The notes under the pieces are model-generated. The model searched no databases. It saw only the letters and a list, made by a program, of their open reading frames with translations, and was not told where the DNA came from. The translations under genes were made by a program, and so were the position numbers. Positions 1 through 39,033 of a DNA stretch of 39,033 bases are shown one piece after another. The stretch's first letter is position 1. The number at the start of each line of letters is the position of its first letter. Origin of the DNA: a virus; IMG/VR virus record IMGVR_UViG_3300045999_009132, positions 1 through 39,033 of that record; one strand, 5' to 3'.

Positions 1-62
1 AAGGAAGCCCGTTGTTTCGCTAGTGGGTCGTCCTGCCGTTTTGTACGGCTGAGGGTACGAGC

Positions 63-593
63 ATGCCAGTCGGTACGGTCGAACTCATCACGCAGTCGGA
101 GTACGCGCGGCGGCGCGGATGCACCGAGGGCGCGGTGCGGCGGGCCGTGCGCGACGGGCGGATCTCGCTGATCGAGGGCCGCATCGACCCGGTGGCTGCC
201 GATGCGCAGTGGGCGCGCAACACCCGCGTCCGAGCGGGCAGCCGCGCGACCGACGACGCCAACCTGCAGGCCGGCGGCGGACCGCGCCGCAGCCGCTCGG
301 ACGACGACGAAGACGACGGCGAAGGCTACTGGGCCAGTAAGGCGAGGCGAGAGAAAGCCGAGGCCGACCTGGCGGAGCTGAAGCTGGCCGAGCAATGCGG
401 AGAGCTGGTGCGCGCTGCCGACGTACGCGCGGTGCATTCGCGTCGCCTGGCGGCGCTGCGTGAGGCGCTGCTCCAGCTTCCCGCCAGGCTGTCGCCGGTG
501 CTGGCTGCCGAGGCGGACGCGGCGCGCTGCCACGAGGTGTTGCTGGCCGAGCTGCACGCCGTCATGGCGCAGATGACCGAGGGCGCGGCTTGA
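63..593 (+). CDS. Terminase small subunit (Nu1-like)
   Basis: Probable small terminase subunit, which recognises the packaging site on concatemeric phage DNA and hands it to the large subunit. The 176-residue product starts with a helix-turn-helix-like segment (residues about 9-32, with QSEYARRRGCTEGAVRRAV), followed by a charged, acidic linker (about 78-92) and an alpha-helical C-terminal half for oligomerisation. The fold order resembles lambda Nu1. The strongest support is position: it overlaps the start of the GpA-type large subunit by four bases (TTGA). No clear Shine-Dalgarno precedes the ATG. Family assignment is from pattern and context; confidence is good for the role, moderate for the exact family. 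Confidence 0.75.
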   Translation: MPVGTVELITQSEYARRRGCTEGAVRRAVRDGRISLIEGRIDPVAADAQWARNTRVRAGSRATDDANLQAGGGPRRSRSDDDEDDGEGYWASKARREKAEADLAELKLAEQCGELVRAADVRAVHSRRLAALREALLQLPARLSPVLAAEADAARCHEVLLAELHAVMAQMTEGAA

Positions 594-2752
594 AGCACTT
601 CGGCCAGTTCAACGCCTACGACGAGGCCGTCGAACGTGACGACGACGAGCTGCTGCTGGAGAAGAGGGAGCGCCAGCACAAGTACCGACAGCGGGTCGCT
701 CGGCGTCAAGAGGCGGAAGAGACTGCGCGCCTTCTTGTCGACGCGCAGCGGCTGATCCTGTCCCTCTGGCGCGAGTACCTCGCCCCGCCGCCGCGCCTCT
801 CGGTCACCGCCTGGGCCGAGCGCCACCGCATCCTCAGCGGCAAGGACTCGGCCGAGCCCGGCCCCTACCGCGCCGCGCGCACGCCCTACGCCCGCGAGCC
901 GATGGATGCCTTGAGCCAGCACTCCGACGTCGAGGAGGTCATCCTCATGTGGGGCGCGCAGACCTCGAAAACCACCATCGGCTCCAACTGGCTCGGCTAC
1001 CTGGCCGACACCAACCCCGGCCCGGTGATGATCGTCCAGCCGACCATCGACATGGCCAAGCGCTACAGCCGCCAGCGCCTCTCGCCGATGATCGAAGAGA
1101 GCCCGCGCCTGCGCGAGCGCGTGAAGGAGAACCGCAGCCGCGACGAGGCCAACACCACGCTGCTGAAGGAGTTCCCCGGCGGCTTCATGGCCGTGGCCGG
1201 CGCCAACTCGGCGGCCGGCCTGCGCTCCATGCCGGTGCGCGACCTGTTCCTTGACGAAATCGACGGCTACCCGCTCGACGTCGACGGCGAGGGCGACCCC
1301 ATCGCCCTGGCCGAAGCCCGGCAGACCACCTTCGCCAGGCGGAAGAGGCTCAAGACCAGCACGCCCACCACGCGCGGCTTCAGCCGGATCGAGACCGCGT
1401 ACCTGGCCAGCGACCGCTGCCGCTACCACGTACCCTGCCCGCACTGCGGCGAGGCCCAATGGCTGGAGTGGGGCGCCGACGCCGCGCACGGCATCAAGTG
1501 GGACCGCGAGCCCACCACCGGCGCCGCGCTGCCCGAGACCGTGCGCTACGTGTGCCGGCACTGCGGCGGCGAGATCCGCGAGCACCACAAGCCCGCCATG
1601 CTGGCCGCGGGCGCCTGGGTGCCCGAGCGCCCCGGCGCCGGCGCCGGCCGCGTTCGCGGCTTCCACCTGAGCAGCCTCTACAGCCCGCTCGGCTGGCTCA
1701 GCTGGGCCGAGCTGGTGATCGAGTGGGAGCGCGCCACCACCGCTGCCCGCGCCGGCGACATCACCCTGCTGCGCGCCTTCGTGAACACACGCCTGGCCGA
1801 GACCTTCGAGGAGCAGGGCGACAAGGCCGACGAGCATGCGCTGAGGAAGCGCGCCGAAGACATCCCGCTGCGCGTCGTCGCCTGGGGCCACTACGTCATG
1901 ACCCTGGGCGCCGACGTCCAGGGCGACCGCATCGAGGCCTACCTCTGGGCCTGGGGCCGCGGCATGGAGCGCCAGCTGGTCGACCGCGCCGTGTTCTACG
2001 GCGACCCGGCCGTGCCCGAGGGCGAGCCCGGCAGCCCGTGGACCGCACTCACCGAGTACCGCCGCACCCCGGTGCTGCACGCCAGCGGCCGGCCGGTGCC
2101 CATCCTGGCGGCGTTCTGCGACTCGGGCGGCCACCACACCCAAGCCGTCTACGACTACGCGCGCCGGCACCAGCACGCCCACGTCTACGCGGTAAAGGGC
2201 AGCAGCATTGGCGGCAAAGCCATCCTCGGCAAGCCCACCGACCAGGACGTGAGCTGGCGCGGGCAGCGCCTCAAGCACGGCGTCAAGCTCTGGCCCATCG
2301 GCACCGACACCGCCAAGGCCGAGATCTACGGCCGCCTACGCCTGACCGAGCCCGGCCCCGGCTACGTGCACCTCAGCCGCCACCTGCCACCCGAGGTCTT
2401 CGAGCAGCTCACCGCCGAGCGCCTGGTCACGCGCTACCAGAAGGGCCGCCCGCGCCTGGAGTGGGTCAAGCCCGCCGGCCGCCGCAACGAAGCGCTGGAC
2501 TGCGCCGTCTACGCCCTGGCCGCTGCCATCTTCGCCGGCATCGACCGCTGGAAAGAAGGCGACTGGGCCAAGTGGCAGGGCCGGGTGGAGGCGCGGGATC
2601 TGTTCGACGCAGGCGCCGCACCGGCCGAGCCCGCCGCAGCAACGGCCCCAGTCGAGGCGCCACCCTCCCGACCGTCGGCCCCTGCCACGCAGCCCGCTGC
2701 CGAACCGGCGCCGCCGCCCCCTTCATCCCGCCCCTTCCACCGAGCCTGGTGA
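590..2752 (+). CDS. Terminase large subunit, GpA family
   Basis: ATPase-nuclease motor that cuts concatemers and pumps DNA into the prohead. The 720-residue length fits the lambda GpA family. Visible motifs are a Walker A-like MWGAQTSKT (residues 120-128), a Walker B LFLDEID (219-225, D222/E223), two CxxC pairs (C283/C286 and C322/C325) forming a zinc-ribbon-like insert, and acidic nuclease candidates in GADVQGD (D442), FCDSGG (D511) and ALDC (D637). The start is a TTG overlapping the stop of the small subunit, so translation is probably coupled. The C-terminal tail (about 670-720) is proline/alanine rich and probably contacts the portal. GpA terminases usually make cos ends, which suggests a cos phage; no cos site could be assigned. 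Confidence 0.95.
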   Translation: MKHFGQFNAYDEAVERDDDELLLEKRERQHKYRQRVARRQEAEETARLLVDAQRLILSLWREYLAPPPRLSVTAWAERHRILSGKDSAEPGPYRAARTPYAREPMDALSQHSDVEEVILMWGAQTSKTTIGSNWLGYLADTNPGPVMIVQPTIDMAKRYSRQRLSPMIEESPRLRERVKENRSRDEANTTLLKEFPGGFMAVAGANSAAGLRSMPVRDLFLDEIDGYPLDVDGEGDPIALAEARQTTFARRKRLKTSTPTTRGFSRIETAYLASDRCRYHVPCPHCGEAQWLEWGADAAHGIKWDREPTTGAALPETVRYVCRHCGGEIREHHKPAMLAAGAWVPERPGAGAGRVRGFHLSSLYSPLGWLSWAELVIEWERATTAARAGDITLLRAFVNTRLAETFEEQGDKADEHALRKRAEDIPLRVVAWGHYVMTLGADVQGDRIEAYLWAWGRGMERQLVDRAVFYGDPAVPEGEPGSPWTALTEYRRTPVLHASGRPVPILAAFCDSGGHHTQAVYDYARRHQHAHVYAVKGSSIGGKAILGKPTDQDVSWRGQRLKHGVKLWPIGTDTAKAEIYGRLRLTEPGPGYVHLSRHLPPEVFEQLTAERLVTRYQKGRPRLEWVKPAGRRNEALDCAVYALAAAIFAGIDRWKEGDWAKWQGRVEARDLFDAGAAPAEPAAATAPVEAPPSRPSAPATQPAAEPAPPPPSSRPFHRAW

Positions 2753-3198
2753 CCCCCAGCCCTGCTGCCATGCCCGCCGACAACACCCGACCTGCAGCAC
2801 GCCCCGCCCGCCCGACACCGCGCCGACAGCGCGAGCCCGACCTGGTCGACCGGATCTTCGACTACCTGGCCGACGACCCCCGGCTTTCCGGCCTGCCTGC
2901 CGAGCGGCTGGAGCAGCTGCAGGCCGCGGTGCGCGCCGAGTTCGCGGGCGAGGAGTGCTACATCACCAGCCAGCCGGCCACCGCCCGGCAAGAGCTGGCC
3001 GCCAGCGTGCTGCGCCTGTTCGACGGGCGCAACGCCACCGAGGTGGCCCGCCGGCTGCAGATCAGCCGCGCCACCGTGTACCGCGTGCTCAAGCAGGCCC
3101 GCCGGCCTGCGCAGGGCGCTGCGGTGTTCCGTGTGCCCGAGCCGGCCCGTCTCACGTTTCCTGGAAATGAGACAGCCGCCCCCGTAGTTTCGGAGTGA
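2749..3198 (+). CDS. Mor-like transcription activator
   Basis: Predicted DNA-binding protein of the Mor/C family (Mu middle/late activators). After a basic, proline-rich leader, the domain runs from LVDRIFDYLAD to the end: a dimerisation part containing FAGEECYIT, then a helix-turn-helix RNATEVARRLQISRATVYRV. The GTG at 2749 overlaps the terminase stop (GTGA), the coupling style used throughout this operon; ATG at 2770 is the alternative and gives 142 residues. It lies between terminase and the gpW-like gene, inside the late operon, an unusual place for a regulator. One of the two 25-base palindromes (3149-3173) lies in its last codons. Role as late activator is inferred from family. Confidence 0.75.
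   Translation: MTPSPAAMPADNTRPAARPARPTPRRQREPDLVDRIFDYLADDPRLSGLPAERLEQLQAAVRAEFAGEECYITSQPATARQELAASVLRLFDGRNATEVARRLQISRATVYRVLKQARRPAQGAAVFRVPEPARLTFPGNETAAPVVSE
3149..3173. promoter_or_regulatory. 25-base palindrome, copy 1
   Basis: GTCTCA at 3149-3154 is mirrored by TGAGAC at 3168-3173, with TTTCCTGGAAA between. It matches copy 2 (4920-4944) at 22 of 25 positions and lies 27 bases before the gpW-like start. It is AT-richer than the surrounding coding sequence. It could be an operator for the neighbouring Mor-like protein or an mRNA hairpin; function is not established. Confidence 0.6.
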
Positions 3199-3200
3199 CC

Positions 3201-3419
3201 ATGGCCTTCACCACCGCCGACCTCACCGCCATCGACGCGGCCATCGCTTCGGGCGAGCTCACCGTGCAGCAGGGCGACCGCCAGGTCACCTACCGCAGCA
3301 TCAGCGACCTGGAGCGCGCCCGTCGCATCGTCAAGGCCGAGCTTGACGCCCAGGCCAACACCTCGGGCATGCGCCGCGGGGCCTACAGCGTGCGCTTCAG
3401 CACCGCTCGCGGAGACTGA
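3201..3419 (+). CDS. Head-tail joining protein, gpW-like
   Basis: Small (72 residues) head-completion protein of the lambda gpW type, which plugs the filled head and gives the tail its docking surface. The pattern is that of the family: a helical N-terminus (TTADLTAIDAAIASGELTV), a short beta segment (DRQVTYRSISDLERA), a second helix and a basic end containing MRRGAY. ATG 3201 is chosen because GGAG at 3192-3195 is five bases upstream; the in-frame GTG at 3195 would sit inside that site. It is followed two bases later by the portal gene, as in lambda (W then B). Confidence 0.8.
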   Translation: MAFTTADLTAIDAAIASGELTVQQGDRQVTYRSISDLERARRIVKAELDAQANTSGMRRGAYSVRFSTARGD

Positions 3420-3421
3420 CC

Positions 3422-4900
3422 ATGGCCGACGCACCCGCGCCCAACTTCCTCGATCGGTTCGTCTCCTTCGTCGCGCCGGCCGCCGGCATCAAGCGCATGC
3501 GTGCGCGCGAGGCGTTGGCGCGGGCCTACGAAGGCGCCAGCCTGCGCGACGGCTGGCGACCTCGCCGCTCGGGCGCCAGCGCCAACAGCGACCACTTGGC
3601 CGACGCCTCCAGCCTGCGCGCCCGCAGCCGCGCCCTGGTGCAGAACGTGCCCTACGTGCGCCGCGGCCTCGACGCCCTGGTGGCGAACATCATCGGCACC
3701 GGAATCACGCCGCGCAGCCTGGCCACGCGCGCCGACGACATCGACCGGCTCTGGAACGAATGGGCGCAGGTGGCCGACGCTGACGGCCGCAGCGACGTCT
3801 ACGGCCTGCAGGCCGCCGCCTACCGCGCCATGGAGCAGGACGGCGAGGTTCTCATCCGCCTGCGCACCCGCCGGCCGGAAGACCGGCTGCCGGTGCCCCT
3901 GCAGCTGCAGCTGCTGGAGATCGACTGGCTCGACACCGCCAAGACCGGCACCTCGCCCAGCGGCAACACCATCGTCGGCGGCATCGAGTACGACACCCTC
4001 GGCCGGCCCAGTGCCTACTGGCTCTGGGACCAGCACCCCGGCGACGTCACGCTGCCGCGGCGTGGCAGAGCGGCCAGCTACCCCGTGCCGGCGACCAGCA
4101 TCATCCACCTGTTCAACCCCGAGCGGCCGGGCCAGGGCCGGGGCTTCCCCCGCTTGGCGCCGGTCATTGCCCGGGTGCGCGATCTGCAGCTCTACGAAGA
4201 CGCTGAGCTCCAGCGAAAGAACCTCGAAACCCGCCTGGCCGTGCTGGCCAGCGGCGACCCCAGCGCGATGTCGCTCACCGAAAGCCAGGAGCAGCAGGCT
4301 GTGCGCGCCAGCGGCGAACTCGGCACCCTCGCCAGTGGCAGCATCACCCAGGTGCCCACGGGCATGAACCTCACGGTCATCGAGCCGAAGGCTGCCCCGG
4401 GCTATGTCGACTACCTGCGGTTCAACCTGCACCTCATCGCCGCCGGCATGGGCGTCACCTACGAGATGCTCACCGGCGACGTCAAGGAGGTGAACTTCTC
4501 CAGCGCCCGCGTCGCGCTGCTGGAGTTCCGCCGCAGTGCCGAGCAGCTGCAGTGGCTCACCGTCATCCCGCGGCTGTGCGTACCGATTTGGCGGGCCTTC
4601 ATCGACGCCGCCGTGCTCGGCGGCGCGCTGCCTCGCGCCGAATACGCCGTCGACTGGTCAACCCCGAAGTGGGACTACGTCAACCCGCAGCAAGACGTCC
4701 AGGCCGACCTGGCCGAAATCTCGGGCGGCCTGTCCAGCATCAGCGAGAAGCTGCGACGCCGCGGCTACAAGCCCGACCTCGTGTTCGCCGAGCTGCGCAG
4801 CGACTTCGAGCGCCTGCGCGCCGATGGCACGCTGGACCTGCTGCTGCAGCTGCAGACGGGGCAGTCCGCGGCCAGCGCCGACCCGCCAGCGCCGGCCTGA
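3422..4900 (+). CDS. Portal protein, lambda family
   Basis: Portal vertex subunit (lambda gpB family), the dodecameric ring through which DNA enters and leaves the head. The 492-residue product shows the family features: LVQNVPYVRRGLDALVANIIGTGI near residue 72 onward (cited in part), an RSDVYGLQ...QDGEVLIR segment, LQLLEIDWLD, the IIHLFNPERPGQGRG loop, and GVTYEMLTGDVKEVNFSSAR in the clip/crown region. The C-terminus is glutamine and alanine rich. It sits directly after the gpW-like gene and before the capsid gene, in the normal lambdoid order. Lambda gpB is processed proteolytically; no such site can be assigned here. Confidence 0.95.
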   Translation: MADAPAPNFLDRFVSFVAPAAGIKRMRAREALARAYEGASLRDGWRPRRSGASANSDHLADASSLRARSRALVQNVPYVRRGLDALVANIIGTGITPRSLATRADDIDRLWNEWAQVADADGRSDVYGLQAAAYRAMEQDGEVLIRLRTRRPEDRLPVPLQLQLLEIDWLDTAKTGTSPSGNTIVGGIEYDTLGRPSAYWLWDQHPGDVTLPRRGRAASYPVPATSIIHLFNPERPGQGRGFPRLAPVIARVRDLQLYEDAELQRKNLETRLAVLASGDPSAMSLTESQEQQAVRASGELGTLASGSITQVPTGMNLTVIEPKAAPGYVDYLRFNLHLIAAGMGVTYEMLTGDVKEVNFSSARVALLEFRRSAEQLQWLTVIPRLCVPIWRAFIDAAVLGGALPRAEYAVDWSTPKWDYVNPQQDVQADLAEISGGLSSISEKLRRRGYKPDLVFAELRSDFERLRADGTLDLLLQLQTGQSAASADPPAPA

Positions 4901-4919
4901 CCGCGCGCTTCTGCAGTTT

Positions 4920-4944
4920 GTCTCAGTTTTCCTGGAATTGAGAC
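4920..4944. promoter_or_regulatory. 25-base palindrome, copy 2
   Basis: Same element as 3149-3173: GTCTCA (4920-4925) and TGAGAC (4939-4944) around TTTCCTGGAA. Here the dyad extends one base on each side (TGTCTCA...TGAGACA, 4919-4945). It occupies the short gap between the portal stop (4900) and the capsid-fusion start, 15-24 bases ahead of the two possible ATGs. It may be an operator, or a hairpin affecting capsid expression. Confidence 0.6.
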
Positions 4945-4959
4945 ACCCGGCGCCCGAGC

Positions 4960-7026
4960 ATGGGCGCCATGACCACCCCGCAAACCTCTGCCGGCAACTC
5001 GCACCTGCTGCCCACGCAGCAGCGCGCCGCCAGCATCGCGCCCAGCAGCTTTAACGCTGCCGAGCGCACCGTCGACGTCATCTGGACCACCGGCGCCAAG
5101 GTGCGCCGCATGGACTGGTGGACTGGCCAAGCGTATGACGAAGAGCTCGTCGTCAGCGCCGAGGCCGTCGACCTGTCACGCCTGGCCAGCGGCGCCGCCC
5201 CGGTGCTCGACTCGCACCGCGCCTACGGTCTCGACTCGCAGATCGGCGTCGTGCTCCGCGCCAGCGTCCAGAACGGCGAGGGCCGCGCCACGCTGCGCCT
5301 GAGCGAGCGCGAAGAGCTTGCCGGCCTGGTGCGCGACATCGAGGCCGGGATCATCCGCAACATCAGCGTGGGCTACAACGTCCAGCGCTACGACGTGGTC
5401 GCTGCGGCCAACCGCACCGACGGCGGCACCGTGCCGCTCTACAGGGCTGTCGCCTGGCAGCCCGCCGAACTCTCGTTCGTCCCCATTCCCGCCGATGCCG
5501 GAAGCGGCACTCGCGCGGACCCCGCGCATGGCACGCCGTGCCTGTTCGTTTCGGCCCAGGCCCCTGCGCCCGCGGCCGACACCACCCGGGCACCTGCCCA
5601 ACCCACCCACTCGAGGACGTCCATGGACGAAACGCTCCAGCCCGGCGGCGCGACCGCCGACAACTCCGCGCCCGCCGCCGTGCCGGCGCAGCAGCAGCGA
5701 GCCGACGCGCAGCCCGCGCAGGTTGCCGCCGACATCACCGACCTGTGCGTCCGCCACGGCGTGCCGCAGCTGGCCGCCGGCCTTATCCGCTCGGGGCAGG
5801 GCCTCGATGCCGCCCGCGCCGCCGTGCTGTCCGAGCTGGCCGTGCGTGACGCCGCCGCCGGCGGCCACCGCAACGTCGGTGCCACCCGCATCGAGACCGT
5901 CAGCGACGAGATGGCCACGCGCATGGCCGGCATCGAGCAGGCCATCCTGCACCGCATCGCCCCGCGCACCACGCTCGACGACAACGGCCGCCAGTACCGC
6001 GGCATGTCGCTGCTGGAGATCGGCCGCGCCTTCCTGGAGGCCCACGGCCAGCAGACCCGCGGCCTGGACCGCGTCACGCTCGCCGGCCGCATCCTGCACT
6101 TCCGTGCCGGCGGCATGCACACCACCAGCGACTTCTCGTCGCTGTTCGCCAACGTCGCCAACAAGCGCCTGCGTGGCGCCTACGACGAGAACCCGGGCAC
6201 CTACGCCATGTGGGCTCGCCGCGGCCCGAACGCGCCCGACTTCAAGAACGTCAGCGTCGTGCAGCTCTCGGGTGCCCCCGACCTGCTGCAGACCAACGAG
6301 CACGGCGAGTTCAAGTACGGCACGATGCGCGACGGCGCCGAGACCTACGCCGTCATCACCTACGGCCGCATCGTCAGCCTGACCCGCCAGGCCATCATCA
6401 ACGACGACCTGCGCGCCTTCGACCGCCTGGTCACGGCATTCGGCTTCGCCGCTCGCCGGCTGGAGAACCGCACGGTCTACAGCCAGCTCACGGCCAACGC
6501 CAACCTGTCCGACGGCGGCGCGCTGTTCAACAGCACGGCCATCACCACGGCGGGCGGCCACGCCAACCTGGGCACCGGAGCCGGCAGTGCCCTGCAGCTG
6601 TCCAGCCTGTCCACGGCGCGCGCCGCCATGCGCGTGCAGAAGGGCCTTGCCGGCGAAGAGCTCAACCTCGCGCCGAGCTTCCTGATCGTGCCGGCCGCGC
6701 TGGAGCAAACCGCCTACCAGCTCACCAGCAACCAGTACATGCCGGCCCAGCCGAGCAACATCAACGAGTTCCGCACCGGTGGCCGCACCGCGCTGGAGCC
6801 CGTGGTCGAGCCGCTGCTGGATGCCTCCAGCGCCTCGGCGTGGTACCTGGCCGCCGCCAGCTCGCAGGTCGACACGGTCGAGTACTGCTACCTCGACGGT
6901 GCCGAAGGCCCGGTCATCGAGAGCGACGTCGGCTTCGAGGTCGACGGTGTCTCCTACAAGTGCCGCCTGGACTTCGGTGCCAAGGCGATCGACTTCCGCG
7001 GTCTCTACAAGGCCAACGGCGCCTGA
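4960..7026 (+). CDS. Prohead protease / major capsid fusion
   Basis: One 688-residue chain joins a serine prohead protease to the major capsid protein. Residues about 30-190 look like a U35-type protease: H86 in VLDSHR, S136 in NISVGY, and the conserved ELSFVPIPAD around 170. A low-complexity Ala/Pro linker (about 195-250) follows, then a scaffold-like helical part (about 250-330) and an HK97-fold capsid domain to the end. Such fusions are a recognised phage family. ATG 4960 and ATG 4969 are both possible. An in-frame ATG at 5623 (residue 222) has its own Shine-Dalgarno GAGGA five bases upstream and could give a capsid precursor without protease. The head would mature by cleavage within the linker or delta region. 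Confidence 0.9.
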   Translation: MGAMTTPQTSAGNSHLLPTQQRAASIAPSSFNAAERTVDVIWTTGAKVRRMDWWTGQAYDEELVVSAEAVDLSRLASGAAPVLDSHRAYGLDSQIGVVLRASVQNGEGRATLRLSEREELAGLVRDIEAGIIRNISVGYNVQRYDVVAAANRTDGGTVPLYRAVAWQPAELSFVPIPADAGSGTRADPAHGTPCLFVSAQAPAPAADTTRAPAQPTHSRTSMDETLQPGGATADNSAPAAVPAQQQRADAQPAQVAADITDLCVRHGVPQLAAGLIRSGQGLDAARAAVLSELAVRDAAAGGHRNVGATRIETVSDEMATRMAGIEQAILHRIAPRTTLDDNGRQYRGMSLLEIGRAFLEAHGQQTRGLDRVTLAGRILHFRAGGMHTTSDFSSLFANVANKRLRGAYDENPGTYAMWARRGPNAPDFKNVSVVQLSGAPDLLQTNEHGEFKYGTMRDGAETYAVITYGRIVSLTRQAIINDDLRAFDRLVTAFGFAARRLENRTVYSQLTANANLSDGGALFNSTAITTAGGHANLGTGAGSALQLSSLSTARAAMRVQKGLAGEELNLAPSFLIVPAALEQTAYQLTSNQYMPAQPSNINEFRTGGRTALEPVVEPLLDASSASAWYLAAASSQVDTVEYCYLDGAEGPVIESDVGFEVDGVSYKCRLDFGAKAIDFRGLYKANGA
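5613..5625 (+). promoter_or_regulatory. Internal ribosome binding site and start
   Basis: GAGGA at 5613-5617 followed five bases later by the in-frame ATG at 5623-5625 (M222 of the fusion). It lies exactly at the start of the linker/scaffold part, the position where lambda gene C carries its nested Nu3 start. Independent capsid translation is inferred, not shown. Confidence 0.5.
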
Positions 7027-7034
7027 TGACGCCG

Positions 7035-7057
7035 GCCGGGCGCACTTTGCGCCCGGC
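7035..7057 (+). terminator. GC hairpin after the capsid gene
   Basis: Perfect 10-base inverted repeat GCCGGGCGCA (7035-7044) and TGCGCCCGGC (7048-7057) around a CTT loop, eight bases after the capsid stop. No T tract follows, so it is more likely an mRNA-stabilising or partially terminating hairpin than a full terminator. It would set capsid level relative to the downstream genes. Confidence 0.5.
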
Positions 7058-7096
7058 TGACGCCGCCACCGCACATCAGCAGCAAGGAACAGCACC

Positions 7097-7426
7097 ATGC
7101 GCAACATGATCCAGGACGGTGACGTGCTCACCGTCGCCGCTCCCTACGACGTCGCCTCGGGCGCCGGCATGCAGGTGGGCTCTTTCTTCGGCGTTGCCAC
7201 CAGCGCCGCCCTCAGCGGCGCCACCGTCGAAATGGCGCTGGAAGGCGTCTGTGAACTCACCGCGCTGGGCACCGACACGGGCAGCGTCGGCACCATCGTC
7301 TACTGGGACAACACCAACAAGCGCATCACCACCACGGCGGGCTCGAACCTGAAGGTGGGCGCGCTGACCGTCGCCAAGACGAACGGCCAGACCACCGCCT
7401 TCGTGCGGCTGAACGCCACCGTCTGA
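7097..7426 (+). CDS. Capsid decoration protein, DUF2190
   Basis: A 109-residue DUF2190 protein, a family that includes capsid cement or decoration proteins lying on the outer head surface. Visible family pattern: a start with IQDGDVLTVAAP, then GAGMQVGSFFGVA, a central ALEGVCEL strand, GTIVYWD (the conserved VYWD), and a C-terminal FVRLNA. The length is typical. It follows the capsid fusion after a GC hairpin, with AAGGAA at 7084-7089 as a ribosome binding site. It should be made in large amounts, in register with the capsid. Confidence 0.85.
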   Translation: MRNMIQDGDVLTVAAPYDVASGAGMQVGSFFGVATSAALSGATVEMALEGVCELTALGTDTGSVGTIVYWDNTNKRITTTAGSNLKVGALTVAKTNGQTTAFVRLNATV

Positions 7427-7441
7427 CCCACGGCCCAGGCC

Positions 7442-7747
7442 ATGCCCGCCGCCCCCTTCGCCGCCCTCGAAGCGCGCCTCAATGCCAGTGTGTTCGCACG
7501 CCTGGCAAACGTGGTCGCGCAGATCGAGGCCGTGCAGGTGGCGGGCATCTTCTCCAACGGCTACACCGCTGGCGACGTGGGCGCGCTGGGCATGGCCAGC
7601 ACGGGGCCCATGCTCGAAGTGCCCACGGCCAGCGTGCCGCGCAGCCCCGAGGGCAAGAGCGTGGTGGTGCGTGGCCGGGCCTACGTGATCGCAGCGCACC
7701 AGCCTGACGGCACGGGCAGCAGCCGGCTCATGCTGGAGGCCGCATGA
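7442..7747 (+). CDS. Head-tail joining protein, gpFII-like
   Basis: A 101-residue protein in the place and size range of the head-tail joiner (lambda gpFII, 'phage attachment' family), which caps the connector and binds the tail terminator. The C-terminal part carries the family look: VVVRGRAYVIAAHQPDGTG then LMLEAA. The N-terminal helix is probably disordered in solution, as in FII. The stop overlaps the ATG of the next gene (ATGA). Assignment rests on the C-terminal pattern and on gene order. Confidence 0.65.
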   Translation: MPAAPFAALEARLNASVFARLANVVAQIEAVQVAGIFSNGYTAGDVGALGMASTGPMLEVPTASVPRSPEGKSVVVRGRAYVIAAHQPDGTGSSRLMLEAA

Positions 7748-8184
7748 CCACCATCGTCGGCCAGGTCGTCGGCGCGGTGGTGGCGGCCCTGCAGGCGGCG
7801 CCGGCCGTCTCGGCCAACGTGGCCCGCGTGCGGCTGCGCCCCTGGAGCGAGGCCACCGCCTCGGCCGTGGCGGTGCGGCCCCTCGACGCCACCCGCGAAG
7901 AGGCCGCCCTGTACGGCTTCGGCGGCCCCGAGAGCTGGCGCGTGCGGGTGGCTGTGGAGTGCTACGCCCGCACCACCAGCACCACGCCCGACGCCGCCAT
8001 CGACGCCCTCGTCGGCGCCGTCTACGGCCGGCTGATGGCCGACCCCACGCTCGCCGGCCAGATCACCGCCGGCCTCGAGCCCCTGCAGCTGGCCTACGAC
8101 TTCGACGCCGAGGCCGAGAAGTTCGCCGCCGCGACCCTGGTCCTCTCTGCCCGCATCCGCACCGCGGGCACCACCCTTTCCTGA
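7744..8184 (+). CDS. Tail terminator/completion protein, gpU-like
   Basis: A 146-residue alpha/beta protein without a strong motif. Its place between the FII-like joiner and the tail tube gene, its length and its pattern of a starting helix (VVGAVVAALQAAP), central strands (SWRVRVAVECYAR) and a helix DAAIDALVGAVYGRLMAD (cited in part) fit the gpU-type tail terminator, the ring that stops tail tube growth. ATGA overlap with the upstream gene implies coupling. Specific family not confirmed. Confidence 0.55.
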   Translation: MTTIVGQVVGAVVAALQAAPAVSANVARVRLRPWSEATASAVAVRPLDATREEAALYGFGGPESWRVRVAVECYARTTSTTPDAAIDALVGAVYGRLMADPTLAGQITAGLEPLQLAYDFDAEAEKFAAATLVLSARIRTAGTTLS

Positions 8185-8196
8185 CCGGAGCCCACC

Positions 8197-8841
8197 ATGT
8201 CCTTCTACTTTGCCGAAGGCTCGAAGTTCTACATCAGCCAGACCTTCGCGGCCGCCAAGACCATCAGCGGCATCAGCAACGCCAACCCCGCCGTGGCCAC
8301 GGCCACCGCGCACGGCTACTCCGACGCCGACGAAGTGCTGCTCACGAGCGGCTGGGAAGACGCCACCGACAGCGTCTTCAAGGTCGACCAGCAGACCGTC
8401 GACACGTACCAGTTGCTCGGCCTGAACAGCACCGACACCACCTGGTTCGCGGCCGGTGCCGGTGCCGGCTCCAGCCAGAAGATCAGCAGCTGGGTCGAGA
8501 TCCCGCAGGTGCTGAACATCGCGGCCCAGGGCGGTGACGCCCGGTTCACCAACGTCGAGCTGCTGGCACGTCGGAACTCGATCGCGGTGCCCACCGGCTT
8601 CAACCCGACTCAGCTCACGCTCACGCTCGCGCACGACCCCAACCTCGCCGGCTACCAGACCATGTTGGACATCAGCCGCCGCTTGGCGAAAGTCGCCTTC
8701 AAGGTCGTGATGGCCGGCGGCGGCACGGGCTACGGCTACGGGCACCTCACGGTCTCCGAGATGCCCAGCATGCAGCGCAACCAGGTCAACTCGGTGCAGG
8801 CCGGCATCGCCATGCTGGGCCGCTTCATCACCTACGCGTGA
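8197..8841 (+). CDS. Major tail tube protein
   Basis: Tail tube subunit (lambda gpV-like), stacked as hexamers around the tape measure. The 214 residues are beta-rich, with a family-like N-terminus (YFAEGSKFYISQT), a second domain after residue 90 (SSWVEIPQVLNIAAQGGDAR), a central LTLTLAHDPNLAGYQTMLD helix, and a terminal strand-rich part (AGIAMLGRFITYA). A good Shine-Dalgarno (GGAG at 8186-8189) precedes the ATG. Position between the terminator and the tail chaperones supports it. Confidence 0.8.
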   Translation: MSFYFAEGSKFYISQTFAAAKTISGISNANPAVATATAHGYSDADEVLLTSGWEDATDSVFKVDQQTVDTYQLLGLNSTDTTWFAAGAGAGSSQKISSWVEIPQVLNIAAQGGDARFTNVELLARRNSIAVPTGFNPTQLTLTLAHDPNLAGYQTMLDISRRLAKVAFKVVMAGGGTGYGYGHLTVSEMPSMQRNQVNSVQAGIAMLGRFITYA

Positions 8842-8848
8842 TCGGTTC

Positions 8849-8948
8849 GGGGCGCGGCAGCGGCTCCTCCTCCCGCGCCGGATCCGATGGGTCCGAGTCC
8901 GGCACGCCGCGCCCCACCTTCTGATCGGACCCGCTTGGTATCGGACCC
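8849..8948. repeat. Inverted and direct repeats in tail intergenic gap
   Basis: The 113-base gap between the tail tube and chaperone genes holds a perfect 10-base inverted repeat, GGGGCGCGGC (8849-8858) and GCCGCGCCCC (8906-8915). A second set is GGGTCCGA (8889-8896) with two inverted copies TCGGACCC (8925-8932, 8941-8948), giving two alternative stems. The last copy lies just ahead of the chaperone ATG. No T tract is present. It may attenuate transcription or translation after the highly expressed tube gene. Confidence 0.55.
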
Positions 8949-8954
8949 AAACCC

Positions 8955-9281
8955 ATGGCCATCAAGATCCAGGTCTCCGACATCGTGCGCTGCACGGTGC
9001 GGGGCACCATCGCCAACCAAGACGGCCCGCAGCCGTTCGACTTCTGGTTTCTCGCGCGCCGGCTCGATGACGCCGCCCTGGCCGACAAGCTGGCCGAGCG
9101 CGACTCGCTCATCGCCGACTTCCTGGCCGACATCGTCACCGGCTGGGGTGGTGTCAAGGGCGAAGACGGCGAGCTGCCCTTCACGGAAGGCGCACTGCGC
9201 GAGCTGATGAAGATCCCCGGCATTTCCAAGCTCATGCTCCGCGCCTACATCGAGGACGTCGGGGCCAAGGCAAAAAACTAG
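8955..9281 (+). CDS. Tail assembly chaperone (gpG-like)
   Basis: A 108-residue tail assembly chaperone that coats the tape measure before tube polymerisation. It starts MAIKIQVSDIV and has the mainly helical C-terminus expected for the family (FTEGALRELMKIPGISKLM). The decisive evidence is its end: codons GCA AAA AAC TAG place an A_AAA_AAC slippery heptamer directly before the stop, so a fraction of ribosomes continues into the next frame. This is the lambda G/T arrangement. The next gene is the tape measure, also as expected. Confidence 0.85.
   Translation: MAIKIQVSDIVRCTVRGTIANQDGPQPFDFWFLARRLDDAALADKLAERDSLIADFLADIVTGWGGVKGEDGELPFTEGALRELMKIPGISKLMLRAYIEDVGAKAKN
9272..9278 (+). promoter_or_regulatory. 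Programmed -1 frameshift site A_AAA_AAC
   Basis: Six A and one C, in phase with the zero frame as A AAA AAC, and followed at once by the TAG stop (9279-9281). A -1 slip makes the ribosome read CTA GCC GCG onward, the frame of the downstream DUF1799-like segment, with no stop until 9626-9628. A short stem TCGC/GCGA just downstream could help. This heptamer is among the most efficient bacterial slip sites. Confidence 0.9.
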
Positions 9282-9628
9282 CCGCGGTCGCCCGTGCGAG
9301 CGTCGAACACGCCTACCAGCAGCGCCAGGCGGCCCGCCTGGTGGACCCGGCGCTGGGCGCGTTCTTCGCGGGCGCGCCGCAGCCCGAGCTGGTGCTGTGG
9401 CCCTGCAACCTGGTGGCGTGGCGCTGCTGGTCGGCGCTGCAGACGCAGTGGCGCGCGGGCATGGGCGGCCGTACCGGCCTGGACTACACCGCCGTGCTGG
9501 CCTGGCTGCGCCAGGTGGAGCACCTGCGCGGCGAAGAGCTGCGCGAGGTGCTCGCCTGCATCCAGGCGGCCGAAAAGGCCGTGCTGGAGGTGGACGCCGA
9601 GCACGCACCCCAACCCGCTGAGGGCTGA
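9278..9628 (+). CDS. Tail chaperone frameshift extension (gpT-like, DUF1799)
   Basis: The -1 frame part of the fused chaperone: 116 residues added to the 108 of the gpG-like protein, about 224 in all. The segment contains VDPALGAFFAG, then WRCWSALQTQWRAGMGG and GLDYTAVLAWL, the TQWR...GLDY pattern of DUF1799, which occupies the gpT position in related phages. Its own candidate start (GTG 9341) lacks a ribosome binding site and lies inside the domain. Expression by frameshift at 9272-9278 is therefore the best reading. The extension should bind the tail tube protein, as gpT does in lambda. Confidence 0.8.
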   Translation, partial: LAAVARASVEHAYQQRQAARLVDPALGAFFAGAPQPELVLWPCNLVAWRCWSALQTQWRAGMGGRTGLDYTAVLAWLRQVEHLRGEELREVLACIQAAEKAVLEVDAEHAPQPAEG

Positions 9629-9631
9629 GGC

Positions 9632-12600
9632 ATGACCACCGCGAACATCGGCATACGCCTGTCGGCCACGGGCGCCGCCCAGGTGCGCGGCGAGCTTGAC
9701 CAGGCCGCCGGCGGCATGGAGCGCCTGGGCGCCGCGGGCGCCGCGGTAGAGCGCACCGTGGGCAGCCTGCGCAACGTGTTCGCGGGCCTCATCGGCGCGG
9801 CCACGGTGGGCCAGCTCGTGCAGGCCGCTGACGCCGTCACCAACCTGAACAGCCAGCTGCGCCTGGCCACCGGCAACACGCAGCAGGCCAGCCAGGCCTA
9901 TGACGCGCTGTTCCAGATCGCCCAGCGCTCGCGCGTGAGCTTCACCGAGCTGGGCGGCACCTTCGCCAGCATCGCCAGGGCCACCGAAGGGCTGGGCGTC
10001 AGCCAGGACAGGCTGCTGCGCATCACCGAAGCCATCGGCACGGCCATCACCCTGTCGGGCAGCTCGGCGGCCGGCGCTCAGGCCGCGCTGGTGCAGCTGG
10101 GCCAGGGCCTGGCCGCCGGCGCCCTGCGCGGCGAAGAGCTCAACTCCGTGATGGAGCAAACGCCGCGCCTGGCGCGTGCCCTGGCCGACGGCCTGGGCGT
10201 GAGCATCGGGCAGCTGCGCGAGCTGGGGCAGCAAGGCAAGATCACCGCCGCCGAGGTGCTGCGCGCGCTGGAATCGCAGGGTGAGGCCCTGCGCTCCGAG
10301 CTCGGCGGCTCGGCCCTCACCGTGGGCGGCGCGCTCACGCAGCTGCGCAACAGCGCCACCCGCTTCGTAGGCGACATGGACACCGCCACCGGTGCCTCCA
10401 GCACCCTGGCGAAGGCGCTGAGCGGCCTCTCGGGCACGCTGGACTCGCTGGGCGCCGTGCTGCGCGAAAACGGCCCCACCATCGCCGCCGTGCTGGGCAG
10501 CCTCAGCGGTGCCGCCCTGCTGGCTGCGCTGCCGGCCATCGTGGACGGCATCAAGCTCCTGCGCGGCGCCGTGGCCACGCTGGGCGCCGCCCTGGCGGCC
10601 AACCCGCTGGTGCTGGCGCTGCTGGGCATCGGCGCCGTGGTGGGCGGCAGCTTGGCCTACGGCGCCGCGCAGGCGCGCACCGTGGAAGGCATCCGCGACA
10701 CCATCGACAGCCTGGAGAGGCTCAACGAACGCTCCGAGGCGGCACTGGCGCGCGCCGTGGCGGGCGGCCGCACGGCCGGCGCAGACAACATTCGCGCCAC
10801 CATCGCCGCGCGCCGTGAAGAGATCTTCAAACTACGCTTGGAACTCGAGAAGCTCCAAGGCGACCGCGGCCGCGGCGACATCGTGCCCACCCTGCCGCGA
10901 GAGGCTCCACCCGACACCACAGTGGCCGCCGAAGCCGCCAAGCGCGCCCAAGCCGAGCGCGCCCTCATGGCCGAGCGTTCGCTCAAGGCCATCGCCGCCT
11001 ACGAACGCGCCGAAGCCCAGCTCGACGAGCAGCTTCGCAAAAGCACCCAGGCCGAGCTGGAGCTGGCCGCCGCCCGCTCGCTGCGCGAGCAAGCCAACGT
11101 CGACGCCGCCGAAGCCGCGGCCGACCGTTCGCTGGCTGGCGCGCAGGAGATGGTGCGCGCCATCCAGGACGAAACCGCCGCGCTCACCATGAGCAACACC
11201 GAGCGCGAGGTCGCCATCGCCCTGCTGCAGCTGGAGCGGCTGGGCCTGGAAAAGGGCAGCGCCGCCTACGAGCTGTACGCCGACAAGATCCGTGACGCGG
11301 TGGTCAGCCGCGAGGCCACGCGCGAAAGCATCGAGCAAACCCGCCAGATCGAGGCCGAGTGGCAGCGCACCTCTGACCAGATCGGCCAAGCGCTGACTGA
11401 CGCGTTGATGAACGGCGGCAAGAACGCGGCCGAGTACCTCAAGGGCCTGTTTCGCAGCCTCGTGCTGCGCCCCGCCATCGAAGCCGTCGTGCGCCCCTTC
11501 GCCCGCCAGTTGGCCGGCGCCATGAACGCATTCATGGGCAACACCGACGCCCAGGGCCGCCCGCAGGCCGGCGGCGGCTTCAGCATGGGCCGCGGCTTCG
11601 GTGACAGCGTGGCCTTCGGCGCCAACGATCTGGGCGACTGGCTCACGCGCAACACGAGCGGCGCGCTCAACCAGGCCGGCTCGTGGATGATGGAGAACGC
11701 CAACAAGCTGGGCAGCGTGGCCAACACGCTGAGCAACGCGGCGGGCTACATCCAGGCCCTGCAGGCCGCTGATGATGGGAAGTGGGGCCAGGCCATCGGC
11801 ACGGCGGTGGGCCAGTATTTCGGCGGCCCCATGGGCGCCATGCTGGGCAACACCATCGGCGCCTGGCTCGACAAGATCTTCTCGGGCGGCGCCGGCACAC
11901 CGCACATGGGCAGCGCCATCCGCACCCTGGGTGACGGCACGCAGGTCTACATGCCCGGCGTCGTCGGCTTCGACCGCGGCACTGACCAGGCCCTGCGCGC
12001 CCTGGGCATGGCCAGCACGGGCAGCGTCAACGCCCTGAGCGGCGCCTTCGGTGGCCCGGCCAACGCCACCAGCACCATCGCCTTCGCGGCCGACGGCAAC
12101 GACGCCAGCATCGGCAATTTGCAGCTCACCATGGGCGGCCGCACCCTGGCCGACATCGGCGGCACCGACTGGGCCAAGTACGCCAGCGACCCGCGCGCCG
12201 GCTTCGAGGCCTTCGGCATGGATGTGGTGCGCGCCACGCGCAGCGCGCTCGACAGCCTGGAGCTGCCCGCCTGGGCGCGTGAGCAGCTGGAGGCCTTTGA
12301 CGCCGAGCTCGCCAAGCTGGGCGACGGCAACCTGGAAGCCGCCACCGACCTGCTGGGCGGCACCGTGCAGGCCATCGCCGAGCTGCAGAGCGGCATGGTC
12401 GCCCTGCAGCGCTACATGGAGCCCCTGGGCGGCGTCTTCCTGCGCGTCTCCGATCTGAGCGGCGACGCGATGAAGCAGCTCGTCGACTTCGCGGGCGGCA
12501 TCGAAGCGCTGGGCCAGCAGACCCAGGGCTTCGTCCAGAACTACTTCAGCCGCGAGGAAATCGCCGGCCTGCAGTCACGCGAGATCCGCGACACCTTGCT

Positions 12601-13006
12601 CGGCGCCGGCTTCACCGAAGGGCAGCTCGCCGGCCTGGACACGCGCGGCGAGTTCCGCTCCCTGCTGGAGAGTGTGGACACCAGCACCGAAGCCGGCCGC
12701 CGCCAGCTCGCCGCGCTGCTGGGCGTGAGCGACACCTTCGCCGGCTTGGCCGATTACTTCGGAACCGACGGTGGTGACCTGCTCAGCACCGCCGGCTTGG
12801 CCCCCAACACCGGCGCGCTCACGCCCCCAGGCGCCGCGCCCGGTGCGCAGGCCACCGAGAGCCCCGCCGTGGTGGCCCTGGGTAGCATCGACCGCGGCAT
12901 TGCCGACGCCGTGGCCGTGCTGCGCGAAGTGCGCGACACCCTGCGCACCGCGCCGCGCGTGGCCATCACCGTGCCGGGCGGCAGCGAAGTGCAGGTCGCG
13001 CCGTGA
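9632..13006 (+). CDS. Tail tape measure protein
   Basis: The longest gene (1124 residues) sets tail length and is ejected with the DNA. It begins with helical, Ala/Gln-rich sequence (residues 1-250) including a tape-measure domain with GALRGEELNSVMEQTPRLA. A hydrophobic pair of segments lies around 285-345 (LSGAALLAALPAIVDGIK and NPLVLALLGIGAVVGGSLAYG). A long coiled-coil region follows (about 350-590), then a glycine-rich C-terminal half. Using the usual 0.15 nm per residue, the tail would be roughly 170 nm. It follows the chaperone pair directly and overlaps the next gene by four bases (GTGA). Confidence 0.95.
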   Translation: MTTANIGIRLSATGAAQVRGELDQAAGGMERLGAAGAAVERTVGSLRNVFAGLIGAATVGQLVQAADAVTNLNSQLRLATGNTQQASQAYDALFQIAQRSRVSFTELGGTFASIARATEGLGVSQDRLLRITEAIGTAITLSGSSAAGAQAALVQLGQGLAAGALRGEELNSVMEQTPRLARALADGLGVSIGQLRELGQQGKITAAEVLRALESQGEALRSELGGSALTVGGALTQLRNSATRFVGDMDTATGASSTLAKALSGLSGTLDSLGAVLRENGPTIAAVLGSLSGAALLAALPAIVDGIKLLRGAVATLGAALAANPLVLALLGIGAVVGGSLAYGAAQARTVEGIRDTIDSLERLNERSEAALARAVAGGRTAGADNIRATIAARREEIFKLRLELEKLQGDRGRGDIVPTLPREAPPDTTVAAEAAKRAQAERALMAERSLKAIAAYERAEAQLDEQLRKSTQAELELAAARSLREQANVDAAEAAADRSLAGAQEMVRAIQDETAALTMSNTEREVAIALLQLERLGLEKGSAAYELYADKIRDAVVSREATRESIEQTRQIEAEWQRTSDQIGQALTDALMNGGKNAAEYLKGLFRSLVLRPAIEAVVRPFARQLAGAMNAFMGNTDAQGRPQAGGGFSMGRGFGDSVAFGANDLGDWLTRNTSGALNQAGSWMMENANKLGSVANTLSNAAGYIQALQAADDGKWGQAIGTAVGQYFGGPMGAMLGNTIGAWLDKIFSGGAGTPHMGSAIRTLGDGTQVYMPGVVGFDRGTDQALRALGMASTGSVNALSGAFGGPANATSTIAFAADGNDASIGNLQLTMGGRTLADIGGTDWAKYASDPRAGFEAFGMDVVRATRSALDSLELPAWAREQLEAFDAELAKLGDGNLEAATDLLGGTVQAIAELQSGMVALQRYMEPLGGVFLRVSDLSGDAMKQLVDFAGGIEALGQQTQGFVQNYFSREEIAGLQSREIRDTLLGAGFTEGQLAGLDTRGEFRSLLESVDTSTEAGRRQLAALLGVSDTFAGLADYFGTDGGDLLSTAGLAPNTGALTPPGAAPGAQATESPAVVALGSIDRGIADAVAVLREVRDTLRTAPRVAITVPGGSEVQVAP

Positions 13007-13512
13007 AGAACCTCACCGCCGCGCTCTCGGCCGCGCTGGGCGGCCCGGTGCAGCGCCCCGCGCTGCTGGTGGAGGCCGGCTTCGACACCGTGCGCCGGTG
13101 GAGCAGCTTCAGCACGCTGACCTGGAACGGCAACACCTGGAGCGCGCAAGCCATGCGCATCGAAGGCCTGCAGGTGGCCGCCCTGCAGGTGCGCGGCTCG
13201 CTCGTGCTCGACAACCGCGACGGCGCCGCGGGCACGCTGGTGCTGGCCGAAGGTGTTCAAGACCGCAGCATCCGCATCTGGGCCTATGACGCAGCCGCCA
13301 CCGCCACGGCCGACGTGGTGTGGCTGGCCGACGCCGTGGGTGCCGGCGCCACCATCTCTGAAACGGAAGTCACCATCGCCCTGCGTGACGCCGCCGAAGC
13401 CACGCTCACCCCGCGCCAGTTCGTCACCGCGGCGAATGGCTTCGGGCAGTTGCTGCCGTCGGGCAGCGTCATTCGGCTCAACGGCCAGGACTACCGACTG
13501 GAGCGCCGCTGA
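13003..13512 (+). CDS. Tail tip protein, unassigned
   Basis: A 169-residue protein with GTG start overlapping the tape measure stop. It is beta-rich, with FSTLTWNGNTWSAQAMRIEG, a repeated pattern of LQVRGSLVLDN and SIRIWAYDA, and an end RLNGQDYRLERR typical of phage tail-tip proteins that bind just below the tape measure. It occupies the place of lambda gpM/gpL. No catalytic motif is visible. Role is from position and secondary-structure impression. Confidence 0.6.
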   Translation: MKNLTAALSAALGGPVQRPALLVEAGFDTVRRWSSFSTLTWNGNTWSAQAMRIEGLQVAALQVRGSLVLDNRDGAAGTLVLAEGVQDRSIRIWAYDAAATATADVVWLADAVGAGATISETEVTIALRDAAEATLTPRQFVTAANGFGQLLPSGSVIRLNGQDYRLERR

Positions 13513-13514
13513 CC

Positions 13515-13838
13515 ATGGCCACCTATCCCGCCCTGCTGACCCTGCGTGACAGCACCGAAGAGCGTGACGGCGGCGTCATCCCCGCCCGCGCCACGAACGG
13601 CGCCCTGCGCGTGCGCGTCATGTACCCGGCGGACAAGCGCGCCTTCGAGGTGCGGCACCTGCTCACCAGCGCCGAGCGCAGCACGCTGGAGACCTTCTAC
13701 GGCGCCGAGAAGCTGGCTGACGTGAGCTACACCTGGCCGGCCGACCGCGTGACCTACACCGTGCGCTTCGTGGCCCCGCCGCAGTACCGCCGCGTGGGTG
13801 ACCGGTGGGAAGCCACCGTGCGCCTGCTGGAGGTGTAG
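13515..13838 (+). CDS. Minor tail protein, gpM-like
   Basis: A 107-residue protein resembling short minor tail or distal tail domains. The conserved look is in FEVRHLLTSAERSTLETFYGAEK (cited in part) followed by SYTWPADRVTYTVRFVAPPQYRRVGDRWEATVRLLEV, where the pattern of an F...W...D.....V.F strand set and a closing 'R..W.A.V.L.EV' strand is common in the gpM family. Start ATG is two bases after the previous stop. Downstream begins the tail hub gene. Name is tentative. Confidence 0.6.
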   Translation: MATYPALLTLRDSTEERDGGVIPARATNGALRVRVMYPADKRAFEVRHLLTSAERSTLETFYGAEKLADVSYTWPADRVTYTVRFVAPPQYRRVGDRWEATVRLLEV

Positions 13839-13841
13839 CGC

Positions 13842-15902
13842 GTGGCCGTCGTAGACCTCCAGTACGGCCACCTGCAGATCCCGCCGGCCAGCGCGCTGAA
13901 CAGCGCCGCCCGCGGCGAGCGGCAGCTCGGCGCCGCCGGCCAGCGCTCGGTGATCCCGCTGACCTACGGGCAAGACCGCATCGGCGGGCTCATCCTCAAC
14001 GTGATCCGCCCCAGCGCCAGCAGCACCAACGTGCTCGTGAGCGTGCTGTGGGGCTACGCCCTGGGCAGCGTGTCCGACGTCACGCTCAGTGACCAGGCCC
14101 TGCCCACCGGCGCCACCGTCACCACCTACCTCGGCAGCCAGACCACGGCAGACCCGGCCCTGGTGGCCGCCTTCACCGCGGCGGGCATCACCTACACCGA
14201 CACCCTGCAGGGCTACGCCTACAGCGTGGTAGACCTGCCCATCCGCGCCTTCGAGGGCAGGCTCGACCTCGCCGCCGTCGTCACCGGCCGCAAGGTGTAT
14301 GACCCGCGCGAAGACAGTACCCAGCCCGGCGGCAGCGGCTCGCAGCGCCTGGCTGACCCGAGCACCTGGCAGTGGAGCAACGTGCCCGCCCTGTGCCTGG
14401 CCGACTGGCTGGCCAACAGCAGCTACGGCTGCGGCCGCGCGGTGGACTGGGCCACCGTGGCCACGGTGGCCAACGCCAACGAAGCCTATGTGGGCACCAG
14501 CAGCCAGCGCCGCCGGCTCATGGGCCTGTCCTTCGTGCAGGCCACGCCGGCCAGCGAAGTGCTCGAAGCTCTGCGCGCCTACGCCGGCTGCTGGGTGGTG
14601 CCCGGCGCCGCCGGCATGCGCCTGATCGCTGACGCCGACACCGCCGCCGTGGCCAGCTACAGCCACGCCAGCGGGCAGATCGCCAGCATCGAGCCTTTGG
14701 CCCTGCGCGACATGTCCAGCCAGCCCACCGTGGTGGAGGTGATGTGGACCGACCGCAGCGTCATCCCCTGGCGCGAGCGCAGCCAGCTGGCGCAGCTCAC
14801 CGGCGCCGGCAGCACGCGGCCCTGGCGGCTGTCCCAGGTGCGGCTGCCCGGCATCCAGCGCGCCGGCCAGGCCGCCCGTGAGGCCGCCGAGCGCCTGCTC
14901 AAGCTCACGCTGACCGACCGCAGCACCAGCATCGAGGTGTTCGATGTGGGCGTGCGCCACGAAGTGGGCGACGTGATCCAGGTCACGCACCCGCTCGGCC
15001 TCACGGCCGCGAAGTTCCGCGTCACCGCCGTGGAGATGCCAGGCCACGGCCGCTGGCGCCTGGCGCTGGCCGAGCACGACCCCGCGGTGTACTCCGACCT
15101 CACCACCGGCGACCCCACCACCGTAGACCCGAGCGGCGTCATCGGCGACACGACGGAGGAGCTGCTCAGCGCCCCGGTCGTCACCCTGGCCGCTGACGCG
15201 GCGGGCCTGGTCACCAGCTGGGCCGGCAGCGGCACGCAGATCCGCGTGACCGAAGGCAACCGGCCGATGACCTTCCACACCACGCTGGCCCCGGGCCGCT
15301 TCACGGTCGGCACGCCCACAGTCAGCCCCGCCAACTACCTGGTGCCCGGCGCGCGCAGCGGCTCGGGCAGCCGCCGCTGCGTGGTGGCCGACCACGCCGC
15401 CGGCAGCGCCCACCCCGGCAGCCCCCCGGCCGCGCTGGTCACCGTCACCTACCCGCTGACCATCCGCAACTCGGCCGGCACTGACAGCTCGGTCAACCTG
15501 GTGCAGACGCTGCAGATCGCCAACGCGCAGCCCAGCGCAGGCGGCGGCAGCGGCTCGGCCAAGGTCACGAAGACGAACGTCGGCCTGGGCACGCAGGCCG
15601 GCGGGCAGAGTGCCTACGCCTGGACGGCCGTCTCTGCCGTGTGCGTGCGCGGCCTGATGAGCCGGCTGCGCATCACGGCCACCGCCGGCGGCCTGTTCGA
15701 CGTGCAGGTGCGTGACGCCGGCAGCGGCGGCGGCAACCTGTGGTTCGAGGCCGTTGACTGCGACGGCACCGCCTTCGACGCCACCGCGCCGGTCTACATC
15801 GAGGGCAGCAACTCCAGCGTGCTGCATGTCGGCATCCGCAACCGCGCGACCGGCTCGCGCACCTTCACCCTGGCCGACCTGCGGGTCGAGAAGTTCGCAT
15901 GA
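13842..15902 (+). CDS. Central tail hub / host-contact protein (gpJ-like)
   Basis: A 686-residue tail tip protein of the central hub type (N-terminal half of lambda gpJ or equivalents). Features: a start with GQRSVIPLTYGQDRIGG, a W-rich region around residues 160-200 (STWQWSNVPALCLADWL), SSYGCGR, a hub-like segment EVLEALRAYAGCWVVPG, EVMWTDRS, and beta sandwiches in the C-terminal third. GTG 13842 is the start because GGAGGT (13829-13834) lies seven bases upstream. It is shorter than lambda gpJ, so the host-specific tip is probably provided by the downstream proteins and the tail fibre at 18900. Confidence 0.75.
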   Translation: MAVVDLQYGHLQIPPASALNSAARGERQLGAAGQRSVIPLTYGQDRIGGLILNVIRPSASSTNVLVSVLWGYALGSVSDVTLSDQALPTGATVTTYLGSQTTADPALVAAFTAAGITYTDTLQGYAYSVVDLPIRAFEGRLDLAAVVTGRKVYDPREDSTQPGGSGSQRLADPSTWQWSNVPALCLADWLANSSYGCGRAVDWATVATVANANEAYVGTSSQRRRLMGLSFVQATPASEVLEALRAYAGCWVVPGAAGMRLIADADTAAVASYSHASGQIASIEPLALRDMSSQPTVVEVMWTDRSVIPWRERSQLAQLTGAGSTRPWRLSQVRLPGIQRAGQAAREAAERLLKLTLTDRSTSIEVFDVGVRHEVGDVIQVTHPLGLTAAKFRVTAVEMPGHGRWRLALAEHDPAVYSDLTTGDPTTVDPSGVIGDTTEELLSAPVVTLAADAAGLVTSWAGSGTQIRVTEGNRPMTFHTTLAPGRFTVGTPTVSPANYLVPGARSGSGSRRCVVADHAAGSAHPGSPPAALVTVTYPLTIRNSAGTDSSVNLVQTLQIANAQPSAGGGSGSAKVTKTNVGLGTQAGGQSAYAWTAVSAVCVRGLMSRLRITATAGGLFDVQVRDAGSGGGNLWFEAVDCDGTAFDATAPVYIEGSNSSVLHVGIRNRATGSRTFTLADLRVEKFA

Positions 15903-16096
15903 GCTACATCCAGCTTTACAGCCAAGCCGGCGCCGAGCCTGCGCCGCTGCCCGAGGGCGTGAGTGCCGAGCGGGCGCACGAGCTCGGCTACGTGATCGTC
16001 GCGCCGAAGCCCACGGCGGGCCACGACGAGGAGGTCTACTGGAACGGCCACGCCTGGGCCGCGCGGCCCGCGCCGACCGAAGGGGAAGGCGCATGA
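15899..16096 (+). CDS. Small tail-region protein, unknown
   Basis: A 65-residue protein with ATGA overlaps at both ends (hub gene upstream, next gene downstream), which marks it as a real member of the operon. The only visible pattern is a C-terminal EVYWNGHAWAARP strand pair and a middle segment LGYVIVAPKP. No membrane segment or catalytic motif. It could be a small baseplate or tail-tip accessory. Function unknown. Confidence 0.65.
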   Translation: MSYIQLYSQAGAEPAPLPEGVSAERAHELGYVIVAPKPTAGHDEEVYWNGHAWAARPAPTEGEGA

Positions 16097-17058
16097 CCTA
16101 CAAGACCGGCAGCATCACCAGCGCCACGCCCGCCAAAGCGCTGTTCGACCTGATCGACCCCGACCTCGTGGCCGTGGGCTACACCCGCGTCGAAACCGGG
16201 CTGGCTTCAGGCGGCGTGACGTGGGCCGTCTACAAGAGCCCGGCGGCGAGCAACTTCTTCGGGGCCGACTGGTACTTCGCCCTGGGCTACGACACCAGCG
16301 CGCAGACGACCCTGTACTCCTGCGTCATGGAAGACTGGGACGCCACCAACGACCTGGCCATCCGCTTCGCGCCCAGCACCACCGGCCTGGTGCCCGGCAC
16401 CGGCTACATCACCCCCCAGTCGCCCGCGGCGCTGCCGGCCGGCTTCACACTGAGCCACCTGCTGCCCACCACGGCCTTTACCTACGCCTACTCGGCCCTC
16501 ATCGACCGCCTGGCCCTCGCCGCGTGGACGGGCACCACCACCTCCCGCTTCGGCTGGTACGTGGGCCTGTATGACAGCTTCTACAGCACGGCTGACGACC
16601 CCTTCCCGCTCGTCATCGTGAACATCAGCCTGGTGTCGGCAGCCAGTGCGGGCCGCACCGATCTGGGCTCATCCACCCGCGAGCCCATGACCACGGTGGG
16701 CAACACCAACAACTTCTTCGTGTCGCAGGGCTCGTACTGCGTCTGGAACCTGAACGGATCGAATCTGGTGCTGCCCGGGCCGTGGAATGCACCGGCCGTG
16801 AACTCGTATACCGCCGGCAGGCCCTGGGTCAGCCGGGTGTTTTTCACCGGGCGCGGCGGGGCTTCTGCGTCGGTGTACTACGCCAACTGGCCGCGCGGGC
16901 TGCTGCGTGACCTGTTCACCGACCGGGCTGGCCTGAACAACGGCGACCGAGTCACATGGACAGCCAACGGCACCAGCTATGCAGGCGTGTGCTACGGCGC
17001 GCGCAACTCAAGCGCAAACGCATTCACGGTGCACAACATCTACATCCCCGAATACTGA
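16093..17058 (+). CDS. Tail-associated protein, unknown
   Basis: A 321-residue, beta-rich protein full of aromatic, Ser, Thr and Gly residues, the composition of phage surface proteins. The start MTYKTGSITSATPAKALFD is in the style of virion proteins that act as tail-tip decorations. Other visible segments are FGADWYFALGYDT, SRFGWYVGLYDSFYS and RVFFTGRGGASASVYYANW. ATG 16093 overlaps the previous stop (ATGA). A structural or receptor-contact role is inferred from position between the hub and the lysis genes. Confidence 0.6.
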   Translation: MTYKTGSITSATPAKALFDLIDPDLVAVGYTRVETGLASGGVTWAVYKSPAASNFFGADWYFALGYDTSAQTTLYSCVMEDWDATNDLAIRFAPSTTGLVPGTGYITPQSPAALPAGFTLSHLLPTTAFTYAYSALIDRLALAAWTGTTTSRFGWYVGLYDSFYSTADDPFPLVIVNISLVSAASAGRTDLGSSTREPMTTVGNTNNFFVSQGSYCVWNLNGSNLVLPGPWNAPAVNSYTAGRPWVSRVFFTGRGGASASVYYANWPRGLLRDLFTDRAGLNNGDRVTWTANGTSYAGVCYGARNSSANAFTVHNIYIPEY

Positions 17059-17061
17059 GCC

Positions 17062-17271
17062 ATGGCCACCTACACCGGCCACTGGCCGACCCTGCGCGAC
17101 GACGGCACCACGCCGGCCGACACCGGCCTCGAAGCCGTGCGCTTCGACGAGCGGCTGGCCACCTTCCACCGGCGCGACATGGAGGTGGCCGGCATCTTCT
17201 CGTTTGTCGGCCCCGCCAACGTGCGCCTGCCCGTCGTGCCGCGGCAGACCCGATTCCCCAAACTCCCCTGA
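17062..17271 (+). CDS. Small tail-region protein, unknown
   Basis: A 69-residue protein starting three bases after the previous stop. It begins MATYTGHWPTLRDDGTTPADTG and ends with a basic, proline-rich tail (VVPRQTRFPKLP). No signal peptide, membrane segment or known motif. The same position is occupied by small unknown proteins in related phages between tail and lysis genes. Not recognised. Confidence 0.55.
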   Translation: MATYTGHWPTLRDDGTTPADTGLEAVRFDERLATFHRRDMEVAGIFSFVGPANVRLPVVPRQTRFPKLP

Positions 17272-17283
17272 CCCGAGGCGCCG

Positions 17284-17691
17284 ATGAGCCTGCCCCCCAT
17301 CGACGACGTAGCCGCCCTGCACGACCGCATGGACGCGGTCGAGGCCCAGCGCGACGTGTGGGCCGAACACCACCGCATGCTGGCCCAGCAGATTGCCGAG
17401 CTCACGCTCGCCACCCAGCGCCTGGCCACCCAGCACGCTGAGATGGAGCAGCGCATCCCGCAGCTCATGGCGCAGGGCATCGTGCAGGCCGTGGGCAACC
17501 CCGCCACCTGGCAGGCCGGGCGTGAAGCCATGCGCCGCCAGGCGCGTGAAGCGGCGGGCGGCTGGCTGCTCGGCGGCGTGAAGTTCATGTTCGACAAGCT
17601 GCTCTGGGCCGCCGTTGCGCTGCTCGCCATCTACACCCTCGGCGGCTGGCCTGCGCTGGCCGCCATCCTCAAGGCAAAGGCCACGACATGA
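17284..17691 (+). CDS. Coiled-coil protein with C-terminal membrane segment
   Basis: A 135-residue protein with a long N-terminal coiled coil (residues about 8-75, rich in Gln, Ala, Glu and His) and one hydrophobic segment near the C-terminus (LLWAAVALLAIYTLGGWPALAAIL, cited in two parts: LLWAAVALLAIY and GGWPALAAIL). The topology, cytoplasmic coil anchored by a C-terminal helix, fits a lysis accessory or antiholin. It overlaps the holin-like gene by four bases (ATGA) and has GAGGCGCC before its start. Lysis role is inferred from the neighbours. Confidence 0.6.
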   Translation: MSLPPIDDVAALHDRMDAVEAQRDVWAEHHRMLAQQIAELTLATQRLATQHAEMEQRIPQLMAQGIVQAVGNPATWQAGREAMRRQAREAAGGWLLGGVKFMFDKLLWAAVALLAIYTLGGWPALAAILKAKATT

Positions 17692-17912
17692 AGCTCATCG
17701 ACAACCTCCGCCAGGCCCCGCGCCTGTGGTCCGTGCAACTGGCCGCCCTGCTCGTCGCGTGGGGCAGCCTGCCGGTTGACCTGCAGGCCGCCATCGTCGG
17801 CCTCGTCGGCGTGCCGCCCGAGCGCGTGCCCGCGGTGCTGGGCCTGCTGGTCATCGTGGCCCGGCTCGTGCAGCAGCCGGCCCTGCAGCAGCCGCAGGAG
17901 CCGCAGCCATGA
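17688..17912 (+). CDS. Holin-like membrane protein
   Basis: A 74-residue protein with two hydrophobic stretches (WSVQLAALLVAWGSLP and VPAVLGLLVIVARLV) separated by a short turn, and a Pro/Gln-rich tail. It begins MKLIDNLRQAPRLWSVQ, the amphipathic start seen in small phage membrane proteins lying before endolysins. It overlaps the endolysin gene by four bases. Holins release the endolysin by making inner-membrane holes; that role is the natural inference, not proven by sequence. Confidence 0.7.
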   Translation: MKLIDNLRQAPRLWSVQLAALLVAWGSLPVDLQAAIVGLVGVPPERVPAVLGLLVIVARLVQQPALQQPQEPQP

Positions 17913-18529
17913 GCCTGGTGACGGTAGGCAGCCTCATCGCCGCCGGCCTGGCGCCCACGCAGGCCCGGCAGTTCGCCGAGCCGCTGGCCGCTGCGTGCGC
18001 GCGCTTCGCCATCGACACGCCCGCCAGGCTGGCCGGCTTCATCGCGCAGTGCCGCATCGAATCCGCCGGCTTCGCCCGGCTGGAAGAGGGCCTGAGCTAC
18101 AGCACGCCCGAGCGCATCCGCGCCGTGTTCCCCAGCCGCGTGCCCAGCCTGGCCGACGCCGCGCGCCTGGTGCGCCAGCCGCAGGCCCTGGCCAACCGGG
18201 TCTACAGCGGGCGCCTGGGCAACGGCGACGAAGCCTCGGGCGACGGCTGGCGCTACCGGGGCCGCGGCATCGTGCAGCTCACGGGCCGCGCCAACTACGC
18301 CGACGCGGCCACCGCGCTCGGTCGCCCCTACGTGGAGCAGCCCGAACTCGTCGCGCTGCCGCCCGACGCCTGCCTCACCGCCGCCTGGTTCTGGCACAGC
18401 CGCAAGCTCTCCATCCTGGCCGACTCGGCGCAGTGGGACGCCATCACCCGCGCCGTCAACGGCCCCGCCATGCTGCACGCCGCCGAGCGCCGCCAGTACG
18501 CCGAGCAGGCCCTCACCGCCTTCGCCTGA
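17909..18529 (+). CDS. Endolysin, glycoside hydrolase family 19
   Basis: Muralytic enzyme that cuts the glycan strands of peptidoglycan at lysis. The 206-residue chain is a single GH19 (chitinase-like) domain: FIAQCRIESAGF with catalytic E51, RLEEGLSYS with E59/E60 as partner acids, YRGRGIVQLTGRANY (the conserved substrate-groove motif), and PDACLTAAWFWHSR. No signal peptide or anchor, so export depends on the holin. Starts at an ATGA overlap with the holin-like gene. Confidence 0.92.
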   Translation: MSLVTVGSLIAAGLAPTQARQFAEPLAAACARFAIDTPARLAGFIAQCRIESAGFARLEEGLSYSTPERIRAVFPSRVPSLADAARLVRQPQALANRVYSGRLGNGDEASGDGWRYRGRGIVQLTGRANYADAATALGRPYVEQPELVALPPDACLTAAWFWHSRKLSILADSAQWDAITRAVNGPAMLHAAERRQYAEQALTAFA

Positions 18530-18540
18530 AAGGCCACCCG

Positions 18541-18903
18541 ATGCCCGCGACCACCTACGACATCATCATCGAGCAGGGCGCCACCTTCGCCTTGCACCTG
18601 CGCTACAAGACCAGCGCGGGCGCGCTCATCGACCTCACCGGCTACACCGCCCGCATGCAGGTGCGTGAGAGCTTCGACAGCACCGCGGCCATGCTGTCCT
18701 TCACCAGCGCCCCGGGCGGCGGCATCACGCTAGGCGGCGCGCTCGGCACCATCGACATCGAAGCCACCGACGAAGCCACCGCCGCCATCGCCGTGCGGCA
18801 GCAAGTCTGGGCCGTGTACGACATCGAGCTCGTGCCGCCAGACGGCCGCGCCATCCGGCTCATGCAGGGCCAGGCCGAGATCCGCCCGGAGGTCACGCGA
18901 TGA
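18541..18903 (+). CDS. Fibre-associated protein, unknown
   Basis: A 120-residue beta-rich protein. It begins TTYDIIIEQGATFALHL, has DLTGYTARMQVRESFDS in the first half and ends VYDIELVPPDGRAIRLMQG..EVTR; these are features of a common phage family located before tail fibres and described only as hypothetical or baseplate-like. The last codon overlaps the fibre start (ATGA at 18900-18903). A role at the fibre base is inferred from position. Confidence 0.7.
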   Translation: MPATTYDIIIEQGATFALHLRYKTSAGALIDLTGYTARMQVRESFDSTAAMLSFTSAPGGGITLGGALGTIDIEATDEATAAIAVRQQVWAVYDIELVPPDGRAIRLMQGQAEIRPEVTR

Positions 18904-21488
18904 GCATCATCATCGACGTCATCGAGCAGCCGCCGGCCGTCATCGACGTGCTGCAAAGCACGGCCACGGTGGTGGAGGTGCTCACGCCCGGCGGCGTGGC
19001 CGCCGTGCTCAGCCCGCTGGTCTACAACCCCAACACGCAGACGCTGAGCTTCGACCAGAGCCTGCTGACCGGCCTGCCGCCTTCGGCCGTCACCGGCACC
19101 GCCGTGGTGAACGCCGATCCGCGCCTGACCAACGCGCGCGCGCCCACCGCGCACAAAGCCACGCACGCCACCGGCGGCTCTGACGCGCTCAGCCCGGCCG
19201 ACATCGGCGCCGAACCGCTGGGCGCCGCCGCGTCGAGCATGTCGTCGCACCTGGCGGCGGCTGACCCGCACAGCCAGTACACCACCACCGCCGAAGCCGC
19301 CGCGGCTGCCCCGGTGCAGTCGGTTGCGGGAAAGACCGGCGCCGTGACGCTCACCCCGGCCGACGTAGGCGCTGATGCCGCCGGCACCGCCGCCGCGGCC
19401 GTCACCGCGCACGAAGCCGCGGCCGATCCGCACACCCAGTACACCACCGCCGCCCGGGTGCGCGCCGTCGTGCTCACGGGCCTGTCCACGGCCGTGTCTG
19501 CCGCCGTCACCGCGGCCGACAGCATCCTCTCCGCCCTGGGCAAGTTGCAGGCCCAGCTCACCGCGCACGTCGGCACCGGCGGCGCGGCCCACGCTGACGC
19601 CACCACCAGCACCGCCGGCTTCATGGCCGCGGCCGACAAAACCAAGCTCGACGGCATCGCGGCCGGCGCCACCGCCAACAGCAGCGACGCGCAACTCCGT
19701 GACCGCAGCACGCACACGGGCACGCAGGCCATCAACACCGTCACCGGCCTGCAGACCGCGCTCGACGGCAAGGAGGCCGTGGGCGCCGCCACCAACAGCA
19801 TGGCCACCCACCTGGCCGCCGCTGACCCGCACAGCCAGTACACCACCGCCGCCGAAGCGGCAGCCGCCGCACCGGTGCAGAGCGTGGCCGGCCGCACCGG
19901 CACCGTGACGCTGGCCGCCGCCGACATCACCGACAGCACGGCAGCCGGCCGCTCCGTGCTCACCGCTGCCGACGCTGCCGCCCAGCGCACGGCGCTCAGC
20001 CTGGTTCCGGGCACCGACGTGCAGGCCTACGACGCTGACCTGCAGGCCATCGCCGCGCTGGCCGGCACTGCGGGCCTGCTGCGCAAGACGGCCGCGAATA
20101 CCTGGTCGCTGGACACCTCGAGCTTCCTGACCGGCAACCAGACCGTCACCGTGACCGGCGACGCCAGCGGCTCGGGCGCCACGAGCATCGCGCTCACGCT
20201 GGCGAACAGCGGCGTTGCGGCGGGCACCTACAACGACAGCGCGACGCAGGTGCGCCCCTTCACGGTCGACGCCAAGGGCCGCGTCACGGCCGTCGGCGCC
20301 GCCGTCACCATCACCCCGGCCTGGGCCTCGATCACCGGCAAGCCCACCACGCTCAGCGGCTTCGGCATCACCGACGCCCAGCCGCTCGACAGTGACCTCA
20401 CGGCCATCGCGGCGCTGACGCACGCGGCCGACGGCTTCCTCGTTTCCAACGGCACCGCCTGGACCCGCAAGACCCCGGCCGACGCGCTGGTCAGCCTGGG
20501 CCTGGGCACGCCGACCGGCACCGGCAATGTGGTGCGGGCGACCTCCCCAACGCTCAGCAACCCGACCATCTCCGGCGTCCTCTCCCTCGCCGCAGGTACC
20601 GCGCTCCTGCCGTCTCTGGCGGCCACGGGTGACTTGGACACCGGGATGTGGTTCCCGGCGGCCAACACGGTGGCGTGGAGTACGGGTGGGCTGGAGGCGA
20701 TGCGGATCAGCAGTGCTGGGAATGTGGGAATTGGGACGACGAGTCCTGCGACCAAACTACATGTTTACGCAGCGAGTGGCTACAACGAAATACGTGTTGG
20801 CAGTGGCTCAAACAGCTTCGGCTTCGCTATCGACACCAGTACCGCGTATCTGGCTGCGTTCCAGGCAACTCCGCTGGTTTTCCAAACTAACTCGCAAGAG
20901 CGTATGCGCATTACTGGCACAGGTAATGTCGGCATCGGCACCACGGCGCCAGCCGGAAAACTTGACATCGTTACCGGAACATTTCGTGGTTATTTTGACG
21001 ACGCTGCGGGCACTCTATTTAGACTGAATGCTGTTGATGCCGCAAACACTGTTTATGGGCCACTGACACTCAACGGGAGCATCTTAACTTTCCAGACGAG
21101 TGCGGCCGAGCGCATGCGCATCGACAGCGCGGGCAACGTCGGCATCAATACAAGCAACCCGCAGTATCTGCTGCACCTTAACCAAAACGGCAATACCCAG
21201 GTGTGGGTGTCCGCGACAAATGCGGGCACCAATAGCGCTGGTATCGCGTTTGAAAACGCGGGTCAGAGAAACTGGCAAATCTGGGCCGATCGCACCAACG
21301 ACGCAATGCAGTTGGGCCACAACTCGCGCGGCTCTGTGGTTCTGGCTCTTAAGCCCGGTGGACAGACCCGCTTCGTGCCCCTCGCAGCCGACCCCACGGT
21401 CAACGTCGAAGACGGCGACGTCTACTACAACAGCGCCACCAACAAACTCCGCGTCCGCGCTGGCGGCGCGTGGGCTGACCTCAACTGA
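18900..21488 (+). CDS. Tail fibre protein
   Basis: An 862-residue fibre that should bind the host surface. N-terminal attachment part, then Ala/Thr-rich shaft repeats: HLAAADPHSQYTT followed by AEAAAAAPVQSVAG and T(G)xVTL occurs at residues about 117 and 304, with a shorter version (AHEAAADPHTQYTTAA) between. Residues about 585-800 carry ERMRI..(G)NVGIGT/NVGINT repeats, usual in fibre tips, and the chain ends with DGDVYYNSATNKLRVRAGGAWADLN-type closing strands. From about 20650 to 21370 the DNA is visibly less GC-rich, suggesting that the tip was exchanged. Trimer formation is expected for the class. Confidence 0.9.
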   Translation: MSIIIDVIEQPPAVIDVLQSTATVVEVLTPGGVAAVLSPLVYNPNTQTLSFDQSLLTGLPPSAVTGTAVVNADPRLTNARAPTAHKATHATGGSDALSPADIGAEPLGAAASSMSSHLAAADPHSQYTTTAEAAAAAPVQSVAGKTGAVTLTPADVGADAAGTAAAAVTAHEAAADPHTQYTTAARVRAVVLTGLSTAVSAAVTAADSILSALGKLQAQLTAHVGTGGAAHADATTSTAGFMAAADKTKLDGIAAGATANSSDAQLRDRSTHTGTQAINTVTGLQTALDGKEAVGAATNSMATHLAAADPHSQYTTAAEAAAAAPVQSVAGRTGTVTLAAADITDSTAAGRSVLTAADAAAQRTALSLVPGTDVQAYDADLQAIAALAGTAGLLRKTAANTWSLDTSSFLTGNQTVTVTGDASGSGATSIALTLANSGVAAGTYNDSATQVRPFTVDAKGRVTAVGAAVTITPAWASITGKPTTLSGFGITDAQPLDSDLTAIAALTHAADGFLVSNGTAWTRKTPADALVSLGLGTPTGTGNVVRATSPTLSNPTISGVLSLAAGTALLPSLAATGDLDTGMWFPAANTVAWSTGGLEAMRISSAGNVGIGTTSPATKLHVYAASGYNEIRVGSGSNSFGFAIDTSTAYLAAFQATPLVFQTNSQERMRITGTGNVGIGTTAPAGKLDIVTGTFRGYFDDAAGTLFRLNAVDAANTVYGPLTLNGSILTFQTSAAERMRIDSAGNVGINTSNPQYLLHLNQNGNTQVWVSATNAGTNSAGIAFENAGQRNWQIWADRTNDAMQLGHNSRGSVVLALKPGGQTRFVPLAADPTVNVEDGDVYYNSATNKLRVRAGGAWADLN

Positions 21489-21499
21489 TGGAGCGAATC

Positions 21500-21829
21500 A
21501 TGAACATCATGAACTGGAAAATCGAGTGGATGCGCAAGATGCCGCAGGCCGGCGACGCCACCGACGTCGTGGTCGAGGTCGGCTGGCGGCTCACGCGCAC
21601 CGAGGGCGAGCACAGCGCATCGGCCTACGGGTCGGTCGGCTTCACGGTGCCCGAGTCCCCGGGTGAGGGCTTCACCCCCTTCGACCAACTCACGGAGCCC
21701 CAGGTGCTCGGCTGGGTCTGGTCGTCCGGCGTCGACCGTGAGGCCACGGAGGCCGCTGTCGCCGGCCAGCTCGACGCACTCGTCAATCCCCCCACCATCA
21801 TGGCCACGCTGCCCTGGAGCGCCCAGTGA
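21500..21829 (+). CDS. Fibre-downstream protein, unknown
   Basis: A 109-residue protein after the fibre. ATG 21500 is preferred because GGAG (21490-21493) lies six bases upstream; ATG 21488 would start inside that region and overlaps the fibre stop. It contains VVVEVGWRLTRTEGEHSASAYG and a C-terminal helix REATEAAVAGQLDALVNP. Proteins of this look often follow fibres and describe small baseplate-like or chaperone-like products. Not a recognised fibre-assembly family. Confidence 0.6.
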   Translation: MNIMNWKIEWMRKMPQAGDATDVVVEVGWRLTRTEGEHSASAYGSVGFTVPESPGEGFTPFDQLTEPQVLGWVWSSGVDREATEAAVAGQLDALVNPPTIMATLPWSAQ

Positions 21830-22053
21830 CCCAACCCCAACTGACCGCCGCCACGCCCGTCACGCTGACGCTCGGCCTCGTCGACGCCATGCTCCGCCAC
21901 CTGGGCCAGCAGCCTCACGCCCAGGTCGACCCGCTCGTGCAGGCCATCCGCGCCGAGCTGGCGCCGCAGCTCCAGCCCAAGCCCGCCGAGCCCGCCGCAC
22001 AGCCGCCGGCCGCCCCGGCGCCCGCAGCCGAACCACAGGCGGCCCAGGCGTGA
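21826..22053 (+). CDS. Small Pro/Ala-rich protein, unknown
   Basis: A 75-residue protein with GTG start overlapping the upstream stop (GTGA) and its own stop overlapping the GTG of Rz. The first half is helical (LTLGLVDAMLRHLGQQPHAQVD), the second half is almost only Pro, Ala, Gln and Glu. No membrane segment. Coupling on both sides shows it is translated; function unknown. Confidence 0.55.
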   Translation: MTQPQLTAATPVTLTLGLVDAMLRHLGQQPHAQVDPLVQAIRAELAPQLQPKPAEPAAQPPAAPAPAAEPQAAQA

Positions 22054-22532
22054 TCCAGTACGCCCTGCGCGCCGTGCTGGCGGCGGCCATCGTCGCCGCC
22101 GCCGCATCCGCGCTCACAGCCGCCTACCGCGCCGGCCGCACCAGCGCCCAGCTCGAACACGCCCAGGCCGCCGCCGCCGCCGCAGAGCAGGCCCGCGAAC
22201 TGGCCCGCGAACGCGCCCGCGCCAACCAGGGGATCGACCATGACCTCCACCAGACCCTGCGCACCGCTCAGGCTCGCGCTGATGCTGCTCGCGCTGATGC
22301 TGACGGCCTGCGCCACGCCCTCGCCAGCGCCACCGCAGCCGCCCCAGCAGCTTCCGCCGCCGCCGGCTGCACTCACGTCACCGAGCAACGTGACGGAATG
22401 GCGCGCCTTCTCGGAGAGGCTGCGGAACTGGTTGCAGAGTGCGCAGCGCGAGGTGACGTCCTGGCTGCCACCGCCGCCGGGCTGCAGCGTTACCTCACCG
22501 AAGTCGGGGGCGTGTCTGTGACCGGCAAGTAG
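22050..22532 (+). CDS. Rz: i-spanin, Rz-like
   Basis: Inner-membrane spanin subunit that, with the outer-membrane partner, fuses the two membranes in the last step of lysis. The 160-residue product has an N-terminal signal anchor (YALRAVLAAAIVAAAASALTAA, cited in part: AVLAAAIVAAAASAL) and a long Ala/Arg/Glu-rich periplasmic coiled coil (about 30-95). The start is GTG 22050, overlapping the previous stop. The o-spanin gene is nested in another frame at 22240-22521, the lambda arrangement, which makes the identification firm despite the low sequence conservation of spanins. Confidence 0.85.
   Translation: MIQYALRAVLAAAIVAAAASALTAAYRAGRTSAQLEHAQAAAAAAEQARELARERARANQGIDHDLHQTLRTAQARADAARADADGLRHALASATAAAPAASAAAGCTHVTEQRDGMARLLGEAAELVAECAARGDVLAATAAGLQRYLTEVGGVSVTGK
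22240..22521 (+). CDS. Rz1: o-spanin lipoprotein, Rz1-like
   Basis: Entirely nested within Rz in the +1 frame. The 93-residue chain starts with a lipoprotein signal (RLALMLLALMLTAC) whose lipobox LTAC puts the lipidated cysteine at residue 24. The mature protein begins with a proline-rich stretch (PSPAPPQPPQQLPPPP), the mark of Rz1. It would anchor in the outer membrane and bind the Rz coiled coil across the periplasm. It is longer than lambda Rz1 (60 residues) by a C-terminal part with WRAFSERLRNWLQSAQ, a helix that may widen the contact with Rz. Confidence 0.85.
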   Translation: MTSTRPCAPLRLALMLLALMLTACATPSPAPPQPPQQLPPPPAALTSPSNVTEWRAFSERLRNWLQSAQREVTSWLPPPPGCSVTSPKSGACL

Positions 22533-22541
22533 AGGGCAGAA

Positions 22542-22791
22542 TCGGCTGCTACTGCCCACTTCATAGGTGGGCGCGAAAAGTGATTTTGTAGCATCAATTT
22601 AACCCGTTGATTTGCAACGAGAATTTAGGATTGCAAATCCGTCTAGCCCGGTTCGACTCCGGGTCGCGCCTCCAAAAAATACAAGCGAAATCAAGCACTT
22701 ACGAAACCCGGCCTGTCCGGGTTTCATTGTTTTTGCGCTCAGGATCAGCAGTATTCAGTCGGCTGCTACTGGAAAAAAGTAGCATGCTACC
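22542..22791. other. attP: attP region with integrase arm-type repeats
   Basis: The 309-base gene-free stretch between Rz and the integrase holds the phage attachment site. The core is the tRNA-Cys 3' half (22628-22674). Around it is a repeated hexamer-heptamer: TGCTACT at 22547-22553 and 22764-22770, TGTAGCA at 22587-22593, AGTAGCA at 22778-22784 and TGCTACC at 22785-22791. Two copies are part of a 13-base direct repeat TCGGCTGCTACTG (22542-22554, 22759-22771) and two form the palindrome GTAGCATGCTAC (22779-22790). Such repeats on both sides of a core are expected for arm-type sites of a lambda-like integrase. Confidence 0.75.
22628..22674 (+). other. tRNA-Cys 3' half (attachment core)
   Basis: The segment GGATTGCAAATCC (22628-22640) followed by GTCTAG, a perfect T arm (CCCGG TTCGACT CCGGG), the acceptor strand TCGCGCC, T and an encoded CCA matches bacterial tRNA-Cys(GCA) from the anticodon stem to the 3' end. 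The outer anticodon-stem pairs and the normal D arm are missing, so it is not a functional tRNA. On integration it would restore the 3' end of the host tRNA-Cys gene. An inverted copy of the anticodon segment, GATTTGCAA (22609-22617) with TTGCAAATC (22631-22639), may mark core-type integrase sites. Confidence 0.85.
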
Positions 22792-22841
22792 CCGGTGGCG
22801 GTGCGTGAAGGGCGACGAGGCCGGTTACAGTCCGGCGCGTC

Positions 22842-23999
22842 ATGCCGATGAATGTCCAGAGTCGAGGGAAGAAGGCGCAGCTTCGGGTCACGCACAAGCT
22901 GCTGCCCAAGGCCTTCTTCTTCACCTTCGAGAGCGAGTCTGAGGCCCGCTCCTACGGCCAGCAGCTCGTCGCGCTGCTGGATCGCGGCGTGGTGCCTGGC
23001 GAGCTGCTCGCCGCCGCGCCGAAGGCGGCCGATGACCTGCTCATCGTCGAGGTCATCCGCGCCTACACCCAGGCCGCCCCGATCACCGACTCCGACGACC
23101 AGCTCCTGACGCAGATCATGGGCGAGGTCGTCGGCCTGCGCGTGTCTGGCCTGACCTGGGCCTGGGTCGACCGCTACGTCAACGAGCTTAAGCTCAAGCG
23201 CCACCTGGCGCCGTCGACCATCCGCAAGCGCGTCGGCGTGCTCGGCCGTGTCATGGACTGGCACCTGCGCCGCGTGACGCCGAAGGATCAGCCGATGCCG
23301 GCCAATCCGCTGCGGCTGCTACCGCGTGGCTACTCGACCTACAGCCGCGCCGATGCCGACGCCCTGGCAAAGCGCGACCTCGAGCCCCGGCGCGACCAGC
23401 ACCGCGACCGGCGGCTGCTGGCCGACGAAGAGGCGCGCATCCGCGCGGCCCTCGCCGGCGAGAAGCGGGAGGACCGCGAGCGGGCGCTGACGCCCGACGT
23501 CGAGTTCACGATGCTGTTCGACCTGCTGGTGCACACCGGCCTGCGGCTGCGCGAAGCGTACCGGCTGCGCGTCGATCAGATCGACCTGGCGCGCGGGATC
23601 ATCCGCGTCGAAGGGTCGAAGGGCCACCGCGGGGCCGAGAAGCCGCGCACGGTGCCACTGGTGCCGGTGCTGCGCGAGCGGCTGCAGGCGTACCTGCTCG
23701 GGCGCCGCGGGCTGATGTTCGGCTTTTGGGACGGCACCGACGCCGATCTGAAGAAGGCGACCGCGCGCCTGTCGGCACGCTTCGCCGTGCTGTTCGACTA
23801 CGCGAAGGTGCCCGACTTTACCGAGCACGACCTGCGCCACGAAGCCACCTGCCGCTGGGTCGAGATGCGCAGCCGCACGCGCGGCGGCTGGGCGTTCTCT
23901 GAGGTCGAGGTGTGCCGGATCATGGGGTGGTCCGACACTCGGATGATGCTGCGGTATGCCAGCCTGCGCGGGGAGGATCTGGCGGCGCGGCTGGCGTGA
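22842..23999 (+). CDS. int: Phage integrase, tyrosine recombinase
   Basis: Site-specific recombinase that integrates the phage at tRNA-Cys. 385 residues: an N-terminal arm-binding part, a SAM-like core-binding domain (about 65-150) and the catalytic domain. Catalytic residues visible: R235 in TGLRLREA, a lysine in the SKGHRGAEKPRTVPL beta turn, H329/R332 in EHDLRH, W363 in GWSD, and nucleophile Y372 in MLRYASL. The gene lies directly beside attP. It lacks obvious features of integron integrases, so it is not expected to act on the attC sites downstream. The start ATG 22842 has no strong ribosome binding site. Confidence 0.95.
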   Translation: MPMNVQSRGKKAQLRVTHKLLPKAFFFTFESESEARSYGQQLVALLDRGVVPGELLAAAPKAADDLLIVEVIRAYTQAAPITDSDDQLLTQIMGEVVGLRVSGLTWAWVDRYVNELKLKRHLAPSTIRKRVGVLGRVMDWHLRRVTPKDQPMPANPLRLLPRGYSTYSRADADALAKRDLEPRRDQHRDRRLLADEEARIRAALAGEKREDRERALTPDVEFTMLFDLLVHTGLRLREAYRLRVDQIDLARGIIRVEGSKGHRGAEKPRTVPLVPVLRERLQAYLLGRRGLMFGFWDGTDADLKKATARLSARFAVLFDYAKVPDFTEHDLRHEATCRWVEMRSRTRGGWAFSEVEVCRIMGWSDTRMMLRYASLRGEDLAARLA

Positions 24000-24001
24000 T
24001 G

Positions 24002-24023
24002 GGCCAACTGGGTTGGCCTATTT
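24002..24023 (+). terminator. Hairpin after integrase
   Basis: Perfect 7-base inverted repeat GGCCAAC (24002-24008) and GTTGGCC (24012-24018) with a TGG loop, followed by TATTT, two bases after the integrase stop. It could end integrase transcription, although the T tract is short. The left edge of the cassette array (GTTAGGC at 24027) begins nine bases later, so a relic of an integron-type site is an alternative reading. Confidence 0.5.
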
Positions 24024-24308
24024 CGCGTTAGGCCCTTCAGGCTTCGGCATCCAGTGCGTTACGCGCCGCACAAGCGGGGCTGGCAAAGCCCACGACCCCT
24101 GGTCGCAATCCCAAACAGGCCCGTTCTTGGTGTACCTGCAGGAGCTCAATGCAACGTGACCGCCTACGATCAGTCGGTACATCGGCTGCCTCCACACCAG
24201 AACTTCCTCCCCACTGGCTGGCAATTCGGTGTCGCATGCCGTCCACGGGCCTAACAGGTCGTTGCACCCGGACCCGCGGTCGGCTGTGCTCGAATCGTCG
24301 TTGCTCAT
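24018..24308 (-). CDS. DUF551 protein (cassette A cargo)
   Basis: A 96-residue protein whose pattern is that of DUF551: W..CDTELPASGEEVLVW near the start, a VGGHVAL and PVWDC strand region, and the closing VTHWMPKPEGP. DUF551 proteins are common in phage early operons; their function is unknown. It is the only gene of cassette A (24028-24350) and runs against the attC direction. Its first 60 bases lie inside attC1, and its last codons and stop (TAG, 24018-24020) lie outside the cassette in phage sequence, so the C-terminus is a junction product. The counterpart at 28418 is of the same type. Confidence 0.8.
   Translation of the reverse strand: MSNDDSSTADRGSGCNDLLGPWTACDTELPASGEEVLVWRQPMYRLIVGGHVALSSCRYTKNGPVWDCDQGSWALPAPLVRRVTHWMPKPEGPNAK
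24027..24033 (+). other. Left boundary of cassette array (GTTRRRY)
   Basis: GTTAGGC fits the integron core GTTRRRY and is preceded by CGC as usual. TTAGGC (24028-24033) is the start of cassette A; the G belongs to the receiving site. Removing 24028-25775 would rejoin this G with TTAGAC, giving the empty site GTTAGAC just after the integrase gene. Confidence 0.75.
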
Positions 24309-24356
24309 TCGGTGCTCCAGTGGCCCATGCGCGGGCCGGTGAACGGTGCGTTAGCC
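24249..24356 (+). other. attC: attC site 1 (cassette A)
   Basis: Integron recombination site of 108 bases. R'' GCCTAAC (24249-24255), L'' arm GTTGCACCCGGACCCGCG, L' arm CGCGGGCCGGTGAAC, R' GTTAGCC (24350-24356). The two arms pair except for an unpaired G and C on the left strand and one mismatch, the asymmetric extrahelical-base layout of attC. R'' is the exact reverse complement of GTTAGGC (24027-24033) at the left edge of the same cassette. Confidence 0.85.
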
Positions 24357-24773
24357 AGCGCCAACAGCCCCGCGCGCCAGCGCTCGCGCGTCTTCCAGGG
24401 CGTTGTGTGGCACGCGCGAAGTCGTTGCCGTGTCGGGCAAGTCGCGGCGGACCTCAAACGTCATGCAGTCAGGGCCGACCCGCTCGCCTGGCGCCCACTC
24501 CAGAAAGTTGCACAGGTGCGCAATGTCGCCGGGCCAGTCAGAAACGATATGCACGCTGTCGAAGCTGCACAGGAATGCGCCCAGCTCGCCGCGCAGCGTG
24601 GCGTCTCGCTGCGGCTCTTGGTTCAGGCGCGGCATCACATGTTCTTTCACCCACCAGCCGGGGTCGTCGCAGAAGCGCACGCCGTACCACTCGCGGCCAT
24701 CCTCGGCCACCAGCGCCAGCGAAATCAGCGCGCCTCTGTACTCGTTGAACTCGGTGTCTATCCACAGCTTCAC
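24351..24773 (-). CDS. DEDD 3'-5' exonuclease-like protein (cassette B cargo)
   Basis: A 140-residue protein of the Rv2179c/PF16473-like 3'-5' exonuclease group. Motif I is D6 and E8 in LWIDTEFNEYRG; motif II is HIVSDWPGD; motif III is PHNALEDARALA with the final H and D, so all four acidic residues of a DEDDh site are present. The start is GTG 24773 with AAGGA seven bases upstream. It is the sole gene of cassette B (24351-24865). Its stop TAA is formed by the cassette edge GTTAGCC itself. A second DEDD exonuclease is encoded by the phage at 28982. Substrate (RNA or DNA) cannot be told. Confidence 0.85.
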   Translation of the reverse strand: MKLWIDTEFNEYRGALISLALVAEDGREWYGVRFCDDPGWWVKEHVMPRLNQEPQRDATLRGELGAFLCSFDSVHIVSDWPGDIAHLCNFLEWAPGERVGPDCMTFEVRRDLPDTATTSRVPHNALEDARALARGAVGAG

Positions 24774-24814
24774 GTTTGCATCCTTCAGTCGTTTGCCAGC
24801 ATTTCACCAGTGCT

Positions 24815-24871
24815 GGCTAACTGGCGGTTCAAGCGGACGGCCTACGGCCGCCGCTCAACCCGGCGTTAGGT
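24815..24871 (+). other. attC: attC site 2 (cassette B)
   Basis: A compact 57-base attC. R'' GGCTAAC (24815-24821), L'' GGTTCAAGCGGACGGCC, loop around CTAC, L' GGCCGCCGCTCAACC, R' GTTAGGT (24865-24871). The left arm has an unpaired C and A relative to the right arm. R'' is the exact reverse complement of GTTAGCC (24350-24356), the left edge of cassette B. Confidence 0.88.
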
Positions 24872-25116
24872 TGCTTACCGCACTCGCCGCGCAGTTCTTC
24901 CATGCACTGCCAAAGTCGCCCGTCGCCGTTCTTCTGGTGCGTCGTGGTGTCCCATGCGTCCATCGTTCGCTGCATCACATGCTGCTGGCGCTCAATCATG
25001 GCGGCGGCTTGCGATAGAGCCATCTCCAGGCCCGCGATCACGTCCGAGCTTGTGGGCGCCTTGCAGCATCGGCCGAAGGGCATGTATTTGGCTGCGCAAG
25101 TGCATTCAGTCTGCAT
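24829..25116 (-). CDS. Cassette C protein 3, unknown
   Basis: A 95-residue protein, last of three overlapping genes in cassette C. It has a cysteine-rich start (ECTCAAKYMPFGRCCKAP) that may bind metal, a helical centre (LEMALSQAAAMIERQQHVM) and a C-terminal QPNAGLSGGRRPSA that is simply the translation of attC2, with the TGA stop inside the L'' arm. ORFs that end inside attC are common in integron cassettes. Starts at an overlap with the gene at 25106. Function unknown. Confidence 0.7.
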   Translation of the reverse strand: MQTECTCAAKYMPFGRCCKAPTSSDVIAGLEMALSQAAAMIERQQHVMQRTMDAWDTTTHQKNGDGRLWQCMEELRGECGKQPNAGLSGGRRPSA

Positions 25117-25309
25117 AGGGCGCCCTCAGGAACTCAATCGTCGGCGCCTCTTTGCGCAGCGCGTAATACTCGACCTGCACCTTTGCGCTTCCGATCATCT
25201 TACCTGCCAAGTTGGCAAGCTCTGCCGCTTCGCCAGGCTTGATCTCGCCAGCGCGCAGCTTTGCAAACACGTCGGCCAACTGGCCGCGCAGTTCATCCAC
25301 GTTTTTCAT
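25106..25309 (-). CDS. Cassette C protein 2, unknown
   Basis: A 67-residue, mainly helical protein (VDELRGQLADVFAKLRAGEI, then PGEAAELANLAGKMIGSAKVQ) of a type seen in phage early regions. Its start overlaps the end of the gene at 25293 by 17 bases and its end overlaps the gene at 24829 by 11 bases, so the three are translated together. No known domain. The helical repeat suggests a small regulator or partner protein; this is a guess only. Confidence 0.7.
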   Translation of the reverse strand: MKNVDELRGQLADVFAKLRAGEIKPGEAAELANLAGKMIGSAKVQVEYYALRKEAPTIEFLRAPYAD

Positions 25310-25700
25310 TGATCGCCCTTTTCAGCTTCATCAGTTCTCGGTACGCATCGACAAGGCCATGCGGTATGTCGCTGCCTTTCATGCTCGTGTGCTGCGCCAT
25401 GATCCGGCGCACAAAACCGTCCGAAAGCGTCTCGGCATCGCGCTTGTTCCTGGCACGTTGCCACTCCTTACGCTCCTGCCTAGCAGCGGCTTTGGCACGT
25501 ACTTCCGGCTTGTTGGCGTACCGGTTAGCCTGCTCGCGCCTGCGATTCGGGTTTGCCTCAACCCATGCGCGCTTTTTCTCGGCCGCCCGATCCGGGTGCG
25601 CCTGCTCCCATGCGCGCGCCTTCGCTATCTGGCGCTCTCGATTGGCGGCGTACCACTGGCGCAGGTATGCCTTCTTCCGTTCTCTCTGTTCATCTGTCAT
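25293..25700 (-). CDS. Cassette C protein 1, unknown basic protein
   Basis: A 135-residue, very basic, helical protein. The first 75 residues repeat an A/N-P-x-R-R pattern (EQAHPDRAAEKKRAWVEANP, RREQANRYANKPEVRAK) typical of nucleic-acid-binding phage proteins. Start ATG 25700 has GGTGGAG upstream on the minus strand, placed between attC3 and the gene. It opens the three-gene unit of cassette C (24866-25775). No catalytic HNH residues are visible, although such helices often precede HNH domains. Confidence 0.7.
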   Translation of the reverse strand: MTDEQRERKKAYLRQWYAANRERQIAKARAWEQAHPDRAAEKKRAWVEANPNRRREQANRYANKPEVRAKAAARQERKEWQRARNKRDAETLSDGFVRRIMAQHTSMKGSDIPHGLVDAYRELMKLKRAINEKRG

Positions 25701-25718
25701 CGTTTACTCCACCAAGCA

Positions 25719-25781
25719 ACCTAACCCGTCGCTCAAGCTGACCCGCGCTGGCGCGCGGTCAGCTTAGCTCCCACGTTAGAC
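25719..25781 (+). other. attC: attC site 3 (cassette C)
   Basis: A 63-base attC of textbook form. R'' ACCTAAC (25719-25725), L'' GCTCAAGCTGACC, central CGCGCTGGCGCG hairpin, L' GGTCAGCTTAGC, R' GTTAGAC (25775-25781). The only difference between the arms is one unpaired C on the left, the extrahelical base. R'' is the exact reverse complement of GTTAGGT (24865-24871), the left edge of cassette C. TTAGAC at the end belongs to the phage flank. Confidence 0.92.
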
Positions 25782-26063
25782 GCTCGGCAACACCGGCAAC
25801 ACCGGCGGCTTCCTTGGCCTTCCAGGCACCGCCCGCAGCGCCACCGCTGCCGGCGCAGGCTTGCCCCGGCGCTGGGCTGATTCCTGCAGCGCCAGTTCCT
25901 CCAAGCGCTTCAACAACGCCCCGGCCGGCAGCACCCAGTCGCTGCCGAGCTTGAGTCCGGGCAGGTCGCCGTCGCGCAGGCGCTGGCGCACGGTTGAGGG
26001 CTCGCAGCGCAGGAGTTGGGCGGCGGCTTCGACGTCGAGGACGGGAGGGAGTTTGTCACTCAC
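25776..26063 (-). CDS. Excisionase/MerR-type helix-turn-helix protein
   Basis: A 95-residue DNA-binding protein. The N-terminal half, PPVLDVEAAAQLLRCEPSTVRQRL followed by DGDLPGLKLGSDWVLPAGALL, is the winged helix-turn-helix of the excisionase/MerR (HTH_17) type. The C-terminal tail is Pro/Arg rich. GTG 26063 is preferred (GGGAGG five bases upstream); ATG 26078 would add five residues. It was the last gene of the leftward operon before the cassettes arrived, facing the integrase, the usual place for an excisionase or a recombination-directionality factor. Its stop TAA lies in the TTAGAC that flanks attC3. Confidence 0.75.
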   Translation of the reverse strand: MSDKLPPVLDVEAAAQLLRCEPSTVRQRLRDGDLPGLKLGSDWVLPAGALLKRLEELALQESAQRRGKPAPAAVALRAVPGRPRKPPVLPVLPSV

Positions 26064-26718
26064 GATCGCCTCCCTCATGTCTGTCAAGGATGCCTTGACA
26101 GGTGCCCCCGACATGCACGATCCGCTCCCCCGGCCGCAGCCAGGCGCCGACGGTGACCCACTGGCGCGCGCCGTCGCCCTGGTACTCGGCCAGCACATCG
26201 GCGGGATCCTGCGCGGCTGCCTCGGCCACCATCTCTGCCGTGCGCCGCATCACGTCGATGGCCGCCACGGCCGCGGCTGCCCTCTCCGGCAGGTCATGCC
26301 AAGACCACCTGGTCAGCTCTGGCTCCGGGCCGCGCAGGGTAACCGCTACGCGGCGCAGGATGTCGCGCATGCGCTCGCGCAGCTCCTGCTCCTCGTTCAG
26401 ATTGGCCTGCAGCCGCGCGATCTCGATCTGCAGCGCCTGCGCCTCGCACTGGCGCTGGCACGGTGCTGGGTGCTCGCCGCGGTCTTGTAGTTCCCGGCGC
26501 GTGGTGGCCGCCGTGTTCCCGAAAGCGGCTTCGGGAACATCCGGCATCAACGGCAGCAGCAGCTTCGCCAAGCATGCGCCGATGTCTGTCGAGCCCGGCT
26601 CCCACGTCGCGGCATGCTGCGCGATCAGCCCCCAGTTGTAGGTTGTTGTTCCGTCCGCATTGATGCGGGCCAATTCGTCGCCCCGCGAATTCCGGGAGAA
26701 GTCCAGCAACTTACTCAT
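26056..26718 (-). CDS. Leftward operon protein, unknown
   Basis: A 220-residue protein. ATG 26718 is chosen because the G-run (GGGGGG) lies six bases upstream; ATG 26724 is adjacent to it. The start (SKLLDFSRNSRGDELARINADG) is followed by a cysteine pair (PAPCQRQCEAQ), a helical coil (IEIARLQANLNEEQELRERM) and a beta-like end (GDGARQWVTVGAWLRPGERI). The gene overlaps its neighbours on both sides. It is a member of the phage early operon with no recognised family. Confidence 0.65.
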   Translation of the reverse strand: MSKLLDFSRNSRGDELARINADGTTTYNWGLIAQHAATWEPGSTDIGACLAKLLLPLMPDVPEAAFGNTAATTRRELQDRGEHPAPCQRQCEAQALQIEIARLQANLNEEQELRERMRDILRRVAVTLRGPEPELTRWSWHDLPERAAAAVAAIDVMRRTAEMVAEAAAQDPADVLAEYQGDGARQWVTVGAWLRPGERIVHVGGTCQGILDRHEGGDRE

Positions 26719-26827
26719 CGTCATCCCCCCATCGAAGCCACCAGACCGCGAGCGCGGCCATCACCACCCAGCCGAGCACGCTGACGGCGCTCAGCCCGAA
26801 TGCAAGCCACCACAGCTCGGCCGTCAT
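26711..26827 (-). CDS. Small single-pass membrane protein
   Basis: A 38-residue protein that is almost only one membrane helix (WLAFGLSAVSVLGWVVMAALAVWW, cited in part: LAFGLSAVSVLGWVVMAALA) with a charged end RWGDDDE. It overlaps both neighbouring genes by a few bases, showing coupled translation. Negative C-terminal charges suggest an N-in or regulatory peptide. Possible role in modulating host membrane proteins; no direct evidence. Confidence 0.6.
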   Translation of the reverse strand: MTAELWWLAFGLSAVSVLGWVVMAALAVWWLRWGDDDE

Positions 26828-27012
26828 GCCGCCTCCCTGACCGCCCTGCACATGAGACAGACGAGCGCGACCTTCTCGGGCTGCCCCAGCACAGGCAGCC
26901 CGCCGGGGGTGCGGCCCACCACCTCGGTGCGCGAGACACGAGTCCACCAGTGCGCGCAGCCGAGGTACCCGATCAGCTCGAGTTGTTTCTGCGGCGCTTG
27001 GGCAGTAGTCAT
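26824..27012 (-). CDS. Small zinc-ribbon-like protein, unknown
   Basis: A 62-residue protein with potential metal ligands: C19 and H21 in YLGCAHWWTR and the CLMC pair (residues 52 and 55), an arrangement like a small treble-clef or zinc ribbon. Such proteins are frequent in phage early operons. ATG 27012 overlaps the stop of the methyltransferase gene (ATGA). Function unknown. Confidence 0.65.
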   Translation of the reverse strand: MTTAQAPQKQLELIGYLGCAHWWTRVSRTEVVGRTPGGLPVLGQPEKVALVCLMCRAVREAA

Positions 27013-28424
27013 GCCGCCTCCCTGAGCGCATCGCGCTCGGTGTAGTTCGCCCGCACCAGCGCCTCGGCCAGCGGCGGGCAGACGCTGTTGCCGATCATCC
27101 GCACCTGGGCATGCTTCGGCAGCGGGCGGCCCAGGTGTGGGGCTTCGAGCAGGTAGTCCTCGCCGAAGCCCTGCGCGCGCGCCAGCTCGCGCGGCTGCAG
27201 CATGCGAAGGCCGATGTCGACGATGCGGTACTGCTCGCCTGCCACGGTGACGAGGCCCATGCGATCGCGCGTGGGCAGCGTGTGCATGGGCTCGTCGCAG
27301 GCCGCCCACTGGCCGCCGGAGCCGTAGAACTTGATGAGGAACGCCGCCACCAGGCTGTGGTGGTCGGTCGCCGTCACAGTGCCGATGGGCACGCGCAGGT
27401 CGCTGCCGATCACGCCGGTGTAGTGCTTGGCCAGGAACGCGGCCACCAGGGCGTGATGCTGGCCTCCAGCGCTGATCGTGCTGAGCGGTGCCTGCATGCT
27501 GTGTGCTGACCGATGGGCCGGGCTGGTTCCTCGCAGCGGTGCTATGGCCGGCGCCACCAGCAAGTGCTCGGCCTTGCTGACGACGGTGCTCAGCGGTTCG
27601 CGCACGCTGCGCACCTTGCCGGCGTCTCCGTGGCCGGTGTGACCCAGGCGAACGATGAACGGCTCGGCCGCGTCGATCACGTAGCGCTGGATGCCGGCCG
27701 CCACGCGGCGCAGCGTGGCCTCAGCCAGCGGGCGCTCACGCTCGAAGATGCTGGGGCAGGGAATCGACCAGTCGATGCACTCGGCCGCGGTGCGGTGCGG
27801 CTTGCGCCCAGGGCCGTGCGTGGGCTCAGGCCACACGATGGGCTGCCCGTCACGCCGCGCGACAAGGAACAGGCGCTTGCGGCTGGTCGGTGCGCCGTAG
27901 TCGCACGCGCGCAGCTCGCGCCACTCGACGGCGTAGCCCAGGCGGTGCAGGGCGTTGACGAAGGCGCGGAACTCGCGGCCGCGGTTGCGCGGGCAGGGCC
28001 GGCCGTCCTGGGTGAGCGGCCCCCAGGTGATGAACTCTTCGACGTTCTCCAGGCAGATGATGCGCGGCTGCACGGTGGCTGCCCAGCGCACCGCCACCCA
28101 GGCCAGGCCGCGGATCTTCTTCTCCACCGGCTTGCCGCCCTTGGCCTTGCTGAAGTGCTTGCAGTCCGGGCTGAACCACGCCAGCCCCACGGGCCGGCCG
28201 GCGCACACTTCGCGGGGGTTCACGTCCCACACCGACTCGCACAGGTGCAGCGTCTGCGGGTGGTTCGCCTGGTGCATGGCCACGGCCTCGGGGTCGTGGT
28301 TGATGGCGATGTCGACGGGCCGGCCGATGGCCCGCTCGATGCCGGTGCTGGCACCTCCGCCGCCGGCGAAGTTGTCGACCACCAGCTCGTCGGCCAGGGG
28401 CAGCAGGAACTGCGGGGTCAGCAT
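27009..28424 (-). CDS. DNA (cytosine-5) methyltransferase
   Basis: C5-methyltransferase of 471 residues, which probably marks phage DNA to avoid host restriction. Motif I DNFAGGGGAS (17-26) binds S-adenosylmethionine; motif IV is SPDCKHFS with nucleophile C88 (an unusual PDC instead of PPC, seen in a phage subgroup); motif VI is ENVEEF (126-131); motif VIII is TSRKRLF; the C-terminal motifs X/IX include RELARAQGF and QVRMIGNSVCPP. The target-recognition part is about 270-400. The start ATG 28424 is in the leftward operon; no restriction partner is present, so it acts alone. Confidence 0.92.
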   Translation of the reverse strand: MLTPQFLLPLADELVVDNFAGGGGASTGIERAIGRPVDIAINHDPEAVAMHQANHPQTLHLCESVWDVNPREVCAGRPVGLAWFSPDCKHFSKAKGGKPVEKKIRGLAWVAVRWAATVQPRIICLENVEEFITWGPLTQDGRPCPRNRGREFRAFVNALHRLGYAVEWRELRACDYGAPTSRKRLFLVARRDGQPIVWPEPTHGPGRKPHRTAAECIDWSIPCPSIFERERPLAEATLRRVAAGIQRYVIDAAEPFIVRLGHTGHGDAGKVRSVREPLSTVVSKAEHLLVAPAIAPLRGTSPAHRSAHSMQAPLSTISAGGQHHALVAAFLAKHYTGVIGSDLRVPIGTVTATDHHSLVAAFLIKFYGSGGQWAACDEPMHTLPTRDRMGLVTVAGEQYRIVDIGLRMLQPRELARAQGFGEDYLLEAPHLGRPLPKHAQVRMIGNSVCPPLAEALVRANYTERDALREAA

Positions 28425-28672
28425 GCCGGCCCCCCAGGCTGCGCCCAGTGCGTGACGGTCGCGTCGATCACGCCGCCGCTCGTGGCGTCGCGCCACGCGT
28501 CGCCGTCCCACCAACCCGGGCACCAGTCGGCGGTGCCGTCGTCGTAGACCAGCCAAAGCAGCGCGGTCAGGTCGGAGTCGGGCATCCGTGCTGCGGTGGG
28601 GTGCCACGCGAGCAGTTCGGCCGGCTGCTGCACGGCGGGCCGGGCAGCGTAGGTGGCAGGGGTCTCGCTCAT
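28418..28672 (-). CDS. DUF551-like protein
   Basis: An 84-residue protein with the DUF551 plan: WHPTAARMPDSDLTALLWL at the start, GTADWCPGWWDGDAW in the middle and VTHWAQPGGP at the end, the same closing VTHW as the cassette A protein at 24018. Sequence outside these points is different, so they are not recent copies. It overlaps the methyltransferase start and the gene upstream. Function of the family is unknown. Confidence 0.7.
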   Translation of the reverse strand: MSETPATYAARPAVQQPAELLAWHPTAARMPDSDLTALLWLVYDDGTADWCPGWWDGDAWRDATSGGVIDATVTHWAQPGGPAC

Positions 28673-28989
28673 CGGTCACCCCCGTAGACGCTCTCCAGCC
28701 AGCCGCTGTACTCCATGCAGTCGCTGATGAGCTTGTGCCGGCCGTCGGCCAGGCCGCGCTGGCGGTCGTCGCTGCCGTCGTCGCATTCGCGGCACGCGGC
28801 CAGGTAGGCGCCCAGGGCCTCAGCCGCGGCTTCCAGCTTCGCCGCGCAGGCCAGGGCCGCCTTGCGCCTGGCGGCAACGGCGCGGGCCTGGGCCTTCCTG
28901 TCGCGGTCGCTGAGCCAGTCTTCGCCTGTCAGGGCGGTCTGGGACATGACGTGCGCCGGGCGCTTGAAGGGCAGGGTGGGCTCACTCAT
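28669..28989 (-). CDS. Leftward operon protein, unknown
   Basis: A 106-residue, mainly helical, alanine-rich protein. Central helix QARAVAARRKAALACAAKLE (20 residues) and a C-terminal part with AACRECDDGSDDRQRGLADG, which contains a CxxC-like pair. It overlaps its neighbours (ATGA style). The composition suggests a DNA-associated helical protein. No known domain. Confidence 0.6.
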   Translation of the reverse strand: MSEPTLPFKRPAHVMSQTALTGEDWLSDRDRKAQARAVAARRKAALACAAKLEAAAEALGAYLAACRECDDGSDDRQRGLADGRHKLISDCMEYSGWLESVYGGDR

Positions 28990-29623
28990 GGCTGCGCCCC
29001 GCCTCGGCCCTCAGTTCGGCCTCGTGCAGATCCTTCTCGGTCACGCCGAGCTCCTGCACCCACCGCGGCAACGTCGACTTCTGCGCCCGCAGCATCTTGA
29101 TGAGGTGCTGCGCCTGGCTCGCTGCGTCGTCCAGCGCATGGTGATGCGTGCCGATGCGCTCGAAGGGCACGGCCGGCAGCATGGCCTTGGCCGTGCGGTA
29201 GCAGCGCTCGTTGAAGTACTTCCACGGCGGTTCGTCGCCGACGGCGCGGTAGGCGTTGCCCAGGATCACGCAGTCGAAGCTCGCACCGTTGCCCCACACG
29301 CGCACACGGTCGGCGCTGCTGTACGTCTCGATGAAGTCGCGCAGCTCATCCAGTGCGACCGAAAGCGGCGCCACCTCGGTGCGGTCGCCCTCGCCGCAGA
29401 TCGCAGCCCGCGCTTCCTCGCTCTTGCGCAGCCACCACAGCACCGTCTCCGCGTCCATTTCCAGGCCGTGGCTCACGCTGCTGCGCAGGTCGACGGCGGT
29501 GTAGAAGTGCTGCGGGCAGATCACGCCCGTCTGCGGGTTGAACAGCACGGCACCGATGGCCACGATGGCGGCATTCTGGCCGGTACCCATCGTCTCCAAG
29601 TCGATCATCAGGTCGTCATGCAT
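28982..29623 (-). CDS. 3'-5' exonuclease, DEDDh family
   Basis: A 213-residue DnaQ-like exonuclease close to the exonuclease VIII/PF16473 group. Motif I D8/E10 in MIDLETMG; motif II RVWGNGASFD; motif III HHHALDDAASQA. It could trim DNA ends in recombination or degrade RNA. ATG 29623 is chosen for GAGGAG seven bases upstream; a longer reading frame to 29656 has no ribosome site. It is the phage's own enzyme, whereas 24351 is cassette cargo; the two share only motifs. Confidence 0.88.
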   Translation of the reverse strand: MHDDLMIDLETMGTGQNAAIVAIGAVLFNPQTGVICPQHFYTAVDLRSSVSHGLEMDAETVLWWLRKSEEARAAICGEGDRTEVAPLSVALDELRDFIETYSSADRVRVWGNGASFDCVILGNAYRAVGDEPPWKYFNERCYRTAKAMLPAVPFERIGTHHHALDDAASQAQHLIKMLRAQKSTLPRWVQELGVTEKDLHEAELRAEAGRSHE

Positions 29624-29822
29624 GGCTGCGCTCCTCTGCCGTCTCCACCCGCCCATCCCGCCACACCAGCCGCGAGCCCATGCGGCTGGGCAGCCGCAGC
29701 GCGTCCATCGCGCCGGGCCGCAGCACGGGCGGCTTGCGGTCGGCGTTGCCCATGCTGATGCGCCGGCTCTGCGTTTGCAGGGCGCGCTGGCTGGCCTGCA
29801 GCTCGAGCTCGAACGCGCTCAT
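29616..29822 (-). CDS. Small leftward operon protein, unknown
   Basis: A 68-residue protein that starts with a helix (AFELELQASQRALQTQSRRI) and ends with a basic segment (LPSRMGSRLVWRDGRVETAE). It overlaps both neighbours by four to eight bases. No cysteine cluster, membrane helix or known motif. Part of the early operon. Confidence 0.55.
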   Translation of the reverse strand: MSAFELELQASQRALQTQSRRISMGNADRKPPVLRPGAMDALRLPSRMGSRLVWRDGRVETAEERSHA

Positions 29823-30430
29823 GCCACGCGCCAGCCGTCCTCGTTGGCGTCCTGGGCGGCGCCCTTGCGGGGCTTGGGCTCCACGCGCCAGATGCGGGCC
29901 ATCTGTGGGTCGACGCGCATCAGCAAGTAGTTCTCGCCGAAGTACTTCTTGCGGATCGCCACAGCCTTCTTGATGGCGTCGACGTAGTGCGCCGGCACCA
30001 GGCGGCTGCTGCCGATCTCAGTCAGGCTGAGGAACAGCGCGTCGTACTTGGTGCGCCCGCGCCGGGCGCTCTGCCTGCTGTCAGGCAAAGGAACGCCGAG
30101 CTCCACCGGCGGGAGCGCCGCAACGTCCAACTCCGGCAGGTGCGCGGGCGACGTCTTCGTGGTCCGGTGTGCCGCCGCCTCGGCCTTCGCCGTGCGGGCC
30201 TGCATGCGCTGCTGCCAGGCGCCCAGGTTCGCGCCGCGGCCGTAGATGCCGCCGCGCCGCGTGAGCAGGCCGGCCTCGTACGCGGGGCGCAGCAGCATGG
30301 TGACGCTGCCCTTGCTGCACTCAAACTTGAGCGCAACGTCTCCCGTGCTGAGCTCCTCTTCGGGCTGGGCCAGGAAGTAGCTGCACACGCGGTGCGCCAC
30401 GCTCGTCGGCGCGGGGTTGTAGGTCTTCAT
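29819..30430 (-). CDS. Winged-helix DNA-binding protein
   Basis: A 203-residue protein. Residues about 8-60 (VAHRVCSYFLAQPEEELSTG then DVALKFECSKGSVTMLLRPA) look like a winged helix-turn-helix; YEAGLLTRRGGIYGRG follows as the wing. The C-terminal part (about 130-203) has a second small domain (VDAIKKAVAIRKKYFGENYL). Similar proteins are found in early operons of betaproteobacterial phages. It may regulate leftward transcription. Target sites are unknown. Confidence 0.65.
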   Translation of the reverse strand: MKTYNPAPTSVAHRVCSYFLAQPEEELSTGDVALKFECSKGSVTMLLRPAYEAGLLTRRGGIYGRGANLGAWQQRMQARTAKAEAAAHRTTKTSPAHLPELDVAALPPVELGVPLPDSRQSARRGRTKYDALFLSLTEIGSSRLVPAHYVDAIKKAVAIRKKYFGENYLLMRVDPQMARIWRVEPKPRKGAAQDANEDGWRVA

Positions 30431-30449
30431 GGGCTTGCTCTCCTCTTCG

Positions 30450-30902
30450 TCATGCGGCAGCCAGCCGGCGCTGCTGCGCGGCCTGGGCGATGCGGTTCAC
30501 TTCGTGCTCCGACCAGTCAGCCGCCTCCACGGCCACATGCCGGTCCACCAGGCGCGCCAGCTCGTCCATCACCTCGACGTGCTCCTTCGCGCGTTGGTAC
30601 TCCGGGCCGGCAAACACCACGCGGCCGGTGCGCTCGTAGCGCTCGGCCAGGCGCTCGCACAGGCCGATCTGCTCGCGCATGGGCTCCACGCCGAGCTGCA
30701 TACGCTCGGCGATGCGCAGCCAGGTCAAAGCGCCGCCGAAGACCTGCCACAGCAGCCCCTCGTCGGCTTCGCCGCGAGCGATGGTGTCAAGGTTGGTGAT
30801 GTGCGCCAGCGCCAGGTCGAGGATCTGGTCGCGGCTGAGCTTCGGGCGCAGGCCCGGCGGCGGCAGTGGGCGCACCGGGCGGCGGTGGCAACGCTTCTTC
30901 AT
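30450..30902 (-). CDS. Leftward operon protein, unknown
   Basis: A 150-residue, helical protein. A basic start (KKRCHRRPVRPLPPPGLRPK) leads into helices LSRDQILDLALAHITNLDTI and IGLCERLAERYERTG, ending in ADWSEHEVNRIAQAAQQ. ATG 30902 overlaps the end of the HD gene, in accordance with the operon's coupling. No catalytic motif. Function unknown. Confidence 0.6.
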   Translation of the reverse strand: MKKRCHRRPVRPLPPPGLRPKLSRDQILDLALAHITNLDTIARGEADEGLLWQVFGGALTWLRIAERMQLGVEPMREQIGLCERLAERYERTGRVVFAGPEYQRAKEHVEVMDELARLVDRHVAVEAADWSEHEVNRIAQAAQQRRLAAA

Positions 30903-31522
30903 GCCGCGCCGCCTTCGGTGTCGGCCGTGGCCGCGCGGCCCAGGCGCTGCTCGATCACCTGGCAGGCCAGCTCCGAGAACCGGTCCACGTACGCTTGGCG
31001 CCAGTGCCGCCAGTCGAAACAGGCGCGGCTGCTGAGCCGCACGCTTTCGCTGGGCTCCACGCCCGCCAGGCTGGGCCACTCGGCCATGCTGGGGGCCAGC
31101 ACGTCGCGCCGCTCGGTAGCCAGGGCCGCCAGGTCGGCGTGGTGGATCTCGTCACGCCAGCCGGCGCTGGCGGCCAGCACGCCCAGGGCGCCGCGCACAG
31201 CGTGCTGTATGCGCGCCTCGCACGCATCCCAGGCCGGGCCGATGAGGCGCTTCATGGGCGTGCTGAGGTCGCTGCAGTACGCCTCGTGGGCGTCATGCAG
31301 CAGGCCGGCCAACAGGGCGCCAGGGCTGTCGATGCCCATGTCGCGCTCCATGATCTCGGTGACCAGCAGCGAGTGCTCGGCCACGCTGTACGGGCGCAGC
31401 GTGTGGCCGTGGAAGCGGTTCTGCAGGGCCAGCGCGTGGGCGATGTCTGCGATGCAGACGTCTTGCACGGGCAGCCAGCGCAGGTCGAAGGTGTTGCCTG
31501 AGGCTGTGAGCATCCAGGTCAT
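30899..31522 (-). CDS. HD-domain phosphohydrolase, YfbR-like
   Basis: A 207-residue HD-fold hydrolase. Metal ligands are H50 in YSVAEHS, H76/D77 in LLHDAHEAY and a distal D in HHADLAAL. This pattern is that of YfbR-type 5'-deoxynucleotidases, which dephosphorylate dNMPs, and of related phage enzymes. A phage could use it to alter nucleotide pools during replication. It lies in the leftward early operon, with overlaps on both sides. Confidence 0.85.
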   Translation of the reverse strand: MTWMLTASGNTFDLRWLPVQDVCIADIAHALALQNRFHGHTLRPYSVAEHSLLVTEIMERDMGIDSPGALLAGLLHDAHEAYCSDLSTPMKRLIGPAWDACEARIQHAVRGALGVLAASAGWRDEIHHADLAALATERRDVLAPSMAEWPSLAGVEPSESVRLSSRACFDWRHWRQAYVDRFSELACQVIEQRLGRAATADTEGGAA

Positions 31523-31740
31523 GCGAATGCCCTCCGGTCGATCAGCCGCTGCTCGGCCTGCAGCCGCCGCAGCTCGCGCTGCCGGGCCTCCTCAAGGCAA
31601 GCGGCCTCAGCCAGGGCGGCTGCTTTCGTGGGGCAGTCGGCGTCGATGGCCATGAGCTGCTCAAAGCCCGCCAGCCGGTGGCACACGTACCACCGGCCGG
31701 CCTCTCCCGCATGCACGCTGTAGTGGGCGCGGCCGATCAC
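31519..31740 (-). CDS. Small leftward operon protein, unknown
   Basis: A 73-residue protein with GTG start (31740) overlapping the next gene upstream. It begins IGRAHYSVHAGEAGRWYVCH, then has a helical, Glu/Arg-rich second half (EEARQRELRRLQAEQRLIDR). No known domain. Coupling with both neighbours supports expression. Confidence 0.55.
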   Translation of the reverse strand: MIGRAHYSVHAGEAGRWYVCHRLAGFEQLMAIDADCPTKAAALAEAACLEEARQRELRRLQAEQRLIDRRAFA

Positions 31741-31982
31741 GACAGCCCCCCGAAGATCACGGCTGCCGTGCTGGCCGTGACCAGCACGCACGCCGCCAGG
31801 TACAACACCAGCGCGCGCCAGGCGGAGCGGCGGAAGTCGGGCTCTTCGGCATCGGGCTCGGTGCCGATGTCGTTGGCGGCCTCGGCGGCCTGCACGAAGA
31901 CACCGGTCTCGCGCAGCCGGCCCTGCTGGTCGGCTCCGGCCGGGATGTAGGCGCTGCGTCGCGGGATGCGCGGGGCGGTCAT
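31737..31982 (-). CDS. Membrane protein, C-terminal anchor
   Basis: An 81-residue protein with a soluble N-terminal part and one membrane segment near the end (ALVLYLAACVLVTASTAAVI). A charged region (GTEPDAEEPDFRRSAWR) precedes the helix. ATG 31982 overlaps the upstream gene. It is one of three small membrane proteins in this operon; roles could include superinfection exclusion. No family recognised. Confidence 0.6.
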   Translation of the reverse strand: MTAPRIPRRSAYIPAGADQQGRLRETGVFVQAAEAANDIGTEPDAEEPDFRRSAWRALVLYLAACVLVTASTAAVIFGGLS

Positions 31983-32182
31983 GCCACACCCCCGGCCAGT
32001 TCGTGGACCAGCAGCAGCGTCAGCACGATGCCGATGCCAGTCGCCAGCAGGACCCCGCCCACGCGCTCGGCAAAGGGCACCGGCGACCGGTGTGCCTCGA
32101 TCGGATCCCAACGGCCCGGGCTCCACGACTCGGAAAATGTCCGGCCATGGATGACCCGCCGGTCTTCTGGCAGCCGGTTCAT
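31979..32182 (-). CDS. Small membrane protein
   Basis: A 67-residue protein with a basic N-terminus (NRLPEDRRVIHGRTF) and one membrane helix at the C-terminal end (VGGVLLATGIGIVLTLLLVH). It overlaps the genes on both sides by four bases. Located second in the leftward operon, so it should be made early after infection. Function unknown. Confidence 0.6.
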   Translation of the reverse strand: MNRLPEDRRVIHGRTFSESWSPGRWDPIEAHRSPVPFAERVGGVLLATGIGIVLTLLLVHELAGGVA

Positions 32183-32547
32183 GAGCCCGCCCTCCTGAGC
32201 GTGTGCCGCGGCTCGCGCCGCAGCTCGGTGATGCCGACTCCGAAGGTGCGCAGCAGCTCGCGCCGGCCGCCTTCGCGGGCCACGCGCTCGATAAGCATGG
32301 CCACCGTGCCGCGGGTCATCGGCGCGACGCCCGGGCGCTGCTTGCCAGTGCGAGCCACCGCGACGGCCTCGCAATGGAACGCCGGGCTGTACACCCTGGG
32401 GTTGCGGCCGGCGGCGCAGTCGACCTCGATGATCGGTGCCGGCGTCATGGCCGCCAGGGTGCAGGTCTTGCCCTGCGTGTGCCGGGCCAGCTTCACGCTG
32501 GCCAGCACAAGCGCCAGATCTCCGGCGCGAATCGTCTGCTCTGTCAT
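32179..32547 (-). CDS. First leftward operon protein, unknown
   Basis: A 122-residue protein and the first gene after the putative PL promoter. ATG 32547 is chosen for GGAGGG six bases upstream; ATG 32589 would place the start inside the operator area. Seen in it: LALVLASVKLARHTQGKTCT, IIEVDCAAG, and a basic end GITELRREPRHTLRRAGS. In lambda the first PL gene is the antiterminator N; this protein has a basic tail but is too long for N, so the analogy stops at position. Confidence 0.6.
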   Translation of the reverse strand: MTEQTIRAGDLALVLASVKLARHTQGKTCTLAAMTPAPIIEVDCAAGRNPRVYSPAFHCEAVAVARTGKQRPGVAPMTRGTVAMLIERVAREGGRRELLRTFGVGITELRREPRHTLRRAGS

Positions 32548-32592
32548 CTCGCCCTCCGCACTGCAAGCCGGCCCGGCGGGCCGTGTCATTGC

Positions 32593-32631
32593 GATAGTCG
32601 TGAGACTATCAAAAGGCTAGAAGCAAAGCAA
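32593..32631 (-). promoter_or_regulatory. Leftward early promoter with operator (PL-like)
   Basis: On the minus strand, -35 TTGCTT (32631-32626) is 17 bases from TAGTCT (32608-32603), with TG just upstream as an extended -10. The inverted repeat GATAGTC (32593-32599), spacer GTGA, GACTATC (32604-32610) covers the -10, as expected of a repressor site. It stands just ahead of the long leftward operon. The GATAGTC motif differs from the CCTAG operators beside the CI-like gene, so a different repressor may bind. Confidence 0.6.
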
Positions 32632-32731
32632 GAGAACTGCGCGAAATTGCCGAACCGCGGTGCTGCCGCAACGGTCAACTCCCCCAAAAGAGGGAAGCGC
32701 GCAGGCGCTGCAGCACCTGCAATCGCGCGGT

Positions 32732-33028
32732 ATGCACAGGTCGCACCACCTCCGCCGGCTACGCGAGAGCTCGGCGTACCCGATCTACCGCGCGCTCGTG
32801 GGGCTGCTCACGAGCGTGACGCTGCTGCTGTCGGTGGGCTTGGTGGCCTTGGGGCTGTGGCTGGCCACTTCGCTGGGCCAGACAAACGGCGGCTGGGCCA
32901 GCGTAGGCGCGGGCCTGCTGCTGGCGCTGTGGGCGCTGGTGCTGCGCGAGGTGCTGCTGATGGTGGCCGACCGAACCGACGCCACGCTCGACCTGGCGGC
33001 GCGCGCGGCCGAGCAAAGCCCAAAGTAG
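32732..33028 (+). CDS. Two-helix membrane protein, possible exclusion protein
   Basis: A 98-residue protein with a basic N-terminus and two membrane segments (residues about 21-46 and 55-74: LVGLLTSVTLLLSVGLVALG and VGAGLLLALWALVL). A soluble tail follows. GTG 32660 is an alternative start; neither has a strong ribosome site. It lies alone between PL and the CI-like gene and points toward the latter. In lambda the same spot holds the exclusion genes rexA/rexB and sieB; that role is speculative here. Confidence 0.55.
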   Translation: MHRSHHLRRLRESSAYPIYRALVGLLTSVTLLLSVGLVALGLWLATSLGQTNGGWASVGAGLLLALWALVLREVLLMVADRTDATLDLAARAAEQSPK

Positions 33029-33072
33029 GCGCCCGGCCGGCGCCTGGTGGCTGGCCTACTGCGCCAGCGGCC

Positions 33073-33561
33073 TCATTCCTGCCCGCCGGCCTGCGCCAGC
33101 TCGGCGGTGCTCAAGACGTGCAGCAGCATGTCGAAGTACTCCATGCTGCCGCCTGTGCTGGCCCATGACGACAGCACGGCTGCGGCCACGCGGCGCCGCT
33201 CGTCAGACGGCAGCCGCCGAAGCGCGCCGCCGATCTCCATCAGTGCCAGGCGCAGGCTGCGCGGCGCCAGCGGCACCAAGTTGTCGCCGGCCGCTTGCGC
33301 GTTGCTGGCGTGGTCGGCCGAGCGTTCAGCAACCAGGGCGGGCGCCAGCCAGTCCGGGAAGGCCTTGGTCAGCCTGCGCCGAATGGAGGTGCCCACGCTG
33401 CGCGGCTTGCCCGTCGAAGCGTTGGAGCGCTGGGTGGCGATCTGGTAGAGCGACTGGTCGTTCACGCCTGCAGCCGCCGCCACCGCCTGGTAGCTGCCCA
33501 CGCGCAGGCACAGCCGTTGCAGCGCTGCGACAAGCGGGTCATCGGTGTGTGGGAATTCCAT
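33073..33561 (-). CDS. CI-like repressor, helix-turn-helix
   Basis: Probable prophage repressor of 162 residues. The N-terminal half has a helix-turn-helix: VGSYQAVAAAAGVNDQSLYQ then GKPRSVGTSIRRRLTKAF. No S24 peptidase (LexA-type) domain follows, so induction would not be by RecA-type self-cleavage; the C-terminal helices (LPSDERRRVAAAVLSSWA) could serve oligomerisation. It is divergent from the Cro-like gene, with paired CTAGG operators between. A -10-like TAGAAA on its strand (33575-33570) would start the transcript almost at the ATG, as for lambda cI from pRM. Confidence 0.75.
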   Translation of the reverse strand: MEFPHTDDPLVAALQRLCLRVGSYQAVAAAAGVNDQSLYQIATQRSNASTGKPRSVGTSIRRRLTKAFPDWLAPALVAERSADHASNAQAAGDNLVPLAPRSLRLALMEIGGALRRLPSDERRRVAAAVLSSWASTGGSMEYFDMLLHVLSTAELAQAGGQE

Positions 33562-33572
33562 GCGCCGAGTTT

Positions 33573-33634
33573 CTAGGATGCGTCTAGGCCGTAAAAGCGC
33601 CGTATGCTTGCTTTTTACCTAGCAAGCGCCTAGG
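33573..33634. promoter_or_regulatory. Operator pair between CI-like and Cro-like genes
   Basis: The 81-base divergent gap has two similar palindromic sites: CTAGGATGCGTCTAGG (33573-33588) and CCTAGCAAGCGCCTAGG (33618-33634). Both have CTAG-type half-sites around a GCG centre. One lies by the CI-like gene start and the other over the rightward promoter. They are the natural binding sites for the two regulators. Confidence 0.7.
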
Positions 33635-33636
33635 AT
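33608..33636 (+). promoter_or_regulatory. Rightward early promoter (PR-like)
   Basis: -35 TTGCTT (33608-33613), 17-base spacer, -10 TAGGAT (33631-33636). The operator CCTAGCAAGCGCCTAGG lies within the spacer and -10. The start point would be near 33643, the ATG of the Cro-like gene itself, so the message may be leaderless; no Shine-Dalgarno precedes that ATG. Confidence 0.65.
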
Positions 33637-33642
33637 CGCCGC

Positions 33643-33915
33643 ATGACAGCAGTTTCACCAATTCTGCGCAAGGCGGCGGCGAAGCAGCTGGGGCTGAACG
33701 AGCAGTACCTGTACCAGTGCCTCAGCGGCAGGGTGCGCACGCCCGTAGAGCGCTGCCCGGGCCTGGAGCGTGCCCTCGGGGGCCTGGTCACGGCCGAGCA
33801 ACTTCGCCCCGACGTGCGCTGGGTGCGCATCCCGGACGAGAGCTGGCCGCACCCCGCCGGCCGCCCACTGATTGACGTCGCCGCCCCGGCGGCCGAGGAG
33901 CCCGCGCATGGCTGA
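33643..33915 (+). CDS. Cro-like / YdaS-type regulator
   Basis: A 90-residue regulator divergent from the CI-like gene. The first 40 residues (SPILRKAAAKQLGLNEQYLYQC, cited in part: KQLGLNEQYLYQCLSGRVR) form a helix-turn-helix of the YdaS/Cro type, and VERCPGLERALGG followed by LRPDVRWVRIP is the conserved tail of that family. It should act against the repressor to favour lytic growth. Its ATG is at the presumed transcription start, suggesting leaderless translation. Confidence 0.8.
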   Translation: MTAVSPILRKAAAKQLGLNEQYLYQCLSGRVRTPVERCPGLERALGGLVTAEQLRPDVRWVRIPDESWPHPAGRPLIDVAAPAAEEPAHG

Positions 33916-34150
33916 CGCCACCTTCACCGTGCGCCTGGCGCGCGAAGACGTCGACGCCATCGACACGCTGCTGCGCGAGGTGCGCGCGCTGCGTGCGCAG
34001 CTCGCCGGCGAGCCTATCCCGCTGCCCCAGCCGACCGCCTTCGAGCGCGACTTCGGCGGCTGGATGGAGGCGCACGGCGCCGTGCGCGTCGACGAGCCGG
34101 CTACGCCTGGATGTGCGGCCCCGGCCGCGGCGTCAGCGGCTCGCCGTTGA
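33908..34150 (+). CDS. Small rightward protein, unknown
   Basis: An 80-residue protein that overlaps the Cro-like gene by eight bases. It begins ADATFTVRLAREDVDAIDTL and continues with a short coil (LREVRALRAQLAG), then FERDFGGWMEAHGAVRVDEP and an Ala-rich tail. Its last 50 bases overlap the end of the minus-strand gene at 34101. No known family; the first half could be a small dimerisation helix. Confidence 0.6.
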   Translation: MADATFTVRLAREDVDAIDTLLREVRALRAQLAGEPIPLPQPTAFERDFGGWMEAHGAVRVDEPATPGCAAPAAASAARR

Positions 34151-34331
34151 GTGCGCTCTCGATGAGCCGCAGTTTCCGAAGCCCGTCTTGCACGAGCCGC
34201 ATCTGCAGCTCGCTCAAGCTCATGTCCGTCTGCGGCAAGTGGGCCTCGAGCTTCATCCAGCCGTCGCTGCCCCCGTACATCTCGGCGGTGACGGTGAGCC
34301 CGGCCGGCGTCGTGCGGATGGTGATTTCCAT
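34101..34331 (-). CDS. Minus-strand small protein in the early region
   Basis: A 76-residue protein read opposite to its neighbours. Support comes from a strong ribosome site (GAGGAGGG) before ATG 34331 and from a sensible sequence: EITIRTTPAGLTVTAEMYGG, then a helix SLSELQMRLVQDGLRKLRLI. It overlaps the tail of the gene at 33908, so both may not be expressed together. It might be prophage-expressed or antisense to the rightward transcript. Function unknown. Confidence 0.6.
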   Translation of the reverse strand: MEITIRTTPAGLTVTAEMYGGSDGWMKLEAHLPQTDMSLSELQMRLVQDGLRKLRLIESALNGEPLTPRPGPHIQA

Positions 34332-34458
34332 GGGTGCCCTCCTCGTGTCGGTGGTTGGTGTCGGAGCCGCCAGCGTACACCGGGCCGGGCGCCCGCCCCG
34401 TGTCTCCTCCGCGGCACTCACCACGCGCGTTCACTCCCGGCGCGCGGGCCACGGCTTC

Positions 34459-34494
34459 GCCCCGGGCCTTGCGGCCTGGGGCGTTTTTTCTTCT
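34459..34494 (+). terminator. Intrinsic terminator (tR1 position)
   Basis: Stem GCCCCGGGCC (34459-34468), loop TTGC, GGCCTGGGGC (34473-34482) with one G-T pair, followed by G and six T (34484-34489) then CTTCTT. It would stop rightward transcription after the Cro-like unit and before the CII-like gene, exactly the place of lambda tR1. It lies in a 185-base stretch (34332-34516) with no gene. Confidence 0.85.
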
Positions 34495-34516
34495 TGCTGA
34501 CATGGCCCGCGAGCCG

Positions 34517-34711
34517 TCAACGCTCCAGCGCCAGGTCTTGCAGGGCCTGCAGTGTGAGTTCCATCTGGCCGACCAGCTGCACGCAGGCCTGCCTGTCGGC
34601 GCGCACGCGCTGCAGCTGCGCCAGCAGGCAGCCCAGCGCCTGCCCATCGAACCCGGCCGCCTGGGCCGCTGCGCCAGCCAGGTGCTGGCCAAGTAGGTGA
34701 TCTGTCGTCAT
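34517..34711 (-). CDS. Small minus-strand protein before CII, unknown
   Basis: A 64-residue protein divergent from the CII-like gene; the two ATGs overlap in CATG (34709-34712). The chain is helical and rich in Gln, Leu and Ala (LLGQHLAGAAAQAAGFDGQA, then LLAQLQRVRADRQACVQLV). It ends just after the tR1-like terminator, which faces the other way. Similar small proteins lie here in related prophages. Function unknown and expression not certain. Confidence 0.5.
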   Translation of the reverse strand: MTTDHLLGQHLAGAAAQAAGFDGQALGCLLAQLQRVRADRQACVQLVGQMELTLQALQDLALER

Positions 34712-35012
34712 GAGCGAATCATCCGATCGAGTGCCGGAAATGGCACGCAACATCGAGGGCCACCTGTTGCGCGTGCTTGCAGAGCGAAGCCAGGCCCGGG
34801 TGGCCGACGCCATCGGCGTGGACGAGAGCACCATGAGCCGGTGGGTGGCGGCTGAAAGCGGCTTGCGCCGAGCCTGCGAGGTGATCGCGGCGCTCGGCCT
34901 GCGCCTGCGGCCGGCTCATCAGCCCGACTTCAGCGAAACGTACGTCGCCGCCCTGGAAACGCTGGCCCGCGAGCAGCTTGACCGCCGGAAGAACAGCAGA
35001 GGCGGCGCATGA
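34710..35012 (+). CDS. CII-like transcription activator
   Basis: A 100-residue protein with the CII pattern: MARNIEGHLLRVLAERSQ, then a helix-turn-helix RVADAIGVDESTMSRWVA, then a short helix and a basic tail (EQLDRRKNSRGG). CII acts as a tetramer and directs lysogeny by activating repressor and integrase promoters. Its place after tR1 and before the replication genes is as in lambda. A CII-type direct repeat (TTGC-N6-TTGC) was not located with confidence. Confidence 0.8.
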   Translation: MSESSDRVPEMARNIEGHLLRVLAERSQARVADAIGVDESTMSRWVAAESGLRRACEVIAALGLRLRPAHQPDFSETYVAALETLAREQLDRRKNSRGGA

Positions 35013-35036
35013 GCCGCGGCCTCAAGGGGGGGCTTG

Positions 35037-35252
35037 ATGGCCGCCGGTGACCGCTGGCGCCTGCCCGACGGGCGCGAAGCCCTGGAGCTGGGCGGCTCGG
35101 CCGGCGGCCTGCTGCGCGTGGCGCCGTTCGCCCCCAACTGGCCATTCCCGGCGCCGCCCGAAGTGGCCGCCCGGCGCTTGTGCCAGCGGCTGCCCAGCCG
35201 CTACCTGCACGGCCAGGTGCCGGCTGAGCCTGTCGAGGAGGCTCGCTGGTGA
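35037..35252 (+). CDS. Small protein before primase, unknown
   Basis: A 71-residue protein. The run of G at 35025-35032 is an adequate ribosome site for ATG 35037 (TTG 35034 is the alternative). Sequence: GDRWRLPDGREALELGGSAG, then LLRVAPFAPNWPFPAPP and a basic C-terminal helix. The stop overlaps the GTG of the primase gene. This short protein often stands before phage primases, but no function is known. Confidence 0.55.
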   Translation: MAAGDRWRLPDGREALELGGSAGGLLRVAPFAPNWPFPAPPEVAARRLCQRLPSRYLHGQVPAEPVEEARW

Positions 35253-36211
35253 CACCGCAGGACGTGGTGGGCCAGATGATCGCCGCGGGCCTGGACGTGC
35301 CGCCGCAGCCGCTCGACCTGAGCGGCAAGGTGCGGCGCTTTGGGCCCAAGAAGGCGCACTGGTACAGCCTGCGCGAGATCCGCACCGACGGTGGCAGCTA
35401 CGTGGTGGTGGGCAGTTTCGGCGACTGGCGAAGCGGCAAGCACCGGGTGGACGTGGACTGGAAGGGCATCAGCGAAGAGGAGAGGGCGCAGCTGCAGGCC
35501 CGCCGCCAGGCGCAGGCCGAGGCCGAGGCCCGCGAGCGTGCCGCCGCGGCCGAGCAGGCCGCCATGTCTGCCGCCGAGCTGTGGGCGCAGGCGGCCCGCA
35601 CGGGTGAGAGCCCGTATTTGGCTCGCAAGGGCGTAGACCCCGAGGCGTGCCGCTACCTGCCCGGCGGTGCCATCGTGGTGCCGCTGCTGCGCTACGACGC
35701 GCCGCGCGAGTCGGCGCTGCGTGGTGCGCAGGTCATCCAGGCCAGCGGCATCAAGCGCTTCACGCGCGGCTTCGCCAAGGTGGGTGCCGCGCTGCGCCTG
35801 GGCCATGTGGTGGTCGGCGAGCCCATCCTGATCTGCGAGGGCTACGCCACGGGCCTGACGCTGCGCATGGCCGTGCAGCGCCGGCTGCCGGTGGTGGTGG
35901 CGCTCGACGCGGGCAACCTGCAGCCTGTGGCCGAAGTGCTGCGCGCCCTGTACCCCGACAGCCGCCTGCTGATCTGCGCCGACGACGACTGGCGCACCAA
36001 GGGCAACCCGGGCCGCGAGAAGGCGCACCGGGCGGCCCGCTCGATCACGGACACCGCCTACACCTGGCCGTACTTCGCGCCAGGCCGACGCGCACCCAAG
36101 GACACCGACTTCAACGACTTGCACGCACGAGAGGGCCTGGGCGTGGTGCGCCGGCAGCTCAGGCACGTGCTGCCCCTCATCGGTTCGGAACTGTTGAATG
36201 CCGCAGCCTGA
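35249..36211 (+). CDS. Toprim-domain primase
   Basis: A 320-residue primase that should make RNA primers for phage replication. An N-terminal domain (1-75, VRRFGPKKAHWYSLREI) is followed by a Glu/Ala-rich coiled linker (about 80-120), then the Toprim fold: E197 in LICEGYATG, D220 in ALDAGN, and the DDD at 245-247 in ICADDDWRTKGNPG. No zinc finger is present at the N-terminus, so it is the type that pairs with a separate helicase. The start GTG 35249 overlaps the previous stop. Confidence 0.88.
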   Translation: MTPQDVVGQMIAAGLDVPPQPLDLSGKVRRFGPKKAHWYSLREIRTDGGSYVVVGSFGDWRSGKHRVDVDWKGISEEERAQLQARRQAQAEAEARERAAAAEQAAMSAAELWAQAARTGESPYLARKGVDPEACRYLPGGAIVVPLLRYDAPRESALRGAQVIQASGIKRFTRGFAKVGAALRLGHVVVGEPILICEGYATGLTLRMAVQRRLPVVVALDAGNLQPVAEVLRALYPDSRLLICADDDWRTKGNPGREKAHRAARSITDTAYTWPYFAPGRRAPKDTDFNDLHAREGLGVVRRQLRHVLPLIGSELLNAAA

Positions 36212-37652
36212 GAACGTCATCCCGATGCCAGATACTCCTCCCCCCTCCGATGGCGGCGCTGCCGCGCCCAAAGGGGGGAGGGGGCAGCAGCGCAAGCGCA
36301 AGTCGTCGAGCATCAACCTCGGCAACTACACGCGCCTGATGGAAGGCTTCGCGCTGATCTACGGCACGAAGACCGCCTGGGACGAGGAAACCCACCGCAT
36401 CGTGACCATCGAGTCTCTGCGGCTGGCGATGACCTCCGACAGCGTCAAGGCCTGGCTGAACACGCCCACGCGCCGGATGGTGCTGCCGGAGCAGCTCATG
36501 TTCGAGCCCGGGCAGCAGCTGCCCGAAGGCTGCATCCAGCTCTTCGCCGGCCTGGAGCTGGAGCCGCTGCCCTGCGAACGGGAAGAGGTGCGGCCCATGC
36601 TCGACCTGCTCAAGCACCTGTGCTCGCAGAGCGCGCACACGGCCGAGGGCCTGCGCGAGGTGATGCACTGGATCCTGTGCTGGCAGGCCCTGCCGCTGCA
36701 GCGCATCGGCGCCAAGATGCAGACGGCCGTGGTCATGCACGGCCCGCAGGGCACCGGCAAGAACCTCTACTGGGACGTCTGGCGCGACATCTACGGGCGC
36801 TACGGCGTCACCGTCGGCCAGGTCGAGCTCGAAGACAAGTTCAACGGGTGGCTCAGCCAGAAGCTGGCCATCATCGGTGACGAGGTGGTCAGCCGGCAGG
36901 AGATGTTCCACAACAAGAACCGGCTGAAGCTGATCGTCACGCAGGAAACCAAGTTTCCGATCCGCGAGATCCAGCAGCCGACGCGCTGGGAGAGCAACCA
37001 CGCCAACGTGGTGTTCCTGTCCAACGAGAGCCAGCCCCTGGCGCTGGAGGAGCGTGACCGGCGCTACATGGTCGTCTACACCCCGCTGGCCGACGAAACC
37101 GGGCTGTATCACCGCGTGCGCGACTTCCTGGCCGCTGACGGCGCCCGCAAGTGGCTGCACTTCCTGCAGCACTACCCCATAGGCTCGTTCGACCGCCACA
37201 CCAAGCCGCTGATGACGGCCGCCAAGACGGCGCTGGTGCAGGCCGGCTGGCGGCCCGAGGAACGCTTCGCGCACGAGTGGATGGAGGGTCTCCTTCCCCT
37301 CCCCATCAGGGTGTGTTCCGCCGAGCAGCTGTACCGCGCCTTCCGCCGCTGGTGCGACGTGACCGGCGAACGCTTCGCGCCGGCCCAGGGCAAGTTCACC
37401 GACAGCGTGCGCCGTTGGCTGGTGGAGCACGCGGGCTCAGACCAGCGCGGCCTGCGGCTCGTCTACAAGGTCGTGGCGCTCGACCGCGAGGAGGGCGGCC
37501 GCAAGGCCGTGCGCTGCTGGCTGCCTGCCGGCCTGGGGCCGCCCGAAGGCATCAGCGAAGGCGCCTGGGCGGCCGACAGCGTGGAGACCTACGAGCGTGC
37601 GCTGCGCGCGTACTGCCGTGCCGTCAACGGCGGCACGGAGGAGGCTGCATGA
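36198..37652 (+). CDS. Replicative helicase, SF3-like (DUF5906)
   Basis: A 484-residue P-loop ATPase of the phage DUF5906/SF3 group, the motor of the phage replisome with the upstream Toprim primase. Walker A GPQGTGKN (182-189, K188), Walker B AIIGDEV, then the sensor segment VVFLSNESQPLALEERDRRY and a C-terminal winged-helix-like domain (about 375-460). The first 40 residues are low complexity and carry a DNA hairpin (36238-36280). The ATG overlaps the end of the primase gene by 14 bases. The origin-like array begins ten bases after its stop. Confidence 0.9.
   Translation: MPQPENVIPMPDTPPPSDGGAAAPKGGRGQQRKRKSSSINLGNYTRLMEGFALIYGTKTAWDEETHRIVTIESLRLAMTSDSVKAWLNTPTRRMVLPEQLMFEPGQQLPEGCIQLFAGLELEPLPCEREEVRPMLDLLKHLCSQSAHTAEGLREVMHWILCWQALPLQRIGAKMQTAVVMHGPQGTGKNLYWDVWRDIYGRYGVTVGQVELEDKFNGWLSQKLAIIGDEVVSRQEMFHNKNRLKLIVTQETKFPIREIQQPTRWESNHANVVFLSNESQPLALEERDRRYMVVYTPLADETGLYHRVRDFLAADGARKWLHFLQHYPIGSFDRHTKPLMTAAKTALVQAGWRPEERFAHEWMEGLLPLPIRVCSAEQLYRAFRRWCDVTGERFAPAQGKFTDSVRRWLVEHAGSDQRGLRLVYKVVALDREEGGRKAVRCWLPAGLGPPEGISEGAWAADSVETYERALRAYCRAVNGGTEEAA
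36238..36280. repeat. G/C-run inverted repeat in helicase 5' end
   Basis: CTCCCCCCT (36238-36246) and AGGGGGGAG (36272-36280) form a perfect 9-base stem within codons about 14-28 of the helicase, giving a low-complexity peptide (PPPSDGGAAAPKGGRGQ). It looks like an inserted palindrome. It could affect translation of the helicase, or represent a small repeat element that moved in. Confidence 0.5.
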
Positions 37653-37661
37653 GCGCGGTTT

Positions 37662-37858
37662 GTTACGCGGCTGCCGCCTCTGTTACGCGGGCCGTTACGC
37701 GCAAAACCCGCGTCGTTACGCGGTTTACGCGTGTTACGGGGCTCCGCGCGTACACACATGCACGCCCGCGCACGCACGTAGAGCAAACCCCCGTAACAGC
37801 CGTAACACGCGTAACGACGCGGGTTTCACGCGTAACGCCCGCGTAACACCCGCGTAAC
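37662..37858. repeat. Inverted iteron array, probable replication origin
   Basis: Eight exact copies of GTTACGCG: four forward (37662, 37682, 37694, 37715) and four inverted as CGCGTAAC (37808, 37829, 37840, 37851). Near copies sit inside (TTTACGCG 37724, GTTACGGG 37733, CCCGTAAC 37790, GCCGTAAC 37799). The array is symmetric about 37765; a perfect 19-base inverted pair, AAACCCGCGTCGTTACGCG, spans 37704-37722 and 37808-37826. It follows the helicase gene. An open reading frame through it (37649-37846) only encodes a VTR repeat and is not taken as a gene. Confidence 0.75.
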
Positions 37859-37868
37859 GACTCACCCC

Positions 37869-38159
37869 ATGACCATGAAGCAAGAAGAACCGGAGAAGAA
37901 GGCAAGGGTGGTGATGCCGCACACCGCCGCCTTGATCGACGAGCTTCGCGCAGCGCTCGGCCGCGAGCTGATCGACGGCGCCATTGCAGCCGGCCAACGC
38001 GCCCGGCGCGAGTACCAGCGGCGCGTGGCCACCGTCGGCCAGGCTGCTGCCGACGCCTGGCTGGCCAACCAGCGCTTCCCGCAAGGCTGCTTCTGGGCCA
38101 GCGAGGGCGAGCACGAGGTGGGCGTGCGGATGACACCAGACGGGCGGGCGGCATGCTGA
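37869..38159 (+). CDS. Small protein after origin, unknown
   Basis: A 96-residue protein with a highly charged start (KQEEPEKKARVVMPHTAALI), a helix of Ala/Arg (GAIAAGQRARREYQRRVATV) and an end FPQGCFWASEGEHEVGVRMT. Its stop overlaps the start of the tail protein gene. No ribosome site is obvious, and the ATG is close to the last iteron, so the array could influence its expression. Function unknown. Confidence 0.6.
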   Translation: MTMKQEEPEKKARVVMPHTAALIDELRAALGRELIDGAIAAGQRARREYQRRVATVGQAAADAWLANQRFPQGCFWASEGEHEVGVRMTPDGRAAC

Positions 38160-38953
38160 AGATCGAAGCCATCGGTGTCGATGAGCTGCGGGCGAGCCTG
38201 CGCGAGTTCAGCGGCCGTCGCCTCAACGCTGCCATCGCCACCGCGCTGACCCGTACGGCGGTGCAGGTGCGTGCGGCGGCGCAGCGCGAGCTGCAGCGCA
38301 CCATCGACCGGCCGACGCCCTACACCGTGCGTCAGCTGCGCTACGTCGCGGCCACGGCCGAGCGGCCCGTCGCGGCGGTCGGCTTCAACGTGGCGCCGAT
38401 CCAGAACGAGTTCGGCAACGTCGTCCGCTACCAGGATCTCGGCCCTGGCGAGACGCCCGCTGGCAAGTACCTGGGCGTGCAGGTCGAGGGCGGCACCCGG
38501 CGCATGAAGCGGCTTGAGGAGGCGCTCGTGGCCGCTGGTGCGATGCCGGCTGGGTTCCGTGTCGTGCCGGGTGCAGGCGCACGCCTTGATGCCTACGGCA
38601 ACGTCAGCCGAGGGCAAGTGATCCAGGTGCTGTCGCAGCTGCGCCTGCAGCTGGTGGCCGGCACCAACAGGAGCATGAGCCAGCGCACCGCCATCGCGGC
38701 GCAGCGCAGGGCCGGCGGTCGGTTCTTCGTGATCCCGCCCGGCAAGCGCGTGCAGGCCGGCGTCTACCAGCGCGAGTTCGTGGGCCGGAACATTACGCCG
38801 GTCTTCATCTTCGTCCGCAGCGCGACCTATCGCCCGCGCTTCGACTTCTACGGCGCGACCCGCCGCGAGGGCGAGCGCGTGCTGCCCGAGCAGATGCGCC
38901 GCGCCATCGCCGAGCAGATCCGCCGGCTGGCCGACCGCGGGCAGGGTGCCTGA
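38153..38953 (+). CDS. Tail protein, gpZ-like
   Basis: A 266-residue structural protein resembling the minor tail protein Z / tail completion group: RASLREFSGRRLNAAIATAL, a basic second part (VRAAAQRELQRTIDRPTPYT), then a C-terminal domain ending PRFDFYGATRREGERVLPEQ. Proteins of this type lie at the head-tail interface. Its position is odd: beyond the replication genes and at the contig end, which on a circular or concatemeric map places it just upstream of the terminase. The late promoter must therefore lie before it or it has its own. Confidence 0.7.
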   Translation: MLKIEAIGVDELRASLREFSGRRLNAAIATALTRTAVQVRAAAQRELQRTIDRPTPYTVRQLRYVAATAERPVAAVGFNVAPIQNEFGNVVRYQDLGPGETPAGKYLGVQVEGGTRRMKRLEEALVAAGAMPAGFRVVPGAGARLDAYGNVSRGQVIQVLSQLRLQLVAGTNRSMSQRTAIAAQRRAGGRFFVIPPGKRVQAGVYQREFVGRNITPVFIFVRSATYRPRFDFYGATRREGERVLPEQMRRAIAEQIRRLADRGQGA

Positions 38954-39021
38954 TGCGTGCGGCCTTGCCTACCCCCCAGTCTGGGTCCTCCCTAGCACTT
39001 CCAACTGCGGGTAATTCGGAC
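38954..39021. other. Non-coding end of contig
   Basis: Short sequence after the gpZ-like stop. It has a C-run (CCCCCC at about 38971-38976) but no gene or clear repeat. With positions 1-62 it would form the gap before the small terminase on a circular map, a fitting place for cos. No cos motif can be identified without the joined sequence. Confidence 0.4.
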
Positions 39022-39033
39022 AGATCGGAAGAG
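39022..39033 (+). other. Illumina adapter remnant
   Basis: AGATCGGAAGAG is the first 12 bases of the standard TruSeq adapter. It is not phage sequence. It marks the end of a read that ran off its insert, and should be trimmed. If many reads end here, this may be the physical end of linear virion DNA. Confidence 0.93.

Follow-up and report, generated by a model that had tools for sequence, protein, structure and literature searches.

Integron cassettes with backward-facing genes in a temperate phage, and their likely link to a phage-resident integron system

Background and main finding

Integrons are usually viewed as bacterial devices that are occasionally picked up by phages. The stretch of DNA analysed here (the window, a virus record of 39,033 bases) carries, between the phage integrase gene int and an excisionase-like gene, xis, three consecutive elements that we interpret, with a probability of roughly four in five, as integron cassettes belonging to a phage-resident integron system. 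It also seems rather probable to us that this system represents an old phage-specific lineage in which the integron integrase (IntI), attI and attC would have co-evolved with phages, at least with part of those of Burkholderiales-like hosts, and whose cassettes, traded among phages independently of host integrons, would contain early phage genes that face backward and are transcribed along with intI upon induction.

Results and discussion

The phage genome and the surroundings of the array

The record has the gene content of a tailed temperate phage, with terminase, portal, head protein, tape measure, endolysin and primase matching phage families; the sequence-only reading, which had taken the DNA for a temperate phage with integron cassettes, is borne out by these phage-family genes and by the integrase (Table 1). 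Leftward genes run from ca. 32.6 kb down to 24018, with xis and then the cassette region at the end of the operon, and int, on the opposite strand, is transcribed towards the array. The int product is not an IntI, since it scored 33.7 bits with the integron integrase model, for which the cut-off is 265. It was the only match of that model in the window, so that no intI was found in this record, which may be incomplete, as had been read from the sequence. Inspection of the sequence next to 24027 revealed no phage attI motif. Between int and the first cassette edge lies a perfect inverted repeat, GGCCAACTGGGTTGGCC, in which R'' and R' boxes follow each other without arms; it is probably the int terminator or a degenerate site, and a similar GTTRRRY-bearing terminator has been described beside a phage CALIN by Qi et al. 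2023 (PMC9892861). Minimal box pairs of this kind are also present in L024 (3902-3920) and in L009 (near 7120-7146).

Table 1. Features of the array and its borders in the window. R1 and R2 are the covariance models built from cellular and phage attC sites, respectively; a slash marks the cut between G and TT; n/n gives the complementarity between a cassette edge and the R'' box of the same cassette.
Feature	Position	Strand	Details
Phage tyrosine integrase (int)	22842..23999	+	PF00589 E 8.8e-12; phrog_1 1e-26
Perfect inverted repeat GGCCAACTGGGTTGGCC	24002..24018		between int and first cassette edge; weak R2 match on both strands
Cassette 1	24028..24350	+ (attC polarity)	G/TTAGGC left edge to G of own R' box
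DUF551 protein gene (phage family), cassette 1	24018..24308	-	PF04448 E 2.1e-6; phrog_924 E 2.9e-6
attC1, 108 nt	24249..24356	+	GCCTAAC...GTTAGCC; R1 24.5 bits, E 3.3e-4; box-and-stem scanner 21.2
Cassette 2	24351..24865	+ (attC polarity)	GTTAGCC / GGCTAAC 7/7
Phage RNase H-like/exonuclease protein gene, cassette 2	24351..24773	-	phrog_2259 E 3.6e-24; gene caller
attC2, 57 nt	24815..24871	+	GGCTAAC...GTTAGGT; R1 22.2 bits, E 1.4e-3; R2 28.7 bits
Cassette 3 (two or three genes)	24866..25775	+ (attC polarity)	GTTAGGT / ACCTAAC 7/7
ORF c, cassette 3, function unassigned, least certain gene	24829..25116	-	ORF only; dropped by gene caller
Gene b, cassette 3, function unassigned	25106..25309	-	ORF and gene caller
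Gene a, cassette 3, no family match	25293..25700	-	ORF and gene caller
attC3, 63 nt	25719..25781	+	ACCTAAC...GTTAGAC; R1 33.9 bits, E 9.2e-7; R2 47.5 bits, E 4e-10
Excisionase-like HTH gene (xis)	25776..26063 (longest ORF 25776-26198)	-	HTH_17 E 3e-7; phrog_1840 E 2.2e-7

No DNA similarity to the first 25 kb of the window was found among deposited phages, the array itself giving only short matches to the RNase H gene, in Caulobacter phages, and a scan with the window xis as the query gave no matches. The prophage L265 (see below) and distant integrase matches suggest Burkholderiales as the host group. An Rfam scan of the window returned no attC-like family; at 34401-34489, mostly a strong terminator hairpin, sub-threshold matches to anti-hemB and to a Betaproteobacteria toxic sRNA were observed.

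Three attC sites and three cassette edges

A covariance model, R1, was built from 11 cellular attC sites only, taken from IntI loci in bacterial genomes, which avoids circularity. Run over both strands of the whole window it rendered exactly three matches, all of them on the plus strand and with the end coordinates that had been read earlier from the letters. An independent box-and-stem scanner ranked the same three sites as the top three of the window and preferred the plus polarity for each of them, so that position and strand are confirmed by model, scanner and sequence. The bottom strands of all three sites fold as attC stems with bulged bases, as the sequence-only reading would have it, and for attC2 and attC3 the folding is better than in every one of 200 shuffles (z = -4.7 for attC3), attC1 reaching only z = -1.6. 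The second and third sites score higher with a model of phage attC sites, R2 (19 sites, those of the window left out), than with R1; the reverse is true of attC1, which is matched weakly by R2 (9.5 bits) and only over 24249-24304. Two earlier procedures were superseded by the two covariance models: a strict regular-expression and folding scan, which had found one of the three window sites, and the box-and-stem scanner, which gave false matches in relatives such as L020.

The left edge of each cassette is the perfect reverse complement of the R'' box of the same cassette at all 7 positions, in three of three pairs (for cassette 1, GTTAGGC at 24027 and GCCTAAC at 24249), whereas none of the three attC sites is 7/7 complementary within itself. 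Both halves of this pattern, which is that of a cut between G and TT, had been noted from the sequence. Consecutive attC sites of the same polarity, recognised by a structure-aware model and with edges complementary to their own R'' boxes, are what defines a CALIN (at least two attC sites, no intI nearby); since intI, which a complete integron has in the same element, and a recognisable attI are absent from the window, the array would formally be a CALIN.

The earlier reading did not include the coding strand of the cassettes. Every called cassette gene of the window lies on the minus strand, antisense to attC and collinear with the leftward phage operon, and not sense to attC as in a canonical cassette array. 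Another point new to this analysis is that the Shine-Dalgarno sequence and the ATG of the DUF551 gene sit in the attC1 loop. The stop codon TAA of the RNase H-like gene is the TTA of the attC1 R' box on the opposite strand, ORF c terminates within attC2, gene a has a good Shine-Dalgarno sequence and starts 19 nt from R'', and the stop codon of xis is, again on the opposite strand, the TTA of the attC3 R' box. No homologue of the cassette proteins of the window was found in any of the loci fetched for comparison.

The int/xis junction in related phages

Integrase-based scans of IMG/VR rendered 62 relatives. In most of them xis, recognised with an HMM, begins no more than about 60 nt from the int stop codon, a conserved neighbourhood that we refer to as a closed junction. 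In the window the two genes are 1,780 nt apart and the array lies exactly between them, so that the locus exists in forms with and without the insert, the comparison that the sequence-only reading had proposed. Several relatives (L016, L037, L052, L057 and L065) have 2-3 kb of other genes in the int/xis gap with no detectable attC; the gap alone is therefore not diagnostic, and the junction may be a general insertion hotspot.

With an HMM made from cellular IntIs, an intI gene was found directly downstream of int in six relatives (L003, L021, L023, L024, where it is frameshifted, L030 and L031), the IntI of L003 scoring 427 bits against the curated cut-off of 265. A full module is present in L030, in the order int, xis, intI, attI and at least five cassettes, with R' boxes as unlike as GTTAGCC, GTTGTGC and GTTCGGC, each of which matches its own R'' box. 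Another locus, L009/L040, holds an array without intI in a window-like layout. Covariance model searches of the 62 loci gave convincing matches only in L015 (on the same contig as L003), L021, L024, L030 and L040, always on the plus strand and downstream of int.

A clade of phage integron integrases

A scan with six phage IntIs detected IntI relatives in 218 viral stretches, the best 80 of which were fetched; at least 51 dereplicated viral IntIs fall into one phage clade. In a first tree 52 viral rows grouped in one clade with no cellular row inside, and in a mixture-model tree of 89 rows the clade received a UFBoot of 100 and an SH-aLRT of 98. When the 20 best IntIs from 399 Burkholderiales genomes were added, the clade remained intact (SH-aLRT 98) with one genome-derived member, which is 92% identical to that of phage L162 and is itself located in a prophage. 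This prophage, L265 (G121:C13, 1-6219), carries a reversed integron with seven attC matches, intI, xis and int, and ends at int, beyond which the host genes for threonine synthase, homoserine dehydrogenase and an aminotransferase follow. A terminase or tail-fibre gene is present in at least 28 of 50 clade records, many of which are short fragments, and in L160 the integron lies between terminase and portal. Most of the loci compared are metagenomic contigs. Among the best matches of an INPHARED search with phage IntI there was no isolate of the clade. These matches were the cases reported by Qi et al. 2023 (PMC9892861), one further class 1 record, fragments of Acinetobacter phages and KX853513, which is distant.

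We define a phage-lineage integron by two features, an IntI of this clade and, in a tailed phage, cassette genes that are reversed and occupy the int/xis junction. The window has the second of these; the first was not found in its 39,033 bases, a record that is possibly incomplete. The window shares with the phage-type system the junction, the orientation, the type of cargo and two of three attC types, and by its position, orientation and attC type the array would be linked to the phage IntI lineage and would probably have originated from such a system.

attI, attC polarity and reversed cargo

Upstream of phage intI there is a conserved attI region, GTTATGCGACA ... GGGTGTCG..GAATTTAA/GTTRKGC, and an exact pattern search with the motif GTGTCG..GAATTTAA/GTTRKGC matched 12 viral contigs. 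On 76 of the fetched viral loci R1 gave 99 attC matches, of which 97 lie on the strand predicted for sites upstream of intI, and on the viral loci R2 gave 148, all of which (148/148) have the canonical polarity relative to intI. The stem of R2 shows strong covariation, with 56 double-changed cells compared to 20 in shuffles, and two conserved extra bases. A backwards reading of the attC polarity was dismissed on these two counts.

Relative to attC, the phage arrays contain 100 antisense and 8 canonical cassette genes, whereas the cellular arrays contain 3 and 47, respectively (Fisher p about 5e-28), as called with a home-made strand-symmetric codon-usage script and with family matches for few cassettes. 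Counted by locus, the numbers are 28 antisense and 1 canonical for phage arrays and 1 and 14 for cellular ones; an earlier count with R1 alone had given 72:14 and 4:66. All array genes with a family match are antisense, including, besides the DUF551 and RNase H genes of the window, those for an HD hydrolase (L003), PAPS reductase, DUF4326, Dam (in a prophage) and phrog_24232 (L160). The start codon lies inside attC or at most 60 nt from it in 48 of the 56 attC sites that have a gene after them, so that each cassette would carry its own ribosome site beside the hairpin. The orientation of cassette genes relative to attC, which is usually held to be typical of integrons, would then not be fixed by the recombination mechanism.

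Signs of cassette movement

The complementarity between a cassette edge and its own R'' box extends to the arrays of related phages, where it is perfect in 26 of 46 cases compared to 12 of 79 within single attC sites; 20,000 permutations gave a mean of 9.7 and a maximum of 20. A cassette of L003 (9862-10286) is 99.5% identical to one in L231, where it is attI-proximal and accompanied by an IntI of another subclade, and on either side the identity breaks off exactly where G and TT would be cut apart, which lends indirect support to recombination by IntI. L030 (676 bp, 99.4%) and L220 (669 bp, 100%) contain duplicated cassettes. Near-identical array pairs from different metagenomes, L189/L190 and L194/L195, are distinguished by short indels of about 42 and 51 bp and are possibly natural variants of one array.

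Alternative explanations

The window array could be a stretch of a host chromosomal integron caught by illegitimate recombination or by off-target insertion by an IntI, with no phage-specific system involved. There is a published precedent in Vibrio phages (Qi et al. 2023, PMC9892861), donors would be common, IntI-like genes being present in 149 of the 399 sampled Burkholderiales genomes, and the lack of intI in the window and the better fit of attC1 to the cellular model point in the same direction. We nevertheless regard this origin as unlikely, because all cassette genes of the window are antisense and two belong to phage families, whereas 47 of 50 cellular genes are canonical, and because intI and arrays occur at this junction in relatives and attC3 is of the phage type. 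Taken as an isolated acquisition of a host-type array, the sequence-only reading is not supported, given these antisense phage-type genes, the intI at the same junction in six relatives and the grouping of the phage IntIs without cellular ones. Far less probable still is that the sites never recombine and are hairpins of the terminator or repeat kind, located between phage genes and similar to attC by chance or convergence. They do lie at gene boundaries, attC stems can have weak terminator activity, and inverted repeats of the GTTRRRY type are known close to phage terminators (PMC9892861), as at 24002-24018 in the window. Against this stand the covariance model matches, of which there are exactly three in 39 kb, all consecutive and with the same polarity, the edge rule, and the exchange of a cassette with breakpoints between G and TT in relatives.

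It is possible, though we hold it doubtful, that the array is the decaying remnant of an ancestral phage integron that lost intI and attI and whose cassettes are now fixed as ordinary genes. This would be a special case of a phage-resident integron system and not an alternative to it. The window has neither intI nor a clear attI, its array now sits in the gap between int and xis and not on the far side of intI, and the same intI-less layout is seen in L009/L040; against decay, the three R''/edge pairs are perfect and all boxes are intact, so that any loss of intI and attI would be recent. Alternatively, the cassettes of the window may have been inserted recently.

Proposed mechanism

In the phage-resident integron system that we favour, the chemistry and geometry of IntI would be unchanged: as in bacterial integrons, IntI would insert circular cassettes at attI, and would excise or reshuffle them through cleavage of the folded bottom strand of attC between G and TT, attI being followed by cassettes with R' distal to intI. 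The cargo would be flipped, running towards intI, so that a promoter at attI would read it antisense. The cassettes, and then intI where present, would instead be read as one operon from the leftward early promoter of the phage, which would take the place of a cassette promoter at attI. Once the early operon is induced, intI would be co-expressed with the cargo, at a time when replication also offers single strands, and the platform would serve the swapping of small accessory early genes. As for the window, which has no intI, its cassettes would be mobilisable only in trans, by an IntI supplied by another phage or by a host integron.

Relation to known integrons

The phage system has in common with the sedentary chromosomal integrons and CALINs of Bacteria the IntI (TIGR02249), attI, the attC fold and its polarity relative to intI, as well as R''/edge complementarity and the duplication and exchange of cassettes. 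It differs from them in being carried by phages, in the separate clade of its IntIs, in its phage-type cargo and in the direction of the genes, which run towards intI (100 vs 8) and not away from it as in cellular integrons (47 vs 3), so that a promoter at attI would read the phage cargo antisense.

The view that there was no well-described case of cassettes in a phage, held in the sequence-only reading, is outdated. In 10,705 phage genomes, Qi et al. 2023 (PMC9892861) identified 3 complete integrons, 17 CALINs and 1 intI that had no cassettes; their assay showed that IntI1 recombines phage attC sites. The attC arrays in phage genomes, some with IntI, are common to that work and ours. Their complete phage integrons match host integrons (Vibrio, Shewanella, class 1), the arrays are typical cassette arrays or have divergent attC directions, and there is no mention of a phage IntI clade, of an int-xis-intI module or of cargo that is systematically antisense (PMC9892861). 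Our literature search, which did not extend to preprints, brought up neither a phage IntI clade nor cassettes that are systematically antisense. Integrons in phages are thus known (Qi et al. 2023, PMC9892861), and what appears to be new is a phage-specific IntI lineage with reversed phage-type cargo.

An integron integrase clade all but restricted to phages, which has an attI of its own and in which the reversed layout of the cassettes suits a phage operon, would make phages owners and traders of integron cassettes, running a gene-swapping platform of their own. There would be a direct route for cassettes from phage to phage and from phages to bacterial arrays, and a testable reason for the mosaic nature of much of their small accessory cargo.

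The distant INPHARED match, KX853513 (Virus Rctr41k; L234), is a deposited phage from a DAMO enrichment that encodes at 4680-5678 a divergent IntI-like protein with 43% identity, annotated only as xerD/integrase-like; it is not in the table of complete integrons of Qi et al. 2023 (PMC9892861). A second viral group (L203, L216 and L221-L223) likewise has viral IntIs and attC arrays, with an IntI clade separate from the phage IntI clade described above. In L203, a member of this second group, attC lies downstream of intI on the same strand, the genes are sense to attC, and intI points into the array.
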